Shown: in pieces, positions 1-64,000 of the stretch
How positions within the stretch are numbered: the first letter of the stretch is position 1
Layout: every line of letters starts with the position of its first letter
Assembly: GCF_000702205.1 (NCBI RefSeq)
Contig: NZ_JNKW01000009.1
Span: 1 to 64,000 of the forward strand
Reading direction: 5' to 3'
DNA from: Lachnospira multipara LB2003
GTDB taxonomy: Bacteria; Bacillota; Clostridia; Lachnospirales; Lachnospiraceae
Length of the DNA stretch: 64,000 bases
Program-made: the position numbers and the translations under genes
Notes under the pieces: generated by a model
What the model was told of the DNA's origin: nothing
Databases searched by the model: none
The model's input: only the letters and a program-made list of their open reading frames with translations

Positions 1-158
<158 letters not shown>

Positions 159-401
159 AGTTTTACCTTAGCTTAGTTCTGAACGAACTAGCTTAATAGT
201 TTCGTTTCCGTTTAACATTACTGTTATAAGGATAATCATTTCTAAACTTATGTTTAACGATTGATTAACTCGCTTGAATTTTTTCAAAGAATTTTCAAGG
301 TTGTCATTCTGTTCAGTTGTCAAGGTTCTATATCTTCAAAGCCTTGTATTTACTGGCTTTGTTTTGTTTTTGTGTTGCTGCTGTATCGCAGCGACTTGTA
401 T

Positions 402-430
402 ATAATATCACCTCCCTTTTATTATGTCAA
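402..430 (-). promoter_or_regulatory. rRNA operon promoter and leader
   Basis: Minus strand: a perfect -35 TTGACA (430-425), a 17-base spacer and a -10 TATTAT (407-402). Upstream (431-515) the DNA is rich in A- and T-tracts, like an UP element. The predicted start near 395 gives a leader of about 240 bases before the 16S. The leader (159-395) contains a TTGACAACTGAACAG box of the kind usual in clostridial pre-16S leaders. I see no gene in 159-517. Confidence 0.8.
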
Positions 431-517
431 CACCTTTTTCGCATTTTTTCTGCAATTTTTTTACTATATTTTATATTTCAATCTTTTTCTTTTGTTTAGA
501 CATTTATTTTCGAAGTT

Positions 518-555
518 AAAAAAAGCCCCAACACCGCTTGGTTAGGGCTTTTTTG
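518..555. terminator. Bidirectional terminator upstream of the rRNA operon
   Basis: Hairpin with GCCC and GGGC arms flanked by A-runs on one side and T-runs on the other (AAAAAAGCCC ... GGGCTTTTTT). It separates the rRNA promoter from the flanking genes and could act in both directions. Confidence 0.7.
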
Positions 556-639
556 GCTTTTTATGTCTTTGCTCTCTACTATTGTTTTAAAATGCCTTTT
601 CTCTTTACTATTATTTTAAAATGCCTTTTCTCTTTACTA

Positions 640-1275
640 TTATTTTAAAACATCCTTAGCCTGATCTGTTATTTCTCTTTGGTATGCTATTTCATTTTCT
701 ATATTTCTTGCTTCGTTATTTGCTATATACGCTGCATCCACTACTTTATTTAAAACCTGTCCTACACTATCTGCCTTCTCTTTTTGCACCTTAGAATTTT
801 CAAATATTGTATTCATAGATGTAACTGTTTCTGATACTGAAGACTGCACCTGAACAATAGTATCTGTAATTAACTTTGATGATTTGGCTGACTGTGCTGC
901 TAAATCTCTTACTTGGCCTGCTACTACCGCAAAGCCTTGACCATGTTCTCCTGCTCTTGCTGCCTCTATTGATGCATTAAGTGATAATATATTGGTCTTT
1001 TTAGCAATTGAGCCTATTACTCCTGCAAACTCTTCAATTTTTCTTGATAATTCTTCTAATTCTCTAATTTTAGCTGATGATTCCTCAACTACGTTGTTTA
1101 ACGTTTCAATCAATTTTAAAATTTCTTCTACGCTTGAAATACTTTCTTTAACCAAATTTAGAGATGTATCTGATGAATTAATAACATCAAATGCGTGTTT
1201 TTCCAAACGTTCTTGTGAATCGTCAAGCCCATTAAGGATTCTTGTCAAATCATCTGCAAGTACATCTTTTTCCAT
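640..1275 (-). CDS. Soluble chemoreceptor-like signalling domain protein
   Basis: A 211-residue protein made almost entirely of the methyl-accepting chemotaxis protein signalling coiled coil. The hairpin-tip signature [20 protein letters not shown] is intact at about residues 101-120 and is followed by the VRDLAAQS segment. No transmembrane helix and no periplasmic sensor are present, and the helical bundle is far shorter than in full receptors. The ATG at 1275 is chosen because GGAGG lies 6 bases before it; a GTG two codons earlier overlaps that site. The protein should be able to dock on CheA/CheW or act as a cytoplasmic adapter, but its input is unknown. It is last in the minus-strand series after radA. 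Confidence 0.8.
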
Positions 1276-1296
1276 GCGCACCCTCCAATATTAAAT

Positions 1297-2667
1297 TTAT
1301 AGTAATTTTATTGCATCATTCACGTTTCCTACTGCTATTAAATTTATTCTATCACTATTTTTAATATTTTTCAAGCATACCATTGGCAATATCACATTTT
1401 CAAATCCTAATTTTATTGCTTCATTTATTCTTTGTTGTACCTGGGAAACCGCTCTTACTTCTCCTGATAAACCAACTTCCCCAAATATAACAGTTTTGGA
1501 GTCTATTGCCTTATTCTTAAAAGAACTAACTAAGGCTAAAACTACGCCTAAATCTAGAGCTGGCTCATTTACCTTTATTCCTCCTGCTATATTTACATAT
1601 GCATCACTTCCTGATAAATGAATTCCCGCTCTTTTTTCTAGTACTGCCATTAATAGATTTACTCTATTATAATCCATTCCCGCTGCCGTTCTTCTTGCCA
1701 TACCAAAATTAGAATCACACACAAGAGCCTGTATTTCTACCATTAAAGGTCTTGTACCTTCCATAAGGCAAACTACTACAGAACCTGATGAATCCTCTGG
1801 GCGTCCATTTAACATATATTCTGACGGATTTGGCACCTCTACTAAACCTTTTTCCTGCATTTCAAAAACACCTATCTCATTAGTCGAACCAAATCTATTT
1901 TTTACGCCTCTAAGTAGTCGATATGATGCATACCTATCTCCTTCAAAATAAAGCACTGTATCCACCATATGTTCAAGCATTCTTGGTCCTGCCACAACCC
2001 CCTCTTTAGTTACATGGCCTACTATAAAAATCGATATATTAAGCCCTTTAGCCAGTTGTAAAAGTGTCTGTGTAGACTCTCTTACCTGGGATATGCTTCC
2101 TGGTGCTGCATTTACTTCTTCTTTAAACATTGTTTGAATTGAATCTATTATTACAAGTTCCGGTTTATGTTCCGTCAATACATTTTCTATGTTATTAAGA
2201 TTGGTCTCGCATAATACATTTAATTCTCCCTTGCATTCACCGATTCTATCAGCTCTTAGTTTTATCTGCTTTAGGGACTCTTCACCGGATATATATAATA
2301 CTTTTATGTTTTTATTTGCCAAGTTATAACACATTTGTAAAAGCAATGTGGATTTTCCTATACCTGGATCACCACCTAGGAGGCAAAGGGAACCTTGTAC
2401 TATTCCTCCCCCTAAAACCCTGTCTAATTCTTTCATATCTGTTGATATTCTATCTTTTTCTTCTAGGTCTATACTTTTTAATGGAACTATCTTTGCATCT
2501 GTATTTATTGCGCTTACTATTCCCCTTGTACTTGTGCTTTTCTTTGTTTGTGCTGGCTGTTCTACTAATGTATTCCAAGATTTACATGATGGACACTGTC
2601 CAAACCATTTAGAATATTCGTTTCCACATTCCTTACAAAAAAATGCTGTTGTTTTAGCCTTTGCCAT
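1297..2667 (-). CDS. radA: DNA repair protein RadA (Sms)
   Basis: RadA is a RecA-like hexameric ATPase that promotes branch migration and processing of recombination intermediates. At 456 residues it has the standard length. It shows the N-terminal C4 zinc finger (C11, C14, C25, C28), Walker A GGDPGIGKST at 98-107, the RadA-specific KNRFG motif near residue 256, and the C-terminal Lon-protease-like domain (GGIKVNEPALDLGVVLAL). The start has GGGAGG just upstream. It lies downstream of clpC and the 137-residue unknown, a clpC-radA order also seen in other Firmicutes, but the disA gene that often follows is absent. Confidence 0.97.
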   Translation of the reverse strand: MAKAKTTAFFCKECGNEYSKWFGQCPSCKSWNTLVEQPAQTKKSTSTRGIVSAINTDAKIVPLKSIDLEEKDRISTDMKELDRVLGGGIVQGSLCLLGGDPGIGKSTLLLQMCYNLANKNIKVLYISGEESLKQIKLRADRIGECKGELNVLCETNLNNIENVLTEHKPELVIIDSIQTMFKEEVNAAPGSISQVRESTQTLLQLAKGLNISIFIVGHVTKEGVVAGPRMLEHMVDTVLYFEGDRYASYRLLRGVKNRFGSTNEIGVFEMQEKGLVEVPNPSEYMLNGRPEDSSGSVVVCLMEGTRPLMVEIQALVCDSNFGMARRTAAGMDYNRVNLLMAVLEKRAGIHLSGSDAYVNIAGGIKVNEPALDLGVVLALVSSFKNKAIDSKTVIFGEVGLSGEVRAVSQVQQRINEAIKLGFENVILPMVCLKNIKNSDRINLIAVGNVNDAIKLL

Positions 2668-2686
2668 ATTACCTCCCTAATTTATA

Positions 2687-2736
2687 AAAGGCAGTCAAAA
2701 CGCTTCTAATACGAAGCATTTTAAAACTGCCTTAGA
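2687..2736 (-). terminator. Long hairpin terminator between the 137-residue ORF and radA
   Basis: Long inverted repeat (arms AAGGCAGT and ACTGCCTT with an inner GCTTC/GAAGC pair) lying between the stop of the 2758-3171 gene and the start of radA. It probably stops or attenuates minus-strand transcription. Confidence 0.6.
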
Positions 2737-2757
2737 TTTAATATTAAATTGAATCTC

Positions 2758-3171
2758 TTAAGCCTTAGCTATCTCTACACTTACAGGATTATCTCCTTCA
2801 AAACCAACTGACAAAACAAGCTTGCCGCCCATATTAGTCTCCATGCAACCAGCATCTTTGCCGTTTACTTTAATATTGTAGGAAGAACCTTCTTCAAGTT
2901 CAAGTGTAATCTGTGCATCTTCTGCTCCTTCTACCTTAAACTCAACACCACCTTCTGTGAATTTAAAATTACTAACTGCTGTTCCTGGTACTGATTCATA
3001 TACAAATGAACCATTTCTCTCCAATTTAGTAATTTCATTAAATGTCTTTACCTTATAAGTATCGCCTAAATGCTCAAAATCAGATAGTTTAGATTTAGTA
3101 TCCAACTTGTAGTTACCAAAACTTAATGTACCATCACTCTCTGAACGAAGTAATTCATTAACAACTGACAT
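2758..3171 (-). CDS. Conserved hypothetical protein, 137 residues
   Basis: A small acidic soluble protein rich in beta-strand-like alternation, with no signal peptide, no membrane helix and no enzyme motif that I recognise. Related proteins in Lachnospiraceae are, as far as I recall, sometimes labelled 'endosialidase'; nothing here supports that activity. A clear AGGAGG site precedes the ATG. It sits between clpC and radA with its own hairpin behind it, so it may be a separate, well-expressed unit. Function unknown. Confidence 0.75.
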   Translation of the reverse strand: MSVVNELLRSESDGTLSFGNYKLDTKSKLSDFEHLGDTYKVKTFNEITKLERNGSFVYESVPGTAVSNFKFTEGGVEFKVEGAEDAQITLELEEGSSYNIKVNGKDAGCMETNMGGKLVLSVGFEGDNPVSVEIAKA

Positions 3172-3257
3172 TTAATTATCCTCCTATATTTCTTTATATC
3201 TAAATTATACAATATTAATTATCCCAATTCTATATAATTCTATTTAACAAATTGGTT

Positions 3258-5720
3258 TTATTTATTTTTCCCTCTTTTTAGTGTAAAGTGCAATTTATCT
3301 TCCTTAACACTAACCTTTACTCTATTGCCAATACCTACTTCTCCATCAAGAATTTTTTCTGCTAGAGTATCCTCGATTTCATTCTGAATTGTTCTACGAA
3401 GTGGTCTTGCGCCGTATTTTTGATCATAGCCTTTATTGGCTAACCATTCTCTTGCTTTATCATCTAATTCTATAGATAATTTCATCTGTTCCATAATTCT
3501 CTTATTTAGATTAGCTATCATAATATCTACGATTTCTCCAATCTGTTCCTTAGATAACATATGGAATACAATTATATCATCTATACGATTTAAGAATTCA
3601 GGTCTGAACATTCTCTTAACTTCGTCCATTACTTTTCCCTTCATTCTTTCGTGATCCTGTTCTTTAGTTGTTCCAGAATTAAAGCCTAGGTTCTTTGGTT
3701 CTACGATATTCTCTGCACCTGCATTACTTGTCATTATTATGATTGTATTTTTAAAGTCTACCTTACGGCCTGTTGAATCTGTAATATGGCCATCATCTAG
3801 TACCTGTAATAATACATTAAATACATCTGGATGTGCTTTTTCTATTTCATCAAAAAGAACAACTGAATAAGGGTTTCTTCTTATCTTCTCACTTAGCTGA
3901 CCGCCTTCATCATATCCTACATATCCTGGAGGTGAACCAATAAGCTTAGACACTGTGTGCTTCTCCATATATTCGGACATATCTACTCTTATAAGAGAGT
4001 TCTCTGTTCCAAACATTGTCTGAGCTAATGCCTTTGATAATTCTGTCTTACCAACACCTGTAGGTCCAAGGAAAAGGAATGACCCAATTGGTCTATTAGG
4101 ATCTTTAAGTCCTACTCTACCTCTTCTAATTGCCTTAGAAATAGCTGTTACTGCTTCGCTTTGTCCTACCACTCTTGCATGTAGTGTTTCTTCTAACTTC
4201 ATTAATTTTTCAGATTCAGCTTCTGCAATTTTAGAAACAGGTATCTTTGTTTGAATTGCTACTACATTAGCAATTTCATCCTCGTCCACAACTAAATGGC
4301 TTGATTTCATTTCTTCTTCCCAATTAGCCTTTAGTTTTTCTAATTTCTCTTTCTTTTTGCTTTCCTGCTTCTTTAAATGACTTGCTTCTTCGTAAGCTTC
4401 CTTTTTTATAGCTTCTTCCTTGCTTTCTGATATTTCCACTATTTCTTTTTCAAGCTTCTTAATATCATCTGGCATTACAAAAGCATCTAATCTTGTCTTT
4501 GAAGAAGCCTCATCAATTAAGTCGATTGCCTTATCTGGTAAAAATCTATCATTTAAATATCTATCAGATAATTTAACTGCTGCAGTTATTGCTTCATCTG
4601 TGATTGTTACTTTATGATGCATTTCATATTTTTCCTTAAGGCCTTTAAGAATTAGAATTGCTTCATCTACTGATGGTTCTTCTACCTTTACTGGCTGGAA
4701 ACGTCTCTCAAGAGCTGCATCTTTTTCAATGTGCTTTCTATATTCTTCTAGAGTTGTTGCACCTATTAACTGTATTTCACCTCTTGCAAGGGATGGTTTT
4801 AAAATATTAGATGCATCTATAGCACCTTCTGCTCCGCCTGCTCCAATTATTGTATGTAATTCATCTAAGAAAAGTAAAACATTGCCATCTGCTCTTACTT
4901 CAGCAATAACTCTCTTTATTCTTTCTTCGAATTCGCCTCTATATTTAGAGCCTGCCACCATTGCTGATAAATCAAGAGTTAAGAGTCTCTTATTCTTAAT
5001 TGTCTCTGGAACGTTACCCTCTACTATTCTTAAAGCTAATCCTTCTACTATTGCTGTCTTACCTACACCTGGTTCACCTATTAAGCAAGGATTATTCTTA
5101 GTTCTTCTTGATAGTATCTGAATTACTCTTTGAATTTCATTCTCCCTACCAATTACTGGATCTAATTTATCTTCTGCTGCAAGCACTGTTAAGTCCCTTG
5201 AATACTGATCAAGTGTTGGTGTCTGACTTTTCTTAGAAGAAGCCCTACGTCCTTGTGTAAATTCATCCTTATATTTAGATGAATCTATTCCCATAGATGT
5301 AAGTGTGTCTGTATATATCTTCTTAACTGAACCACCTAATGTATTAACAAGTCTTGCTGCAACGCAATCTGTTTCCTTAATTAATGCTATTAAAATGTGT
5401 TCTGTTCCAATTAATTCTGCATTAAATCTTGTTGCTTCCTTAGCTGCATTCTCTATAATTCTACGAACTCTAGGTGTAAAGCCAGCTGGTTCCTTAAGAT
5501 TTACAATATTATCAGGTGCAATAAGCTGATTAACTAATGTTATTATCTTATCTTCTGTAATATCATTATTTATTAAAACTGATGAGGCTACACTATCTTC
5601 AGCTTTAATTAAGCCGAGGAGTATATGCTCAGAGCCAATGTAACCATGGCCAAGTATTGAGGCCATATCCTTAGCATGCTGTAAGCTTTCTTTGGCTTTA
5701 TTAGTATATTTGCCCAACAT
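3258..5720 (-). CDS. clpC: ATP-dependent Clp protease ATPase subunit ClpC
   Basis: A Hsp100/Clp unfoldase that feeds substrates to ClpP. The 820-residue protein has two N-terminal Clp_N repeats (about 1-145), a first AAA+ module with Walker A GEPGVGKT, a UVR-type coiled middle region (EEASHLKKQ), a second AAA+ module with GPTGVGKT and [16 protein letters not shown], and an LGF tripeptide (KNLGFNSG) that matches the ClpP-docking loop. The start at MLGKY is preferred because AAAGGGA lies 6-7 bases before that ATG; an in-frame ATG 8 codons upstream has no such site. Unlike Bacillus, no ctsR-mcsA-mcsB genes precede it here. Confidence 0.97.
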
Positions 5721-5822
5721 ATTTATCCCTTTCTTTTTTATCAAACTTTTAAAGTTATTATATCACGTTAATTAAGAAATCCCAACAAATAAAGAATTAA
5801 ATAATAATAAACATATTTTAAA

Positions 5823-7379
5823 CTATAATCTTGTCTTTTTCTTTAATAGATAATATGGACCAAAATATGTAATTGCTGCAACCATTAATGAAAGCACTAC
5901 GGCTACAAAATTAGAGCCTACTAAATCTAATCCATGAGTGTATGTAAATGATACAAAAAAGCCCATTATAACAGCACTTATAACTGGTTTAGCAAATGCC
6001 TTTACTAGTGGTAACTTATATCCAATTTCCATATAAAGAGTTTTAAAATTAAGAACTGCAATTACTAATGGGAATAATGTATTACCAACTACTAATCCAT
6101 ATATTCCAAGACCTGTAAACCTTAGTAAAATATAATCTAAAATTATATGAATTAATAATGAAATTGCTGAGTGATAAACTGGTACTTTCATCTTATCTAT
6201 AGCCTGCAATGCTGAACTTGAAACTGTTGAAAGTGTATAAAAAACAACAGATACTGCTCCGATTTTAAGCATTGTAGCTCCTTCTAAACTATTATATTTA
6301 GAAAAAAGCATTCTTATAATACCCTGTCCTAATACCACTAAACCTATAAATGAAGGTATTGCAATAAACATATTAGTCTTTATTGTCTTGTTTAATTTTT
6401 CCTTGGCCTTAGTTATGTCCCCTTCTGTAAAGGATGAAACCATTGCTGGTAACATAGATGCTGACATTGCAGAAGCCACGCCTTGTGGAATACTAATAAG
6501 TAAAATATAGCATGAACTATATGTTCCTAAGTCAATTGTTATACTATCAATTACTGTTCTTGATAAATTACTAAATAAAATATCATCAAACACTGCACTA
6601 ATCTGGTAAAAAGTCTGACCAAGTATAATAGGAATCATTGTGCAGATAATAATCTTATAAATATTAGATGCTGGTTGATTATCTGTATGCTTATCTTTTT
6701 TTACCATCTTCTTAAATCTTGGTCTATAAATTGCATAAAGAAATAGCATAAATAATAAGGCAGATAATGCTCCAAGTGCAGTTCCTAGTGTAGAACCTGC
6801 TGCACCATATGCCGATCTATTAACCGATGTCTTATATGCATTCATTAATAAATATCCTGCAAGAACACTTACTACAGCATTCACTATCTGTTCTATAATC
6901 TGTGAAACTGCTGTTGGAATCATTGTTCCCTGGCCCTGGAAAAATCCTCTAACTACTCCAAGAATTGCTACAAAAAATATTGTTGGCGAAAGAATTCTTA
7001 AAGGGATCGCAAGACCTGGTGTGTTCCCTGAATAAACTACATTTTCAATAAAATCCGCACCAAAATATAAGAAGGCTGCTGCCAATCCGCCAGTTATTAT
7101 TCCTATTGTGATTGAGTAATTAAATACTCTTTTGGCACTTTTGTATTCTCCTTTAGCAAATCTTTGAGAGACTAATTTGGATACTGCCATTGGTAAACCA
7201 TATGAAGATAATACAAGCATTATATTGTAAACATTATATGCTACTCCATAAATACCATTTCCTTCACTACCAATTATATTAACTACAGGAATTCTATAAA
7301 GCATTCCTATAATCCTTACTAGAATTCCTGCAATTGCAAGTATTCCACCATGAATTAAAAAGTTGTTTTTCTTTTCCAT
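5823..7379 (-). CDS. MurJ/SpoVB-type polysaccharide flippase (MOP superfamily)
   Basis: A 518-residue integral membrane protein with about 14 hydrophobic segments and the MOP/MATE layout of the SpoVB/MurJ branch. Family-typical stretches include an N-terminal GILVRIIGMLYRIPVVNIIG segment and the GNGIYGVAYNVY loop. Members flip lipid-linked cell-wall or polysaccharide precursors across the membrane. It could be the lipid II flippase or a sporulation/exopolysaccharide flippase; the sequence alone does not decide. AAAGGAAG precedes the start. It lies upstream of clpC in the same direction with a 100-base gap, so probably a separate unit. Confidence 0.85.
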   Translation of the reverse strand: MEKKNNFLIHGGILAIAGILVRIIGMLYRIPVVNIIGSEGNGIYGVAYNVYNIMLVLSSYGLPMAVSKLVSQRFAKGEYKSAKRVFNYSITIGIITGGLAAAFLYFGADFIENVVYSGNTPGLAIPLRILSPTIFFVAILGVVRGFFQGQGTMIPTAVSQIIEQIVNAVVSVLAGYLLMNAYKTSVNRSAYGAAGSTLGTALGALSALLFMLFLYAIYRPRFKKMVKKDKHTDNQPASNIYKIIICTMIPIILGQTFYQISAVFDDILFSNLSRTVIDSITIDLGTYSSCYILLISIPQGVASAMSASMLPAMVSSFTEGDITKAKEKLNKTIKTNMFIAIPSFIGLVVLGQGIIRMLFSKYNSLEGATMLKIGAVSVVFYTLSTVSSSALQAIDKMKVPVYHSAISLLIHIILDYILLRFTGLGIYGLVVGNTLFPLVIAVLNFKTLYMEIGYKLPLVKAFAKPVISAVIMGFFVSFTYTHGLDLVGSNFVAVVLSLMVAAITYFGPYYLLKKKTRL

Positions 7380-7502
7380 TTTAAATACTTCCTTTGTTTT
7401 TATTAGCTTTATTTAAAATAATAGTTTTGTCGCATTTTATAACGATTATTAGAATAACATATTATGTAATTTTTTTTAATACCAATTAAGCTTTTATTTA
7501 TA

Positions 7503-7545
7503 AAAAAGCTCTATTATAAGGTTTCCCCCATAATAGAGCTTTATT
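7503..7545. terminator. Terminator after the envelope-glycan operon
   Basis: Strong hairpin with 13-base arms (AAAGCTCTATTAT and ATAATAGAGCTTT) and a T-run, lying directly after the 7574-8653 gene on the minus strand. Confidence 0.8.
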
Positions 7546-7573
7546 TTTAAAATTAACTTACACTACGTTAGAC

Positions 7574-8653
7574 TTATTTAACCTCTAAATCTGCGACTTT
7601 CCACTTGTCTTTAACTTTAACAAAGGTAAATGTATATGCTGTTTCATATGTCTTATTACCATCTGTCCAATCAACATATAGATTACATGAAACATCTATT
7701 GAGAAACAATCACTAGAATATACTCTTAAATTGCTAGTTTGCTCATCTCTAAATTCATATGTAAATTTTTTACCTACAAGGAATGCCCAAACAGCAGGAA
7801 TATTCTCCACATAGCTTCTTGCCTTGCCTACCATATATCCAGATAAAGTATCTAGGCTACCTCTGTTTATGATATATTTACCATAACACTCAAGGACTTC
7901 TAAACCTAACTTTGAGGCTGTATCCTTAATTGATTCATCCTCTGGATAATAAGCAGTGATTGTATTCTTATCCTTGCCTGTCTGAAGTTCTTTATCTTTA
8001 AAAACTACCTTAACTTCTGGCTCAACATTTAAGCCAGTTATTGTATAAACATCATTAGTTGGTGCTTTAACATATTTTGAAACATTAAGGCATGGTTCAA
8101 AATTAACTGCTGTTTCTGTGCGATAACTTTCAGAAACTTCTACATCATTAATATAAAGCTTACTTCCACTTGGTACATTTATCTTTAATTCATTATCATC
8201 ACTAAAGCTGCCAAATTTTACATTATCAAGCTGCCATTCATTAAAAAAGCCACCCTTTTTCTTAGTCTTTAGTGCGACCTTACAAATTGCTGTATCTCCT
8301 GCTTTTACAACATACACAGGATTTTGTGCGCTATATTCACCAAGCTTTTTAGAATATGTAATTTCGTTATCCTTTGTTAATTCCTTTACATCCTCTTTAA
8401 AGCTATCTTCTGTCTCAAATTCTGTAAACTGAATGTCTGATTTATTCATAAGCTTATCAAGTTTACCTGATTTTACTTGATTAACTATTGTCTTCATTTC
8501 ATTTACAGGCATGCTTTTTTCATAGTCCTTTAAAAAAACAAATAGGACCACTAAAGTTACTACTGCAACTGCAATTAATACCATTGAATAAATAAAAAGG
8601 AATCTTTTAAAATTAAATCTCTTTTTTCTCTTCTTATTTACTTTATTTTCCAT
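7574..8653 (-). CDS. Single-pass membrane protein with an NTF2-like extracellular domain
   Basis: 359 residues. A lysine/arginine-rich cytoplasmic start is followed by one hydrophobic helix (about 18-42), then a large extracellular part. The C-terminal segment ends YTFTFVKVKDKWKVADLEVK, the pattern of an NTF2-like or wall-associated fold in which a final strand describes 'needs work' domains of unknown ligand. It is the third gene of an operon with a GT2-GtrA glycosyltransferase and a phosphodiester glycosidase-like protein, so a role in envelope glycan assembly or anchoring is inferred. AAGGGGA precedes the ATG. Confidence 0.65.
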   Translation of the reverse strand: MENKVNKKRKKRFNFKRFLFIYSMVLIAVAVVTLVVLFVFLKDYEKSMPVNEMKTIVNQVKSGKLDKLMNKSDIQFTEFETEDSFKEDVKELTKDNEITYSKKLGEYSAQNPVYVVKAGDTAICKVALKTKKKGGFFNEWQLDNVKFGSFSDDNELKINVPSGSKLYINDVEVSESYRTETAVNFEPCLNVSKYVKAPTNDVYTITGLNVEPEVKVVFKDKELQTGKDKNTITAYYPEDESIKDTASKLGLEVLECYGKYIINRGSLDTLSGYMVGKARSYVENIPAVWAFLVGKKFTYEFRDEQTSNLRVYSSDCFSIDVSCNLYVDWTDGNKTYETAYTFTFVKVKDKWKVADLEVK

Positions 8654-8680
8654 ATTTAATTCCCCTTAATTATTAATATC

Positions 8681-9664
8681 TTATTTTATTAAAAACGCTG
8701 TTGGACAAGATCTTGGTCCTGTTGGTGAATATGGATTATTAATTACTGAACCATTGTAATACATCTGTGTTGATGTACCACCATCCATTACTGATGCATT
8801 AACTGCACCATACTGAGCCATAATATCCTGTAAGTCAGCAAATGTAGCTCCCATACCTGTTATCTGTCTACCATCTGCAACAAGCAATAAAATCTTACCA
8901 TCTGCTGTCTGTCCTATAGCTGTTCTAGGATTTAGGCCACCGCCTGTTCCTGAAACATCCTGCATTTCTCCATTAACAATTAAGAATGGGCCTATTGTAT
9001 TACTAATACTTACGCAATCTCTTATTCCAAGTTCAATTGCCTTTGCTTTAGTCATATTACCAATTACCAATTTATTGTCATTAGAAATTCCTGTTACATG
9101 ATATGTATCTGTATCATTTCCATTAAGAACTTCTCCATTAACCATAACAAGGCCAACTGGCATAGCTGTATATGTTGTTATACCATCAACAAACTCACCA
9201 CCGTTAATACCTGCAACCGCACCATATCTAGCAGCTATATCTGCAACTACAGCGCCATCACCTTCGCAAAATGTTTCTACAGTACCAACAAATAGTCTGC
9301 TTGGGTCATCTACTATCATTAATTTACCCTTAAATGAACTTCCCTTAATATCAACCACTTCGATATTATCTGAGCCCTTAAGGCTTTCAGTATTAACAAG
9401 GCCTGCATCAGTAATATCCTCTGTATCCTTAATACTGTTCTCCTCTTCGATTTTAGCTATTTCTTCTTTAGAAACAAACATATTAGCTAAAAAACCAATT
9501 GCTGATGTCTCTCTAACTGAAAGAACAAATTCTGTTCTAGCTGTCTTTGATGGACCATATACTAACATTGCCATAACGCCATAAAGAAAGGCTAGCAAAA
9601 TAGCTAGTGTAACTAAAACAGTAAGCACAACTCTGTAAATATTTCTTATAATTTTCTTACTCAT
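8681..9664 (-). CDS. Phosphodiester glycosidase (NAGPA-like) membrane protein
   Basis: 327 residues with an N-terminal transmembrane anchor (about 10-33) and a C-terminal domain of the NAGPA/phosphodiester glycosidase family, seen in the motifs AGINGGEF, NPRTAIGQ, LLLVADGRQ and VMDGGTSTQMYYNG. Family members cleave or remodel sugar phosphodiesters and are often listed under exopolysaccharide biosynthesis. The gene overlaps the upstream glycosyltransferase by 8 bases and is followed after 27 bases by the NTF2-like membrane protein, which implies one transcript. Substrate unknown; teichoic-acid-like or phospho-glycan substrates are possible. Confidence 0.85.
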   Translation of the reverse strand: MSKKIIRNIYRVVLTVLVTLAILLAFLYGVMAMLVYGPSKTARTEFVLSVRETSAIGFLANMFVSKEEIAKIEEENSIKDTEDITDAGLVNTESLKGSDNIEVVDIKGSSFKGKLMIVDDPSRLFVGTVETFCEGDGAVVADIAARYGAVAGINGGEFVDGITTYTAMPVGLVMVNGEVLNGNDTDTYHVTGISNDNKLVIGNMTKAKAIELGIRDCVSISNTIGPFLIVNGEMQDVSGTGGGLNPRTAIGQTADGKILLLVADGRQITGMGATFADLQDIMAQYGAVNASVMDGGTSTQMYYNGSVINNPYSPTGPRSCPTAFLIK

Positions 9665-10766
9665 TTATACACTCTCCATTAACTTCTTCTTTTTTAAAAA
9701 CCCATTGTTTTTGAGCCTTGTAGCTTGCAAGGAATAGGCATAAATCAACTATAATCTTGCAAAGACCTGTAAAGAAGCTATTTAAATTTAACATTCTTAC
9801 AAACACATCTACAATTACAAAAGAACAACAAAGGATAATTAACCATAAGATATAATATCTAACAAAGGTCTTGATTCCATTATTTTTAGAATTAAATACA
9901 AGGTTTTTGTTAACCAAATAATTATATATTGATGAACAAATTCTTGCTGTTGCTGTTGCTATTAGTATTCTTGCGTCAACTACTAAAATTCCAAGTAAAA
10001 GGAATGAAATAAGATTAAATAAAATATTGTCTATCATCCATGATGTAATAGAACTTAATGTATATTTAAACGCTTTTGATCTGAAAAAATATGCAAAAAT
10101 AACTTTATAAATCTTAATTGAATCCTTTATAGGATTAAAATGTGATGATTCATTATCATCAATGTAAACTGTCTTAATAGAAAGCTCTTTAAAAGGAATT
10201 TCAAGAGACTTCATTGCAAGAAGCATATTAGTTTCATATTCATATCTTTCCCCTGATACTTCAAGTAAAGGCTTAATAAATCTAGTTGGAATTGCCCTTA
10301 GACCTGTCTGAGTATCAGTTATTTTTAAATGGCAAAATGTCTTAAATATACCACTTGTAAGATTATTACCAAACTTACTTCTAGCAGGTATATCATCCTT
10401 TGAAAAATCTCTTACTCCTAAAACTAGGACATCTTCCCTATTCATTAAATCAAGACATCTTTCCACATCTTCTGCTTTATGCTGATTATCTCCATCAACA
10501 GTTATAACACCACTATAACCTCTTCGATTAGCTAGAAAATATTCAAAAGCTGTCTTTAAGGCTCTTCCCTTTCCCTTATTAACTTCATGAACCAAAAGAG
10601 TAACACCCTTTATCTCTTTAACGACCTTAAATGGTTCTTTATGATTATTATCACTTCCATCATCCACTACTAAGATATCATCAAAGCCCCTATTTACTAG
10701 GCCATTAACGACGTCTATTAGTTTTTCATCAGGGTTATATGATGGAACAATTATTGTGTTTTTCAT
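9657..10766 (-). CDS. GT2 glycosyltransferase fused to a GtrA-like membrane domain
   Basis: 369 residues. Residues 1-230 form a DPM1-like GT2 transferase (IIVPSYNPDEKL, LVVDDGSD, VITVDGDNQHKAEDV, and LKITDTQTGLRAIP), which normally puts a sugar on polyprenyl phosphate. Residues about 235-360 form a GtrA-like four-helix membrane domain, often linked to flipping such lipid-linked sugars. The combination suggests synthesis and translocation of a polyprenyl-phosphate sugar for glycan decoration. It leads the three-gene operon that ends at 7574. Confidence 0.88.
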   Translation of the reverse strand: MKNTIIVPSYNPDEKLIDVVNGLVNRGFDDILVVDDGSDNNHKEPFKVVKEIKGVTLLVHEVNKGKGRALKTAFEYFLANRRGYSGVITVDGDNQHKAEDVERCLDLMNREDVLVLGVRDFSKDDIPARSKFGNNLTSGIFKTFCHLKITDTQTGLRAIPTRFIKPLLEVSGERYEYETNMLLAMKSLEIPFKELSIKTVYIDDNESSHFNPIKDSIKIYKVIFAYFFRSKAFKYTLSSITSWMIDNILFNLISFLLLGILVVDARILIATATARICSSIYNYLVNKNLVFNSKNNGIKTFVRYYILWLIILCCSFVIVDVFVRMLNLNSFFTGLCKIIVDLCLFLASYKAQKQWVFKKEEVNGECINE

Positions 10767-10900
10767 ACTTCACTCCTCATTTCTACAACCTCTTTTTCCC
10801 AAAAATAATACTTCGTATTATTCAATCACACCATAGAATGATATAATAAAAGTACTTTAAATGCAACAAATTATAAACACACATTTTATATATGTACTGT

Positions 10901-10929
10901 TTGCAATTAATGCTTTAAAGTGTTAAAAT
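10901..10929 (+). promoter_or_regulatory. Sigma-A promoter for tyrA
   Basis: TTGCAA (10901-10906), a 17-base spacer and TAAAAT (10924-10929) lie about 70 bases before the tyrA start. Close match to the vegetative consensus. Confidence 0.6.
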
Positions 10930-10999
10930 GTCATAGATTAGTTTTTCTCTATAATCTATGCATTTAAGAGGGAAAAAAATTAAAAATGGAGAGTATGAT

Positions 11000-11860
11000 A
11001 TGGAAGACACAATTGTTGGTTTTATTGGGTTTGGGCTAATTGCTGGTTCAATTGCTCATGCACTAAAAGAATCTAAGAATTCATACAAGATTATGGCCAC
11101 AAGCAGACGCATAGAGCCTATTCTTAAAGCAAAAGAAGACGGAGTTGTTGATTTAGCTTGTGAATGTCTTGATGATAATTTTAGTAAATGCGATTACATA
11201 ATTCTTTGCACACCTGTTGTTACAATTACAAGTTACTTATGTAGGCTAAAAAGCATTATTAAGCCTGGTTGTATTGTAACTGATGTAGGAAGTGTTAAAA
11301 CTATTATTCATAAAGAAGTGTCAAATCTTGGGATGGATTCTTGTTTTATTGGCGGTCATCCAATGGCTGGTTCTGAAAAAACAGGTTACGAATATTCTTC
11401 TTCTTCAATTCTAAATAATGCTAAATACATTATTACACCTACCGCAATGACAACTATGGCTCAATTATCACGTTTTCAAAAATTTATAAAAGACACTACA
11501 GCCACACCACTTATTATGGATTATGAAACCCATGATAGAACTGTAGCAGGAATTAGTCACTTGCCTCACTTAATATCAACTGCACTTGTTAAGGTGGTTT
11601 CGGAAAATGATGATCCTGAACACCATATGCAATGTCTTGCTGCTGGTAGTTTTAGAGATATGTCTAGAGTTGCCGAGAGTTCTCCTGAAATGTGGGAACA
11701 GATTTGTATTAGTAATTCAACTGCTATTTCAAAACTACTAGATCAATATATTGATGTGTTAAATGAAATTAAGAATAATTTAGACAATCAGACACCAGGT
11801 TATGTGGCATCGCTTTTTGAATTTTCTAGACATTATAAGAAAGATAAGCCAAAGCTATAA
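11000..11860 (+). CDS. tyrA: Prephenate dehydrogenase
   Basis: Converts prephenate to 4-hydroxyphenylpyruvate with NAD(P)+, the tyrosine branch of aromatic synthesis. The 286-residue protein shows the Rossmann GFGLIAGSIAHAL fingerprint at its start and the family motif GGHPMAGSEKTG near residue 120, with the all-helical C-terminal dimerisation domain. No ACT domain is present. The start at 11000 is preferred because GGAGAG lies 6 bases before it; an in-frame ATG at 10958 has no comparable site. Single gene on the plus strand flanked by minus-strand operons. Confidence 0.93.
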   Translation: MEDTIVGFIGFGLIAGSIAHALKESKNSYKIMATSRRIEPILKAKEDGVVDLACECLDDNFSKCDYIILCTPVVTITSYLCRLKSIIKPGCIVTDVGSVKTIIHKEVSNLGMDSCFIGGHPMAGSEKTGYEYSSSSILNNAKYIITPTAMTTMAQLSRFQKFIKDTTATPLIMDYETHDRTVAGISHLPHLISTALVKVVSENDDPEHHMQCLAAGSFRDMSRVAESSPEMWEQICISNSTAISKLLDQYIDVLNEIKNNLDNQTPGYVASLFEFSRHYKKDKPKL

Positions 11861-11879
11861 TTATAAATATGTGTAAAAA

Positions 11880-11923
11880 ACCAACCCTTAGGTAGATTTT
11901 TCTAGCCTTTGGGTTGGTTTTTA
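11880..11923. terminator. Bidirectional terminator between tyrA and the nucleoside kinase gene
   Basis: Hairpin with arms ACCAACCC and GGGTTGGT followed by a T-run on the plus strand and preceded by an A-run. It lies between two converging genes. Confidence 0.8.
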
Positions 11924-11927
11924 TTTG

Positions 11928-13538
11928 TTAAACTCTAAAGCATCCTCCACCAACAAATTCTCTTAAGATTGAATTTATTGGAACATTATCCGCATTGCAC
12001 GGAAGGAAGTAATCTAAGAATTTAAGCATTCTTTTTGCTTCCTGGTACTCTGGTTCATCCTCTCTTATAGAGAATAACAAAGGTTCTGCAATTGGTTTTA
12101 GTACACATAATTCATAAGGCATTGCTGAATTAAACATTACATCTGCTTCCTCTTGATATGGGAAAATATTTCTTTCTTCACCTCGTCTTACAGACTCCCA
12201 CATAGATAATGTCTTCTTAGCATTAGCCCCTCTAGTTCTATAATCTCTAACTAGTCGTCTAACTAATCGTCCATCTGTTGTTGACACTCTATTGTGTTCA
12301 TCAACATTTAACTGAGTTAAGGCGCTAATATAAATTTTAAATTTGCTTTCAACTGGAAGTGTGTATGATAATTTATCATTAAGGCAATGTATTCCTTCAA
12401 TTACAAGAATATCATCCTTTCCAAGTTTTAATTTTTCACCGTTATATTCTTTCCTACCAGTCTTAAAATTAAATCTTGGTCTTTCTATTTCCTCACCATT
12501 TAAAAGCTTTGTCATATGCTCATTAAATAATTTAGTATCAATTGCTCCCAAACATTCATAATCTGGATCGCCATTTTCATCTATTGGTGTCTGTTCTCTT
12601 TCTACAAAATAATCATCTACTGCTATTGGATGTGGCTTAAATCCACTTGCCATTAACTGAACTGATAATCTATGAGAAAAAGTTGTCTTTCCCGATGAAC
12701 TTGGACCTGCAATCATAATAAATTTTGTTTGTGGTCTTTCTTTTATTAGATTGACTATTTCCACTATCTTCTTCTCTTGTAATGCTTCTTGCACAAGTAT
12801 TAAAGAGCCAATATTACCATCTCTTATATGATCATTTAATGCACCAACAGTGTCTAAATCAAGCATATGTGCCCACTTTGTAGACTGATCTAATACATTA
12901 GCTAACTTTATCTGTGGAATAAATTCTGGAACAAGCTCAGGATTCTCCTTTGTTGGTAACTGTAACACAAATCCATGGGCAAATTGGTATAAATCAAAAT
13001 ACTTTAAAATACCTGTAGAGCGAGCCATAAAGCCATAATAATAATCTACAAATCCATCTAATTCATAAACGTTAATTACAGAACTTCTTCTGTAATTAAA
13101 TAGTCTAACCTTGTCTTGCATGCCTTTTTCTTTAAATAGCTTTAGGGCATTACTTGTACTATAAGTCTCTTTATTTATAGTCATATCCGCTTTAACTAAT
13201 CTATTCATTTCGTTTTTAAGACTAGTCAAGAATTTGGCTGTTATTGGTTTTTTATTAGTTGTGTCACAAAAAAATCCTTTAGCAATTGAATATTCAACTC
13301 TTACACTTCCATATTCCTTATTCTTATCTATGTTATTAAAAGCAGCTAACATAAGCATTAATACACTTCTTTTGTATGTATCAATTCCAATAGATGATTT
13401 AGTTGTTATATATTCTATCTTCTCATCTGTAATTTCTTTATCATAAATTTCTTTTAATTTACCATTAACTTTTACTAGAATAATAGTTTCATCTAACTCC
13501 TGCTGTTTTTTTGCTACTAATTCTACTAATGTACTCAT
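11928..13538 (-). CDS. Nucleoside kinase (uridine kinase/phosphoribulokinase family) with TGS and tRNA-synthetase-like N-terminus
   Basis: 536 residues. The N-terminal part (about 1-90) looks like a TGS domain, followed by a threonyl/alanyl-tRNA-synthetase second-additional-domain-like region, then a C-terminal P-loop kinase with GPSSSGKTT near residue 286 and the uridine-kinase-like VDDYF and LVIEGIHCLND motifs. This architecture is common in Clostridia and annotated as nucleoside kinase; the exact substrate is not settled by sequence. GGAGG precedes the start. It follows trmK by 40 bases, so it is probably the last gene of the dgt-dnaG-rpoD-trmK series. Confidence 0.85.
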   Translation of the reverse strand: MSTLVELVAKKQQELDETIILVKVNGKLKEIYDKEITDEKIEYITTKSSIGIDTYKRSVLMLMLAAFNNIDKNKEYGSVRVEYSIAKGFFCDTTNKKPITAKFLTSLKNEMNRLVKADMTINKETYSTSNALKLFKEKGMQDKVRLFNYRRSSVINVYELDGFVDYYYGFMARSTGILKYFDLYQFAHGFVLQLPTKENPELVPEFIPQIKLANVLDQSTKWAHMLDLDTVGALNDHIRDGNIGSLILVQEALQEKKIVEIVNLIKERPQTKFIMIAGPSSSGKTTFSHRLSVQLMASGFKPHPIAVDDYFVEREQTPIDENGDPDYECLGAIDTKLFNEHMTKLLNGEEIERPRFNFKTGRKEYNGEKLKLGKDDILVIEGIHCLNDKLSYTLPVESKFKIYISALTQLNVDEHNRVSTTDGRLVRRLVRDYRTRGANAKKTLSMWESVRRGEERNIFPYQEEADVMFNSAMPYELCVLKPIAEPLLFSIREDEPEYQEAKRMLKFLDYFLPCNADNVPINSILREFVGGGCFRV

Positions 13539-13578
13539 AAGTCCACCTCCACGTAATTCATATAAGTAAAAAAGGGCC

Positions 13579-14292
13579 TTATTTAATCATATCAAGTGCT
13601 TTTTGTCTAAATGTCTGTTCCTTGTTTAGATATTCTAATCTAGGAACCACTGCTAGATTCCCCTTTTTGACTTCATCTGATAATTGTCCGCATAATATAC
13701 CATTATTATACATCTCTCTATTTAAAAAGTCTTGCAAAACTTTGCTATCCCTTTTATTAAAATCCCTACCGAATCGTAGTTCTAAATCTGATAAGTTCAT
13801 TTTGCTACCCTTTTTATAAGTGGCATTTATTATCATATAAAACCTAGGGGCTTCAAAAATTATTTGTTCATTGGTGATTTCAAATTCATTATCATCTAGA
13901 TATTTTCTAAATGCATCAACATCTGACTGTGGGCTAAATACAAATCTATTGCCATATTCTAGTTTATCCTTACCAGCCTTTAGAATATCTCTCATTAGCA
14001 TTCCGCCCATACCTGTAATTGTTATTGTATCGACCTCGCCCTTTTTAAGTCCTTCTAATCCATTAGACTGTCTTGTTTGTATACGGTCTGATAAATTAAA
14101 GCTGGCGATATGCTCGCCAGCTCTTCTTACAGGTTCTTTTCTTAAATCCATAGCTATAGCCTTCTTAGCTCTGTTAGTAAGTAATAGATAAATTGGTAAA
14201 AAACCATGGTCACAACCTATATCTGCCACAACCTCACATTCACTAACAGATTCTGCTACAGCCTTTAATCTCTTAGAAATATTAACCTTCAT
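13579..14292 (-). CDS. trmK: tRNA (adenine(22)-N1)-methyltransferase TrmK
   Basis: 237-residue class I SAM methyltransferase of the TrmK family, which makes m1A22 in some tRNAs. The SAM site ADIGCDHGFLPIYLL is near residues 22-36, and the family motif TITGMGGMLMRDIL is near residue 93. It follows rpoD by 24 bases, the same linkage seen in many Firmicutes. No other function is likely. Confidence 0.93.
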   Translation of the reverse strand: MKVNISKRLKAVAESVSECEVVADIGCDHGFLPIYLLLTNRAKKAIAMDLRKEPVRRAGEHIASFNLSDRIQTRQSNGLEGLKKGEVDTITITGMGGMLMRDILKAGKDKLEYGNRFVFSPQSDVDAFRKYLDDNEFEITNEQIIFEAPRFYMIINATYKKGSKMNLSDLELRFGRDFNKRDSKVLQDFLNREMYNNGILCGQLSDEVKKGNLAVVPRLEYLNKEQTFRQKALDMIK

Positions 14293-14316
14293 AAAACTCC
14301 AAAAATCTTTTTAATC

Positions 14317-15636
14317 TTAGTCAAGGTAATCCTTTAACTTCTTACTTCTACTTGGATGTCTTAGCTTTCTTAAAGCCTTAGCTTCAATCTGTCTAATACG
14401 CTCTCTTGTAACGTTAAATTCCTTACCTACTTCTTCAAGAGTTCTTGCTCTTCCATCGTCCATACCAAAACGAAGTCTTAATACTTTCTGCTCTCTTTCT
14501 GTAAGTGTTCCAAGTACTTCTACAAGCTGTTCCTTAAGAAGTGTTGAAGCTGCTGCCTCTGCTGGAACTGGAACATTATCATCCTGAATAAAGTCACCTA
14601 AGTGGCTATCTTCTTCCTCACCAATTGGTGTTTCAAGAGAAACTGGTTCCTGGCTAATCTTCTGGATTTCACGAACTCTCTCAACTGGTAAATCCATAAC
14701 TTCTGCAATTTCTTCTGGGCTTGGTTCTCTACCTAATTCCTGAAGTAACTGTCTTTGAACTCTAACTAATTTATTAATTGTCTCTACCATATGAACTGGA
14801 ATTCTAATTGTTCTAGCCTGATCAGCAATGGCTCTTGTAATAGCCTGTCTAATCCACCATGTTGCATATGTTGAGAATTTGTAACCCTTAGTGTAATCAA
14901 ATTTTTCTACAGCCTTAATTAAACCTAAGTTACCTTCCTGGATTAGATCAAGGAACTGCATTCCACGTCCTACATATCTTTTGGCAATTGATACTACCAA
15001 ACGTAAGTTAGCTTCTGCTAAACGCTTCTTAGCTTCCTCGTCTCCTTCCTCCATTCTCTTAGCATATTCGATTTCTTCATCTGCTGATAAAAGAGGTACT
15101 TTACCAATTTCCTTAAGGTACATTCTTACTGGGTCATCAAGACCAATACCGTCTGGAACTGAAAGGTCAATTTTTTCAATATCGATATCGTCGTCATCAT
15201 CAAGTAATAAATCATCATCATCGTCTTCGTCTTCATTCATCTTAACATCGATATTCTTCTTCTCTAGATATTCAAATACCTTTTCCATGCCTTCTGCTTC
15301 AAGCTCAACATCCTGGAAATGATTCATAATTTCCTGATAATCAAGGACATTCTTCTTTCTTTTTGCAATTGCAACAATTTCTTCAAGACGTTCTACAAAT
15401 TTAGCCTGCTGCTCTTCCTTAGTCATTTTCTTAGACTCTTCTTGTGTCTCTGACTTCTTTGTTGTCTTTTTAGCAGTTGTCTTTTTTTCATCTGTCTTAG
15501 TAGTTGTCTTTTTTGTTGTCTTAGTCTTTTTTGTCTCCTCTGATGTCTCTGACTTCTTTGTTGTCTTTTTAGCAGTTGTCTTTTTTGTTGTCTTTACTTC
15601 TTCTTCAACTAATTCTTCCTTTTTCTTTGTTGCCAT
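14317..15636 (-). CDS. rpoD: Primary RNA polymerase sigma factor RpoD (SigA)
   Basis: 439 residues. Region 1.2 onwards is canonical: [12 protein letters not shown], region 2 ([20 protein letters not shown], and the [17 protein letters not shown] -10 recognition helix), region 3, and region 4 with [18 protein letters not shown] for the -35. The first 70 residues are a low-complexity Lys/Thr tail with an exact 33-residue period ([14 protein letters not shown] at 18-31 and 51-64), followed by an acidic stretch ([16 protein letters not shown]) near 140. That acidic stretch may mimic region 1.1. The gene lies 25 bases after dnaG in the classic dnaG-rpoD operon. Confidence 0.98.
15446..15586 (-). 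repeat. Direct repeat within the rpoD 5' end
   Basis: Two essentially identical copies of about 42 bases (15446-15487 and 15545-15586), 99 bases apart (33 codons), encode the duplicated Lys/Thr-rich segment of RpoD. The period is a codon multiple, so length changes by slippage would stay in frame. Confidence 0.8.
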
Positions 15637-15660
15637 GGTATTTAATACCCCTTTCCTTCT

Positions 15661-17421
15661 TTATAATCTAATGTTTATCTCATTTAGTTTTTGTTGTTCT
15701 TTAATTATTTCTTGCATTCTTATAGCATCTGTAACTGTATTAAACTCAGTATCTAAGCTGTTTTTCTTAACTTTTCTTACAATATCATTAAGCGCTCTTT
15801 CTCTTTCCTGCTTACTTAAATTCTCATCTAAATCAGAAGAAAAAAGACTTGCTACTATTGCTGCATCAGATTCATCTGTATAATCTCCTACTATTAAAGC
15901 AGGATTTGGATTTCCCATTTTTATCTGATCATAAAGCTTTGTTGCAACAGAATTTAATAGAGGATCTATAAAATCCTCAGGCTTTATAACATTGGAAATC
16001 TTGTCTATGATTGATACATCATTAATAAGCCATGTAAGTAACAATTTTTCTGCCTGTCTTACTCCACTTTCTATTTTCTTTTTTGGAGCGCTTGTACTCG
16101 GCTCACTTGCATTATATTTAGCGCCATTTACAATTCCCATCTTATTTCCAAGGTTAGCAACCATCATCTGCATTCCCTCAAGAGGTATTACAAAGCTATT
16201 ACATACTGCCTTAATATAATTGTCCCTTTCAAGCTTTTCACTAAATCGTAAGAACATATTAGCAACTTCTTTTTCAAATGCTGTTTCTTCTGCTGGATCT
16301 GATCTATTATATCTTTTTTCTACAATAGATACTTCAAACATAAAGCTATTAGTTGCCTTATCTATTCTTTCCTGGAAAGCATCTGCTCCAAGTGCTTTAA
16401 TAAATTCATCTGGATCTTTATAAGGCTTCATATTAATTACCTTAGTATTAAGCCCTACCTCTGCAAGCAATGGAATGGCTCTTAGTGCTGCCTTAGTTCC
16501 TGCCTCATCAGAATCGTATGTTATAAGTACAGTATCTGTATATCTTTTTAGTAGTCTTGCATGTCCCGGTGTTAGCGCTGTTCCAAGGGATGCCACTGCC
16601 TGTGTAAAGCCAGCCTGATGAAGAGATATTACATCCATATATCCTTCACATATAATCATGTTCCCTTTTCTTGAACTTCTTGCAACATTTAATCCATAAA
16701 GATTTCTACTTTTATCAAAAAGCTTAGTTTCTGGTGAATTTAAGTATTTTGGTTTGGCATCTCCCATAACTCGTCCACCAAATCCTATAACTTTATTATT
16801 AACATCCATTATTGGAAAAATAACTCTATTCCAAAATTTCTCATGAACTTTTGCATCGTAGGTAAATAAGCCAGATTCCTTTAAAATATCATCTGTATAA
16901 CCTTTTTCTTTAAGAAGCTTATATAAGCCCCCTGAGGATATTGGTGCAAAACCCAATCCATAATTTGTAATTGTCTTATCATCTAGCCCTCTTTTGCCAG
17001 ATAAATAATTTAGTCCTGAAATACCCTGTTCTGATTTTAGACAGTGATAATAATATGTTGCTGCTATTTTATTTATCTCTAATAGCTTAGTCTTTATATC
17101 CTTGTCTTTTCTATCTTCGTAGGAGTATTTTTGTTCAGGCAATGCTACTCCTGCCTTTGTAGCTAGCATTTCCACAGCTTCTAAAAATGTGTAATTCTCA
17201 TATTCCATAACAAATGTTATTGCATTACCACCTTTACCACAACCAAAACAGTGATAAAGCTGCTTTTGGCCTGATACACTAAAGGATGGTGATTTTTCAT
17301 TATGGAATGGACATAAACCCATATAGGAACTGCCACTTCTTTTTAGTTTAACATAACTTGATACTAGGTCTACAATGTCAGTTTTACTAAGTACTTCCTC
17401 TATTACTTCACGTGAGTACAT
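15661..17421 (-). CDS. dnaG: DNA primase DnaG
   Basis: Synthesises RNA primers for replication. The 586-residue protein has the N-terminal CHC2 zinc finger (CPFHNEKSPSF with HCFGCGKGG, about residues 38-64), the TOPRIM catalytic core (IICEGYMDVISLHQAGF, then LITYDSDEAG), and a C-terminal DnaB-interaction region. The length is typical. It sits between dgt and rpoD with short gaps, so a replication-transcription initiation operon is likely. Confidence 0.98.
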   Translation of the reverse strand: MYSREVIEEVLSKTDIVDLVSSYVKLKRSGSSYMGLCPFHNEKSPSFSVSGQKQLYHCFGCGKGGNAITFVMEYENYTFLEAVEMLATKAGVALPEQKYSYEDRKDKDIKTKLLEINKIAATYYYHCLKSEQGISGLNYLSGKRGLDDKTITNYGLGFAPISSGGLYKLLKEKGYTDDILKESGLFTYDAKVHEKFWNRVIFPIMDVNNKVIGFGGRVMGDAKPKYLNSPETKLFDKSRNLYGLNVARSSRKGNMIICEGYMDVISLHQAGFTQAVASLGTALTPGHARLLKRYTDTVLITYDSDEAGTKAALRAIPLLAEVGLNTKVINMKPYKDPDEFIKALGADAFQERIDKATNSFMFEVSIVEKRYNRSDPAEETAFEKEVANMFLRFSEKLERDNYIKAVCNSFVIPLEGMQMMVANLGNKMGIVNGAKYNASEPSTSAPKKKIESGVRQAEKLLLTWLINDVSIIDKISNVIKPEDFIDPLLNSVATKLYDQIKMGNPNPALIVGDYTDESDAAIVASLFSSDLDENLSKQERERALNDIVRKVKKNSLDTEFNTVTDAIRMQEIIKEQQKLNEINIRL

Positions 17422-17456
17422 ATATTTGTTGACCTCTCATAAAAATTTAGCAATGT

Positions 17457-18464
17457 CTAGTCTTTCCATGACTTTGGAACAAATATCTCTTTAAATTTCA
17501 TTATTGAGTATTGATCTGACATTCCCGCAATATAATCGCATACCACCTGTTCTTCCTTCTGATTAAAATCAGTTATGAATTTCTTATAATTAATTGGTAG
17601 CTTATCAATATTGTGGATATAATATTCATAAAGTTCTGTAATTAGTTTATCGGCCTTTTCCTCTTCCTTTTTGGCAGCAGGATTTAAATATAAACTAGTA
17701 AACATATACTCCCTTAATTCCTTCATGGCCTTCCCCACTTTATCAGACATAAAAATACCATTCTCATTAAGGCTATTAATAACGATGTCATTAACAAGAG
17801 TATTAAGCCTCTGCTTTGTGGTATTACCAAGTATCTCTGTAAATTCTCTAGGGATGTCACTCTCTGAAATAATTCCTGCCCGAATACCGTCATCAATATC
17901 ATGGTTAATATAAGCAATCTTATCCGAGAGACGAACTACCTTTCCCTCAAGTGTACTAGGATTACCTGAGGTTCTATGATTTAGAATACCATCTCTAACT
18001 TCCTTAGTTAGATTTAATCCCTTACCATCTTTTTCTAGGAATTCCACCACTCTAACACTTTGTCTAAAATGAGCAAATCCTAGGGGACAGATTGAATTAA
18101 GCACCCTTTCTCCTGCATGTCCAAAGGGTGTATGTCCTAAATCATGACCTAGGGCGATTGCCTCTGTTAAATCTTCATTAAGTCTTAAGGCTCTAGCTAT
18201 AGTTCTTGCTATCTGGGAAACCTCTAAGGTATGTGTAAGCCTTGTTCTATAATGGTCCCCTTCAGGTGCAAGAAAAACCTGTGTCTTATGCTTAAGTCGT
18301 CTAAAAGATTTACAGTGTATAATCCTGTCCCTATCTCTTTGATAAATTGTTCTTATATCGCATGCTTCCTCATATCTATCTCTTCCCTTAGACATGTCTG
18401 AAAATGAAGCAAAGGGAGATAGAATTTCATGCTCTAATTGTTCCTGTCTTTCTCGAATATTCAT
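17457..18464 (-). CDS. dgt: Deoxyguanosinetriphosphate triphosphohydrolase-like protein
   Basis: HD-superfamily dNTPase that splits a dNTP to deoxynucleoside and triphosphate. The HD metal site is seen in LTHTLEVSQIARTIA and ALGHDLGHTPFGHAGE. At 335 residues it is of the shorter Firmicutes class rather than the 500-residue enterobacterial Dgt, so substrate preference may not be dGTP alone. It leads the dgt-dnaG-rpoD series; GAAGG precedes the ATG. The divergent gene at 18641 starts 177 bases away. Confidence 0.92.
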   Translation of the reverse strand: MNIRERQEQLEHEILSPFASFSDMSKGRDRYEEACDIRTIYQRDRDRIIHCKSFRRLKHKTQVFLAPEGDHYRTRLTHTLEVSQIARTIARALRLNEDLTEAIALGHDLGHTPFGHAGERVLNSICPLGFAHFRQSVRVVEFLEKDGKGLNLTKEVRDGILNHRTSGNPSTLEGKVVRLSDKIAYINHDIDDGIRAGIISESDIPREFTEILGNTTKQRLNTLVNDIVINSLNENGIFMSDKVGKAMKELREYMFTSLYLNPAAKKEEEKADKLITELYEYYIHNIDKLPINYKKFITDFNQKEEQVVCDYIAGMSDQYSIMKFKEIFVPKSWKD

Positions 18465-18640
18465 ATTAGTACCTTCACTTTCTGAATAAACATTTAAAAA
18501 ACCCTACACTTACTTTATTCAACAAGAAGTTTTTATTTCCTTTTTTATTTTCAAATTGTTTTTTGAAATTGTATATTCCTTGACTTATCTAGTATAAAAC
18601 CGTACAATTAATTAAAAATATTTTTTAGGAGGAACTAATT

Positions 18641-19918
18641 TTGGATTCCCATAGTACGATCCAATTAATAACTATTATTGTTTTACTTTTACTCTCAGGT
18701 TTTTTCTCATCTGCAGAAACTGCCTTTGTAACAGTAAATAGGATTAAATTACGAAAACTTGTAGATGAGAATAATAAAAAAGCTATTCTTGTAACTAAAA
18801 TTCTTGATAATCAGACTAAAATGCTAAGTGCGATTTTAGTAGGAAATAACATTGTAAACATTTCTTGTTCTGCTCTTGTTACAACTTTTACAATTAGAGT
18901 ATGGGGAAATTTTGCTACAGGTATTGCAACAGGTATATTAACGGTCTTTGTACTTATTTTTGGTGAGATAACACCTAAGAATGCTGCAACTAAATATTGT
19001 TTACAATTATCTCTTTTATACGCTCCAATTATTAGAGCTCTTATGTTTGTATTCACACCAGTAATATGGATAATTGATAATATCTCTGGATTTTTCCTTA
19101 GACTTATTGGAATTAAAGACGATTCGGCAGATGGTAAAATTACTGAAGACGAATTAAGAACTATTGTTAAGGTAAGCCACGAAGAAGGGGTTATTGAATC
19201 CGATGAAAGAAAAATCATTTATAATCTCTTTGATTTTGGCGATACTACAGCTAAAGATGTTATGATTCCAAGAATCGATATGGAATTAGTTGATGTAAAT
19301 GCAAGTTATGAAGAGGTTCTAGAAGTTTTTAGAGAGACACAGTACACAAGATTACCAGTTTATGAGAAGGACTCAGATAATATTATTGGTATCTTAAATA
19401 TTAAGGATTTAATTATCACTCCTCAAAATGGTGAGTTTAATATACGTAATATTATGCGAGATGTACGGTATACATTTGAACAAAAAAACACTTCAGAATT
19501 ATTCCGCGAAATGCAAGTTAATTCAACAAGTATTGTAATCGTACTTGATGAATATGGTTCAACTGCAGGTATGATAACAACTGAAGACTTACTTGAAGAA
19601 ATTGTTGGCGAAATTAGAGACGAATATGATACTGATGAAAGGGAAGGTATATATAAGATTCGAGGTAACACTTATCGTGTTGATGCTTCATTTAAGCTAG
19701 ATGATTTAAATGATTACCTAAATCTTCACCTTGAATCAGAAGATAACGACTCTATTGGTGGATTAATTCTTGAAAAATTAGATAGAATTCCAAAAGCTGG
19801 CGATAAATTAACAATTGATAATGTCTGGTTATTTATAGAAAAAGCCTCTACAAAAAGAGCTGAATCTATTATTTTAAAACTTCTTGATACAACAAAGAAT
19901 GAAGATTCTAAAAAATAA
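18641..19918 (+). CDS. CNNM/CorC (HlyC) family transporter protein with CBS domains
   Basis: 425 residues. An N-terminal CNNM (DUF21) domain with three to four membrane helices covers about 1-190, then a CBS pair (DVMIPRID to LNIKDLI, about 205-330, including the TTEDLLEEIVGEI motif) and a C-terminal CorC/HlyC domain (residues about 340-420). Relatives handle Mg2+ or Co2+ efflux or sensing. The start is TTG: the ribosome site AGGAGGA (18627-18633) sits 7 bases before it and no ATG is nearby. The hemolysin name is historical and not a function here. Confidence 0.92.
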   Translation: MDSHSTIQLITIIVLLLLSGFFSSAETAFVTVNRIKLRKLVDENNKKAILVTKILDNQTKMLSAILVGNNIVNISCSALVTTFTIRVWGNFATGIATGILTVFVLIFGEITPKNAATKYCLQLSLLYAPIIRALMFVFTPVIWIIDNISGFFLRLIGIKDDSADGKITEDELRTIVKVSHEEGVIESDERKIIYNLFDFGDTTAKDVMIPRIDMELVDVNASYEEVLEVFRETQYTRLPVYEKDSDNIIGILNIKDLIITPQNGEFNIRNIMRDVRYTFEQKNTSELFREMQVNSTSIVIVLDEYGSTAGMITTEDLLEEIVGEIRDEYDTDEREGIYKIRGNTYRVDASFKLDDLNDYLNLHLESEDNDSIGGLILEKLDRIPKAGDKLTIDNVWLFIEKASTKRAESIILKLLDTTKNEDSKK

Positions 19919-19964
19919 TCAGTCAGTAGGCTCTAAATATTAAAAATTAAAGGAGACATAATTC

Positions 19965-20789
19965 ATGAAATTTATTTCTTGGAACATAGATTCATTAAAC
20001 GCTGCCATTACAAGTGATAGTAATAGAGCGGTTCTTACAAGAGAAGTTTTAAAGACAATTGCAAGTAAAGATGCAGATATTATTGCAATTCAGGAGACAA
20101 AACTTCCAACAACAGGTATGAATAAAAAACAAGAAGCTGCACTTAATGACTTCTTCCCTGACTATGACTATGAATGGGTAAGTTCATGCCCACCTGCAAG
20201 AAAGGGCTATGCTGGAACTATGGTTTTATATAAGAAGGGCATGGATGTTAAGGCAGATTTCCCTAAGATTGGTGCCCCAGAAACTATGGATGATGAAGGT
20301 AGAATGATTACCCTTGAACTAAAGGATTATTTCTTTAACCTTGTATATACTCCTAATGCAGGAGATGGCCTTAAGCGCCTCAAAGAGCGTCAAGAATGGG
20401 ATAAATGCTATGCTAACTATTTAGCTAATCTTGATAAAGAAAAGCCTGTTATTGCCTGTGGTGATTACAATGTAGCTCATACAGAAATTGATCTTGCTAA
20501 CCCTGCATCTAATCATATGTCAGCAGGCTTTACTGATGAAGAAAGAGAAGGCTTTACTAATCTATTAGCTAAAGGCTTTACAGATAGCTTCCGCTATACT
20601 CATCCAGATGAAAAGGGATGTTATTCTTGGTGGTCACAGCGAATTAAAACTAGTAAAATAAACAACTCAGGTTGGAGAATTGACTATTTTTTAATTAGTG
20701 ATAGATTAAAAGAAAGACTTGTTTCCTCTGAAATGATTGACTCAGGGGAAAGACAAGATCATGCTCCAATTTTCTTAGAGCTTAATTAA
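19965..20789 (+). CDS. xth: Exodeoxyribonuclease III family AP endonuclease
   Basis: 274-residue EEP-family nuclease of the ExoIII/AP endonuclease type, for repair of abasic sites. Key motifs: SWNIDSLNAA (substrate Asn), IIAIQETKL (metal Glu), CGDYNVAH (catalytic Asp and Asn), WRIDYFLIS, and QDHAPI with the catalytic His. An AAGGAG site precedes the ATG. It follows the CNNM gene by 46 bases and is closed by a terminator at 20829. Confidence 0.94.
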   Translation: MKFISWNIDSLNAAITSDSNRAVLTREVLKTIASKDADIIAIQETKLPTTGMNKKQEAALNDFFPDYDYEWVSSCPPARKGYAGTMVLYKKGMDVKADFPKIGAPETMDDEGRMITLELKDYFFNLVYTPNAGDGLKRLKERQEWDKCYANYLANLDKEKPVIACGDYNVAHTEIDLANPASNHMSAGFTDEEREGFTNLLAKGFTDSFRYTHPDEKGCYSWWSQRIKTSKINNSGWRIDYFLISDRLKERLVSSEMIDSGERQDHAPIFLELN

Positions 20790-20828
20790 TTTATTAGATG
20801 GTAATTAATAGATAGTAATTAATGGATA

Positions 20829-20866
20829 TAAAAAAGCTAGGAAGAAATATCTTCCTAGCTTTTATT
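20829..20866. terminator. Terminator between xth and dapL
   Basis: Hairpin with 12-base arms (AAGCTAGGAAGA and TCTTCCTAGCTT) between A- and T-runs, placed between convergent genes. Confidence 0.85.
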
Positions 20867-20935
20867 ATATTCATATCATAAATATTCATATCATAAATAT
20901 TAATATTGTAGATATTCTTTATTATAATACATTAA

Positions 20936-22150
20936 TTATAATGCCTTAATTCTATCAATTGCTCTTATTGTATTCTCATATGAACCAAAAGCTGTAAGTC
21001 TAAAGTAGCCTTCACCACTTGGACCAAATCCTGAACCTGGTGTACCTACTACATTAGCTTTTTCTAATAAGTAATCAAAGAATTCCCAACTTGTCATATT
21101 ATCTGGTGTCTTTAACCAAATATATGGAGCATTTACACCACCTGAAACTGTGTAACCTGCATCTGTTAGACCCTTTAAAATCACTTTAGCATTATTCATA
21201 TAGTAATCAATCATGCTCTTAGTCTGCTTTTGTCCTTCTTCTGTGTAAATTGCTGCACCAGCTCTTTGTATAATATATGGTGCACCATTAAATTTAGTGC
21301 CATGTCTTCTAGCCCAAAGACTATGAAGCATTACATCTCCACACTTTAAATCCTTAGGAATAACTGTAAAGCCAAGTCTTGTTCCTGTAAATCCAGCATT
21401 CTTAGAGAATGATCTTAACTCAATAGCACATGTTCTTGCGCCTTCACATTCATAAATTGTATGTGCTACATCATCTTCTGAAATATATGCCTCATAAGCT
21501 GCATCATAAATAATAACTGCGCCAACCTTATTGGCATAATCTACCCAACGCTGTAATTCTGATTTTGTAATTGTTGCACCTGTTGGATTATTAGGGAAGC
21601 AAAGATAAATAATATCAGGAGTTTCCTTTGGTAATTCTGGTGCAAAATTAGTTTCTTTAGTACATGGCATATAAATTACATTAGACCACTTACCAAGATC
21701 TGGAAGGTAATCTCCTGTTCTACCTGCCATTGCATTAGTATCAACGTATACTGGATAAACTGGATCACAAACTGCTATCTTATTGTCCACAGAAAAAATA
21801 TCACCAATATTACCTGAGTCTGATTTAGCACCATCTGAAATAAAAATCTCATCAGCCTTTATATCAGCTCCACGTCTCTTATAATCAAAATCTGCAATTG
21901 CATCTCTTAAAAACTCATATCCTAAATCTGGTGCATAACCTTTAAATGTCTCTTTCTTACCCATTTCGTCTACTGCACTATGAAGAGTATCAATTACTAC
22001 AGGTGATAAAGGAAGAGTTACATCTCCTATACCAAGTCTAATTATTTCCTTATCAGGATTAGCTAATTGATATGTGTTAACCTTCTTAGCAATTGTTGAA
22101 AAAAGATAACTTCCTGGAAGCTTTAAATAATTCTCGTTAATCTTAAACAT
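20936..22150 (-). CDS. dapL: LL-diaminopimelate aminotransferase
   Basis: Fold-type I PLP enzyme that makes LL-diaminopimelate directly from tetrahydrodipicolinate, for lysine and peptidoglycan. The 404 residues match DapL rather than a generic aspartate aminotransferase: FKINENYLKLPGSYLF start, RLGIGDVTLPL, FPNNPTGA, the PLP lysine in ELRSFSKNAGFTGTRLG, and ARRHGTKFNG. AGGAGG precedes the ATG. It stands alone between two hairpins. Its presence points to the DapL variant of the lysine pathway. Confidence 0.96.
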   Translation of the reverse strand: MFKINENYLKLPGSYLFSTIAKKVNTYQLANPDKEIIRLGIGDVTLPLSPVVIDTLHSAVDEMGKKETFKGYAPDLGYEFLRDAIADFDYKRRGADIKADEIFISDGAKSDSGNIGDIFSVDNKIAVCDPVYPVYVDTNAMAGRTGDYLPDLGKWSNVIYMPCTKETNFAPELPKETPDIIYLCFPNNPTGATITKSELQRWVDYANKVGAVIIYDAAYEAYISEDDVAHTIYECEGARTCAIELRSFSKNAGFTGTRLGFTVIPKDLKCGDVMLHSLWARRHGTKFNGAPYIIQRAGAAIYTEEGQKQTKSMIDYYMNNAKVILKGLTDAGYTVSGGVNAPYIWLKTPDNMTSWEFFDYLLEKANVVGTPGSGFGPSGEGYFRLTAFGSYENTIRAIDRIKAL

Positions 22151-22217
22151 AGAGTCCTCCTAACATTTTACTACAATGAAATTATTATAAAGCCACAAAA
22201 GGTTAGTTGCAACTAAA

Positions 22218-22254
22218 TAAAGCAAGACCTTAATATATAAAGTCTTGCTTCTAA
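22218..22254. terminator. Hairpin between dapL and the J-domain gene
   Basis: Arms AAGCAAGAC and GTCTTGCTT with A- and T-rich edges, just after the stop of the minus-strand J-domain gene. Confidence 0.75.
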
Positions 22255-22261
22255 TATAGCT

Positions 22262-23074
22262 TTAAGCATCAAGATAAAATCTTAATAATCTCTCGTATTC
22301 TGTATTAATTGCTAATAAAATATCCTTATCACCACTCATATTATCAGGATGATAAATCTTAGCTAGGGACTTATATCTCTTTTTTAGAGTTTCTAAATCA
22401 TGCACTCCTTTAAAGAATATCTTAACCCCATCAGCATTAACCATTGTCTTTCTTGCTTCTCTATATACCTTGTCCTTAAAAACAAGTTTTTCTCTTTCAA
22501 ATCGTTCCTTATCAACTGTTAATTGTCTATTTTGTTTTTCTAATATCTGCCACTTCTGGTCATATAATTTTTTCTGATTCTCTAATTGCTGCTTAAGAAG
22601 CATATTCTTACTTTGTTGGCGTTCTAGCATATGCTTTTGAATATCAATTAGATTACGTTCATCCTCTAGTGTCTTATCTAATTCCTGTAGACGCACATGT
22701 TCTGTAAAAAGCCATTTTTTTTGCTCTTTTTCACTAAGCTCTCTAAATTCTTTAGTCTTATCGTGCGTCTTAATCGTCTCAGGGTCAGATGTAAACTTAA
22801 CTTCCTCGTCTTGTATCTTCTCTGTCACATTATTATATTCAGTCTCAATATTTGATGTGTTAACTTCTTTCTTAACAGCACTTTTGTTGACACTTCTATA
22901 TGTATCATCTTTCCATTTAATTTGAGCTATATTCTTATCTTTAAGATTTGTTTCTAGGTTAGCATCATCAAATTCATTTACGCCTGAAGCCATAGCAATT
23001 CTGACCGCAACATTCTTGGCATAATTCTCAATATTAGAATTGCCATAATAATTAGTCTTATAATTTTCTTGCAT
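22262..23074 (-). CDS. Coiled-coil protein with a C-terminal J domain
   Basis: 270 residues. The first 110 residues are polar and low in recognisable motifs; about 110-215 is a charged, Gln-rich coiled coil (QKKWLFTEHVRLQELDKTL and onward). The C-terminus (about 222-268) is a J domain with the diagnostic HPD motif in LAKIYHPDNMSGDKD. J domains stimulate DnaK ATPase, but here the J domain is at the end of the chain, without the Gly/Phe and zinc regions of DnaJ, so it is a specialised co-chaperone or an adapter. The gene is monocistronic with its own promoter and terminator. Confidence 0.75.
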   Translation of the reverse strand: MQENYKTNYYGNSNIENYAKNVAVRIAMASGVNEFDDANLETNLKDKNIAQIKWKDDTYRSVNKSAVKKEVNTSNIETEYNNVTEKIQDEEVKFTSDPETIKTHDKTKEFRELSEKEQKKWLFTEHVRLQELDKTLEDERNLIDIQKHMLERQQSKNMLLKQQLENQKKLYDQKWQILEKQNRQLTVDKERFEREKLVFKDKVYREARKTMVNADGVKIFFKGVHDLETLKKRYKSLAKIYHPDNMSGDKDILLAINTEYERLLRFYLDA

Positions 23075-23110
23075 AATTCACTCCGTTTTTTACGATCAAT
23101 TATTAACTTT

Positions 23111-23139
23111 ATGTTAAAACTAATTTAGTTTTTAGTCAA
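23111..23139 (-). promoter_or_regulatory. Putative sigma-A promoter for the J-domain gene
   Basis: Minus strand: TTGACT (23139-23134), 17-base spacer, TAACAT (23116-23111), about 36 bases before the ATG at 23074. Confidence 0.5.
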
Positions 23140-23210
23140 TATTTACTTTTAATAGTAAAGATAAATTTGTATATTTGCCACGCCAAGATGTAATGTGATT
23201 TTCTCTACAT

Positions 23211-23250
23211 CAAAAAAGAAGAGACAAAATTAATTATGCCTCTTCTTATC
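23211..23250 (-). terminator. Terminator after the GH105 gene
   Basis: On the minus strand AAGAAGAG ... CTCTTCTT arms are followed by a T-run, 24 bases after the GH105 stop. Confidence 0.75.
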
Positions 23251-23273
23251 TAGTAAACTTATGTTTAATTGAT

Positions 23274-24410
23274 CTATTTTGTATATCTTAAATGTTCTGT
23301 GTAAGCTAAAAGGAATGGACCAACACCCTTAGCATCATCCTTAACAATAGGTTCTGACATATAGTAGTCATATGTTCCAGGACGTCTATTGTTACCACCA
23401 AGACCTGCTACTAAGCAGATGCCATCAAGGGAAATTGTACCATCTTCATTAGCCTTAAGGTATCTTTCTTCAATACCCTTTAGGGCCTTCTCACCATATT
23501 CTCTATAGCTTTCTGGTAAGAATCCTAGTCTAACACCCTTAAGGAGGGCATAAGCCATAATGGCACTACCAGATGTTTCAAGGTAGTTCTTATCCATGCC
23601 ACCAAAGTTAACAACCTGATACCACATACCTGATTCATCCTGGTATTTAAGCATAGAATCCATGAGATCTACAAATGCTTCCTTCATCATGTTACATTCT
23701 TCATCATATTTATGATCTTTATTATCAACTTTATCAAGTGTGTCGAGAAGAGCCATAGCATACCAGCCAATTGCTCTAAGCCAAATATTCTGTGAAAGTC
23801 CAGTTACTTTATCACACCAAAAAGCTTCCTTGCTTGTATCAATTGCATGATAATAAAGTCCATTAAGTGGATTTCTTAAATTCTCAATCACGAATTTAAA
23901 CTGGCCAAAAATATCATCATAGTTAGCTCTATTATTGAATTTAGTTTCATATTCCATGTAAAATGGCTGGCCCATATACATACCATCTAGCCATACCTGA
24001 TTTGGATAAATATCCTTATGCCAGAAATTACCAGACTTAGTTCTTGGCATAATCTCAATCTGTGAATATACTAAATCAATAGCTTTCTTATACTTTTCCT
24101 TACCTGTAAGTTCGTATAATTCGAATAAAGTCTTACCAGCATTAACATTGTCAATATTCTTCTCACCAATACTATATCCGTCAATGCTACCATCGTCAAA
24201 TACTCTATGATCAATAAATTTATCTGCAAAATCAAGATACTTCTTATCACCAGAGATTGAATACATCTCTAAAATTGCCTTAATCATAACGCCATCGATG
24301 TAATTCCACTTTGACTTAATTCCTGCCTTTAACTTCTCAATATTCCAAGCTGGAGTATCAAGTGTGCTTCTTTCCATTAGCCCGTCAATATACTTTACTA
24401 TGATGTCCAT
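23274..24410 (-). CDS. Unsaturated rhamnogalacturonyl/glucuronyl hydrolase, GH105 (YteR-like)
   Basis: 378-residue alpha/alpha-barrel hydrolase of the GH88/GH105 group, which removes the 4,5-unsaturated uronic acid left at oligosaccharide ends by pectin or rhamnogalacturonan lyases. Typical segments are KWNYIDGVMIKAILEMY, NFWHKDIYPNQVWLDGMYMGQPF, with the DG/Asp active-site region, and NIWLRAIGWYAMALLDTL. There is no signal peptide, so it acts in the cytoplasm on imported products. It complements the secreted PL9 lyase at 41892. AAGGAG precedes the start; its own terminator follows. Confidence 0.92.
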   Translation of the reverse strand: MDIIVKYIDGLMERSTLDTPAWNIEKLKAGIKSKWNYIDGVMIKAILEMYSISGDKKYLDFADKFIDHRVFDDGSIDGYSIGEKNIDNVNAGKTLFELYELTGKEKYKKAIDLVYSQIEIMPRTKSGNFWHKDIYPNQVWLDGMYMGQPFYMEYETKFNNRANYDDIFGQFKFVIENLRNPLNGLYYHAIDTSKEAFWCDKVTGLSQNIWLRAIGWYAMALLDTLDKVDNKDHKYDEECNMMKEAFVDLMDSMLKYQDESGMWYQVVNFGGMDKNYLETSGSAIMAYALLKGVRLGFLPESYREYGEKALKGIEERYLKANEDGTISLDGICLVAGLGGNNRRPGTYDYYMSEPIVKDDAKGVGPFLLAYTEHLRYTK

Positions 24411-24576
24411 TTGTTTCTCCTTAAATCTCCCTAAATTTGATTGTCAAAACTACCAATCAACTCCCTCATTTTACCCTATACGATATAAAATATCAAGATA
24501 GTAAAAAGCCCTAATTTACTTGACATTGCCTAAATTATGTCAGAAAATTATACCATACAAGATTTGGAGGTATAAC

Positions 24577-25431
24577 ATGAAAAGAGGAATAGTTTTTGAA
24601 GGTGGTGCATTTAGATCTATATTTTCTTGTGGCGTTATGGATGCTCTAAACGAACTAGATTTTTTACCTGATTATATAATTGGTGTATCTGCAGGTGCAG
24701 CCTACGGAGTTAGTTACGCATCATGTCAACCTGGAAGAAATCTAAAGATCATAATGGATTACAGAGACGACAAAAGATACATGGGACTTACTAATATGAT
24801 AGCTCCAAATAACAGATCTCTTTACGGTCTTGATTTTGCTTATGAAACAATCCCAAATGAACTTGTACCATATGATTATGATGCTTTTAAAAGATTCAAG
24901 GGAGAATATTTATGCGTTGTTACTAATGTGGAAACTGGAAAACCTGAATATCTTCCATACACAGGACTTGATAGAACTAACAAGGTATTAAAGGCAACAT
25001 GTGCTCTTCCTGTATTCTTCCCAACTATTAACATAAATGGAACTGAATATATGGATGGTGGCTTATCTGATTCAATCCCAGTTGAAAAAGCCCTTGCCGA
25101 TGGTTGTGATAAGGTCTTAGTTGTTCTTACAAGAGAACCTGGCTATAAGAAAAACACATCAAGCATTACTAAATCAACTGCTAAACTTTACAAGAATAAA
25201 CCAGAATTAGCACGAGATCTTCTTACTAGAGCTTCTAAATACAACAGACAGCTTGAAAGAGTGGATAGACTTGAAAAAGAAGGTAAATTATACGTAATGC
25301 GACCAGTGTCAACTAAGGGATTTAAGCGTACCGAAAAAGACAAAACAAAGATTTTATCTCTATATAACGATGGATATAATCAGACTTATGAACAATTTGA
25401 TAAGATTAAGGAATTTTTTGAAATAAACTAA
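24577..25431 (+). CDS. Patatin-like phospholipase
   Basis: 284-residue cytoplasmic serine acyl-hydrolase of the RssA/YjjU-type patatin family. The oxyanion Gly-rich motif EGGAFRS is at 8-14, the nucleophile elbow GVSAGA puts Ser38 in place, and MDGGLSDSIP gives the catalytic Asp. The start at 24577 has GGAGG 7 bases before it; an in-frame ATG at 24520 does not. Next comes a cupin 18 bases downstream. Substrate unknown, presumably phospholipid or acyl ester. Confidence 0.9.
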   Translation: MKRGIVFEGGAFRSIFSCGVMDALNELDFLPDYIIGVSAGAAYGVSYASCQPGRNLKIIMDYRDDKRYMGLTNMIAPNNRSLYGLDFAYETIPNELVPYDYDAFKRFKGEYLCVVTNVETGKPEYLPYTGLDRTNKVLKATCALPVFFPTININGTEYMDGGLSDSIPVEKALADGCDKVLVVLTREPGYKKNTSSITKSTAKLYKNKPELARDLLTRASKYNRQLERVDRLEKEGKLYVMRPVSTKGFKRTEKDKTKILSLYNDGYNQTYEQFDKIKEFFEIN

Positions 25432-25449
25432 TTAAAAAGGAGATTTTTT

Positions 25450-25773
25450 ATGTTTGTATTTAATAAGGACGTTACTGCAACTGATTGCGAACCAGGGGTT
25501 CAAAGAAAAATTCTAAGTTATTCTGATGAACTTATGATGTGTGAAATTCACTTTCAAAAAGGGGCAAAGGGTAACTTTCATACCCACGAACATCTTCAGA
25601 TAACTTATATTGCTGAAGGTAGTTTTGAATTTACAATCGATGGAGAAACTAAGGTTGTAAATAAAGGAGACAGTGTATATATGCCAAGTAATTCACTTCA
25701 TGGTGTAACATGTCTAAAAGAGGGCATCTTAGTTGATGTATTTAATCCAAAAAGAGATGACTTTTTAAAATAA
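25450..25773 (+). CDS. Small cupin-domain protein
   Basis: 107 residues forming a single cupin barrel. The first motif is GNFHTHEHLQITYIAEGSFEF (metal His residues) and the second is DSVYMPSNSLHGVTCL. Members bind metal and sometimes small ligands, and many have no known enzyme activity. AAGGAG is 6 bases before the ATG. Probably co-transcribed with the patatin gene, and closed by a strong terminator. Confidence 0.85.
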   Translation: MFVFNKDVTATDCEPGVQRKILSYSDELMMCEIHFQKGAKGNFHTHEHLQITYIAEGSFEFTIDGETKVVNKGDSVYMPSNSLHGVTCLKEGILVDVFNPKRDDFLK

Positions 25774-25780
25774 GATTAAT

Positions 25781-25818
25781 GAAAACCCCTTCTTAACTAT
25801 CTGTTAAGAAGGGGTTTA
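25781..25818. terminator. Strong bidirectional terminator
   Basis: Perfect hairpin with 15-base arms (AAACCCCTTCTTAAC and its complement) and T-run between the cupin and EIIC-EAL genes. Confidence 0.9.
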
Positions 25819-25867
25819 GTTTACATAAAGCTCAGTCTTTATTTATAAGGCCAGTTTTAAGCCAGTT

Positions 25868-27943
25868 TTAATATACGGCATTACTTACATTTTCAATAAC
25901 ATTATCTAATTCATTAAGGTTTACTGCCTGGCTAAAATAATATCCTTGATATTCATAACAGCCAATTTTTTCCAAAATATCTTTTTGTTTTTTATCTTCT
26001 ACATATTCTGCCAATATATCAATTCCAAATCTGTTAGTTAAACCAGCCATTACCTTTACAATATCTCTACTTCGTTCATTATTAACAACATCCTTACTTA
26101 AGTTGCCATCAATTTTTACCAAATCAAAGATATTATATTTTAGATATCTTATAGATGTACTTCCCATTGAAAAATCGTCAATACCAAAACTATAACCTAG
26201 TTTTTTAAGACGCTCTAATCTTGAAATAAGTTCTTCATCTATCTTTAAACTGTCTTGTTCTGTGATTTCAATTAATATATTTTTTATGTAGTCCTTGTAT
26301 TTATCAGCCATTTCAACTAAAAATTCTTCAAACTCCTGTGTCTGTATTGAATTTCCCGTTATATTAATGGCTATCTTACAATTAGGTCCAAGGCTATTAA
26401 CTATTTTTTTACAGTCATTAAGGGCCACAATAAAAATAGCTTTTTCTAGCTTGCTTTGATACTCCATCTCTTTAGTAAGTCCAATAACAAATGGGGTGTA
26501 AAGTTTACCATAATTAGAGTATTCTAAAGACAATAAACTCTCAACTCCAATACACTCATTTTTATTATTAAACTGAGGTTGGTACTTAAGATTAATCTCA
26601 TTTCTGTCTATTTTACACTTTATTTCATCAGCTAGCGTTCTTGCAAGCACTCCATATATGCCCTTTAAGCAAAGTACATTTCCGCCTTCTCCACTTTCCT
26701 CTAATTCCTTATACTGGCAAATTAGATCTGCAACCATTTTGTTTTCCTGTTCTAAAGACTTTTTATCAGCATAGATGACAAAAGGGGTATAAATAAGTAT
26801 TCCCACTGCTAAATTAATTATCTGTATAAGTGAACCTGAAATATTTCCTGTGCAAAAAAAGCCACTAATTATTGGCGGTGTTGTCCATTCAACATAATTA
26901 AGAGTCTGAGGGATTATACTTAAATACGAAGCTAAAAATGCTATTCCGTAATTAACAATTGGTACAATGATAAATGGAATAATATATATTGGATTTAATA
27001 CAACAGGTAAACCAAACAACAATAACTCGTTAACATTAAAAAATATAGGTATACTTGATAATCTTACAAGTTTTTTTGATGTATTCTTTTTTCCAAAAAT
27101 AAGGATTGCTATGGCAAGACACATTGTTGAACCACAACCACCCATTGAAGCAAACACATTCCAAGCAGTATGAGAATTAATTGTGCATGGATTACTTATA
27201 AGACTTTGTGTTGATCCTGGAAAAATAATATTAAATTTACGTATGCCAAACAACCATATAAATAGCTGGAAAAGTGCAAATATCAGTGTCTTTGTAAATT
27301 TACTATTTCCCTTTTTAATGATTGAATACATAAAATTCGTAATAAGATTTTGAAGAGAGTGTTCTCCTGTTGTAAATACCATGATGCAATATAATAAAAA
27401 ACCGCAGATTAAAGTTATAATGATTTTAGGCAACATATTAAGCATCTGAGTATAGGAAGCATCTGCCCCACTTGAATATAACTTAAAACTCACCTTTACG
27501 TACTTATCAATAATATTAAACATGGTATATGAGAAAAATACCGTAAGTAAGGATACTAAAATATCATTCTCTCCCATAAAATCAACAGCATTTCCCTTCA
27601 TATGAAAAACACCACTAAATAAGAAAAATAGCATTAAGCTTACAAAAACCAAGCTAAAGTTTCTATTCTCCTTACGGCATGCAGTATTAACAATGCTTAT
27701 TGATAAAGCAAGAGTAATATACACCCCAAGCGTTAAAATTGTTATACGATAAATATCATCTAGAAAATGTAATATTATTCCACCTTGAAAGTTTTCTAAA
27801 AAAATCTGATAATGTCTATTAGGAAATACCCTAAAAACCAAACTAAAGGACCCTATTAAAAGAATAGGTATACACATTATTATTGCCTGTCTTAAGGCCT
27901 GTATAATAACAGATTTTTCAAAGAAATCCGATAATTTAAACAT
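25868..27943 (-). CDS. PTS EIIC-like permease domain fused to an EAL c-di-GMP phosphodiesterase domain
   Basis: 691 residues. Residues about 1-405 are a multi-helix membrane domain resembling the lactose/cellobiose EIIC family (INSHTAWNVFASMGGCGST, then FNVNELLLFGLPVVLNPIYI with the conserved Glu of the sugar site, and WTTPPIISGFF). Residues about 430-685 form an EAL domain. The catalytic signature reads VESLL instead of EAL, but the metal and base residues are present: IEITE, IDDFSMG, VKIDG, AEYVE and QGYYFS. No EIIA or EIIB domain is attached and none is adjacent. The start at 27943 has GGGGGAG before it. Likely a sugar-sensing membrane phosphodiesterase that lowers c-di-GMP; this is inference. 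Confidence 0.85.
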   Translation of the reverse strand: MFKLSDFFEKSVIIQALRQAIIMCIPILLIGSFSLVFRVFPNRHYQIFLENFQGGIILHFLDDIYRITILTLGVYITLALSISIVNTACRKENRNFSLVFVSLMLFFLFSGVFHMKGNAVDFMGENDILVSLLTVFFSYTMFNIIDKYVKVSFKLYSSGADASYTQMLNMLPKIIITLICGFLLYCIMVFTTGEHSLQNLITNFMYSIIKKGNSKFTKTLIFALFQLFIWLFGIRKFNIIFPGSTQSLISNPCTINSHTAWNVFASMGGCGSTMCLAIAILIFGKKNTSKKLVRLSSIPIFFNVNELLLFGLPVVLNPIYIIPFIIVPIVNYGIAFLASYLSIIPQTLNYVEWTTPPIISGFFCTGNISGSLIQIINLAVGILIYTPFVIYADKKSLEQENKMVADLICQYKELEESGEGGNVLCLKGIYGVLARTLADEIKCKIDRNEINLKYQPQFNNKNECIGVESLLSLEYSNYGKLYTPFVIGLTKEMEYQSKLEKAIFIVALNDCKKIVNSLGPNCKIAINITGNSIQTQEFEEFLVEMADKYKDYIKNILIEITEQDSLKIDEELISRLERLKKLGYSFGIDDFSMGSTSIRYLKYNIFDLVKIDGNLSKDVVNNERSRDIVKVMAGLTNRFGIDILAEYVEDKKQKDILEKIGCYEYQGYYFSQAVNLNELDNVIENVSNAVY

Positions 27944-27992
27944 GACTCCCCCTAAAGAATTTCTTAGTATACATAATATCAAAATTTCAAAA

Positions 27993-28022
27993 AAATAAAA
28001 CCCCATATAAGTGGGGTTTTGT
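27993..28022. terminator. Terminator between the zinc-ribbon gene and the EIIC-EAL gene
   Basis: Short GC-rich hairpin (AAAACCCCA and TGGGGTTTT with a 6-base loop) just downstream of the 28055-28459 gene on the minus strand. Confidence 0.8.
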
Positions 28023-28054
28023 TCTAATCCTTAATATAAATTTATTTTATTTGT

Positions 28055-28459
28055 CTATGTTCTTTTTATAAAATCGATTCGGCACTTAGGACATTTAATA
28101 CTAATTTTTCCCTTGCCCTTTGGTACTCTGATTTTTTGTGAACAATTTGGACATTTAAAAATCCTATGTGTCTTAGAGTCCTTAATTCTTGCTATTACAT
28201 AGTTAAACTTACCTTGACACTTATAGTAAAAATTAAGATATCTCTGATTTTCCTTACTTCTTCTAGAAATGTTTCTTGAAAAGCATCTAAAATATGTATA
28301 AATTAAAAGCAAAATTGCTACTGTATAAACAACTCCATTATGCATAAAAAGTGTCAATACAAGTAATGTCATGCACAATATAGATGTAAATTTGGAAAGC
28401 TGATCCATGCCGTACCTTCCATACATAAACCTTATAAATCTATTTCTAAACTCATTCAT
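28055..28459 (-). CDS. Small membrane protein with a C-terminal zinc ribbon
   Basis: 134 residues with two close hydrophobic helices (about 22-60), a basic middle segment, and a C-terminal zinc ribbon of two CxxC knuckles (FKCPNCSQ and IKCPKCRI, about 98-124). No enzyme motif. It resembles small clostridial membrane proteins of unknown role. GGAGG lies 9 bases before the ATG. Its own terminator follows, so it is probably monocistronic. Confidence 0.75.
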   Translation of the reverse strand: MNEFRNRFIRFMYGRYGMDQLSKFTSILCMTLLVLTLFMHNGVVYTVAILLLIYTYFRCFSRNISRRSKENQRYLNFYYKCQGKFNYVIARIKDSKTHRIFKCPNCSQKIRVPKGKGKISIKCPKCRIDFIKRT

Positions 28460-28629
28460 TTAAGAATACCTCCACCATAATCGGTTTATTTATCTCCTCT
28501 GTAAAGATAACTACAGTAAATACTCTACCACACAACTGTCTAAATACAATTAAATAAAAATAAAATATTCCTTATAATTCTAAAGAGGGCCAAAGGTATT
28601 ATTAAAATCCTAAAGTTCTAATAAAAAGA

Positions 28630-29172
28630 CTATAAGCTTTCCTCCATATATACATTACCATCTAAATCTTTCCAGACAAATTTATCCTCTAAAATCATAT
28701 ATCCATGAGGAGAGTTTTCCTTAGGAATTGATACAGAGCCTGGGTTCATATATGTAATCCCGTCTTTCTTTTCACACTTTGGTACATGAGTATGACCACA
28801 TAAAAGCACATCCCCATCCTTAAGTGCTGGGATATTTTTCTCATCTAATTTATGGCCATGACATATAACAATATCCCTATTATTAACTGATAAAAATGCC
28901 TGTTCGCATAAGCAATTAAAATCTAATACCATTTGGTCTACTTCTGTATCACAATTTCCTCTTACGCAAATAATCTCATTTCTTAAGGGATTAAGCATTT
29001 TTATAACTTCCTTAGGAGCATAGTCTTTAGGTAAATCATTTCTTGGTCCATGGTATAAAATATCACCAAGTAAAACTAGTCTCTTTGCCTTCTCAGCCTT
29101 ATATCTTTCAATCATTTTTTTACAATAATAAGCTGAACCATGTATATCTGATGCAATCATTATTTTATCCAT
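28630..29172 (-). CDS. YfcE/YvnB-type metallophosphodiesterase
   Basis: 180-residue calcineurin-like phosphoesterase of the YfcE/MJ0936 class. All metal-site motifs are present: ASDIHGS at 8-14, GDILYHGPRND, VRGNCD, CHGH and GHTH. Such enzymes hydrolyse phosphodiester test substrates; the physiological substrate is unknown. AAGGAG precedes the ATG. A terminator at 29193 separates it from the gene behind it. Confidence 0.92.
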   Translation of the reverse strand: MDKIMIASDIHGSAYYCKKMIERYKAEKAKRLVLLGDILYHGPRNDLPKDYAPKEVIKMLNPLRNEIICVRGNCDTEVDQMVLDFNCLCEQAFLSVNNRDIVICHGHKLDEKNIPALKDGDVLLCGHTHVPKCEKKDGITYMNPGSVSIPKENSPHGYMILEDKFVWKDLDGNVYMEESL

Positions 29173-29192
29173 ATTATTATCTCCTTAAATTT

Positions 29193-29222
29193 AAAAAAAG
29201 CAGGATTTTACTCCTGCTAAAA
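29193..29222 (-). terminator. Terminator after the DUF6088-like gene
   Basis: Hairpin AAGCAGGA/TCCTGCT with flanking A- and T-runs, 3 bases beyond the stop at 29225. Confidence 0.75.
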
Positions 29223-29224
29223 AT

Positions 29225-29908
29225 TTATCTTGCTAATTTTTGTACTGTAGGAATCTTATAATCACTAGCATAACTTAAATATTTCTGTAGTGAGTTCTTA
29301 ACCTTATACATATCAAGAATCTTTTTTAGAAAAGCAATTGTATTTTTCTTATATTTCATATTGTCTAATACAATTAATGCAGCTTCATCCTTATATCCTC
29401 TTGCAAAGCCCTTGACATATCTTGCAAATTTTAGCTTATTAAGATCAGGAATATTATGATAGTTTTGCAAAATTTCAAGTGCTTCTATGATTCTTGTATT
29501 ATCAAAATCAAGTTCAACCTCTGGTCTTCTTATAATGAGATTGTCAATCTTACTTACATTGCTCTTTATCTTATTAGAATAAAGCTCAATAATATCGCTT
29601 TTGGCGCTTGTTAGTGAATATTTATTGTAAAGTCTCATACCAATAAACATACCACTATCATTCTCATCTCCAAAGAAATAATTAAGAAGTATATCTTCTT
29701 TGGTTAAACCTTCCTCTATTCGTCTAACATATAAGCCCTTACTTAGTCTTACTATTATACCGTCTTTAGCAATTCTTTCCACTGCTCGGAAAAAAGCATC
29801 CTGACTCATTTTAGTAAATTTTTCTTCATATAAAGAATTAACTGCCACAACACTAGAATCAGGTAAGCTATTAAAATAATTAATTATCCTATCCCTGTTC
29901 TTTATCAT
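29225..29908 (-). CDS. DUF6088-like winged-helix protein (AbiEi-type antitoxin-like)
   Basis: 227 residues. The first 75 residues look like a winged helix with the AbiEi/DUF6088 pattern: a helix-turn-helix followed by a wing ending in IIVRLSKGLYVRR. The rest is helical with no known motif. Such proteins are often antitoxin-like transcription regulators, but no AbiEii-type nucleotidyltransferase toxin lies beside it. The start is 3 bases after the stop of the upstream gene, so the two are translationally coupled; the AGAGG site lies inside the upstream coding end. Confidence 0.65.
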   Translation of the reverse strand: MIKNRDRIINYFNSLPDSSVVAVNSLYEEKFTKMSQDAFFRAVERIAKDGIIVRLSKGLYVRRIEEGLTKEDILLNYFFGDENDSGMFIGMRLYNKYSLTSAKSDIIELYSNKIKSNVSKIDNLIIRRPEVELDFDNTRIIEALEILQNYHNIPDLNKLKFARYVKGFARGYKDEAALIVLDNMKYKKNTIAFLKKILDMYKVKNSLQKYLSYASDYKIPTVQKLAR

Positions 29909-29911
29909 GAA

Positions 29912-30568
29912 TTATTCAACCTCTTCTAAGTTAACTTCTTCAGTTTCTTCCTTATCTTCCTTATCTTCCTTATCTTCATCACTAGACTCTGTTTCAACTG
30001 ACTTATTAATAACCTTGATTTCTGGTTCATCTTCATTAGCAAAAATTGCATCTTCATCAAAATCATCATCTATATCTTCAACATCATCATCGTCAACATA
30101 GAAATCAACTGGAATAACCTCAAGACTAGTAGCAACTGCCTTACCAATTATATAAACTGTATGAATTCCATCTTCATCAGAATTCTCAACAAGATTTCTA
30201 ACACCAGAGCAGATTCTATCAACATCACATACAACATTAACACCCTCTGGTAAAATAATTGTTACATTACTGCATACACTTGAGAAGTTAACATATACAT
30301 CCTTTTCAAAAACAGCTAAACCTAAGTCAAGAGTAGTCTTAGCAGCAACTGATTTAAGTTCACAGCCTACAAATTCCTCATCTTCAATTTCAACAATCTT
30401 CTTTTCGGCAATAGCATTATATTTTCTGATTTCAGCATCTACGCTATCATTCTCTTCTTTAACAAATTTTTCCTTAGTTTCCTTGTATTTATCGTAAGCC
30501 ACCTTACTTGCTGCCACAAGTGCACCTGTAACAGCGACAAATTTTAAAAAGCCATTCTTCTTTGCCAT
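29912..30568 (-). CDS. Membrane-anchored protein with LiaF/YvqF-like domain and acidic tail
   Basis: 218 residues. An N-terminal hydrophobic segment (about 5-20) is followed by basic residues, a beta-rich middle (about 70-150) that resembles the LiaF/YvqF C-terminal domain (the pattern VNFSSVCSNVTIILPEGVNV and VEVI-like strands), and a highly acidic tail after 150 (DDDDVEDIDDDFDEDA and repeated EDKEDKEDKEE). LiaF-type domains take part in envelope-stress regulation. The start at MAKKN is 8 bases after GGAGG; the earlier ATG codons are too close to it. Forms a two-gene unit with the DUF6088-like gene. Confidence 0.65.
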   Translation of the reverse strand: MAKKNGFLKFVAVTGALVAASKVAYDKYKETKEKFVKEENDSVDAEIRKYNAIAEKKIVEIEDEEFVGCELKSVAAKTTLDLGLAVFEKDVYVNFSSVCSNVTIILPEGVNVVCDVDRICSGVRNLVENSDEDGIHTVYIIGKAVATSLEVIPVDFYVDDDDVEDIDDDFDEDAIFANEDEPEIKVINKSVETESSDEDKEDKEDKEETEEVNLEEVE

Positions 30569-30675
30569 ATTCATTTCCTCCATATATTTTAACTAATCAT
30601 AAAAAATAAATACGATTAATGAGTTAAACTATTTAAAATATAACATTTTGTCGTCTTTTTTTCAAGTTTAAAGCA

Positions 30676-31302
30676 CTATTTTTCCACCCTTGAATACACG
30701 CAGCCGCAGAAATTCTGGCGATAAAGATTATATTCCTTGGAAAGTTCAATAGATCTTTTGTAGCCGTTTTTCTTCTTAAAATCAGAAAGTAAATATGGCA
30801 CACCATATTCTTCCTGTAATTTTAATCCAATTTCATTAAGCTTAACACTTGATTTTAAAGGGCTAATGCTTAGAGTTGTTGTAAAATAATCAAAATGCTT
30901 TTCTTTAGCTAGAACTGCTGTCTTTCTTAAACGTAGTTCATAACACTTAAAGCATCTTTCCCCGCCTTCAGGACAGTTTTCAAGTCCTTTTGCCATTTCA
31001 TAAAACTTTTCTGTCTCATAATCCCCTTCTATAAATTCTACAGGATATTTAGTCTTAAATTCCTTTATAAAACGAATTTCTTCTTCGACTCTTTTTTTAT
31101 ATTCCTCCTCATAAGAAATATTAGGATTATAATAAAAAACTGTTAGTTTAAAGTAATTGGATAGATATTCAATACAATAGCTTGAACATGGGGCACAACA
31201 ACTATGTAATAAAAGTGTTGGTACTCTTTCCTCTTTTTGTAATTCAACTATAAATTTATCAAGTTCCTTTTGAAAATTTCTTTGGTTAAATGGAATTGCC
31301 AT
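30676..31302 (-). CDS. queH: Epoxyqueuosine reductase QueH
   Basis: The non-B12 epoxyqueuosine reductase, last step of tRNA queuosine synthesis. The 208 residues carry the diagnostic cysteine pairs: LLLHSCCAPCSSYC near 24-37, GERCFKCYELRL near 112-123, and NFCGCVYS at the end, which bind an iron-sulfur cluster and a second metal site. The ATG overlaps the hisC stop codon (TAATG), so it is coupled to hisC although the pathways are unrelated. Confidence 0.95.
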   Translation of the reverse strand: MAIPFNQRNFQKELDKFIVELQKEERVPTLLLHSCCAPCSSYCIEYLSNYFKLTVFYYNPNISYEEEYKKRVEEEIRFIKEFKTKYPVEFIEGDYETEKFYEMAKGLENCPEGGERCFKCYELRLRKTAVLAKEKHFDYFTTTLSISPLKSSVKLNEIGLKLQEEYGVPYLLSDFKKKNGYKRSIELSKEYNLYRQNFCGCVYSRVEK

Positions 31303-32354
31303 TATAAAATCTCCTTTAATGCAGTTATTAAAGCATCCATTTGTGAATCTGTTCCAATTGTAATTCTTAAGTAATTATCTATTCTTGGCTGTTTAAAGTA
31401 TCTTACAAAAATATTTTTCTCCTTTAATTTCACAAATATCTCTTCTGCTTTTTTGTTTTTGTGTGTTGCAAAAATAAAATTAGACTTTGAATCAGGGAAT
31501 GAAAAGCCTAGTTTTTCTAATTCTGCCATTGTTCTTTGTCTTGTTTTTATAATTTTACTACAACACTCTTCAAAATATTTTTTATCTGCTATTGCCGCAG
31601 TTCCAAGCTTAATAGCTGCCATATTCATAGTATATGAATTAAACGAGAACTTCACATCATTAAGTGCAGCAATTAATCTATTATTACCAATAGCATAGCC
31701 TATTCTTAGTCCTGCCATTGATCTTGACTTAGAGAAAGTCTGAACAACTAACAAATTGTCATACTTTGAAATTAAACCAATTGCTGATTCACCACCAAAA
31801 TCAATATATGCTTCATCAACAACTACTATGCTTTCACTATTATTCTTAATTATTTCCTCCACTAAATCTAGGCTTAAATACTTAGATGTTGGGGCATTAG
31901 GGTTTGGAAAAATTATACCTCCATTAGTTTTATTAAAATCCGAAACCACTATATTAAAATCATCATCTAGTCTTACAGTCTCATATGGCACTCTATGTAA
32001 ATTAGCCCATACACTATAAAAAGAATAAGATATTTCAGGGAAAAGAATTGGCTTATCAGAGTTAAAAAATGTCATAAAAATCATAGAGATTACATCATCT
32101 GAGCCAACTCCTGTAAATACCATATCTTCACTAACCCCTAAGGAGTTAGCAATAGCCACATTTAATTCCTTAACTTCAGGATCTGGATAAAGTCTAAATT
32201 TTTCATAATCCATTTTAGATAATTCCTCTAACACTAAAGGTGATGGTGGATATGGATTCTCGTTAGTATTTAACTTAATTATATTCTTTAATTTTGGCTG
32301 CTCTCCAGGTGTATATGGAACAACCTTTCTAATATTATTCTCCCATGCTTTCAT
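31302..32354 (-). CDS. hisC: Histidinol-phosphate aminotransferase
   Basis: 350-residue PLP enzyme of histidine synthesis. HisC-type features: NLxxNENPYPPSP near the start (here LNTNENPYPPSP), VFTGVGSDDVI, VDEAYIDFGG, the PLP lysine in TFSKSRSMAGLRIGYAIG, and FIFA...NIFVRYF at the end. It is not in a his operon here; it follows another aminotransferase by 11 bases and overlaps queH. A broader aromatic aminotransferase role cannot be excluded. Confidence 0.9.
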   Translation of the reverse strand: MKAWENNIRKVVPYTPGEQPKLKNIIKLNTNENPYPPSPLVLEELSKMDYEKFRLYPDPEVKELNVAIANSLGVSEDMVFTGVGSDDVISMIFMTFFNSDKPILFPEISYSFYSVWANLHRVPYETVRLDDDFNIVVSDFNKTNGGIIFPNPNAPTSKYLSLDLVEEIIKNNSESIVVVDEAYIDFGGESAIGLISKYDNLLVVQTFSKSRSMAGLRIGYAIGNNRLIAALNDVKFSFNSYTMNMAAIKLGTAAIADKKYFEECCSKIIKTRQRTMAELEKLGFSFPDSKSNFIFATHKNKKAEEIFVKLKEKNIFVRYFKQPRIDNYLRITIGTDSQMDALITALKEIL

Positions 32355-32365
32355 ATAAAAACCTC

Positions 32366-33559
32366 CTATAAAGAATATTCCTTTGCTAGTTTTTCAAAAC
32401 TTGGTAAGGAATTAATTATTGTGTCATAAGATACGCAATAAGCAATTCTTACATAACCCTTACATCCAAAGCTTGTGGCTGGCACCATTAAAATATTATA
32501 TTTCTTAGCTGAATTGCAAAATTCGTTCTCATCCTCCACAGGAGACTTAACAAACAAATAAAAGGCTCCCTGTGGTTTAACACACTCAAATCCTAATTTT
32601 GTTAGGCCTTCATATAAAGCTTTTCTATTCTTGTCATAAATAGCAATGTTCTTGCTTAAATCCACATCAAGAGTCTTTTTTATAACTCTTTGCATTAGGG
32701 ATGGAGCATTAACAAATCCTAAAATTCTTGTTGCCACACTGGCAGCCGCCTTAACTTCACTTGAATCTGTTAACTCATCAGGAATTACTAAATATCCAAT
32801 TCTCTCCCCTGGTAAAGATAGAGACTTACTATAAGAATATCCAACAATAGTGTTGTTATAATACTTAGTTATATATGGCACAGTAGCTCCATCATATGCC
32901 AATTCTCTATATGGTTCATCTGAAATAATATAAATATCAGTAGATAATTCCTTCGCCTTACTATTTAAAATATCACTAAGTCTTTGTATAACATCTTCAC
33001 CATAAATAACCCCTGTTGGGTTATTAGGATTATTAATAATTACAGCCTTAGTCTTATTATTAATTAGTCTAATAAATTCATCAAAATTTGGCATAAAATC
33101 CTTAGTATTAGCTGGAACCACAACTAATTTTCCACCAAAATTAGACACATAATTTTTATATTCACTAAAAAAAGGAGCAAAACAAATCACTTCATCCCCT
33201 GGATTAAGAAGTGTCTTTAATATAGTATTTAAGCCACCTGCTGCCCCTACAGTCATAATAATATTAGATGCATTAAAGCTTGTATCATATTTTTTATTTA
33301 TTGAATCTGCTATAGCCTCTCTAACATCTTCAAATCCAGCATTGCTCATATATCCATGGACAAGTGTAGATTCCTCATTATTAATAACATCAAGAATTGC
33401 CTCATTAACTTCCTTTGGAGCACTTACATTGGGATTTCCTAAAGAAAAATCATATACATTCTCTCTGCCATAAATCTTACTTAATCTGTTACCTTCTTCA
33501 AACATAGCTCTAATGACAGAACTTCCCTTAACTAAAGCTACCATTGACTCTGCTATCAT
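32366..33559 (-). CDS. Class I/II pyridoxal-phosphate aminotransferase
   Basis: 397-residue AspC/PatA-like aminotransferase. Motifs: FSLGNPNVSAPKEV, IMTVGAAGGLNTILKTLL, NNPNNPTGVIYG, ISDEPYRELAY and the PLP lysine in YSYSKSLSLPGERIGYL. The substrate is most likely aspartate or a related amino acid. It leads a three-gene unit with hisC and queH. Confidence 0.9.
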   Translation of the reverse strand: MIAESMVALVKGSSVIRAMFEEGNRLSKIYGRENVYDFSLGNPNVSAPKEVNEAILDVINNEESTLVHGYMSNAGFEDVREAIADSINKKYDTSFNASNIIMTVGAAGGLNTILKTLLNPGDEVICFAPFFSEYKNYVSNFGGKLVVVPANTKDFMPNFDEFIRLINNKTKAVIINNPNNPTGVIYGEDVIQRLSDILNSKAKELSTDIYIISDEPYRELAYDGATVPYITKYYNNTIVGYSYSKSLSLPGERIGYLVIPDELTDSSEVKAAASVATRILGFVNAPSLMQRVIKKTLDVDLSKNIAIYDKNRKALYEGLTKLGFECVKPQGAFYLFVKSPVEDENEFCNSAKKYNILMVPATSFGCKGYVRIAYCVSYDTIINSLPSFEKLAKEYSL

Positions 33560-33628
33560 AATTCTTCCTCCATTTTTTTAATTTACTACATATACTATTT
33601 ATTAAATAGAAAAAGCCACTATTCTAGA

Positions 33629-33662
33629 TAATAAAAAAGACAGGAGATTTCTCTCCTGTCTG
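33629..33662 (-). terminator. Terminator of the xylB-fsa-ROK operon
   Basis: Hairpin AGACAGGAGA/TCTCCTGTCT with a T-run, 19 bases after the ROK gene stop on the minus strand. Confidence 0.85.
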
Positions 33663-33680
33663 ATATTATAGTCTTAAATA

Positions 33681-34868
33681 TTAGATTGATGCAATAAAAT
33701 CTATTAAAAACATAATTGCAGCGCCTAAGCTAGCTTCATTTTCAGTGCTAACTGAGAATTTAAGATAAGATGCACTTGTCTCAAATGGGCAAAATGCAAT
33801 AAGTCTTTCTTTAAGGTCATCTTCATATTCTCTGATATAATCAGCAACTGGACCGCATATACATACTTCACTATCATTAATAACATAAAGGTTATTAATA
33901 CCTATTGCTAAATTATCAAGATATTCATCAAAAATCTTAGATGTAGTAGCATCCCCACTCTTTAATTTTGTAAAAAATTCATCAAGAGTCATATTAAGAT
34001 CTGTTGATAGATTTCTTGAAGAAACATAAGCTTCAAAGCAACCCTCATGTCCACAATAACACTTCTTACCCTTGGCATGAATTGTCATATGTCCAATTTC
34101 TCCAGCTCTATTATGAAAACCTGCCTTTATTTTTTCTCCTTCAAGAAAAGCACCACCAACGCCTTCATTAAGCATAAGATAAACACAGCTATAATCATTA
34201 TCAACAAGTTTTTTCTCATCAAAATTACGCATGTTAATTAACTTAGATGCTTCTAATCTCTTAGTTTTCCAATAATCTGCAAGAGCATGAGCTCTAGCAT
34301 CATTAATAACAATAGTCTTATATTTAAGGCCCTTTGTTAATTTTTCTACCTCGTAATTTTTAAGACCCATAGTAGGAGCTGTTAATATCACCTTATTGTC
34401 ATTATCTAAAATACCAGGTACTGTAATTCCAACACCAAGTACACACTTTTTAGGGATACTATTTTTTTCTATTAATTTGTTAACCATGTTAGCAATATTT
34501 CCATCAAAATCATTACCCTTAATACGAACTGGTAAGCTAATCTCGTCTATTACTTCTCCAGTTAAACCTACAAGACATGCCCTGATCCCATTAGAAGTAA
34601 GATTAACACTAACTGCTACTCTAGCACTTTTGCCAACCATAATAATCTGAGCCTTACGACCACCTGTTGACTCAAAATTACCAGAATACTCTATTAAGCC
34701 TTCCTCACTAAGTAACTTAAGATTTTGGTTAACTGTAGGAAGTGATAAATCTAGTGCATCTGAAAGTTCCTGTCTTGCTACCTTTCCTGAATAATGAATT
34801 AGTCTAAACACTCTATTCTTATTAATTCTTTTTACATCAGTTGTTGTAAGCTTTTCTGAAGTTAACAT
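33681..34868 (-). CDS. ROK-family transcriptional regulator (XylR/NagC type)
   Basis: 395 residues. An N-terminal winged helix (about 12-70, RQELSDALDLSLPTVNQNLKLL) is joined to a ROK sugar-kinase-like domain with the zinc site CGHEGCFEAY near 240 and GEIGHMTIH. ROK regulators usually repress sugar operons and sense a sugar. It is the third gene after xylB and fsa in the same direction, so it is the likely regulator of that operon; GAGAGG precedes the ATG. Confidence 0.9.
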   Translation of the reverse strand: MLTSEKLTTTDVKRINKNRVFRLIHYSGKVARQELSDALDLSLPTVNQNLKLLSEEGLIEYSGNFESTGGRKAQIIMVGKSARVAVSVNLTSNGIRACLVGLTGEVIDEISLPVRIKGNDFDGNIANMVNKLIEKNSIPKKCVLGVGITVPGILDNDNKVILTAPTMGLKNYEVEKLTKGLKYKTIVINDARAHALADYWKTKRLEASKLINMRNFDEKKLVDNDYSCVYLMLNEGVGGAFLEGEKIKAGFHNRAGEIGHMTIHAKGKKCYCGHEGCFEAYVSSRNLSTDLNMTLDEFFTKLKSGDATTSKIFDEYLDNLAIGINNLYVINDSEVCICGPVADYIREYEDDLKERLIAFCPFETSASYLKFSVSTENEASLGAAIMFLIDFIASI

Positions 34869-34887
34869 TCTACACCTCTCTTATTTT

Positions 34888-35541
34888 TTATTCACCAAAA
34901 ACAGCGATATAATCTTTTTGGAATTTCTCAATACCTGCAGTTGTAAGTGGGTGGTTAACCATTTGCTCTATTACTTTATATGGAACTGTAGCAATATCTG
35001 CACCTGCAAGTGCGCAGTCTGTAACATGAATAGGATTACGTACACTTGCTGCAATAATCTTAGTACTAATATCATAATTAGCAAAAATAGCTACGATATC
35101 TTCAATCAAATTAATACCTGGCTGTGAAATATCATCTAGTCTTCCAAGGAATGGAGAAACGTAAGTTGCACCAGCTCTAGCTGCAAGTAAAGCCTGATTT
35201 GCTGTAAAAATCAAAGTCACATTTACCTTGATTCCCTCACTAGATAATACCTTAGTTGCCTTTAATCCGTCAACAGTCATAGGTATTTTTACAACCATAT
35301 TAGGATGAATTTTAGCAATTTCTCTTCCTTCTTTTATCATATCTTCTGAATTAGTTGTAGTTGCCTTAACCTCTCCACTAATAGGTCCATCAACAATGCT
35401 TGCAATTTCTTTTATAACTTCATTAAAGTCTCTTCCCTCTTTAGCAATAAGTGATGGATTTGTAGTAACACCACAAATAACTCCCATATCATTAGCCTTT
35501 TTAATGTCCTCTACATTAGCTGTGTCAATAAAAAATCTCAT
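34888..35541 (-). CDS. fsa: Transaldolase / fructose-6-phosphate aldolase family protein
   Basis: 217-residue TIM barrel of the TalC/FSA clade. The Schiff-base lysine is in [13 protein letters not shown] (near residue 85), with [11 protein letters not shown] at the start, [30 protein letters not shown], and the final YIAVFGE. At this size it belongs with fructose-6-phosphate aldolases and small transaldolases; sequence alone does not separate the two. It lies between xylB and the ROK regulator, which fits pentose metabolism. Confidence 0.9.
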
Positions 35542-35562
35542 TTTTTCTTCCTCCCTAAAATC

Positions 35563-37041
35563 TTAATCTATCATTGTTGCAAAACTATCTTTAAGTGCTG
35601 GATAAAGCATCTTAAATTCCTTATATCTTTCATTATAGCGTGAGACTATCTGCTCATCTGGAGTATAGCTCTTACTATATTTAACAATTTTTGTTACTGC
35701 TTCCTCTACATTTTTATAAACACCACAAGCAACCATAGCTAGCATACAAGCCCCCATGGATGGGCCTTCTTCACTTACTGGCTTAATAACCTTAACATTT
35801 AATACATTAGCTATTATCTTGCACCAAAGCTCAGATTTAGCACCACCGCCGCAAAGATATGTTTCCTGTATATTAATACCTTGTGCTCTTGCTACCTCAA
35901 CGCAATCCCTAAGTCCATATGCCACACCTTCTAATACCGCCTGTGTCATATCAGCTCTTGTTGAATCCATAGTCATACCAATAAAAGCGCCTCTTGCCTT
36001 AGGATCATTATGTGGTGAACGCTCACCCATTAAGTATGGTAAAAAATAGACATGATTGTTACCAAGGTCATCATCCCCTATTGTGCTTTGTTCCTTTCCA
36101 TACTCCTTAGTATTAAGTATCTTATCCATCCACCAACTATTAGTTGAAGCTGCAGATAGCATACATCCCATTAAATGATAACTTCCATCAGCATGAGCAA
36201 AAGAATGAAGTGCATTCTTACTATCTACTCCAAATTCCTTACTTGAAATAAATACTGTTCCACTAGTACCAAGGGAAATATTACATTTACTATCCCCTAC
36301 TGTACCTGTACCTACAGCTGCTGCCGCATTATCCCCTGCACCTGCTGCAACTACCACGTCACACCCAAGTCCTAGCTCATCTGCCACATCTTCTTTAAGT
36401 GTTCCGATTTTTTCATAACTTTCAAAAATTCTTGGCATAACATCTTCAGAAATACCACAAATATCAAGCATTTCCTTAGACCATTTTCTATTTTTTACAT
36501 CAAACAAGAGCATACCTGAAGCATCTGATACATCAGTTGAAAAAACTCCTGTAAGTCGATATGCTAAATAATCCTTAGGAAGCATGATTTTTCTAATTCT
36601 ATCATAGCTTTCCTTCTCATTATTCTTAAGCCATAAAATCTTAGGTGCAGTAAAACCAGCAAAGGCTATATTAGCTGTATACTCACTTAATTTATCCTTT
36701 CCAATTTCATTATTAAGATACTCACATTCCTTAATTGTTCTACCATCATTCCAAAGAATTGCAGGTCTAATAACCTCATCCTTCTCATCTAGAATAACAA
36801 GGCCATGCATCTGTCCGCCAAAACTTAATCCCTTAATGCTTGCCTTATCAACCCCTTTAATTAAGTCCTTAATTCCCTTAATTGTTTCATTATACCAATC
36901 TATTGGATTTTGCTCAGACCAACCTGGCTTTGGAAAACTAATTGGATATTCTCTAGAAACAGAATTAAGAATCTCTCCCGCCTCATTCATAAGCAAAAGC
37001 TTAACCGAAGAGGTACCAAGATCAATACCTATAAATTTCAT
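35563..37041 (-). CDS. xylB: Xylulokinase
   Basis: FGGY-family sugar kinase, 492 residues, phosphorylating D-xylulose. Features: IGIDLGTSSVKLLL at the start, LSFGGQMHGLV, the LGTSGTVF phosphate-binding loop and GGGAKSELW near residue 400. The start at 37041 has GGGAGG 4 bases before it; the in-frame ATG four codons upstream would overlap this site. First gene of the xylB-fsa-ROK operon, with a good promoter carrying an inverted repeat upstream. Confidence 0.94.
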   Translation of the reverse strand: MKFIGIDLGTSSVKLLLMNEAGEILNSVSREYPISFPKPGWSEQNPIDWYNETIKGIKDLIKGVDKASIKGLSFGGQMHGLVILDEKDEVIRPAILWNDGRTIKECEYLNNEIGKDKLSEYTANIAFAGFTAPKILWLKNNEKESYDRIRKIMLPKDYLAYRLTGVFSTDVSDASGMLLFDVKNRKWSKEMLDICGISEDVMPRIFESYEKIGTLKEDVADELGLGCDVVVAAGAGDNAAAAVGTGTVGDSKCNISLGTSGTVFISSKEFGVDSKNALHSFAHADGSYHLMGCMLSAASTNSWWMDKILNTKEYGKEQSTIGDDDLGNNHVYFLPYLMGERSPHNDPKARGAFIGMTMDSTRADMTQAVLEGVAYGLRDCVEVARAQGINIQETYLCGGGAKSELWCKIIANVLNVKVIKPVSEEGPSMGACMLAMVACGVYKNVEEAVTKIVKYSKSYTPDEQIVSRYNERYKEFKMLYPALKDSFATMID

Positions 37042-37069
37042 ATTACCTCCCATATAATATTACTTTTAG

Positions 37070-37124
37070 AAAGTGCTTTTATAAAAGCTAATTTTATTCT
37101 AGCACTTTAAGAATAGTCATTCAA
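37070..37124 (-). promoter_or_regulatory. xylB promoter with operator-like inverted repeat
   Basis: Minus strand: -35 TTGAAT (37124-37119), 17-base spacer, -10 TAGAAT (37101-37096). A perfect 8-base inverted repeat, AAAGTGCT and AGCACTTT, occupies 37070-37077 and 37101-37108, straddling the -10. This is a plausible operator for the ROK regulator encoded by the same operon. Confidence 0.6.
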
Positions 37125-37150
37125 TCACTTTTAAAAATTATTTTATAACT

Positions 37151-37184
37151 ACAAAAGGATGCATAAAAAATGCATCCTTTTGTA
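37151..37184. terminator. Terminator after the PAP2 gene
   Basis: Perfect hairpin with 14-base arms (ACAAAAGGATGCAT type) directly downstream of the PAP2 stop. Confidence 0.85.
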
Positions 37185-37207
37185 AGTTTCATTTAGAAAC
37201 CATTAGC

Positions 37208-37831
37208 TTATTTTTTTGTAAAAATTGTTTTGTAGTTTTCACCATTTATAAAAATAGCTTTTAATTTTTCAGACTTATTAAGAATTGCTTTAATAATTAA
37301 ATAAGCTAAAATACCATAAATAGAACCAAGAATTAAGCTTACTAACACATCTGTTGGATAGTGAACGTTAAGATATAATCTTGAAAGTGCTATTAATGCA
37401 GCCATAATCATTGCACATACGCCTTCTCTTTTATTCCAAAGAATAATAGCAAAGGCAGCAGCAAATGAAGCAGATGTATGACCTGATGGGAATGACCAAT
37501 CATCAATTGATGCAAACACGTTGTATAGCTGCGTATCAAATAATGAATTATCAAAATTAAAAGGTCTCACTCTTTGACAGACATTTTTCATAACACCATT
37601 ACACATAATAACAGAGAATATTAAAGCAAGGGCTACTGTAAGTCCTACCTTTCTATATCTCTTAGGTAACACTGTAAGCATAAGTAAACCTAATAAAATC
37701 CATAATATACCTTTATCACCTAATTTTGTTATAACATACATTATTGGGTCTGTTACTGGATTATGTAAGCTAGCAAACCACTTAAGAATTGGAATTTCAT
37801 TACCATTAAGGGTATTAAAAAATTGATCCAT
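37208..37831 (-). CDS. PAP2-family membrane phosphatase
   Basis: 207 residues with about five membrane helices and the three PAP2 motifs: KNVCQRVRPF (KxxxxxxRP), PSGHTSASFA, and SRLYLNVHYPTDV (SRxxxxxHxxxD). Members dephosphorylate undecaprenyl pyrophosphate, phosphatidate or similar lipids; undecaprenyl pyrophosphate recycling is the likeliest role. GAGGAGG precedes the ATG; monocistronic. Confidence 0.92.
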   Translation of the reverse strand: MDQFFNTLNGNEIPILKWFASLHNPVTDPIMYVITKLGDKGILWILLGLLMLTVLPKRYRKVGLTVALALIFSVIMCNGVMKNVCQRVRPFNFDNSLFDTQLYNVFASIDDWSFPSGHTSASFAAAFAIILWNKREGVCAMIMAALIALSRLYLNVHYPTDVLVSLILGSIYGILAYLIIKAILNKSEKLKAIFINGENYKTIFTKK

Positions 37832-37885
37832 TAAAAGCCTCCTCTTTTTTGTTTTTACCCACTAATCTTAAGCTATAGCTATTGT

Positions 37886-38296
37886 TTAGTCAAATTGAAA
37901 TTTAGCTGCGTCTAGCTTTTTTCTATAACAATATGTTTCCTTTTTATTAAATGCAACATTATATGTCATATTTATTCTTACGCTGCACTGCTCTCTTAAT
38001 AAATCTATATCTGTAATTCTTATGTCATATAAACATTTATAATTTGTTCTCTCTTCTAATACGCTTTCAAGTTCTTGCCTTAATTCATAAGCCATTAACT
38101 CTTTATTTTCAAATAGTATCTTTATAAGATTGTCTTTATAATCATTACAAACCACATCAAAAGAATACTCTATGCTACTATCTAGACACCTGATTAATTC
38201 ACCCTGCTTTACATTTTTATCAATAATTACGCTATTAATCATTACGCATAAAAAGAGTACACATACTAAACTAGAACAGCTTATAATTACTCTCAA
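37886..38296 (-). CDS. Small secreted or membrane-anchored protein of the Tad-like locus
   Basis: 136 residues if the TTG at 38296 is used, which has GGAGG 5 bases before it; a GTG at 38317 gives 7 more residues but overlaps that site. One N-terminal hydrophobic helix (SCSSLVCVLFLCVMINSVI) is followed by a 100-residue charged domain with no known motif. The layout is like a pseudopilin or TadE/F-like minor subunit. Last gene of the minus-strand series led by the CpaF-like ATPase. Confidence 0.6.
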   Translation of the reverse strand: MRVIISCSSLVCVLFLCVMINSVIIDKNVKQGELIRCLDSSIEYSFDVVCNDYKDNLIKILFENKELMAYELRQELESVLEERTNYKCLYDIRITDIDLLREQCSVRINMTYNVAFNKKETYCYRKKLDAAKFQFD

Positions 38297-38345
38297 ATAA
38301 ACCTCCAAAAAAAGCACTTAGCATATAATTCTTAATTTATATACT

Positions 38346-38687
38346 CTATTTTTTATAGGCTCTATATCTAACTAATCCCTCTAAGCTTGATATTTTATTA
38401 ATCTTAAAGCTGCCAGCTATAATCCTATAATTAATAGTATATTCATAATATAGGTAATCCTCTGTAGAATCATAATACTCAAAACTTATACTAGCATTGT
38501 TTTTACTAGCTAATTCCTCTGCCATTTTAAAGCCTTCTTCTCCATTAATTTCTATTAGGCTTTCTGTATATCTTGCAAGGGAATTAATCTTTGAAACCCT
38601 TTGATTAATCATAATAAGATCAATTGAGAATATCACTATCAAAGTTATTACCAATAAATAAAAATAACTCTCTAATACACTTTTCAT
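38346..38687 (-). CDS. Pseudopilin-like protein of the Tad-like locus
   Basis: 113 residues. An N-terminal hydrophobic helix (about 7-25) begins almost at once, followed by a soluble domain with an aromatic beta-like stretch (DYLYYEYTINYRIIAGSF). No classical prepilin cleavage site (G followed by xxxxE) is evident, so processing is uncertain. The start at 38687 has AAGGAT before it. The position in the cluster argues for a minor pilin or TadE/F-like role. Confidence 0.6.
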   Translation of the reverse strand: MKSVLESYFYLLVITLIVIFSIDLIMINQRVSKINSLARYTESLIEINGEEGFKMAEELASKNNASISFEYYDSTEDYLYYEYTINYRIIAGSFKINKISSLEGLVRYRAYKK

Positions 38688-38704
38688 AAAAATCCTTAAC
38701 TCAT

Positions 38705-38830
38705 TTAGGGGAGTATGGTTAAAACACAAGCCCCTAACTTTAATATAGTGTAATTTAGTAGCACAAAAGCTGGAGCTAAACCAAGTAATGTAACCACTAC
38801 CTCACCATAATTTTTTATAATCTCATCCAT
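38705..38830 (-). CDS. 41-residue hydrophobic micro-pilin-like protein
   Basis: Begins MDEIIKNYGEVVVTLLG and has a single long hydrophobic helix. The start codon follows the previous stop by one base (TAA T ATG), so translation is coupled. Its N-terminal pattern M-x-E-I-I-x-x-Y-G-x-V matches that of the 58-residue protein at 41493, so the two are likely paralogues. Too short for normal gene callers. Possible major subunit of a Flp-like filament, or a small membrane regulator. Confidence 0.6.
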   Translation of the reverse strand: MDEIIKNYGEVVVTLLGLAPAFVLLNYTILKLGACVLTILP

Positions 38831-38831
38831 A

Positions 38832-38930
38832 TTACATACCTATTAAAACCTTAACAAATAGCCCCACAACAAAACTTCCCATTATAATTGCGACCAGGCA
38901 CGAACCAAATTCTTCTAAAATATTTTCCAT
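38832..38930 (-). CDS. 32-residue single-helix membrane peptide
   Basis: Starts MENILEEFGSCLVAIIMG, with a hydrophobic helix to the end and a GxxxG-like glycine spacing. An AAAGGAC site precedes the ATG. It lies directly between the T2SSF-like gene and the 41-residue protein with coupled stop/start. The acidic N-terminus followed by a helix resembles the other small proteins of the locus. Confidence 0.5.
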   Translation of the reverse strand: MENILEEFGSCLVAIIMGSFVVGLFVKVLIGM

Positions 38931-38973
38931 ACATGTCCTTTCTTTACTACTGCATTTACAAAGCTACCATCAA

Positions 38974-40440
38974 CTACAAGCACATTGTAATTACTAAAAT
39001 TAAGTCTATAGAAATCTTTATTGCTGCTAAAAAGGTTGGGAAATATTCTAAAAACCTTAAGCTGCTTGTAATATTCTTATATTTATCGCCATCAAATTTA
39101 AGGGCTAATTCATTATTTCTTTCAACTAACATATTAATTGTTTCATCCGCGCTTTCGCTATCCATATCATTAATGGAATAAAGAGTTCTAACAGCTGTTA
39201 ATACATCAAGGCAATCAAACTCACTTAAAAACTCATAATAGGGTTCAACAGCCATAGGCTCCATGTCTAATTTATTCAAAAACACATTCAAATTTTCCTT
39301 TAAAATCACAGGACATTCCTTATATGACTGTTCTAATGCCACATATAAAGGTGCTCTTGAAAGTCCTAAACTTAAGTCTCTTAGCCAACAAGTAAAGCCA
39401 TCTCTTAAGTCATCAAGCGCAATTTTTTTTGCCCTTTGTTTAAGCCTTATTGGATGAATTAAGACAAGTAACAAGGCTATAGTAAAATAAATGGCATATA
39501 TCTTAAACTTAAATAAAAACAGAATTATGCTAGCTAGTAAAAGTACGAAAAGCAGTGGTAAGCTTTTTAGATAGAGCTTTTTTAAATCAATCTTAAAAGC
39601 ATTTTTATAATTAACTAAGATTTGTTTATCTGTTCTTTGATTGCTTAAAAAATCTCCCTTATAATTTCCAATAGTCCAGGTTGTAAAAATTAGACATCCT
39701 ATTAAAAAAGCTGTGGTTGATATATTATATTCTAAGCTCTTTGTTATATTTATAATCTGTCCAAATTTTCCAAGCATAATACATAAAGTAGACGTGACTA
39801 AAGCAAGTCCTATACTAATTACAACTCCTATAATTGTATCTGTTCTTATCTTTTTTAATTCACTAATAAATTTGTAAACTCCACTAACCCAAGCATCAAA
39901 ATCCATATTTAACACCTGTAGGGATTTTTTATACCTGCCACCCTTAGTTTCAACCAAGGATAAATATCTATGCAAAGCTCTCATTCTGTCACATCCATAT
40001 TTAGCCTCGATTATTTCAAAAGCATCCTTATATACATCTTCACTGACTCCAAAAGAAAGCTCGTTTATGGCCTTTTTTATGCATTCCTTTAACTCTCCCT
40101 CAGCTATTTTATAAGTGTCCTTTAATGCTATATCTATTTTTTGAGATCTAGAAAAAGAATAAAGCATTTGGTGAAGATATATATCCACATCTCTAAATTT
40201 TTTCTCATTATACTTAGCACTATAAATCCTTTTGATTATATATGGCACCATGAAAAATTCACTTAAAACAATAATGCCTATGCATATTAGATTTAATTGA
40301 AAAAGCAAACCTGCAACTATTCCAAGTACAAAAAATCCTAAAAGAAATCTAATATATACCTTTAGTTTAAAAGAATCCTTTAGCTCTAGATTATCATTTA
40401 TAAGGCTCTTAAATGAGAAATATCTTATTATTTTTTTCAT
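38974..40440 (-). CDS. T2SSF/TadB-TadC-like inner membrane platform protein
   Basis: 488 residues with a membrane hairpin near 30-70, a cytoplasmic helical region (about 75-200), two membrane helices near 205-250, another hairpin near 280-325, a second cytoplasmic helical region (about 335-460, RDGFTCWLRDLSLGLSRAPLYVAL) and a last helix. The two helical regions look like two GspF/TadB-type halves in one chain, as if TadB and TadC were fused. The start codon is joined to the ATPase stop (TAAATG). It would form the membrane platform for pilus or secretion assembly. Confidence 0.65.
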   Translation of the reverse strand: MKKIIRYFSFKSLINDNLELKDSFKLKVYIRFLLGFFVLGIVAGLLFQLNLICIGIIVLSEFFMVPYIIKRIYSAKYNEKKFRDVDIYLHQMLYSFSRSQKIDIALKDTYKIAEGELKECIKKAINELSFGVSEDVYKDAFEIIEAKYGCDRMRALHRYLSLVETKGGRYKKSLQVLNMDFDAWVSGVYKFISELKKIRTDTIIGVVISIGLALVTSTLCIMLGKFGQIINITKSLEYNISTTAFLIGCLIFTTWTIGNYKGDFLSNQRTDKQILVNYKNAFKIDLKKLYLKSLPLLFVLLLASIILFLFKFKIYAIYFTIALLLVLIHPIRLKQRAKKIALDDLRDGFTCWLRDLSLGLSRAPLYVALEQSYKECPVILKENLNVFLNKLDMEPMAVEPYYEFLSEFDCLDVLTAVRTLYSINDMDSESADETINMLVERNNELALKFDGDKYKNITSSLRFLEYFPTFLAAIKISIDLILVITMCL

Positions 40441-41481
40441 TTAATCCTCTCTTTTGTATTTCTTAAATGGATCAGTAATTCCATATCTTAAGAACTTAAA
40501 TTTAACTTTTTCTGGTAGATTTTTATTAATAATTTCACCATTATCATAGATAACTACACATTCATTATTCTTGTCTCTATTTAAAAAACCTACCTGTGTG
40601 ACCTTTCTTTTTTCATACTTATCACATTCTACTAAGACTACTAAATCTATATACTTATAAATATTATTTATGAATCTATCAGACACACCGGAATTACGAA
40701 GCATATTAAACATTCTATCTGGCATATCGCGAATATCATCAAGATGCATGGTTGTCATACAATTAGCTCCTGTAGATAAACTATTTAACAGATCTAATAC
40801 CTCATCGCCTCTTGATTCTGAAAGTAATATCCAATCTATATTATGCCTTAGACCAGCCCTTATAATATCTGCATATGAAACCTTGTTATCCACGTAAAAT
40901 TCAACACATTTCTTATTTGGATTTAGTTTTCTATAATGGATTTCCTGATTATCTTCATATACTCCTACCTTTTCGTAGGCTGGAATAAAAGTGGATAGAT
41001 ACTTTAAAAGTTCTGTTTTTCCTGCATGAGGCTGTCCACCTATTACAGTACTTAAATGCGCTATAACACTATTTTCAAGTAGATTAAGTAGCTCCTCACT
41101 TATATAATTACTTTCTATTAGACTCTCATGTCCAAACCTTAATTTTTCTGGGATTTTTCTAATGGCGACACTTTTTTTAGAACTTCTAGACTCGTGCCAA
41201 ATTGAAATACGCAAAGTTTTTGTATTAGCTTCTAGAATAGGATGAATTCTATTAAATGGGACTTCCATAATATTAGCCAACTTGATACTTAAATTATCAA
41301 CATATCGATCTGATAGTTTCTTTGAAGAAATTTTACATCCCTCACCAAGTTTTGTAATCCATAAATTATAGCCGTCCCATTCAATATCAGTTATATTTTC
41401 ATCATTAATTTCATCGATTAACTCACTAAATAACTCGTTCTTCCTATTTGCTAGAACTTCTTTTAGTTCTTCATTAATCAT
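40441..41481 (-). CDS. CpaF/TadA-like secretion ATPase (T2SSE family)
   Basis: 346-residue hexameric-ATPase-type protein. The N-terminal domain (about 1-125) resembles that of CpaF. The nucleotide site is VIGGQPHAGKTELL near 143-156 (Walker A with Q-P-H-A in place of the usual T-G-S-G), an Asp-box region (VGVYEDNQEI), Walker B DWILLSESRGDEV and His-box-like CMTTMHLDDI. The motifs are derived but complete. It would power Flp/Tad-type pilus assembly or secretion. Preceded by the 58-residue protein and followed by the T2SSF-like protein. Confidence 0.82.
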   Translation of the reverse strand: MINEELKEVLANRKNELFSELIDEINDENITDIEWDGYNLWITKLGEGCKISSKKLSDRYVDNLSIKLANIMEVPFNRIHPILEANTKTLRISIWHESRSSKKSVAIRKIPEKLRFGHESLIESNYISEELLNLLENSVIAHLSTVIGGQPHAGKTELLKYLSTFIPAYEKVGVYEDNQEIHYRKLNPNKKCVEFYVDNKVSYADIIRAGLRHNIDWILLSESRGDEVLDLLNSLSTGANCMTTMHLDDIRDMPDRMFNMLRNSGVSDRFINNIYKYIDLVVLVECDKYEKRKVTQVGFLNRDKNNECVVIYDNGEIINKNLPEKVKFKFLRYGITDPFKKYKRED

Positions 41482-41492
41482 ATAAAACCTCT

Positions 41493-41669
41493 TTATTTTG
41501 TCTCAACTTCCACAGCATTTAGTATTTGTTGTTCGTAGGAAATATTATCTACTGCTGTCTTAGTCTTAGTACTTACAATAGACACAATTGCTGCTGTTAA
41601 AATAGTTGCAGCCAAAACTCCTGCCAAGGCAATAATAACCTTACCGTAATGTTCAATTATTTCATGCAT
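41493..41669 (-). CDS. 58-residue micro-pilin-like membrane protein
   Basis: Starts MHEIIEHYGKVIIALAGVLA; one hydrophobic helix (about 10-31) is followed by a polar tail ending VEVETK. GGAGA precedes the ATG at good spacing. It heads the cluster 12 bases before the CpaF-like ATPase. Its N-terminus matches that of the 41-residue protein at 38705. It is the best candidate for the main filament subunit, although no prepilin-peptidase motif is evident. Confidence 0.65.
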   Translation of the reverse strand: MHEIIEHYGKVIIALAGVLAATILTAAIVSIVSTKTKTAVDNISYEQQILNAVEVETK

Positions 41670-41827
41670 ATAATTTCTCCTTTTGTATAAAAAATAAAAA
41701 TTGGGAACATAGGTTTAAGAATTAACCTTAAGAAAAAAGATTAGAAAAGCTTTTCTAAAAGAAATGTTATCATACGATTAATTTAAAGTAAAGATAAAAA
41801 AATAATTAGTCCTATTAATTCATAAAA

Positions 41828-41860
41828 AAATAAGGGGCACCTAAGTGCCCCTCATAATTT
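41828..41860 (-). terminator. Terminator after the pectate lyase gene
   Basis: Hairpin GGGGCACctaaGTGCCCC followed on the minus strand by a T-run, 40 bases after the lyase stop. Confidence 0.85.
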
Positions 41861-41891
41861 GGAAGTCTATGATTATAAGATAAAACCATAT

Positions 41892-44800
41892 TTAATTGAG
41901 TTCCTTAGATCTCTTTCCTAGTAAAAGAAGCGCCATTCCTGAACTAAGAACTAAGATACTAATAGGTATAATTGGACTTGCATCTGCAGTCTTTGTTGTG
42001 TCTGCTGCTACTGTGCTAGCATCTGTCTTTGTATTTGTATCTACTGTATTTGAAACACTAGCATTATCTGCTGCAACTTCTCCTTCTTCTTTAGCATCTG
42101 AAGGAATTGTTGTGTTATCTGTGTTTCCTGCATTTCCTGTGTTATCTTTATTATCTGTGTTTCCTGTATTTCCTGCATCTTCCTTATTATCATCAGGATT
42201 TGTAGCAGTATTGTTAAGAACAAAGCTTGTTGTTGCATCGCCATCAGTAGAGCCTACTACAATTACGTGATTTCCCATTTCAAGTGCTTTTAAATAATCA
42301 GCATTTACTGTAACAATTGTTGAACCGCTCTCAACTGTATAATCCTTAGCATCAAGCTTTATACCATCAATTGATACATAGTCAAATTTAGCAAAATCAG
42401 CTTCTGATCTAACTGTTAAACTATCGCCTAGATTAATAGTTTGATTTGCACCATCTATAATCTGATATGTAACTCTATCTGACTTAAATTCAGGATAAAG
42501 TGATTTAGCATTATCTGATGTTACATCAAGCTTAGCACCTGTTCCAGCTGCTGCATTACTTGTTAATACAAGTAAACCATGCATATTAATTGTTCCGTCT
42601 TCATTTCTTGTTGGAAGAACAGAAGTGTCTGTTGATTCAAACCAATCATCACTAACTACAACACCCTTATTATTATGAGCACTCTCACCATCAAAGATAT
42701 AGTTAGTATCTGTTACAAGTGAAAATGGAATTAAATCTGAAGTTGTTGTATTAGCTGTTGTTGTTACTGAAATAAGACCCTTTACATCCCATTCCTTAAG
42801 TAAGCTAGCCTTTGTGTTAAGACCAACATTGTAATAAGAGTCATCTCCTAGGGCATTGCCATATGATGTACAGTTAAATACCTTACAATCAGGACAACTA
42901 TTAGATGTTATACCCTTACCATTATTAGCAAATGTTACTGAATTAATTAGTTCGTGACCACCCTTCATGTAAGAGCCACCAAGCTTAAATCCGTTACCTT
43001 CACCAAATACATATCCTGGAGCTGTTGTATCATCAGTTGTTAACCAGCCATTATTATAGGCTACACAGTTAATAATCTGAACCATACCTATTTCACCAGA
43101 AATAGTCTTAGCAAATAAATCCCAACCATCATCGATGTTGTTATGTCCAATACAACCATAGAACACATTACCAACACCTGATGTTAACTTAGCTGCAAAA
43201 CCATCTGCATCGTTTCTTCCGCTATCACAGTTATCAAATGATTCGCAGTTCTTTACTAAATTATATGAAGGCCATAATAAGCCACTCATACCAGCTTCTC
43301 TTTCAGCACCATCATTTCGACTAATCTGAATTCCTGTATTTCCTGAGCCTTCTACTGTACACATTTCGATTGTGTTATAGTTACCACCAATCTGGATTCC
43401 TACAGCAGATGGCTTATGAACATAAATTCCATAAATATCCCAATAGCAACCTGTTAAGCTAATTCCCATTCCTTCAAAAATAACTTTATTTGGTGTTTCA
43501 GCTACTAACTTAATATGAGCATCTTTTGTACCTGAGTTACTTCTTGCAATTTTTAACTGATTGCCCTTATAGCTACCATTTAATAACAAGATATACTGAC
43601 CAGGCTGTGCATAATTAACAGCTGTCTGTACATCTAATGGATCATCTTTAGTACCTGTGGCACTAGACTTACCATCTGGTGATACATAAAGAATATCATT
43701 TACATTACCAACAGTCTTATAATTTACTGTAATCTGACCCTGTAATACATCATATGATGTAAGGTCCTGATTTGCATCTGGTGTAAACTCATACTTAATA
43801 GGATTTGATGCTCCTGTAAGTGTTACATTAGTTCTTAAAACTTCATTTGCATCTAAATGACCTTCATAAGCCACACTTCCATCTACGTTAAAGACCTTTA
43901 CGTTACCAGAAACTGTAGGTGAATAAATAAATTCGTAATCCTTTACTGCAGAGATATTTGTTGAATATACTCTAGCACTTGGATTTATTTTTTCTGCTTC
44001 CTTACCCTGGCCAACACCTGTTGAACTAGATGTTGTAAATTTAATATCACTAATCTTTACAGATACCTTTCTAGCTACAAAAACACCTACTGTAATTGAG
44101 CCATCTTCCTGAACTGAAAGGCATGAAAGATCTGAATTAGATAATTTTACACCATTTACATATGATTCCCATGCATCATTTGTCTTTTTTAATGTAAAGT
44201 TATATGTCTTACCAACACTAAAATCTACTTTCTCACCATTAGCTTTATTCTGAATTGTGTTACGAGTTACACCATCATAGCTTGTTGTATCAGTAGATGT
44301 ATATCCTGTAATTATTCTCTGACCAATAAACTGTCCCTTGCTTGAATACATCTGTGTTGAAACTGAATTAAAATATTTATGAACATAATCTGGTGCTCCA
44401 AAGAAGTTATATCCAGCCATATCACAAGCAATAATACCAAAACCTGTCTGGTTATCTGGTGTTAAAGATGTATCTGTAATTTCAAAATTAGCTGAAAGTT
44501 CGAAGTTTTCCTCATTAGGATTTACTGTTGTATAGTAATACTGAAATCCTTCCTCACCATCAGAAATCTTACCATTACTTGCACCCTTAATTTCAATGTT
44601 TCCTGTTGTATTAGACACATCACAAACATTTCCTACATGGCCAATCTTAGTTTCTGCCTCATCCTTTGAAGAAATATTAATGCTTGTTACATCTCCATTC
44701 TTGTCAGTAATTACAGCATTAGTTTCCTGTGCAGAACCAATTGTTGCTATATTCCATGTTCTAAATTCAGTGTTCTTAACCTCAACACCTGATTTTACAT

Positions 44801-45965
44801 ATTCAGCAACATATCCGTCAGAATTTCTTGTTGCTAATACCTTAAAATCATAACTACCAGCAGGGAGACTTACTTTAGCGTTAGCATTTTCTGTCTTAAC
44901 TAAGCTAACAAAATCTGATGAATCTGCACTTTTTGCTAATAATTCATAGCTATCAGCATCCTCTAAATTCATCCAGTCAACTGACACAGTTCCATCTCCA
45001 TTAGAAATAACTGATTCAATAACTGGCTGCTTAACTGCTAAAACATAGCCAGTTTTTACAAATTCATTAGAATATTTAACTGCCTCTCCACTACGTTGTG
45101 CAGCTACCACTGCCTTATAGTTTCCACTCCAAAGAGGTGTAAATCTTGCGCTCTTAGTTGTATTATTCTTAATTGCTACTGTATCCACTTCATAATATGT
45201 ACCATTAGATTCATAATAAAGTGTTACCTGTAAATTATCTGCACCAACTAGCTTATCTACAGTACCCTCAAAATTAACAACTAAATCCATTCCATCTTCA
45301 TCAATGCCTGTAACATATGGTGCCTCTACTTCATCCCAAGGTGTCTGCTTAGCATCTGAAACTGGATTGTATGTTACCTGCCAAATTTGAGCTGTTGCTC
45401 CTGCTAAATAAGCATAATATGTCTTTCCTTCCTCTACACTAAATTCCACTGACTCAAATGCTGAAGAAGTTCCTGTATTCTCAAATTTTGTAGCAATATT
45501 TCCATCTGAGTCAACAACATAAAATGTCTTACCCTTACCAATCTTAGCATCAATACAAACACTTCCTTTGGCTGTTGCCTTATATTCTAAATAGCAACCA
45601 CCATCAGGTATTGTACCAGTTGCATTCTTTCCATTGGTACTTGCTTTAGCAGAACCTGCCTTAGCGTTCTCTCCTATTGCAGAAAAACCATCTGCAAAGG
45701 TCTTATCATCTGTTGCTGTATTACTAGACCAGCCCTCTCCTCGTAAAACAAGATTAGAATCTGAATCCACACCTACCGTTGCAAGTAAATCCTGTGATGT
45801 CCATGTGAGTTTAGATTCCTTAGTATCAGTTGTTGCTGCCACTGCTGTTATTGGTGATAAAGCACCTATGTAGCCAATGCTTGGATACATACTTGTCACC
45901 ATAAGAGCGGACATTAAAGAAGCGGCAACCCTTACTGCTTTGTACTTCTTTTTGTTTCTTGACAT
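41892..45965 (-). CDS. Secreted multidomain pectate lyase, PL9-like, with membrane anchor
   Basis: 1357 residues: signal peptide (about 1-45), a carbohydrate-binding-like beta region, fibronectin-III-like segments, a second beta-sandwich region (about 400-690), then the catalytic right-handed parallel beta-helix (about 790-1140). PL9 features are DADGFAAKLTSG, NNIDDGWDLFAKT (calcium-binding Asp residues) and EGNGFKLGG with the likely catalytic Lys. An Asn/Asp/Thr-rich linker (repeated GNTDN) leads to a C-terminal hydrophobic helix and KRSKELN tail without an LPXTG. It cleaves polygalacturonate outside the cell, supplying substrates that fit the GH105 hydrolase at 23274. AGGGAGG precedes the ATG. 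Confidence 0.9.
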   Translation of the reverse strand: MSRNKKKYKAVRVAASLMSALMVTSMYPSIGYIGALSPITAVAATTDTKESKLTWTSQDLLATVGVDSDSNLVLRGEGWSSNTATDDKTFADGFSAIGENAKAGSAKASTNGKNATGTIPDGGCYLEYKATAKGSVCIDAKIGKGKTFYVVDSDGNIATKFENTGTSSAFESVEFSVEEGKTYYAYLAGATAQIWQVTYNPVSDAKQTPWDEVEAPYVTGIDEDGMDLVVNFEGTVDKLVGADNLQVTLYYESNGTYYEVDTVAIKNNTTKSARFTPLWSGNYKAVVAAQRSGEAVKYSNEFVKTGYVLAVKQPVIESVISNGDGTVSVDWMNLEDADSYELLAKSADSSDFVSLVKTENANAKVSLPAGSYDFKVLATRNSDGYVAEYVKSGVEVKNTEFRTWNIATIGSAQETNAVITDKNGDVTSINISSKDEAETKIGHVGNVCDVSNTTGNIEIKGASNGKISDGEEGFQYYYTTVNPNEENFELSANFEITDTSLTPDNQTGFGIIACDMAGYNFFGAPDYVHKYFNSVSTQMYSSKGQFIGQRIITGYTSTDTTSYDGVTRNTIQNKANGEKVDFSVGKTYNFTLKKTNDAWESYVNGVKLSNSDLSCLSVQEDGSITVGVFVARKVSVKISDIKFTTSSSTGVGQGKEAEKINPSARVYSTNISAVKDYEFIYSPTVSGNVKVFNVDGSVAYEGHLDANEVLRTNVTLTGASNPIKYEFTPDANQDLTSYDVLQGQITVNYKTVGNVNDILYVSPDGKSSATGTKDDPLDVQTAVNYAQPGQYILLLNGSYKGNQLKIARSNSGTKDAHIKLVAETPNKVIFEGMGISLTGCYWDIYGIYVHKPSAVGIQIGGNYNTIEMCTVEGSGNTGIQISRNDGAEREAGMSGLLWPSYNLVKNCESFDNCDSGRNDADGFAAKLTSGVGNVFYGCIGHNNIDDGWDLFAKTISGEIGMVQIINCVAYNNGWLTTDDTTAPGYVFGEGNGFKLGGSYMKGGHELINSVTFANNGKGITSNSCPDCKVFNCTSYGNALGDDSYYNVGLNTKASLLKEWDVKGLISVTTTANTTTSDLIPFSLVTDTNYIFDGESAHNNKGVVVSDDWFESTDTSVLPTRNEDGTINMHGLLVLTSNAAAGTGAKLDVTSDNAKSLYPEFKSDRVTYQIIDGANQTINLGDSLTVRSEADFAKFDYVSIDGIKLDAKDYTVESGSTIVTVNADYLKALEMGNHVIVVGSTDGDATTSFVLNNTATNPDDNKEDAGNTGNTDNKDNTGNAGNTDNTTIPSDAKEEGEVAADNASVSNTVDTNTKTDASTVAADTTKTADASPIIPISILVLSSGMALLLLGKRSKELN

Positions 45966-46018
45966 AAATTACCTCCCTAATATTTTAGTCAAATTCTACA
46001 AAAATTTTAAAAAATATA

Positions 46019-46132
46019 TCTAGCGGTGTTTAAAAGCTTTATGTAATGCCACCCCATTTATAATATTCGCTCCATAAACACCTTACTAGATAAATTAACC
46101 AAGGAATACATTTCCCCGACATAAATATTATA
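46019..46132 (-). promoter_or_regulatory. Promoter and structured 5' leader of the pectate lyase gene
   Basis: A -10 TATAAT lies at 46132-46127; the -35 position (GGAGAC) is poor, so activation may be needed. About 35 bases into the predicted transcript an inverted repeat forms a stem: TCTAG and GGTGTTTA at 46086-46090 and 46075-46082 pair with TAAACACC and CTAGA near 46025-46032 and 46019-46023, enclosing about 42 bases. I do not recognise it as a known riboswitch class. The rest of 45966-46252 shows nothing else. Confidence 0.45.
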
Positions 46133-46252
46133 CATTTTGCACATAAACAGTCTCCACCCACTTTAATGGGGGTATTTTTAGCAATAATCGGTCTTAGGCA
46201 AATTTACCATTAATCCTTTTTTGAAAAGATTTTAATAGTGCATTATTACCTA

Positions 46253-46290
46253 TAAAAAAAAGAGCCAATGATTTACATTAGCCCCTTAAA
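46253..46290 (-). terminator. Terminator after the small lipoprotein gene
   Basis: Hairpin GGGCTAATG/CATTGGCTC with a run of seven T on the minus strand, 22 bases after the stop at 46312. Confidence 0.7.
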
Positions 46291-46311
46291 AATTATATAC
46301 ATTATTCCTTA

Positions 46312-46647
46312 TTACTTCTGCTTTGTAAGTTCAATAACTTCATTAGTCTCATCTGTAATAGTTAATTTATTCTTTGAAATCTTGTACTGATACTTATCTT
46401 CTTCAGTCTGTCCAAGTAAAGTCATCTTAATTGTGATTTCATCATCTTTAACTTCGTATTCAAATGGAATTGAAACTCCGCTTAAATCAAGTGAGCCCTT
46501 ACCATCTTTTTCAAATACGAATGTGTAAGAAATATCATCCTCAGATCCTGACCATGTTCCCACTAATGAGTTTCCTTTACATGCAACTAAAGCAAAAAGC
46601 ATTACTGTGCAAAAACTCATTGCAAAAATCTTCTTTAACTTATTCAT
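46312..46647 (-). CDS. Small lipoprotein with a lipocalin-like domain
   Basis: 111 residues. Signal peptide with lipobox LFALVAC (Cys at about 23), then a small beta-rich domain starting LVGTWSGSEDDISYTF, the pattern of lipocalin-like 'GxW' domains. No ligand can be inferred. The start at 46647 has GGAGG 6 bases before it; an in-frame upstream ATG has none. Probably a single gene. Confidence 0.8.
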   Translation of the reverse strand: MNKLKKIFAMSFCTVMLFALVACKGNSLVGTWSGSEDDISYTFVFEKDGKGSLDLSGVSIPFEYEVKDDEITIKMTLLGQTEEDKYQYKISKNKLTITDETNEVIELTKQK

Positions 46648-46715
46648 CTTTATCCTCCAATAAATTTTTTGACATGCTTTAATATACATATTTTTTTCTA
46701 TCTTGTCTAGGATTT

Positions 46716-47753
46716 TTACACATATCTTCTTGTCATTTTAATAATTCTACTTATTAATTCATCATAATGTATTCCATCTGCTGCCGCTATATTAGGGAAA
46801 ACACTGGTATCTAACATATTAGGAAGACTATTTACTTCTAGAAGATAAATATCTCCTTCTTCACTCATTATTAAATCTGCCTTAGCATAATGTTCAATTC
46901 CAAGAATATCACAAGCTTTCTCCACAATTCTCTTCATTTTTCTTGTGGTATCCTCATCTAGTTTTGCAGGACACACCTTTTCATTTTCCAAATCTGGATC
47001 CCATTTGTTCTTATGGGAATTAAAGCCTGTGTTGCCAGTATATTTTATTTCCATAATGGAAAGAGCCTTACCTTCAAGGAAACCAACAGCAAATTCACGG
47101 CCCTTAATATACTCTTCAACAATAATATTATCATCAAGAGCAAAGGCATCCCCAATAGCTCTTTGGAATTCCTCATCGTTATTTACAATAGAAACTCCAA
47201 TGCTTGAGCCTGACATACTTGGCTTAACCACACAAGGAAATGGTACATATTCAGCCCTATGACCCTTCTTTAAGGTAAAGCCCTTAGGCATAACCACTCC
47301 ACCTGGAACAAGAACTTTCTTACTTAAACTCTTATCAAGAGATAAAAGACAACTCATCTGACCAGAGCCTGTATAGTTAATATCATATAAATCAAAGACA
47401 CTTTGTAGATGGCCATCTTCACCAACCTTGCCACTTACACATATAAAGCATAAATCAGCCTGCATGCATAACTCAATAACATTTTTGCCAAATATTCCCT
47501 GTCTGTATTTTTTTCTCTTTTCTACTTCATCTTTAACAGTTGCAGTCTTATTTTTAAGTATTATTACTTCGTCAAGCAAGCTGTTATTCTCTGTAAAAAA
47601 ATTATCTACTCTTGAATCATCAATTCCATAAAGCAAGTCAAGAATATTAGCATTATGCCCCTGTCTTCTTAAAGATTGACAGATATTTTGTGCATTTAAC
47701 AAAGAAATGTCTCGTTCACTACTAACTCCACCAGATAAAACAACAATATTCAT
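46716..47753 (-). CDS. Divergent D-alanine-D-alanine ligase paralogue
   Basis: 345 residues, clearly of the Ddl ATP-grasp family (VLSGGVSSERDISL, CVVKPSMSGSSIGVSIV, EEYIKGREFAVG). Compared with the canonical Ddl at 58405, several active-site positions differ: Ser107 replaces the His of the LHG motif (GLHGANGEDG versus CVSGKVGEDG), YDYENKY is replaced by FNSHKNKW, GRVDML by AKADLIM, and TLPGMTPTS by SLPNMLDTS. The general ATP-grasp residues are kept. It may ligate another pair of amino acids, or a D-Ala analogue, or be a weak Ddl. It is not next to van genes. AGGTGG precedes the ATG. Confidence 0.85.
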   Translation of the reverse strand: MNIVVLSGGVSSERDISLLNAQNICQSLRRQGHNANILDLLYGIDDSRVDNFFTENNSLLDEVIILKNKTATVKDEVEKRKKYRQGIFGKNVIELCMQADLCFICVSGKVGEDGHLQSVFDLYDINYTGSGQMSCLLSLDKSLSKKVLVPGGVVMPKGFTLKKGHRAEYVPFPCVVKPSMSGSSIGVSIVNNDEEFQRAIGDAFALDDNIIVEEYIKGREFAVGFLEGKALSIMEIKYTGNTGFNSHKNKWDPDLENEKVCPAKLDEDTTRKMKRIVEKACDILGIEHYAKADLIMSEEGDIYLLEVNSLPNMLDTSVFPNIAAADGIHYDELISRIIKMTRRYV

Positions 47754-47829
47754 ATTCCACCTCTACTTTTATAAATATTTATTGTGTCCTTTTTGTTCAA
47801 TGTAACTAGTTAAATGTCCTTTTTGTTCA

Positions 47830-49203
47830 CTATCTATCTTTTAAAGGAATATATTCCCTTCTATCCTGTACATTCATATAAGCAGGTCTAATAATTTTAC
47901 CACAGTTAATTAATTCCTCGATTCTATGAGCACTCCATCCAGATATTCTTGCAATAGCAAAAATAGGTGTGTAAAGTTCCATAGGAAGTCCAAGCATTTT
48001 ATATGCAAAACCGGAATAAAAATCCACGTTAGCTGAAACACCCTTATAGATTTTACGTTCCTTAGCAATTAATTCAGCTGCAATTCTTTCAACATTAGTC
48101 ATTAAACGATACTCATCTTCTTTACCTTTTTGCTTTGAAAGCTTCTCTACATAACCCTTAAAAGCTCTAGCTCTTGGATCTGAAAGGGAATAAACTGCAT
48201 GTCCCATACCATAAATAAGTCCAGTTTTATCAAAAGCTTTTTTATGAAGAATTTCGTCAAGATAACTTGTTAATTCATCCTCATCTTCCCAGTTTTTAAC
48301 ATGTTCTTTAATATCTTCAAACATCTTAACAACCTTTATATTAGCTCCACCATGTCTTGGACCCTTTAAAGAACCAAGGGAAGAAACCACAGCAGAATAT
48401 GTATCTGTACCTGATGATGTAACAACATGAGTTGTAAAAGTAGAATTATTACCACCACCATGTTCTGCGTGAAGAACTAATGCCACATCAAGTAATTGTG
48501 CCTCAAGCTTAGTATATTCGCTATCCGGTCTTAATAGATGAAGTATGTTTTCTGCAGTTGATAGGTCAGGTCTAGGCTCGTGAATAATTAAGCTGCCTCC
48601 AAAAGTTGACTGCTTATAGGCCTGATAACTATACACTGCAAGCAATGGAAATTCTGATATAAGCTGCATACTTTGCCTAACCACATTAGGAATTGAGACA
48701 TCATCTGCCCTAGAATCATATGAATATAGCATAAGTACACTTCTTGCAAGGGCATTCATTATATCCTTGCTTGGTTTTTTCATAATAATATCTCTAACAA
48801 AGTTTGGAGGAATCTGTCTATAATCTCCAAGCATAGCTGTAAAGCGCTCTAATTGCTTTTGATTAGGTAATTCTCCAAACATAAGTAAATATGTTGCCTC
48901 TTCAAAACCAAATCTTTTCTCACTTGTAATTCCAGCTATGAGATTTTCAACATCAATGCCTCTATAATAAAGCTTTCCATCACAAGGATGTGAAACTCCA
49001 TCTTTATCTGTATAACTAGCAACTATTTCGCTGATTTCTGTAAGACCTGTAAGTACACCCTTACCATTTAAATCTCTAAGTCCTCTTTTAACCTGATATT
49101 TTTCATAAAGTGGTTCCTGTATCTTATTATTATTTCTTGCTTTTGTGGCCAAGTCCTTTATATCCTGCGTAATTTGTGAAAAATTCTTTTCCGTAACTTC
49201 CAT
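47830..49203 (-). CDS. gltA: Citrate synthase
   Basis: 457 residues, a long Firmicutes-type citrate synthase. Catalytic motifs: HAEHGGGNNSTFT (His), GMGHAVYSLSDPRA (His) and NVDFYSGFAYKMLG (Asp). Condenses acetyl-CoA and oxaloacetate, the entry to glutamate synthesis in an anaerobe with an incomplete cycle. GGAGG precedes the start. It lies 18 bases after the DUF1653 gene. A pair of TGTCCTTTTTGTTCA repeats 30 bases apart follows the stop. Confidence 0.95.
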   Translation of the reverse strand: MEVTEKNFSQITQDIKDLATKARNNNKIQEPLYEKYQVKRGLRDLNGKGVLTGLTEISEIVASYTDKDGVSHPCDGKLYYRGIDVENLIAGITSEKRFGFEEATYLLMFGELPNQKQLERFTAMLGDYRQIPPNFVRDIIMKKPSKDIMNALARSVLMLYSYDSRADDVSIPNVVRQSMQLISEFPLLAVYSYQAYKQSTFGGSLIIHEPRPDLSTAENILHLLRPDSEYTKLEAQLLDVALVLHAEHGGGNNSTFTTHVVTSSGTDTYSAVVSSLGSLKGPRHGGANIKVVKMFEDIKEHVKNWEDEDELTSYLDEILHKKAFDKTGLIYGMGHAVYSLSDPRARAFKGYVEKLSKQKGKEDEYRLMTNVERIAAELIAKERKIYKGVSANVDFYSGFAYKMLGLPMELYTPIFAIARISGWSAHRIEELINCGKIIRPAYMNVQDRREYIPLKDR

Positions 49204-49221
49204 TAGTTGCCCTCCAGTTTT

Positions 49222-49821
49222 CTATCTCCTTAACCTTGCTCCTTCATACTTAGTATGTGCCTCAAGCACTGACTTTAATGATTTAAACCTTGTATTTAAA
49301 TCCCCCTTATCTACTACAATATCAAGGGATTCAGCAAAAAGATCAATTAAGTCATCATTAATATTGCTTCTAAGTAGTAATAATGCATCTAATTTGTCTT
49401 CATATTCCTTAGAATCAAGGAATCTCTCAACTAATTCTCCAACACGCTTAGTATTAGATACAAGTAAATTATCCTCTCTAGCTTCGCTATTTGCACTAGT
49501 TTCATTGGCTATATAATCTGTATTTCCTGCATTTGCACTAGTTTTACTAGCTGTGTCTTCTTCTATATCAGATACATTCCCCTCTGCATCAATATCTACC
49601 AATGTAAATCTATATTTTGCCTTAACTTCTGGGTATTTTTTGTGATCGACTTCACTAAGAAACATGTCTATCGGTCTTACATATAGCTTAAAATCACCAT
49701 ATAATGCCTGATATAACACAAGAGCTTCCTTTGTTTCTGAGTGATAAACCACATCAATTGCCTTGTATAATTTATTTTTAAAATGTTTATAAAATCCGCC
49801 TTTTACTAATTCTCTAGCCAT
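49222..49821 (-). CDS. DUF1653 domain protein
   Basis: 199 residues. The first 75 residues are a DUF1653 domain (GGFYKHFKNKLYKAIDVVYH to VRPIDMFLSEVDHKKYP); the rest is acidic, low-complexity and then helical, with no known motif. DUF1653 has no established function. The start at 49821 has GGGAGG 7 bases before it. It is immediately upstream of citrate synthase, probably co-transcribed. Confidence 0.75.
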   Translation of the reverse strand: MARELVKGGFYKHFKNKLYKAIDVVYHSETKEALVLYQALYGDFKLYVRPIDMFLSEVDHKKYPEVKAKYRFTLVDIDAEGNVSDIEEDTASKTSANAGNTDYIANETSANSEAREDNLLVSNTKRVGELVERFLDSKEYEDKLDALLLLRSNINDDLIDLFAESLDIVVDKGDLNTRFKSLKSVLEAHTKYEGARLRR

Positions 49822-49947
49822 TTTTATTCCTCCCGAAAATGAATATAGTAATTTCAATCAGATAAATTTTTAGTTGTCAAAAAACCGATTATGAATTAAA
49901 TATATTTTACTATAAAATATACATATTTACAAATAGATAGATAGAAT

Positions 49948-50124
49948 TCAAAAAAATGAGACAAATACGCATAAAAAAAGAGCTTCATTAACTTCATATG
50001 GATTTGACAAATGAAATGCGTTTTGGAATTTGTTTTGAAATTCACTGAACAACATCCCCGTATGAAGTGTAACTCGTCCTAATTTTATCTTCATGTAATA
50101 CGCCCTCACTTTCTTTAGAATCAT
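49948..50124 (-). CDS. Candidate 58-residue protein coupled to the AAA+ gene
   Basis: An open frame begins with ATG 3 bases after the AAA+ stop codon (TAATTAATG) and runs 58 codons (start MILKKVRAYYMKIKLGRVTL; end CVFVSFF). A second in-frame ATG at 50094 follows a GTGAGGG that could be its ribosome site. No motif is recognised, and the last dozen residues are Phe-rich and could be non-coding read-through. The coding nature is not certain. Confidence 0.35.
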   Translation of the reverse strand: MILKKVRAYYMKIKLGRVTLHTGMLFSEFQNKFQNAFHLSNPYEVNEALFLCVFVSFF

Positions 50125-50127
50125 TAA

Positions 50128-51255
50128 TTACTTTTCAAGTTCCTCCACAGCCCGAGCAAGTTGTTCCTGGAACGTGATTGGTCTTTCAAATTCCGCCTTT
50201 CCCCATTTTGTTTTTACATCATTAATGTCCTTTATTTTCATTGATAGCTTTCCATATCCAGGAGCATTTATCATCGCTTCAGTATACGCTTTTAGAATTA
50301 TTTCTTTTAGAGTTGCTTCAATTAATCTACAACCATATTTCGAATTGGCGCTTTTCTTTAGTTTTTCAAGAACGGGCTCTTCTATTACGAGCTTGTTTAA
50401 GTTGAAGCTTTCTGTAGCTTCATTTACGCACTTTTTAATAACCTTTTCAACTGATTCTTCAGATAATAGCTCATAGTTCACAATGTATGGGAAACGTCCA
50501 ATAATTTCACTTGAAGCTCCTGCATCTACCATATCATCACGAGTTAATGGTTTGTAGTGCTCCTTATTTTTATCAGACCATTCCGAGCCTAATCCAATTT
50601 GGTTCGGCTTATTGTTACAGCTTTCTCGATACAAGTCAAAAGAACCTAATCCAACGAACATTAATTTATCTGTATTTACCATTAATCCTTTTGGACCACG
50701 AACCTCTCCGCCTTCAATGATAGTGAGCATTCCAGATTGCACTTCACGATTAACATTTTCCCCAGTACCGCTAAAAACAGGCACCATCTTCTTATCAAAT
50801 TCATCTAAAAATACGATTCCCACTGGGTTCTCAATTCCTTCTTGGAAAAATGGAATTAAGATTGAATTTGCATCTTGTCCTTTGAATCCGTTTGATGTTA
50901 TTGCTGACACGTCATAAATATAAACGTACATACTAGGAATCTGTTTACTAAAATAATCCTTTAATGCCCTATATGTTTCTGTTTTTCCACAACCTGATGG
51001 GGCTGATAGTAACATGTTGTTTTTTATAGGAGTTCCATTTAACACTCCACTTAAGTAATTGTACACATTTGCAAGAACTAATTTTAAAGAATCCTGACCT
51101 ATGACACGTTTTGAAATCTCATTGTAAAACTCTGAAAATGGTGTTCTCTGAAACCATTCATATATTTCGTTCTTAACTGTTGTTTCGTATTCCATGCTTG
51201 CAAGTGTTAAGACTCTGGGTTCCTGCACTTTTTTAAAATCTTTATTAATATCCAT
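50128..51255 (-). CDS. Stand-alone Clp/HslU-type AAA+ ATPase
   Basis: 375 residues with one AAA+ module of the ClpX/HslU/ClpB-D2 type: a Gly-rich entry ISKRVIGQDSLKLVLANVY, Walker A LLSAPSGCGKTE near 86-97, Walker B GIVFLDEFDKKMVP near 143-156, a sensor region KLMFVGLGSFD, and the C-terminal AAA lid (NSKYGCRLIEATLKEI, sensor 2 Arg). No zinc or N-domain and no visible ClpP loop. Its base and codon use look slightly less AT-rich than the neighbours, hinting at transfer. The start at 51255 has AGGTGG 8 bases upstream. Role and partner unknown. Confidence 0.82.
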   Translation of the reverse strand: MDINKDFKKVQEPRVLTLASMEYETTVKNEIYEWFQRTPFSEFYNEISKRVIGQDSLKLVLANVYNYLSGVLNGTPIKNNMLLSAPSGCGKTETYRALKDYFSKQIPSMYVYIYDVSAITSNGFKGQDANSILIPFFQEGIENPVGIVFLDEFDKKMVPVFSGTGENVNREVQSGMLTIIEGGEVRGPKGLMVNTDKLMFVGLGSFDLYRESCNNKPNQIGLGSEWSDKNKEHYKPLTRDDMVDAGASSEIIGRFPYIVNYELLSEESVEKVIKKCVNEATESFNLNKLVIEEPVLEKLKKSANSKYGCRLIEATLKEIILKAYTEAMINAPGYGKLSMKIKDINDVKTKWGKAEFERPITFQEQLARAVEELEK

Positions 51256-51353
51256 TTTGAATACCACCTTTCTTTATTATTATTCATTTAGTTTGAATTG
51301 TACGTTTGACTCTTCACTTAACATAAAGTCTCTATATTCAAGCTGATATTATA

Positions 51354-51531
51354 AATAAGTGCCAAACTTAAAATTTTGTGACATGTTTTTTGTATCTTTT
51401 ATGCGTTTTTTCATTCACATCTCTAATACGTGCCACTCTTAAAATTTTGTGACAACTATAAGTCGACACAAAATAAAAAAAGTATTTTTTATTACATCGT
51501 TAATACGTGCCACTCCTAAAATTTTGTGACA
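51354..51531. repeat. Three spaced direct repeats upstream of the AAA+ gene
   Basis: About 30-base repeats at 51354-51384, 51425-51454 and 51502-51531. The shared core reads GTGCCA, then five or six variable bases, then TAAAATTTTGTGACA; copies two and three are nearly identical, copy one is more diverged. The starts are 71 and 77 bases apart. On the minus strand they lie in the leader of the AAA+ gene. The layout resembles the multiple terminal repeats of IS21-type elements, or a regulator-binding array. Confidence 0.75.
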
Positions 51532-51535
51532 TAAA

Positions 51536-51563
51536 AATAGAGCCCGTGTTTACGAGCTCTATT
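51536..51563 (-). terminator. Terminator-like hairpin next to the repeat array
   Basis: Hairpin AATAGAGCtCGT/ACGgGCTCTATT followed on the minus strand by TTTTT. It lies just after the downstream end of the surface-protein region and beside the third repeat. Confidence 0.55.
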
Positions 51564-51577
51564 GGGTTATATTTAAC

Positions 51578-51609
51578 AAAAAAGCCGACTAGATTTCTCT
51601 AGCCGACTT
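51578..51609 (-). terminator. Terminator after the surface-protein gene (copy 1 of a shared hairpin)
   Basis: GTCGGCTAGAgaaaTCTAGTCGGC followed by TTTTTT on the minus strand. The same hairpin recurs at 55721 and 56888. Confidence 0.8.
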
Positions 51610-51699
51610 CTTATTAATTAATTTCTACTATGTGGTATCTTAATCTATCTAATATAGAACTGTTAGCACCACTAGCTACTGTTATCTTTTGTTTTCTAT

Positions 51700-53019
51700 T
51701 TAATGTAATTCAGCTTCGGCTGTATCTATGCCTTGCTTTGTCTTAGCTTCAACCTTTAAATCAAATACTGAACTATTAGTTGTATTGTCTAACACATTTC
51801 CCACATTATCTTCTAAGTGATATGTAACACCATAGTCACCATTAAATAAGTTATCTGCAAAATTTTCAAGATTAACCGTCATAACATCAAAGCTACTCCA
51901 ATCAATGTGAGTATATCTATTATATTCATCTAATTCTTGATTATCTGCTTTTCCTATTGTAGCAACTTGTGAATTGTCATAATTTGTTACTACAATGCTA
52001 GACTTGTCTAAGTTAAGACCTGAGATATTGTCATGTCCTATAAGGCTTACGATATATTCTGTAAAATTAGACTTATCAAGGCCCACAATATTTTCTAGCT
52101 TATCTATACCTTCAAGTGTTGGTATATCATTATCACCAATAAGAGATGTATAACCATCTGTATCGTGATAAGTAGTTGTTTCGTTATAACTTATATGTGA
52201 GTCATGCCAAGCATCCCTCATAATAACCCAAGGATTAATAAGCATCGAGTTATCGCCTGTTAAAGTAACATTATTATAGCCTGTTCCACATATGCTCTTG
52301 CCATCTTTTCCTTTATTAGATGTGAAACTAGCTGAAGTTACTGTCTGAACATTTCCTGTATCTGTACTTGATACATAATCATATCCAAAGCTATCTATGT
52401 AATACCAACTAGATGTAGTTGCCTTGTCGCCATTTGCAAATAAAGCCTGGCGTTTATATTGCCAATTAGTTGATTGATTAGTATTTAAATAGTACCCAAT
52501 TTGAGTACCACTAGCACTTACACTTCCAAGACTTGTAACAATCGGTGTATCTGAATAATAAAAATATCCAGCAGGACTATCAATTGCCTGATTCTTCCAT
52601 TGTGGAGCGAAAGGTGTATCTGAATTACTTGTATTAGCATTTGGTTTCTCTATATCATTACCATCAGCGTCAGTAAAATGTTTCCATATTGCTACTAAAG
52701 TAACTGTTCCGTCCGAACTACGAAGGTTTTTAATTTTTTCATTAGCATTTATATATGACTTTGTACCAATACCGACACTTGGATCTGTATTAGTATTATT
52801 GGTGTATCCACCATAATTTGAGCCATCATAGACTTGCCAACTTCTAAACTCATAATCTTCTCTAGTTACGCTATTTGGTGCAGCAACCGTTTCGTCAAAA
52901 CGAACTTTTCTATCTGGGATTTGTTCCTCATTTGCAAGGTTCATATCGTAATGAACTGTATATGAGATAGGTTTCCATATAGCATAAAATGTAATTGTTG
53001 TACCATTACTTACATTCAC
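51700..53019 (-). pseudogene. C-terminal part of a frame-broken repeat surface protein
   Basis: 439-codon open frame that continues the protein at 53085-54431 in a different frame. It starts inside an InlB-type (Listeria-Bacteroides repeat) module (TFYAIWKPISYTVHYDMN), with no independent signal peptide or good ribosome site, then about 330 residues of an unrecognised extracellular region. The start given is only an open-frame GTG. A frame shift before the end could explain a further 27-codon open run (toward VEIN) that stops just before the terminator. Together with the upstream frame this was probably one gene of about 900 codons. Confidence 0.65.
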
Positions 53020-53335
53020 TCCTGATGACTTTGGTGTAACAGTTGTGCCTACCCTATTTAATCCTCCAAGGCTTGAACTAAAACTTAGAGAACTTCTTCT
53101 CTAGTTACGCTATCTGGTGCAGTAACCGTTTCGTCAAAACGAACTCTCTTATCTGGAATTTGTTCCTCATTTGCAAGGTTCATATCGTAATGAACTGTAT
53201 ATGAGATAGGTTTCCAGATTGCGTAAAATGTAATCGTTGTACCATTACTTACATTCACTCCTGATGATTTTGGTGTAACAGTTGTACCTACCCTATTTAA
53301 TCCTCCAAGGCTTGAACTAAAACTTAGAGAACTAT
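52858..53335 (-). repeat. 239-bp tandem duplication in the surface-protein gene
   Basis: Two adjacent copies, 52858-53096 and 53097-53335, about 95% identical by my count (roughly 12 differences). The unit length is 239, not a multiple of three, so reading through the junction changes frame and meets a TAA. Each copy encodes an InlB-like module. The divergence shows that the copies are not brand new, although the frame break may be. Confidence 0.85.
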
Positions 53336-54431
53336 AAGAAGGATTTGTTGACCAGCCCACAAATTCATAGCCTGTTCTTGTTAGTGAACTAGCACTAGGC
53401 ATTGTTATACTATTACCAGCCTTAACATTTTTAATAGTTGTTACACTACCTGTTGGATTTGTTGTAATGGTATCACCATAGATATTCTTTGTCGTTACAC
53501 TTGTTGGGTTTGGGTTAAATATAACATCATAGGTGAATTTATAATATATATTTACGGTTGTATCTGCATTTAAAGTCTGTACACCAGTAGAAGTAGTACC
53601 AATTTTGGTTTCTGTACCATTTTCCACCTTAGTAATCTTATCTACATAGACATTACTTCTATTGCTTCTTGTAGCATTAATAGAATAAGTATAGCCTTTT
53701 GTAACGTTCATATATACATCGCTTTGCCATGCATTTGAATCAGATATTTTAAAATTACCATATGAACCATCTGTAAATTCCTGCCATGAAGAGCCAGTCC
53801 AATATAGTGGATTTACATTCAAAACCTTTTGTTGATCTGGATCATCTTCCCAAACGATTGTGATGGTATAATCAGAATTATCTTCTCTAGTTTTAGGAGT
53901 GCGACCTGCATTTTTATCAGCAAGCCAGTCTCCTTCATAAATACCACAGTCAACAAGTATTGAATACTTATCTGGCTGATATGTGGACATATATCCTGAA
54001 TCATCTCTAACACCTGCAATCCTTTTACCTTCTGGTGGGTTAGTTACTTGAATATAAAGATATGGAGTATGACTAGTAAAATTTCCACTTACAGATGTAC
54101 TGGGAATATCATAACCTTCAGGTCCGAAAGAAAAATCTTCTGTCAACTTACCCCAAGTATCCCTACCGTTTTCCTCTAATGACTTCCAAGCTTTTTCTGC
54201 AGATGTACCACTACGCATATTTGCTTCATTATCGTCTGAATCATACCAGGTAATTGTATATGAACCACTTCCGCCCTCTTGATTAATACCAATATAAAAT
54301 GTTGCATTACTTGTATCTAGAGCGTAAACCACCTTAGATGAAATTGTTATGAATAATAAGATAATTATAAATGTAACTAGAACTAATGACTTCCGACCTT
54401 TGTCCTTTTGTGATTGCCATGCTTTTATCAT
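53085..54431 (-). pseudogene. N-terminal part of a secreted InlB-repeat surface protein
   Basis: 448 residues as read. Signal peptide/membrane helix (about 16-38), then an extracellular beta-rich region, a segment with YTITIVWEDDPDQQKVL, and an InlB-like repeat (GYEFVGWSTNPSYSS and FYAIWKPISY). The frame ends TREEVL-stop at the 239-bp duplication junction. GGAGG precedes the ATG. As an isolated product it would lack the C-terminal half; an adhesin or repeat-rich surface protein is the likely original role. Confidence 0.75.
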
Positions 54432-54498
54432 ATTAACCTCCTAAGATTTATTTTTTGAGTATTATCACCTCATAATAAATATAGAAGATTAAAATAAA

Positions 54499-54533
54499 AA
54501 AATAGCTACCTCAAAAAGAGATAGCTATATATA
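54499..54533 (-). terminator. Terminator after the lipoprotein gene
   Basis: Arms ATAGCTATCTC/GAGGTAGCTAT with a run of seven T on the minus strand, just after the stop at 54542. Confidence 0.75.
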
Positions 54534-54541
54534 ATAAATAT

Positions 54542-55627
54542 TTAGTCTATTCCATAGAATAAGGCTGTTTTCCAAACAGAAGCTAGTGCATTTTCAAAGC
54601 CTTCATCCTCTGGTACAAATCTAGAAGCCATAACCATACGAGCGATAGTGTTATCTTTATTAAAGACATAAAACCTACCCTTAGCTGTTGGAGTAGCATC
54701 TGAATATCTCATGAAATATATTTGTGGATTACTAGTACGCTCTAATTCATCCCATGTTAATTTCCAACTATCTGTTAAATCACGACCATCATGAATTGAA
54801 ATAGCTGTAATATAAGGGCTTGTTGCTGAACCTTCTGAAATATCACTAGAGCTTATATCTACTGAATTAGATGTATCATTAGCAACTTCATTAGATGAAG
54901 AATTATTACTAGCATTTGAGTTAGTAGTTACATTAGAAGAACTATTTGAGCTTGAAACCTGTGCCTGTGCTTCTGCCTGAGCCTTAGCTGCTTCTTCGGC
55001 TGCTTTCTTTTGTTCTTGTTCAAGCATATATGTTGCATATTCACTAGCTGTATAAAACTTTAAACCATCATCTGTTGTGAGTACATTAGTTACAACATCC
55101 TTATCAACATTAAAGCATACACAGAAGTACATATATACGCTAAAGTGTGTTGTTTCAAAAGTTACGGTGTTATCTTCATAAGTTGTATTACAAGCTTCAA
55201 GAGTGTTTGTATCTGGGTTGTAGTAATAAACTCTATATTCTGTTGTATAGCCCTCTGGAGCATTTAACTTATCTAACGTCTTAGTGATAGAAACTGTTCC
55301 ATTTGGCTGAACCTTCTCGTTATTAGCATCTGTCATATTTAAATCAAATGACTTGACTGTAGTATAACCGCCATCAAGACCTGCGTTTGTAATTGCAGTA
55401 GTCATATCAGCAGTTACTTCAACTTCTGAAGAATTAAATGTAAGTCCTTCAAGTTCAACGCCCTCAACGCTTGAACCATCTGCACTTGTAAGAGTATCAG
55501 GAGTTGTTTCCGTTACAACTTCTGTTACATTTTCTGATGTATTTTTCTTTGTTCCACATGCTGTTAAAAGACTTGATAGGGCAAGTGTGGAAATTAAAAG
55601 TGTTGTTATTAATTTTTTCTTTCTCAT
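54542..55627 (-). CDS. Secreted lipoprotein with Ser/Asn-rich linker
   Basis: 361 residues. Lipobox LLTAC (Cys near 24), a beta-rich domain (about 45-175) that resembles a ZU5- or Ig-like extracellular fold (VKSFDLNMTDANN, VTFETTHFSVYMYF), a coiled Glu/Ala/Gln segment near 205-225, a long Ser/Asn-rich linker (about 226-270), and a C-terminal domain (WKLTWDELERTSNP to FYGID) with no known motif. AAGGAG precedes the ATG. It lies upstream of the surface-protein gene, separated by a terminator. Function unknown. Confidence 0.75.
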   Translation of the reverse strand: MRKKKLITTLLISTLALSSLLTACGTKKNTSENVTEVVTETTPDTLTSADGSSVEGVELEGLTFNSSEVEVTADMTTAITNAGLDGGYTTVKSFDLNMTDANNEKVQPNGTVSITKTLDKLNAPEGYTTEYRVYYYNPDTNTLEACNTTYEDNTVTFETTHFSVYMYFCVCFNVDKDVVTNVLTTDDGLKFYTASEYATYMLEQEQKKAAEEAAKAQAEAQAQVSSSNSSSNVTTNSNASNNSSSNEVANDTSNSVDISSSDISEGSATSPYITAISIHDGRDLTDSWKLTWDELERTSNPQIYFMRYSDATPTAKGRFYVFNKDNTIARMVMASRFVPEDEGFENALASVWKTALFYGID

Positions 55628-55720
55628 AAATTTCTCCTTATAATTATATTGTAAAGAACTGTTTTGTTCTTTTCTGCATTAAATATATAAGTTTTTTTGG
55701 TGGATTTTGAAAAATATCTA

Positions 55721-55752
55721 AAAAAAATCGACTAGATTTCTCTAGTTGACTT
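55721..55752 (-). terminator. Terminator-like hairpin, copy 2 of the shared sequence
   Basis: GTCAACTAGAgaaaTCTAGTCGA with a T-run, matching the hairpins at 51578 and 56888 except for arm changes. No gene ends directly before it on this strand, so it may be a relic. Confidence 0.6.
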
Positions 55753-55803
55753 TGAATGCGAAAGATAGAAAGTTATATATAGCTTTTTTGCCTTTTAGAC
55801 TTT

Positions 55804-55860
55804 TTTGTAAACTTAGTGGTGGGTTTTCTAAGTCTTCTTGTAAACTTAGTGGTGGGTTTT
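55804..55860. repeat. Two-copy 33-bp direct repeat
   Basis: TTGTAAACTTAGTGGTGGGT and four following bases occur at 55805 and again at 55838, 33 bases apart. It lies in a 550-base stretch (55628-56181) where I see no gene, only hairpins and AT-rich DNA. Confidence 0.7.
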
Positions 55861-55892
55861 TATTTCACCAAAATAAATTTACTAGATAAATA

Positions 55893-55920
55893 AAAAAAAC
55901 GCCATGAACCCATGACGTAA
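55893..55920. terminator. Hairpin terminator in the gene-free stretch
   Basis: ACGTCATGggttCATGGCGT followed by a T-run on the minus strand; reads as a Rho-independent terminator without an obvious gene in front. Confidence 0.6.
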
Positions 55921-56093
55921 AAAGCTATTAGTGTTAATAAAAATATGTGCGAACTTTTATCTATAGCAACTGGCTGGCATTTTAAAGCCCCTTTAGTTTT
56001 GTGTCATAAAGTTTCCTTTATTTTACCTTTTATATATTTACTTAGCAAAGATATTATATAGAGATGGAAGGTGGATGTCAAGAAATAAAAAAT

Positions 56094-56137
56094 AATGCCC
56101 ACGACTATATATTATATATAGCCGAGAGCATTTTTGT
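56094..56137 (-). terminator. Terminator after the DUF4143 remnant
   Basis: Long hairpin AATGCTC...GGGCATT enclosing a TATATA-rich stem, followed by T-rich DNA, 45 bases after the stop at 56182. Confidence 0.65.
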
Positions 56138-56181
56138 GATTTACTTATAGATAGATTTCTACTATTTAATCTTATAAATAA

Positions 56182-56671
56182 TTATAAAAATGGTAACATA
56201 TAAATTGGAATATAGTTTATTCCATTTTCACGTTTATAATCTTTTGTATGAACTACATATTTATCCTTTATTCTTCTACTAAATTTATCACAAAACATAT
56301 CTAATGATTTATGTGCTCTATAATTACCTGATTTTACTTCAATAGGACATATTTTGTTACCAACAGAGATAAGAAAATCTATTTCATAAATATGATTTGA
56401 TGTTGTATTTTCCATAGTATAATAAAATAAATTATTACCTTTCGTTCTTAGTATTTGAGCAACAACATTTTCATAAATATATCCTAAATTAGTTTCTAGC
56501 TTATTTGAAAGTAGTTTGCTATATATAATATTTTCCGTATATTTCTTATCTTTGAACGCTAGTGTTATAAATAATCCAACATCAGAAGCAAACAATTTAA
56601 ACCGTTTCAAATCTTTGTCTAAAGACATTCCGACATTAGGATCATTTGCACGTAAAGATAGTATTCTTCAT
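56182..56671 (-). pseudogene. 3' remnant of a DUF4143 AAA+ ATPase gene
   Basis: The open frame (56182-56628, plus in-frame codons up to the TGA near 56670) encodes the C-terminal DUF4143 part of the family: NDPNVGMSLDKDLKRFKLFASDVGLF, a GYIYENVVAQIL helix and the nuclease-like YEIDFLISVGNKICPIEVKSG. The N-terminal ATPase (P-loop, winged helix) is missing. A ribosome site (AAGGAGG, 86-80 of 56600s) and an ATG at 56671 remain upstream, but out of frame with the remainder, as expected after an internal deletion plus frameshift. If translation begins at the internal ATG 56628, a 148-residue protein could still be made. Confidence 0.8.
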
Positions 56672-56704
56672 GGTTTGAGCCTCCTTATGATTTTATTATA
56701 ACGC

Positions 56705-56816
56705 AAATCCCCATATTAATAAAGCTCAAAAATACACAAATCCCCATATTGAAAACTCTAAAAAATACATAAATCCCCATATTGAAAAAGCCAAAATATA
56801 CATAAATCCCCATAAA
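56705..56816. repeat. Four-copy 33-bp tandem repeat upstream of the DUF4143 remnant
   Basis: AAATCCCCATATT or a close variant starts at 56705, 56738, 56771 and 56804, exactly 33 bases apart, with AT-rich sequence of variable match between. On the minus strand the core reads AATATGGGGATTT and lies directly before the ribosome site of the remnant gene. It is too short and irregular for CRISPR. The rest of 56672-56887 shows nothing else. Confidence 0.85.
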
Positions 56817-56887
56817 ATTATTAAAATAATCCTAAAAATAGAAGATTAATATTGTAAAAATATGTATATCACTCCATCTCTAACAAC

Positions 56888-56920
56888 AAAAAAAGCCGAC
56901 TAGATTTCTCTAGCCGACTT
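56888..56920 (-). terminator. Terminator after the ddl-murF operon (copy 3 of the shared hairpin)
   Basis: GTCGGCTAGAgaaaTCTAGTCGGC and a T-run of seven on the minus strand, 56 bases after the murF stop; identical core to 51578. Confidence 0.8.
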
Positions 56921-56975
56921 TCCTTTTTATTTAGCTAATAACTTTCTTTTAGATCATCATAATTTTGCGCCTTAT

Positions 56976-58367
56976 TTAAAATTTAAAAGTCTTTAAGTCC
57001 TCAACTATTGTTTCAAAATGCATTCCGTGAGATGCCTTAACTAAGATACTATCACCCTTCTTTAAGATATTAGTGATTTCTTTGTTAAATTCATCCTTAT
57101 TCTTAAAATAATAAGCCTTAGTACTAGAATCAGTGCCTATACCATCATAGATATTCTTAGCTAAATCACCAATTGTAATTACAATATCTATATCCTTATC
57201 CTTAATATATTCACCAACGCCGTAATGAAGCTCTTTTTCGTCTTCTCCTAGTTCGAACATATCCCCAAGAATTGCAACCTTTCTTGTTATAGCCATATTA
57301 ACTACATCAATTGAGGCCTTCATAGACACAGGATTAGCATTATAGCAATCATCAATTACTGTTAAATCTTCTGTCTTAATAATATTATTTCTACCTGCTA
57401 TTGTCTTTAAATTCGCAATTCCTTCAATAATTTCCTTAGAACTTAAACCAAATTCACAAGCGACTGCTGCCGCTGCTAAACAATTTAATACCATGTGACT
57501 TCCTGGAACTGGAACAACTACAGTAATATCACTGACATTATCTGATGTCTTTAAATTGTGCATCTTAAATCTTGTACCATCAAGTCCAAGACTTTCTATC
57601 TCATCAGCATAAATATCATTAGACTTATCCTTACCAAAGAAAATAGGCTTAGTTCCCTTTACTTCCTCTACAGTAGCCAATTTATCATCATCACCATTAA
57701 GAATAGCCTTTCCGCCATCCTTAATATAGTCAAAGACTTCAGTCTTAGCCTTTAATACACCATCTCTGTCCTTAAGATTTTCTAAGTGACAGTAACCGAT
57801 GTTAGTAATAACTGCAATATCTGGTCTTGCAATCTTTGCAAGTCTTGTCATTTCATTAAAATCACTGATTCCCATTTCAAGTACTGCAATTTCAGTATCA
57901 TCTGTTATTCTAAAAACAGTTAATGGAAGTCCAATTTCATTATTAAAATTACCAAGGGTCTTTAATGTATTATATTTTGTGGAAAGTACAGAATAAATTG
58001 TTTCCTTAGTACTTGTCTTTCCCACTGAACCTGTAATTCCAACAACCTTTAAATTAGTTAAATTGCCTCTATAAAGACTTGCAAGATCCTTTAAAGCTTT
58101 AAGGCTTGATTCTACCTTAATGTAAGCCCCTTTAGGATTATCTAATTCCTTTTCTGAAATTACACATAATGCACCTTTTTCAAAGCATGAGTCAATATAA
58201 TCATGACCATCACTTCTCTCACCTTTAATGGCAATAAAAAGTCCATTTTCTTCAACTTTTCTACTATCTATTGTAATAGAGCTAACTTCTCTATCTTCTA
58301 ATGCCTTATGACAATATAACTTTCCGTCACATGCCAAGGCCATCTCTTTAAGCGTCATGCCCTTCAT
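56976..58367 (-). CDS. murF: UDP-N-acetylmuramoyl-tripeptide-D-alanyl-D-alanine ligase
   Basis: 463 residues. Adds the D-Ala-D-Ala dipeptide to the UDP-MurNAc-tripeptide. The Mur ligase P-loop is VVGITGSVGKTSTKETI near 109-125, followed by NFNNEIGLPLTVF and the AVLEMG motif, the central ligase domain and a C-terminal DDCYNANPVSM motif. GGAGA precedes the ATG. It follows the canonical ddl by 37 bases, so synthesis and use of D-Ala-D-Ala are co-transcribed. Confidence 0.95.
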   Translation of the reverse strand: MKGMTLKEMALACDGKLYCHKALEDREVSSITIDSRKVEENGLFIAIKGERSDGHDYIDSCFEKGALCVISEKELDNPKGAYIKVESSLKALKDLASLYRGNLTNLKVVGITGSVGKTSTKETIYSVLSTKYNTLKTLGNFNNEIGLPLTVFRITDDTEIAVLEMGISDFNEMTRLAKIARPDIAVITNIGYCHLENLKDRDGVLKAKTEVFDYIKDGGKAILNGDDDKLATVEEVKGTKPIFFGKDKSNDIYADEIESLGLDGTRFKMHNLKTSDNVSDITVVVPVPGSHMVLNCLAAAAVACEFGLSSKEIIEGIANLKTIAGRNNIIKTEDLTVIDDCYNANPVSMKASIDVVNMAITRKVAILGDMFELGEDEKELHYGVGEYIKDKDIDIVITIGDLAKNIYDGIGTDSSTKAYYFKNKDEFNKEITNILKKGDSILVKASHGMHFETIVEDLKTFKF

Positions 58368-58404
58368 CTTATTCTCCTATATTTAGAGTCCCTGCCCTAA
58401 TTAA

Positions 58405-59430
58405 TTATCTATTAATTGATAAATCAATTACTTTTTGTGTTAATTCATCAAAACTAATTCCTGCCTCACTTGCTTCATGAGGAAGTAAACTTGTTGGTGT
58501 CATGCCAGGAAGTGTATTAATTTCAAGGCAGTAAATATTATTATTCTCATCAAGTAACATATCTACTCTACCATAAATTGTTACACCTGCAACCTTTAAG
58601 CATTCCACTGCCCAGTGCTGCATCTGCTTTGTTATATCATCTGGAATATTAGCTGGGCAAACATGCTTTGTTGCACCATCAGCATACTTATTCTCATAAT
58701 CATACCAACCCTTTAAAGGTACAATTTCAATTACAGGAAGTGGCTTTCCATCTAATACACCAGCAGAGAATTCTCTACCCTTTACATATTCCTCTATTAA
58801 AACTGTATCATCTGATTCAAAAGCGTAATCAAGAGCCTTTGTAAATTCATCTTTAGAATTAACAATAGAAACACCTACTGAAGAACCACCATTAGCTGGC
58901 TTAACAACGCATGGGAACTGGATATCTCTTGCCTCTTCACCCTTATGAAGAACAATACCCTTAGGCATTGGAATTCCATTAGGAACTAATACTTTCTTAG
59001 TTAAATCCTTATCCATTGAAATTGCGCTACTAAGTGAATCTGTACCTGTATATTTAATATCTAATAATTCAAATGTTCCCTGAATCTTACCATCTTCACC
59101 GTTAGCACCATGAAGTCCCATAAATACTACATCAGCTTCCTTACAAAGCTTTAATACATTAGGACCAAAAAAGCCCTGTCTTGTTGTCTTTCTATTCTTA
59201 ATTTCTGTCTCTATTTCATGGCTTTTAGCCTTTAATTCCTTCTCAAGCTCATCTAAATCATTTTTTTCTGTAAAAAATGAAGCAGCCTTATTATCATCTA
59301 TACCATAAAAAACGTCTAAAACATTAGCGTCATGTCCATTTCTTCTTAAGCTTTCACATACGTAATGACTTGTAACCAAAGAAATATCTCTTTCTGTACT
59401 TGTACCACCTGCTAATACTACAATCTTCAT
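58405..59430 (-). CDS. ddl: D-alanine-D-alanine ligase
   Basis: 341-residue ATP-grasp enzyme making D-Ala-D-Ala for peptidoglycan. Canonical residues are present: AGGTSTERDISL (Glu13), GLHGANGEDG (His107), VVKPANGGSSVG, the YDYENKY tyrosine loop, YGRVDML and LEINTLPGMTPTSLLP. Residues about 45-90 form an extra insert that the divergent paralogue at 46716 also has. AGGAGG precedes the ATG. Directly before murF. Confidence 0.95.
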   Translation of the reverse strand: MKIVVLAGGTSTERDISLVTSHYVCESLRRNGHDANVLDVFYGIDDNKAASFFTEKNDLDELEKELKAKSHEIETEIKNRKTTRQGFFGPNVLKLCKEADVVFMGLHGANGEDGKIQGTFELLDIKYTGTDSLSSAISMDKDLTKKVLVPNGIPMPKGIVLHKGEEARDIQFPCVVKPANGGSSVGVSIVNSKDEFTKALDYAFESDDTVLIEEYVKGREFSAGVLDGKPLPVIEIVPLKGWYDYENKYADGATKHVCPANIPDDITKQMQHWAVECLKVAGVTIYGRVDMLLDENNNIYCLEINTLPGMTPTSLLPHEASEAGISFDELTQKVIDLSINR

Positions 59431-59615
59431 AAATTCCTCCTAAAAAGTCCTATATTTAAACATAGAAAGCAATAATTCTATTACCATTTTAGCTCTTAAC
59501 CCATATAATTTGGCAAGTTAAGACACCATGGTCTAATATAGCACTTGCGCCTGATTAATGCAATAAAGTAATGATTTGTGATAAAATGATAGATATTAAT
59601 CTTGGAGGTTACTTA

Positions 59616-60524
59616 ATGAGAGCAGTCGATTTACATACACATTCAACTTTTTCTGATGGAACTAAAAGTCCAGAGGAATTATTAAAAATAGCAGTTGAGA
59701 AAAATCTAGCAGCCATCGCTTTAACAGACCATGATACACTTGATGGAATTGAGTTTGCCCTAAAAGCTTGTGATAAGATAAATAATTCTGGTGAATTAAT
59801 GAGCGTTGACCTTCTTACTGGCAAAAAAGCAGCTATTGAATTAATTCCTGGAGTTGAGGTTAGCACCCACTGGGATAAGGTAGAAGTCCATATTGTTGGA
59901 CTATTTGTTGACCATCACAATAAAGAATTTTTAGAATTTCTTAGAAAGCAAAGGGATTCAAGAATAGAAAGAAATATCAAAGTATGCGAGAATTTCACCA
60001 ATATTGGAATACCAATTAGCTATGAAACTATGCTTGAAAATTATCCTGATGCTGTTATAACAAGAGCTCATTTTGCAGATTATCTTGTAAAAAATGGATA
60101 TGTTGGTGATAGAAACGAGGCCTTTGATAGATACTTAAATCCTGGAAAACCAGCCTATGTTAAGCGTAGTAAAGTAGATCCAAAGGAAGCTATTAAATAT
60201 ATTCATAAGGCAGGTGGTATTGCAATTCTTGCCCACCCTATTCTTTATCATCTAGGAAATGAAAGTCTAGAAAGACTTATATCTGAATTAAAGGAAGCTG
60301 GACTTGATGGAATAGAAGCACTTTATTCTACATATAAAGCAGCTGATGAACGCCAAATTAAGGAATTGGCCAATAAATACGATTTGCTTTTATCTGGCGG
60401 TTCTGATTACCACGGAGATAACAAGCCACACATATCCCTAGGAACAGGTATGGGTAAACTTTTTATCCCCGAAGAAATCTTAGACAAATTAAAAGCATAT
60501 AGATTATCTACTAAGAATCATTGA
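59616..60524 (+). CDS. PHP-domain phosphoesterase (YciV/RNase AM-like)
   Basis: 302 residues. The PHP metal site is seen in DLHTHSTFSDG, LTDHDTLDG, IPGVEVSTHW, ITRAHFADYL and, near the end, GSDYHGDNKPH. Relatives remove 5' nucleotides from RNA or hydrolyse 3',5'-bisnucleotides. The start at 59616 has GGAGG 7 bases before it; an in-frame ATG at 59571 does not. Its 3' end overlaps the convergent lipoprotein gene by 7 bases. Confidence 0.9.
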   Translation: MRAVDLHTHSTFSDGTKSPEELLKIAVEKNLAAIALTDHDTLDGIEFALKACDKINNSGELMSVDLLTGKKAAIELIPGVEVSTHWDKVEVHIVGLFVDHHNKEFLEFLRKQRDSRIERNIKVCENFTNIGIPISYETMLENYPDAVITRAHFADYLVKNGYVGDRNEAFDRYLNPGKPAYVKRSKVDPKEAIKYIHKAGGIAILAHPILYHLGNESLERLISELKEAGLDGIEALYSTYKAADERQIKELANKYDLLLSGGSDYHGDNKPHISLGTGMGKLFIPEEILDKLKAYRLSTKNH

Positions 60525-61081
60525 TTATTATCTATAATAGTTAATAAATCATTTAGGAGAGGAGAAGGATTTGAGAATGCATAAACATACTTAACATCCC
60601 TCTTCTTATCTCCTGCCATATCTCCGTGCCAAATGCACATATTAACATCATTTTGTATTTCATTTCTAATAGTGCCAGAACCCCCCACATAAACAACAGT
60701 CTTATTATATGTCTTATCATTAACCATTGTATATGTGGTCTTTGTGGCATTATTATAACTTAGTACATTAGTCTGTCTATCAAGGCTAGCCCTCATTTCC
60801 CACAAATTAAAATAACTATTATTCTCATTTGGAAAAATAATCTTAATATCAAGATAGTCTCCATAAGCCTTCATATACATAATAGATGAATCATTGGTAT
60901 CTCTGTATTCACCTGCAAATTTTAATATTTCAACAGGACTTTTAGGAATTGCTTCAGTAGTTTCTACAGTTGTGGCCTCCATAGTTGTCTCCTCTTCACC
61001 ACTAGAAACTGAACAGGCACTTGTAAAAAGCATAAGTCCCATTAAGAATACTAACACAGCCTTATAGTTTTTTCTAAACAT
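60518..61081 (-). CDS. Small lipoprotein of unknown function
   Basis: 187 residues. Lipobox LFTSAC (Cys near 23), then a Thr/Glu-rich spacer (EEETTMEATTVETTEA) and a compact domain (about 55-180) with YGDYLDIKIIFPNEN and MCIWHGDMAGDKK and no known motif. Because the gene overlaps the convergent PHP gene by 7 bases, no terminator lies between them. GGGGGGA precedes the ATG. Function unknown. Confidence 0.75.
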   Translation of the reverse strand: MFRKNYKAVLVFLMGLMLFTSACSVSSGEEETTMEATTVETTEAIPKSPVEILKFAGEYRDTNDSSIMYMKAYGDYLDIKIIFPNENNSYFNLWEMRASLDRQTNVLSYNNATKTTYTMVNDKTYNKTVVYVGGSGTIRNEIQNDVNMCIWHGDMAGDKKRDVKYVYAFSNPSPLLNDLLTIIDNNQ

Positions 61082-61138
61082 AAGTATCCCCCCTTATATT
61101 TATTAAAAAATCTAGCTTTAAACTAATACTTTCTTTTA

Positions 61139-62344
61139 TTATAACTCATCTACAACCTGGAAGATGTAGAATTTAAGATATAAACTTTCATCTGCAGACC
61201 AAAGAATTGGATGATCTGGTGACTGAGTTCTATATTCAATCTGGCGAAGTCTTTTGTGTACTGATCTTGCAGCCTCATGAATAGTCTTTGTAAATGTTTC
61301 AGGATCCATAAAATGTGAGCAAGAACAAGTTGCAAAATAGCCACCATTTTTAACAAGCTTAAGACCCTTCATATTAATTTCTCTATAACCCTTAATAGCC
61401 TTCTTAATTGTAGCTCTAGACTTTGTAAATGCAGGAGGATCAAGAATTACTACATCAAAGCTTTCTCCTGCTTCTACAAGTTCTGGTAAAAGTTCAAACA
61501 CATCAGCACATTTAAAAGTTACAATATCTTCAAGACCATTTAATCTAGCATTCTCTCTAGCCTGGTTACATCCAAGCTCAGATGCATCAACACCAATAAC
61601 CTCTCTAGCACCAGCAATACCAGCATTAAGTGCAAAAGATCCTGTATGTGTAAAGCAGTCTAAAACCCTTGCGTCCTTACAGAATTTTTGCATTGCGAGT
61701 CTGTTATATTTTTGATCTAGGAAAAATCCTGTCTTTTGACCATCCTTAACATCAACATAATACTTAACGCCATTTTCTTCAATTAGGACTTTAGTATCAA
61801 ACTCTTCTCCAATAAAGCCCTTAGTACGCTTCATGCCCTCTAATTCTCTAACCTTGGCATCACTTCTTTCATAGACACCACGAATTGGCATGTCTAATTT
61901 TTCCAAAGCCTTTTTTACTTTTTCAATAATAACTGGCTTTAAATTATCAATACCAAGAGCTAAGGATTCCACAACTAATACATCACTAAATTTATCAATA
62001 ACAATACCAGGTAGGAAATCTGCTTCACCAAAAATAAGTCTACAACTAGACATATCAACTGTCTTAGTTCTATAGTCAATTGCTGCATTTACTCTTTTTT
62101 CAATAAAGGCTTCATCCACATTCTTTTCAAATCTAGATAACATTCTAACTGTAATCTTAGACTTTCTATTAATAAATCCAATGCCCATGAAATAATCATC
62201 AAAGTCGTGAACCTCTACTAATCTACCATCTATAACACCTTCTGAAATTTCATCAATTTCATTATCATAAATCCAAGCTCCGCCGGATTTTATTGTTCTT
62301 CCTTCACCTTTTCTTAATTTAACAGTACCTGTAATTGTAAACAT
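61139..62344 (-). CDS. rlmI: 23S rRNA (cytosine(1962)-C5)-methyltransferase RlmI-like
   Basis: 401 residues. N-terminal PUA domain (about 1-75, GAWIYDNEIDEI), then a SAM methyltransferase with RVLDCFTHTGSFALNAGIAGA, GVDASELGCNQARENARLNGL, VILDPPAFTKSR (the catalytic motif) and ATCSCSHFMDPETF with the catalytic Cys. The RlmI/RlmK-family layout is clear; the exact target base is inferred from the family. It follows an orphan solute-binding lipoprotein by 8 bases. Confidence 0.92.
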   Translation of the reverse strand: MFTITGTVKLRKGEGRTIKSGGAWIYDNEIDEISEGVIDGRLVEVHDFDDYFMGIGFINRKSKITVRMLSRFEKNVDEAFIEKRVNAAIDYRTKTVDMSSCRLIFGEADFLPGIVIDKFSDVLVVESLALGIDNLKPVIIEKVKKALEKLDMPIRGVYERSDAKVRELEGMKRTKGFIGEEFDTKVLIEENGVKYYVDVKDGQKTGFFLDQKYNRLAMQKFCKDARVLDCFTHTGSFALNAGIAGAREVIGVDASELGCNQARENARLNGLEDIVTFKCADVFELLPELVEAGESFDVVILDPPAFTKSRATIKKAIKGYREINMKGLKLVKNGGYFATCSCSHFMDPETFTKTIHEAARSVHKRLRQIEYRTQSPDHPILWSADESLYLKFYIFQVVDEL

Positions 62345-62352
62345 ATTATCTC

Positions 62353-63588
62353 CTATTCTGCATTTGTCTTAGTGTATTTTGAAACAACTGCCTTAAAACT
62401 GTCATAAGCAGTATTTACATCTTCTTGATCCCAAATCTTATGAAGCATAATCTCATATTGAGCAAAAATCTCATCAATACCTGTATATACAGGCTTAACC
62501 ATTGAATTTGAATAAATCTCATGTAATCTTATTAAATTAGCATCCTTAGAAACATCGCCTCTTGCAGTAGCTAAACCAGTAAGAGGTGTTATATTTGCTG
62601 CATAGTCATAAGAAATTGCTTTAGCTACAGCTCTTGCACAATCAATATCCTGTGTATAAGGATTTACAATAGCCATTGTAGTTGTTGAAAGAGACTTACT
62701 TGTTAAGTCAGCTGTTAAACCTGGAACTTCACTTACGCCAAAATCAACAGTCTTATCAATAGCTACAATCTCAGATGCTTTAAAAATCCCATAAGCTAGT
62801 TTATTTTGCTTGAATAAATCTAAATAACTAGAGGCACTTTGTGCATCTCTTGCTAAACCATATCTATCTCTTAATTTCTGATATTCAGTTAAGCTATTCT
62901 TAAAGCTAGCTTCATCGTTAATATAAATGTTAGTATTATCAATACTATTGCCTTCAAAACTGATGTATTTACCAATAAATGGGAAGTTTGTCATAAAGTT
63001 TCCTGTATCATATGCAAAAGGCATAGCAAGACCATCAACTGTCTTTAATTGTTCCATATCAGTGCTTGGTATATCACTAATACTTGAAACTGCCTCAGCA
63101 TATTTTTTATTGTAACAAAAAGCAGCAGTATCAAAAGTTACAGGATATCCATATAATTGCTCATTATAACTACTTGCCTCTAGGCCTGCCTTACCATAAA
63201 TATCTTCTGTATAAACCTTATCAAATTCAGTATTTGCTAGAGCTAATCCTCTTAAATAAACCTCTTCTAGGTTATCTGATGAGCAAAGATAAACATCACA
63301 TGCATTATCATTTCTAATTGATTCGTCATAAATATATTGTAAATAATCTGGTTCAGAAACAAGAACTGGATTAATTTTTACAAGCTCATTGTCATTATTA
63401 AATTGCTTAGAAACATAGTCTAAATACTTAGTATAAGTATCGTCATTGTACCAGACATTAACTGTAACTTCTCTTTCTAAATCAAGGTGTTTCGCTGCTG
63501 GCTCCTTTTGTTGATTAGTGCAGGCAACTCCTGTAATTGTGCAAAGTGTCGCCATACATATGGCAGCAATTTTCTTAAAATTTATCAT
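62353..63588 (-). CDS. Extracellular solute-binding lipoprotein (ABC family 1)
   Basis: 411 residues. Lipobox ITGVAC (Cys near 23), then a sugar/peptide-type solute-binding fold: VNVWYNDDTYTKYLDYVSKQF near the start, SEPDYLQYIYDE, and PVTFDTAAFCYNK. Such proteins usually deliver oligosaccharides to an ABC permease, but no permease or ATPase gene lies nearby, so it is an orphan. GGAGG precedes the ATG. Co-transcribed with rlmI (8-base gap). Confidence 0.88.
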   Translation of the reverse strand: MINFKKIAAICMATLCTITGVACTNQQKEPAAKHLDLEREVTVNVWYNDDTYTKYLDYVSKQFNNDNELVKINPVLVSEPDYLQYIYDESIRNDNACDVYLCSSDNLEEVYLRGLALANTEFDKVYTEDIYGKAGLEASSYNEQLYGYPVTFDTAAFCYNKKYAEAVSSISDIPSTDMEQLKTVDGLAMPFAYDTGNFMTNFPFIGKYISFEGNSIDNTNIYINDEASFKNSLTEYQKLRDRYGLARDAQSASSYLDLFKQNKLAYGIFKASEIVAIDKTVDFGVSEVPGLTADLTSKSLSTTTMAIVNPYTQDIDCARAVAKAISYDYAANITPLTGLATARGDVSKDANLIRLHEIYSNSMVKPVYTGIDEIFAQYEIMLHKIWDQEDVNTAYDSFKAVVSKYTKTNAE

Positions 63589-63644
63589 AAAATAAACCCT
63601 CCATAAGCTCTTTATCTAAAATCATCATAAATAAATTTCATAAA

Positions 63645-63685
63645 AAAATACCCAAGGTGCTTTAAACACCTTAGGTATTATACTC
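63645..63685. terminator. Terminator after argD
   Basis: Hairpin AATACCTAAGGTG/CACCTTGGGTATT with A- and T-runs, 41 bases after the argD stop. Confidence 0.85.
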
Positions 63686-63725
63686 TATCAACTAAGTATT
63701 TTACAACTTTTTGCCATTCTTTAAT

Positions 63726-64000
63726 TTACAAACATTTTTTTAACTTTGTAATCATCTCATCCACGTCAGCCTTTGAAATAATAAGTGGTGGTACAAAACG
63801 AATAACATTAGTGCCTGCAGAAAATAGTATAAGACCATTATCAAGTGCCTTAGCTATTAGATCCTTAGGGTTAATACTTAGCTCTAATCCTTGTATAAGT
63901 CCCTTTCCACGTCTTTCAAGACACACATCATATTCATCCACAAGCTTTTGTAACTCATCTTCTAGGTATTTGGAAACGCTATTAACATTATCAAGAATCT
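63726..64000 (-). CDS. argD: Acetylornithine aminotransferase, C-terminal part
   Basis: The frame stays open to the right edge of the window. The visible 91 residues match the C-terminus of class III aminotransferases of the ArgD type: RRGKGLIQGLEL, then DNGLILFSAGTNVIRFVPPLIISKADVDEMI. The catalytic lysine lies outside the window. ArgD makes N-acetylornithine in arginine synthesis; a related ornithine or GABA aminotransferase cannot be excluded from this part alone. Confidence 0.85.
   Translation of the reverse strand, partial: ILDNVNSVSKYLEDELQKLVDEYDVCLERRGKGLIQGLELSINPKDLIAKALDNGLILFSAGTNVIRFVPPLIISKADVDEMITKLKKCL

Follow-up and report, generated by a model that had tools for sequence, protein, structure and literature searches.

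The minus strand of the window (the whole 64,000-nucleotide stretch analyzed here, from the genus Lachnospira) carries, from position 41669 to 37886, a seven-gene cluster that probably encodes a minimal type IV filament machine made of leaderless pilins. The machine, known here from its genes, seems to branch deeply and to stand apart from Tad, type IVa pili and the type II secretion system (T2SS). We lean slightly towards the further reading that it represents a peptidase-independent branch of type IV filaments, whose genes encode pilins in their mature form and from whose pathway the cleavage step has been deleted.

Organization of the locus

The original prediction of seven genes in a row on one strand holds, with all ORFs found in the expected positions and order. 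The cluster contains one TadA/VirB11-type ATPase, one GspF/PilC-fold platform protein and five small proteins, three of them single-helix (58, 32 and 41 aa) and the other two longer, at 113 and 136 aa once their starts are corrected.

41830..41855, minus strand: terminator-like hairpin 3' of the upstream gene (11-pair stem, 6 G-C pairs, T-run)
41493..41669, minus strand: 58 aa putative leaderless micro-pilin, probable major subunit (N-terminus MHEIIEHYGKVIIALAG...)
40441..41481, minus strand: 346 aa assembly ATPase, TadA/CpaF-VirB11 type (profile matches, invariant motif residues)
38974..40440, minus strand: 488 aa predicted inner-membrane platform, two GspF-like halves (fused TadB-TadC-like)
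38832..38930, minus strand: 32 aa putative leaderless micro-pilin, MENILEEFG... (AGGA site, relatives, dN/dS)
38705..38830, minus strand: 41 aa putative leaderless micro-pilin, MDEIIKNYG..., with Lys as residue 6 (3 open codons upstream, profile comparison)
38346..38687, minus strand: 113 aa putative leaderless pseudopilin-like minor subunit, MKSVLESYF... (start moved from 38729)
37886..38296, minus strand: 136 aa putative leaderless minor subunit lacking the conserved Glu, MRVIISCSS..., probably at the tip (start moved from 38317)

Ribosome sites precede the 58 aa gene (AGGAG, 8 nt upstream) and the 32 aa gene (AGGA, 6 nt upstream). The two predicted pseudopilin-like genes are present, and both needed a new start. 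Specifically, ATG 38687, which has an AGGA site 6 nt upstream, is the likelier start of the '127 aa' ORF opening at TTG 38729 and shortens it to 113 aa. For the '143 aa' ORF opening at GTG 38317, the likelier start is TTG 38296, which has GGAGG 6 nt upstream and seven open codons ahead of it and gives 136 aa. Among the hairpins listed from 37000 to 42000, the one at 41830..41855 is the sole one on the minus strand, and its place after the upstream gene suggests a separate transcription unit for the locus; on both strands together, three terminator-like hairpins are observed against a shuffle mean of 2.2, a number not above the shuffles.

ATPase and platform protein

The ATPase matches T2SSE with an E-value of 2.5e-16 (59.8 bits, cut-off 24.9), confirming the predicted CpaF-like enzyme. 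It also scores against TadA (TIGR03819, 7.4e-23) and VirB11 (2.4e-22), both under cut-off, and against TrbB (1.6e-19), while its profile finds T2SS-type, VirB11 and CpaF chains in the PDB at 7e-25 to 2e-21 (CpaF, 1.4e-21). Gly154-Lys155-Thr156 and Glu222 are invariant in 19/19 sequences, and in a tree the locus-type ATPases group by themselves, far from the same genome's own Tad ATPase. The platform, a single protein of 488 aa, is made of two helical halves, and the first of them matches GspF-type domains. The protein gives no Pfam match alone, yet 7 of 20 aligned relatives match T2SSF (best 3.4e-5) and its structure model matches solved EpsF, OutF and PilC domains; the modeled fold is that of GspF/PilC cytoplasmic domains, which upholds the predicted T2SSF-like assignment.

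A candidate adhesive filament

From gene content, conservation and the lack of a recognizable leader, which are read in the sequences, we infer a machine whose ATPase would power the GspF-like platform, on which leaderless pilins would be put together into a very thin filament. The probable major subunit of this filament is the 58 aa protein. Minor or accessory helices would be supplied by the 32 and 41 aa proteins, and starting the filament or capping its tip may fall to the 113 and 136 aa proteins. Neighbors of the relatives' loci include lectin, InlB-repeat and thioester-domain proteins, which favors adhesion as the most likely role, the sticky part being perhaps the tip subunit or a neighboring lectin or InlB-repeat protein. 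The original prediction of a minimal machine of Tad/T2SS-like type in a Gram-positive bacterium, with candidate subunits of tiny size, is supported, and on its choice between pilus and secretion the neighbors favor adhesion.

The window's 136 aa protein is homologous to the last-gene family of other genera (profile comparison, 99.2%, E = 1.8e-19). DUF5411 is matched by 6/15 members of that family at E-values up to 0.1 (best 0.0014) and an InlB-type repeat occurs in 5/15; the 136 aa protein itself has no DUF5411 match. The repeat suits an exposed adhesive tip and argues against a secretion machine, in which the leaderless helices would form a short pseudopilus piston inside the envelope and expel neighboring large secreted proteins. 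We regard this second reading as unlikely: the ATPase and platform are of the same kind as in T2SS, the 32 aa proteins are barely more than one membrane helix, several relatives have large surface-domain proteins downstream and a matching operon has been termed secretion-related (PMC9523054, available part), but those large neighbors appear, when read by eye, to carry their own N-terminal signal-like stretches, and no such large gene adjoins the locus in the window.

Small proteins without a recognizable prepilin leader

The favored reading, a filament of leaderless pilins, rests above all on where the small proteins begin. Across 43 loci they have no recognizable prepilin leader and start directly at the hydrophobic helix, often with the pattern M-x4-E-x-Y-G, placing the initiator Met at about the position of the residue cleaved in a prepilin. 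The original prediction had not described this feature. Because translation would start about where a mature pilin starts, the subunits could be inserted N-in/C-out as finished pilins, mostly retaining Met1, with no need for a prepilin peptidase.

Glu or Asp occupies position 6 in 105/203 ribosome-site-supported ORFs with an N-terminal helix from the 43 loci, compared with 2/44 control ORFs taken elsewhere in the window and in five further stretches of the same genome. Acidic residues also occur at positions 3 and 7 (61/203 and 65/203). Among distinct sequences sorted without using residue 6, Glu or Asp is found there in 28/38 small ORFs (≤70 aa) upstream of the platform (absent in 10/38), 50/72 downstream of it (absent in 22/72), 20/32 members of the 113-aa family and 3/26 other larger ORFs. 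The 136 aa family, classed without using its N-terminus, has it in 0/30 members; GspK of T2SS likewise lacks the conserved Glu.

Open codons upstream of the 105 acidic-position-6 ORFs number five or fewer in 33 and three or fewer in 17, leaving no space for a Tad-type leader from any start codon. Five open codons could be just enough for a minimal class I leader of six residues. Starts are flush in 35/35, 30/33 and 24/29 rows of three micro-families, the 35-row set having been chosen for E, D, K or R as residue 6. In the window, the five small proteins have 15, 11, 3, 38 and 7 open codons upstream, so that for most of them the absence of a leader is argued from ribosome sites and relatives; the 41 aa ORF, with three, has no room for a usual leader. 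Neither a class I leader (G|F-x3-E) nor a Flp-type leader was found in these five proteins or their relatives. Ordinary pilins of the same genome do have leaders, NKG|FSLVEL on contig C6 and the Flp piece MKQFMKFMKEEDGMG|VIEVV (cleavage points by our reading).

These starts weigh against ordinary processed pilins, for which a non-standard upstream start would supply a leader to be trimmed in trans by a TadV or PilD encoded elsewhere. We consider this improbable, although an A24 prepilin peptidase occurs somewhere in all 62 genomes checked and peptidases can be shared between systems, MSH loci having none of their own (PMC6668835, available part). Compared by eye, the 62 genomes have no A24 peptidase near the platform gene; in 57/62 it lies on other contigs only, and the nearest same-contig match is ~182 kb from the locus. 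In the source genome, two peptidases exceed the cut-off (C6:94475 and C4:42483) and one falls just under it (C4:9773); the genome also has a type IVa pilus locus on C6 and a Tad set on C4. The predicted lack of a secretin is borne out for the seven genes of the locus, and that of a peptidase is therefore true of the locus only. The subunits do look unprocessed, as had been proposed, but on the basis of the missing leader rather than a missing peptidase gene. Tad-like genes are also found on an apparent mobile element, contig C2.

Individual small proteins

A 58 aa-type gene lies ahead of the ATPase in 19/21 Lachnospira loci, and the first 28 columns of its 35-row family alignment are gap-free. 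The three best PDB matches of its profile are Tad or type IV pilins, at weak E-values of 0.046 to 0.14 and in another helix register, with the best unrelated match of a reversed control at 0.12. Profile comparison shows the families of the 41 aa and 58 aa proteins to be paralogs (97.4%, E = 1.4e-11), and the 41-49 aa profile matches photosystem II protein J. Relatives of the 32 aa protein could be aligned (alignment A8), and the 32 aa profile found no match. On the peptidase-independent reading, the micro-pilins would form a set of paralogs ranging from about 31 to 67 aa.

The AlphaFold model of the 113 aa protein (pLDDT 95.0) has helices at 2-48 and 51-62 and strands at 65-74, 78-91 and 96-109; no pilin is among the 50 matches listed against solved structures. 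The 113 and 136 aa proteins sit in the place of TadE/TadF and have no TadE-type family match. The helix-plus-sheet fold of the 113 aa partner, the common acidic N-terminal E-x-Y-G motif and the co-occurrence with ATPase and platform in those loci that were read make it very improbable that the small proteins are leaderless bacteriocin-like or other membrane peptides merely sharing an operon with a transport ATPase, even if several leaderless hydrophobic peptides of 32-58 aa in one operon resemble the multi-peptide leaderless bacteriocins. In passing, no gene for immunity or export caught attention.

Distribution and selection

The platform gene is present in 22/22 Lachnospira genomes searched, one (G018) with a divergent version, in 50/397 sampled genomes of the family and in two genomes outside it. 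Relatives carry the small ORFs at the same places in the locus. By the Nei-Gojobori method, with nine genome pairs tried per ORF and the rest saturated or missing, dN/dS is 0 to 0.18 for the 58 aa ORF (5 usable pairs), 0.07 to 0.28 for the 32 aa ORF (6), 0.17 and 0.22 for the 113 aa ORF (2) and 0.09 to 0.40 for the 136 aa ORF (5); the 41 aa ORF has no figure because both its pairs are saturated. Four of the five small ORFs are thus under purifying selection, and the check proposed with the original prediction, conserved small ORFs with dN/dS below one, comes out in its favor for these. A DNA transfer or uptake machine (conjugation or competence), suggested by the VirB11 and TrbB scores of the ATPase, is highly doubtful given the platform gene's occurrence in all 22 Lachnospira genomes searched, the absence of relaxase, coupling protein and ComEA/EC look-alikes among the seven genes, and a plasmid comparison in which none of the 739 records with a match exceeded 60% identity.

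Relation to known systems

The locus shares with Tad/type IVc pili a TadA-type ATPase, a two-half GspF-like platform and a single-helix subunit of mature-Flp size. The Caulobacter Tad pilin PilA has a 14-residue leader, a mature length of 45 aa and conserved Glu/Tyr at mature positions 5/6, compared with E-x-Y-G here (PMC11067988, available part); 32 aa subunits, if real, would be smaller still. In contrast to Tad, the seven genes lack a leader, TadV, TadZ, separate TadB and TadC, and a secretin. Gram-positive tad-like loci likewise without a recognizable prepilin signal contain tadV, tadZ and rcpC in the available description (PMC3244431); these three genes are absent here and leaderless helices are present. 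With the T2SS pseudopilus and type IVa pilus the locus shares the platform fold and ATPase, whereas leaders, PilM/N/O-type assembly proteins and secretin are lacking among the seven genes.

The prepilin peptidase is counted as a core, ancestral part of type IV filament systems (PMC6668835, available part). If the proteins assemble, the roles of the leader and its removal (membrane targeting, storage, timing) would be separable from assembly, and biochemists would gain a minimal machine to work with; the locus would also be a candidate adhesin system of Lachnospiraceae commensals. PilFind-type finders, trained on the prepilin signal (PMC3244431, as far as the source was available), would miss its subunits.

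The locus is not unique, as a matching operon of Roseburia, Ruminococcus and Eubacterium was already postulated as secretion-related and of uncharacterized function (PMC9523054). The two are likened by described gene content: both have a CpaF ATPase and a PilC/GspF protein and occur in gut Clostridia. Of the DUF5411 and InlB-like proteins described there, the InlB-like one adjoins the operon in some relatives of the window locus, and DUF5411 is matched by the members of the last-gene family counted above. In the available part of that account, the other genes are given no role and leaders are not mentioned; the leaderless-pilin anatomy is the addition of the present analysis, and it would assign a role to small genes left unexplained in an operon that many Lachnospiraceae carry. 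The window locus differs in that its core comprises seven genes, that no InlB gene adjoins it and that its last protein is shorter and has no DUF5411 match. An InlB-like gene does adjoin the operon in another L. multipara locus (L052) and in others. About 10 kb upstream of the locus, the window has two ORFs with Flg_new scores under the cut-off.

Organization of the locus

All seven ORFs of the predicted locus were confirmed on the minus strand, with the starts of the two larger small-protein genes corrected to give products of 113 and 136 aa. The window belongs to contig C8, in a genome of 2.58 Mb, and the features at the locus are:

41855-41830, minus strand: terminator-like hairpin, 3' of the upstream surface-protein gene
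41669-37886, minus strand: 58 aa ORF, 346 aa ATPase, 488 aa platform protein, two micro-ORFs (32 and 41 aa), 113 and 136 aa genes
37208-37831: PAP2-family phosphatase gene, 54 bp after the operon

The hairpin is the only minus-strand one listed between 37000 and 42000, and the total hairpin count does not exceed that of shuffles. The seven genes probably form a single unit, which may extend into the PAP2-family gene (37831-37208). A PAP2-family gene also follows the operon in two relatives' loci (L054, L055) and lies one gene further on in two others (L052, L053).

Small proteins start without a recognisable leader

Normal prepilins carry a leader that is removed by a peptidase. We surveyed 43 loci (21 from Lachnospira, 20 from other genera of the family, and 2 from outside it) and kept the ORFs near the machine genes that combine a ribosome site with a hydrophobic N-terminal helix (n = 203). 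Position 6 is Glu or Asp in 105/203 ORFs (98 Glu), Tyr occupies position 8 in 94 and Gly position 9 in 108. E/D occurs at positions 4 and 5 in two ORFs each, and acidic residues are also frequent at positions 3 (61/203) and 7 (65/203). Among 44 control ORFs, selected identically from elsewhere in the window and from five further stretches of the same genome, two have E/D at position 6, one being a mobile-element prepilin with a leader. Counted as distinct sequences sorted without use of residue 6, E/D6 is found in 28/38 small ORFs upstream of the platform gene, 50/72 downstream, 20/32 of the 113 aa family, 0/30 of the last-gene (136 aa) family, and 3/26 remaining ORFs.

At most five codons are open upstream of 33 of the 105 E/D6 ORFs (at most three in 17), so a Tad-type leader cannot fit there with any start codon; a minimal six-residue leader just fits where five codons are open. 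Alignments of three micro-families are flush at Met1 in 35/35 rows (a set whose selection required residue 6 to be E, D, K or R), 30/33, and 24/29 rows; the 58 aa family is paralogous to the 41-49 aa family (97.4%, E 1.4e-11). Whether Met is removed is usually decided by residue 2. Because by this rule removal is permitted in just 4/38 upstream and 8/72 downstream small ORFs, Met1 is probably retained.

PMC11067988 describes a Caulobacter Tad pilin whose leader has 14 residues and whose mature form has 45; Glu5 and Tyr6 of the mature form take part in hydrogen bonds between neighbours. The E-x-Y-G of the leaderless proteins plausibly corresponds to this Glu/Tyr motif, with E6 or, where present, E7 as the counterpart of Glu5. 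Searched against 177,635 PDB sequences, the 58 aa profile gave Tad or type IV pilins as its top three matches (E 0.046 to 0.14), aligned in a different helix register; the reversed profile reached E 0.12 at best, with no pilin among its matches. The PDB matches weakly favour a pilin identity for the 58 aa protein.

Ordinary pilins and prepilin peptidases

Ordinary pilins of the same genome have leaders, as seen in the type IVa locus on contig C6 (NKG/FSLVEL and KKG/FSLVEV) and in the N-terminal Flp piece of the Tad locus on contig C4 (MKQFMKFMKEEDGMG/VIEVV; slashes mark cleavage points as we read them). The Flp gene is matched in two pieces ~24.7 kb apart, at C4:13203-13298 (L146) and C4 about 37960-38061 (L147, 1471-1572, minus strand), separated by ORFs that by eye are relaxase-, MobC-, and partition-like. 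A mobile element seems to have inserted within this gene, so the ordinary Tad pilus of this strain may be without its subunit. At C2:347000-369900 (L049, L050) lies an apparent mobile element, annotated partly by eye, with a gene resembling VirD4, two more ATPases of the CpaF type, Tad-like platform genes, and prepilin-like proteins whose leaders are rich in K.

The predicted lack of a prepilin peptidase holds for the neighbourhood but not for the genome: PF01478 is absent near the platform gene in 62 genomes (positions compared by eye) and present elsewhere in all of them (60/60 and 2/2). In five genomes a PF01478 match shares a contig with the platform gene, the closest pair being ~182 kb apart by eye. 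A trans-acting peptidase is thus available, yet the small proteins have no recognisable leader for it to cleave.

Conservation and distribution

Among named records, Lachnospira multipara ATCC 19207 and L. pectinoschiza M83 have the closest platform proteins, at 59% identity. With a single-protein query, a first sample had the gene in 22/22 Lachnospira genomes and 0/19 others (three from the family and 16 from the order). A wider profile search (E 1e-8) found it in 50/397 sampled family genomes (43/334 genera) and 4/391 sampled genomes of the class, two of which fall outside the family. Relatives' loci have small ORFs at equivalent places, and the expected purifying selection was borne out for four of the five (dN/dS 0 to 0.40, usable pairs only); for the 41 aa ORF both genome pairs were saturated and gave no value.

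In the ATPase tree, the 41 rows of the system cluster on one long branch (support 94/96) separate from the genome's own Tad, type IVa, and mobile-element ATPases, its position being unsure given the long branches. Within the genus, L071 (genome G018) has an ATPase of only 36% identity that clusters with that of L124 from another genus, by transfer, a second lineage, or contamination. Nearly identical ATPases (short tree branches) and similar small proteins in L130 and L144, from different families, suggest horizontal transfer. L130 has two identical copies of its 56 aa subunit gene.

Relation to known systems

The gene set as a system is already known as a prediction. PMC9523054 used gene-context learning to postulate, in Roseburia, Ruminococcus, and Eubacterium, an operon with CpaF, PilC/GspF, DUF5411, and InlB-like proteins, the other genes showing no resemblance. 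The tad-like loci noted in PMC3244431 lack prepilin motifs but include tadV. Our literature search, with most subscription papers outside its scope, found no precedent for leaderless or peptidase-independent pilins, nothing beyond these two papers on such pili in Lachnospira, Lachnospiraceae, Clostridia, or Roseburia, and DUF5411 in PMC9523054 only. As far as this search shows, leaderless subunits with a mature start are a new feature.

Neighbouring genes

The large proteins encoded downstream were scanned in eight relatives. InlB-type repeats occur in L052, L069, L126, L130, L132, and L134, together with a ricin-type lectin in L069 and a thioester domain in L126; L139 has ChW repeats, and the domain scan of L138 gave no clear domain. 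No such large surface-domain gene adjoins the operon in the window, which also holds two presumed D-Ala-D-Ala-ligase-like genes within ~13 kb of each other (46716-47753 and 58405-59430). At 51700-54431 on the minus strand, preceded by a lipoprotein-like ORF (361 aa), two adjacent ORFs (448 and 439 aa) have InlB-type repeat scores below the cut-off. A near-identical repeat stretch ends the first and begins the second, and the pair resembles an interrupted tandem duplication.
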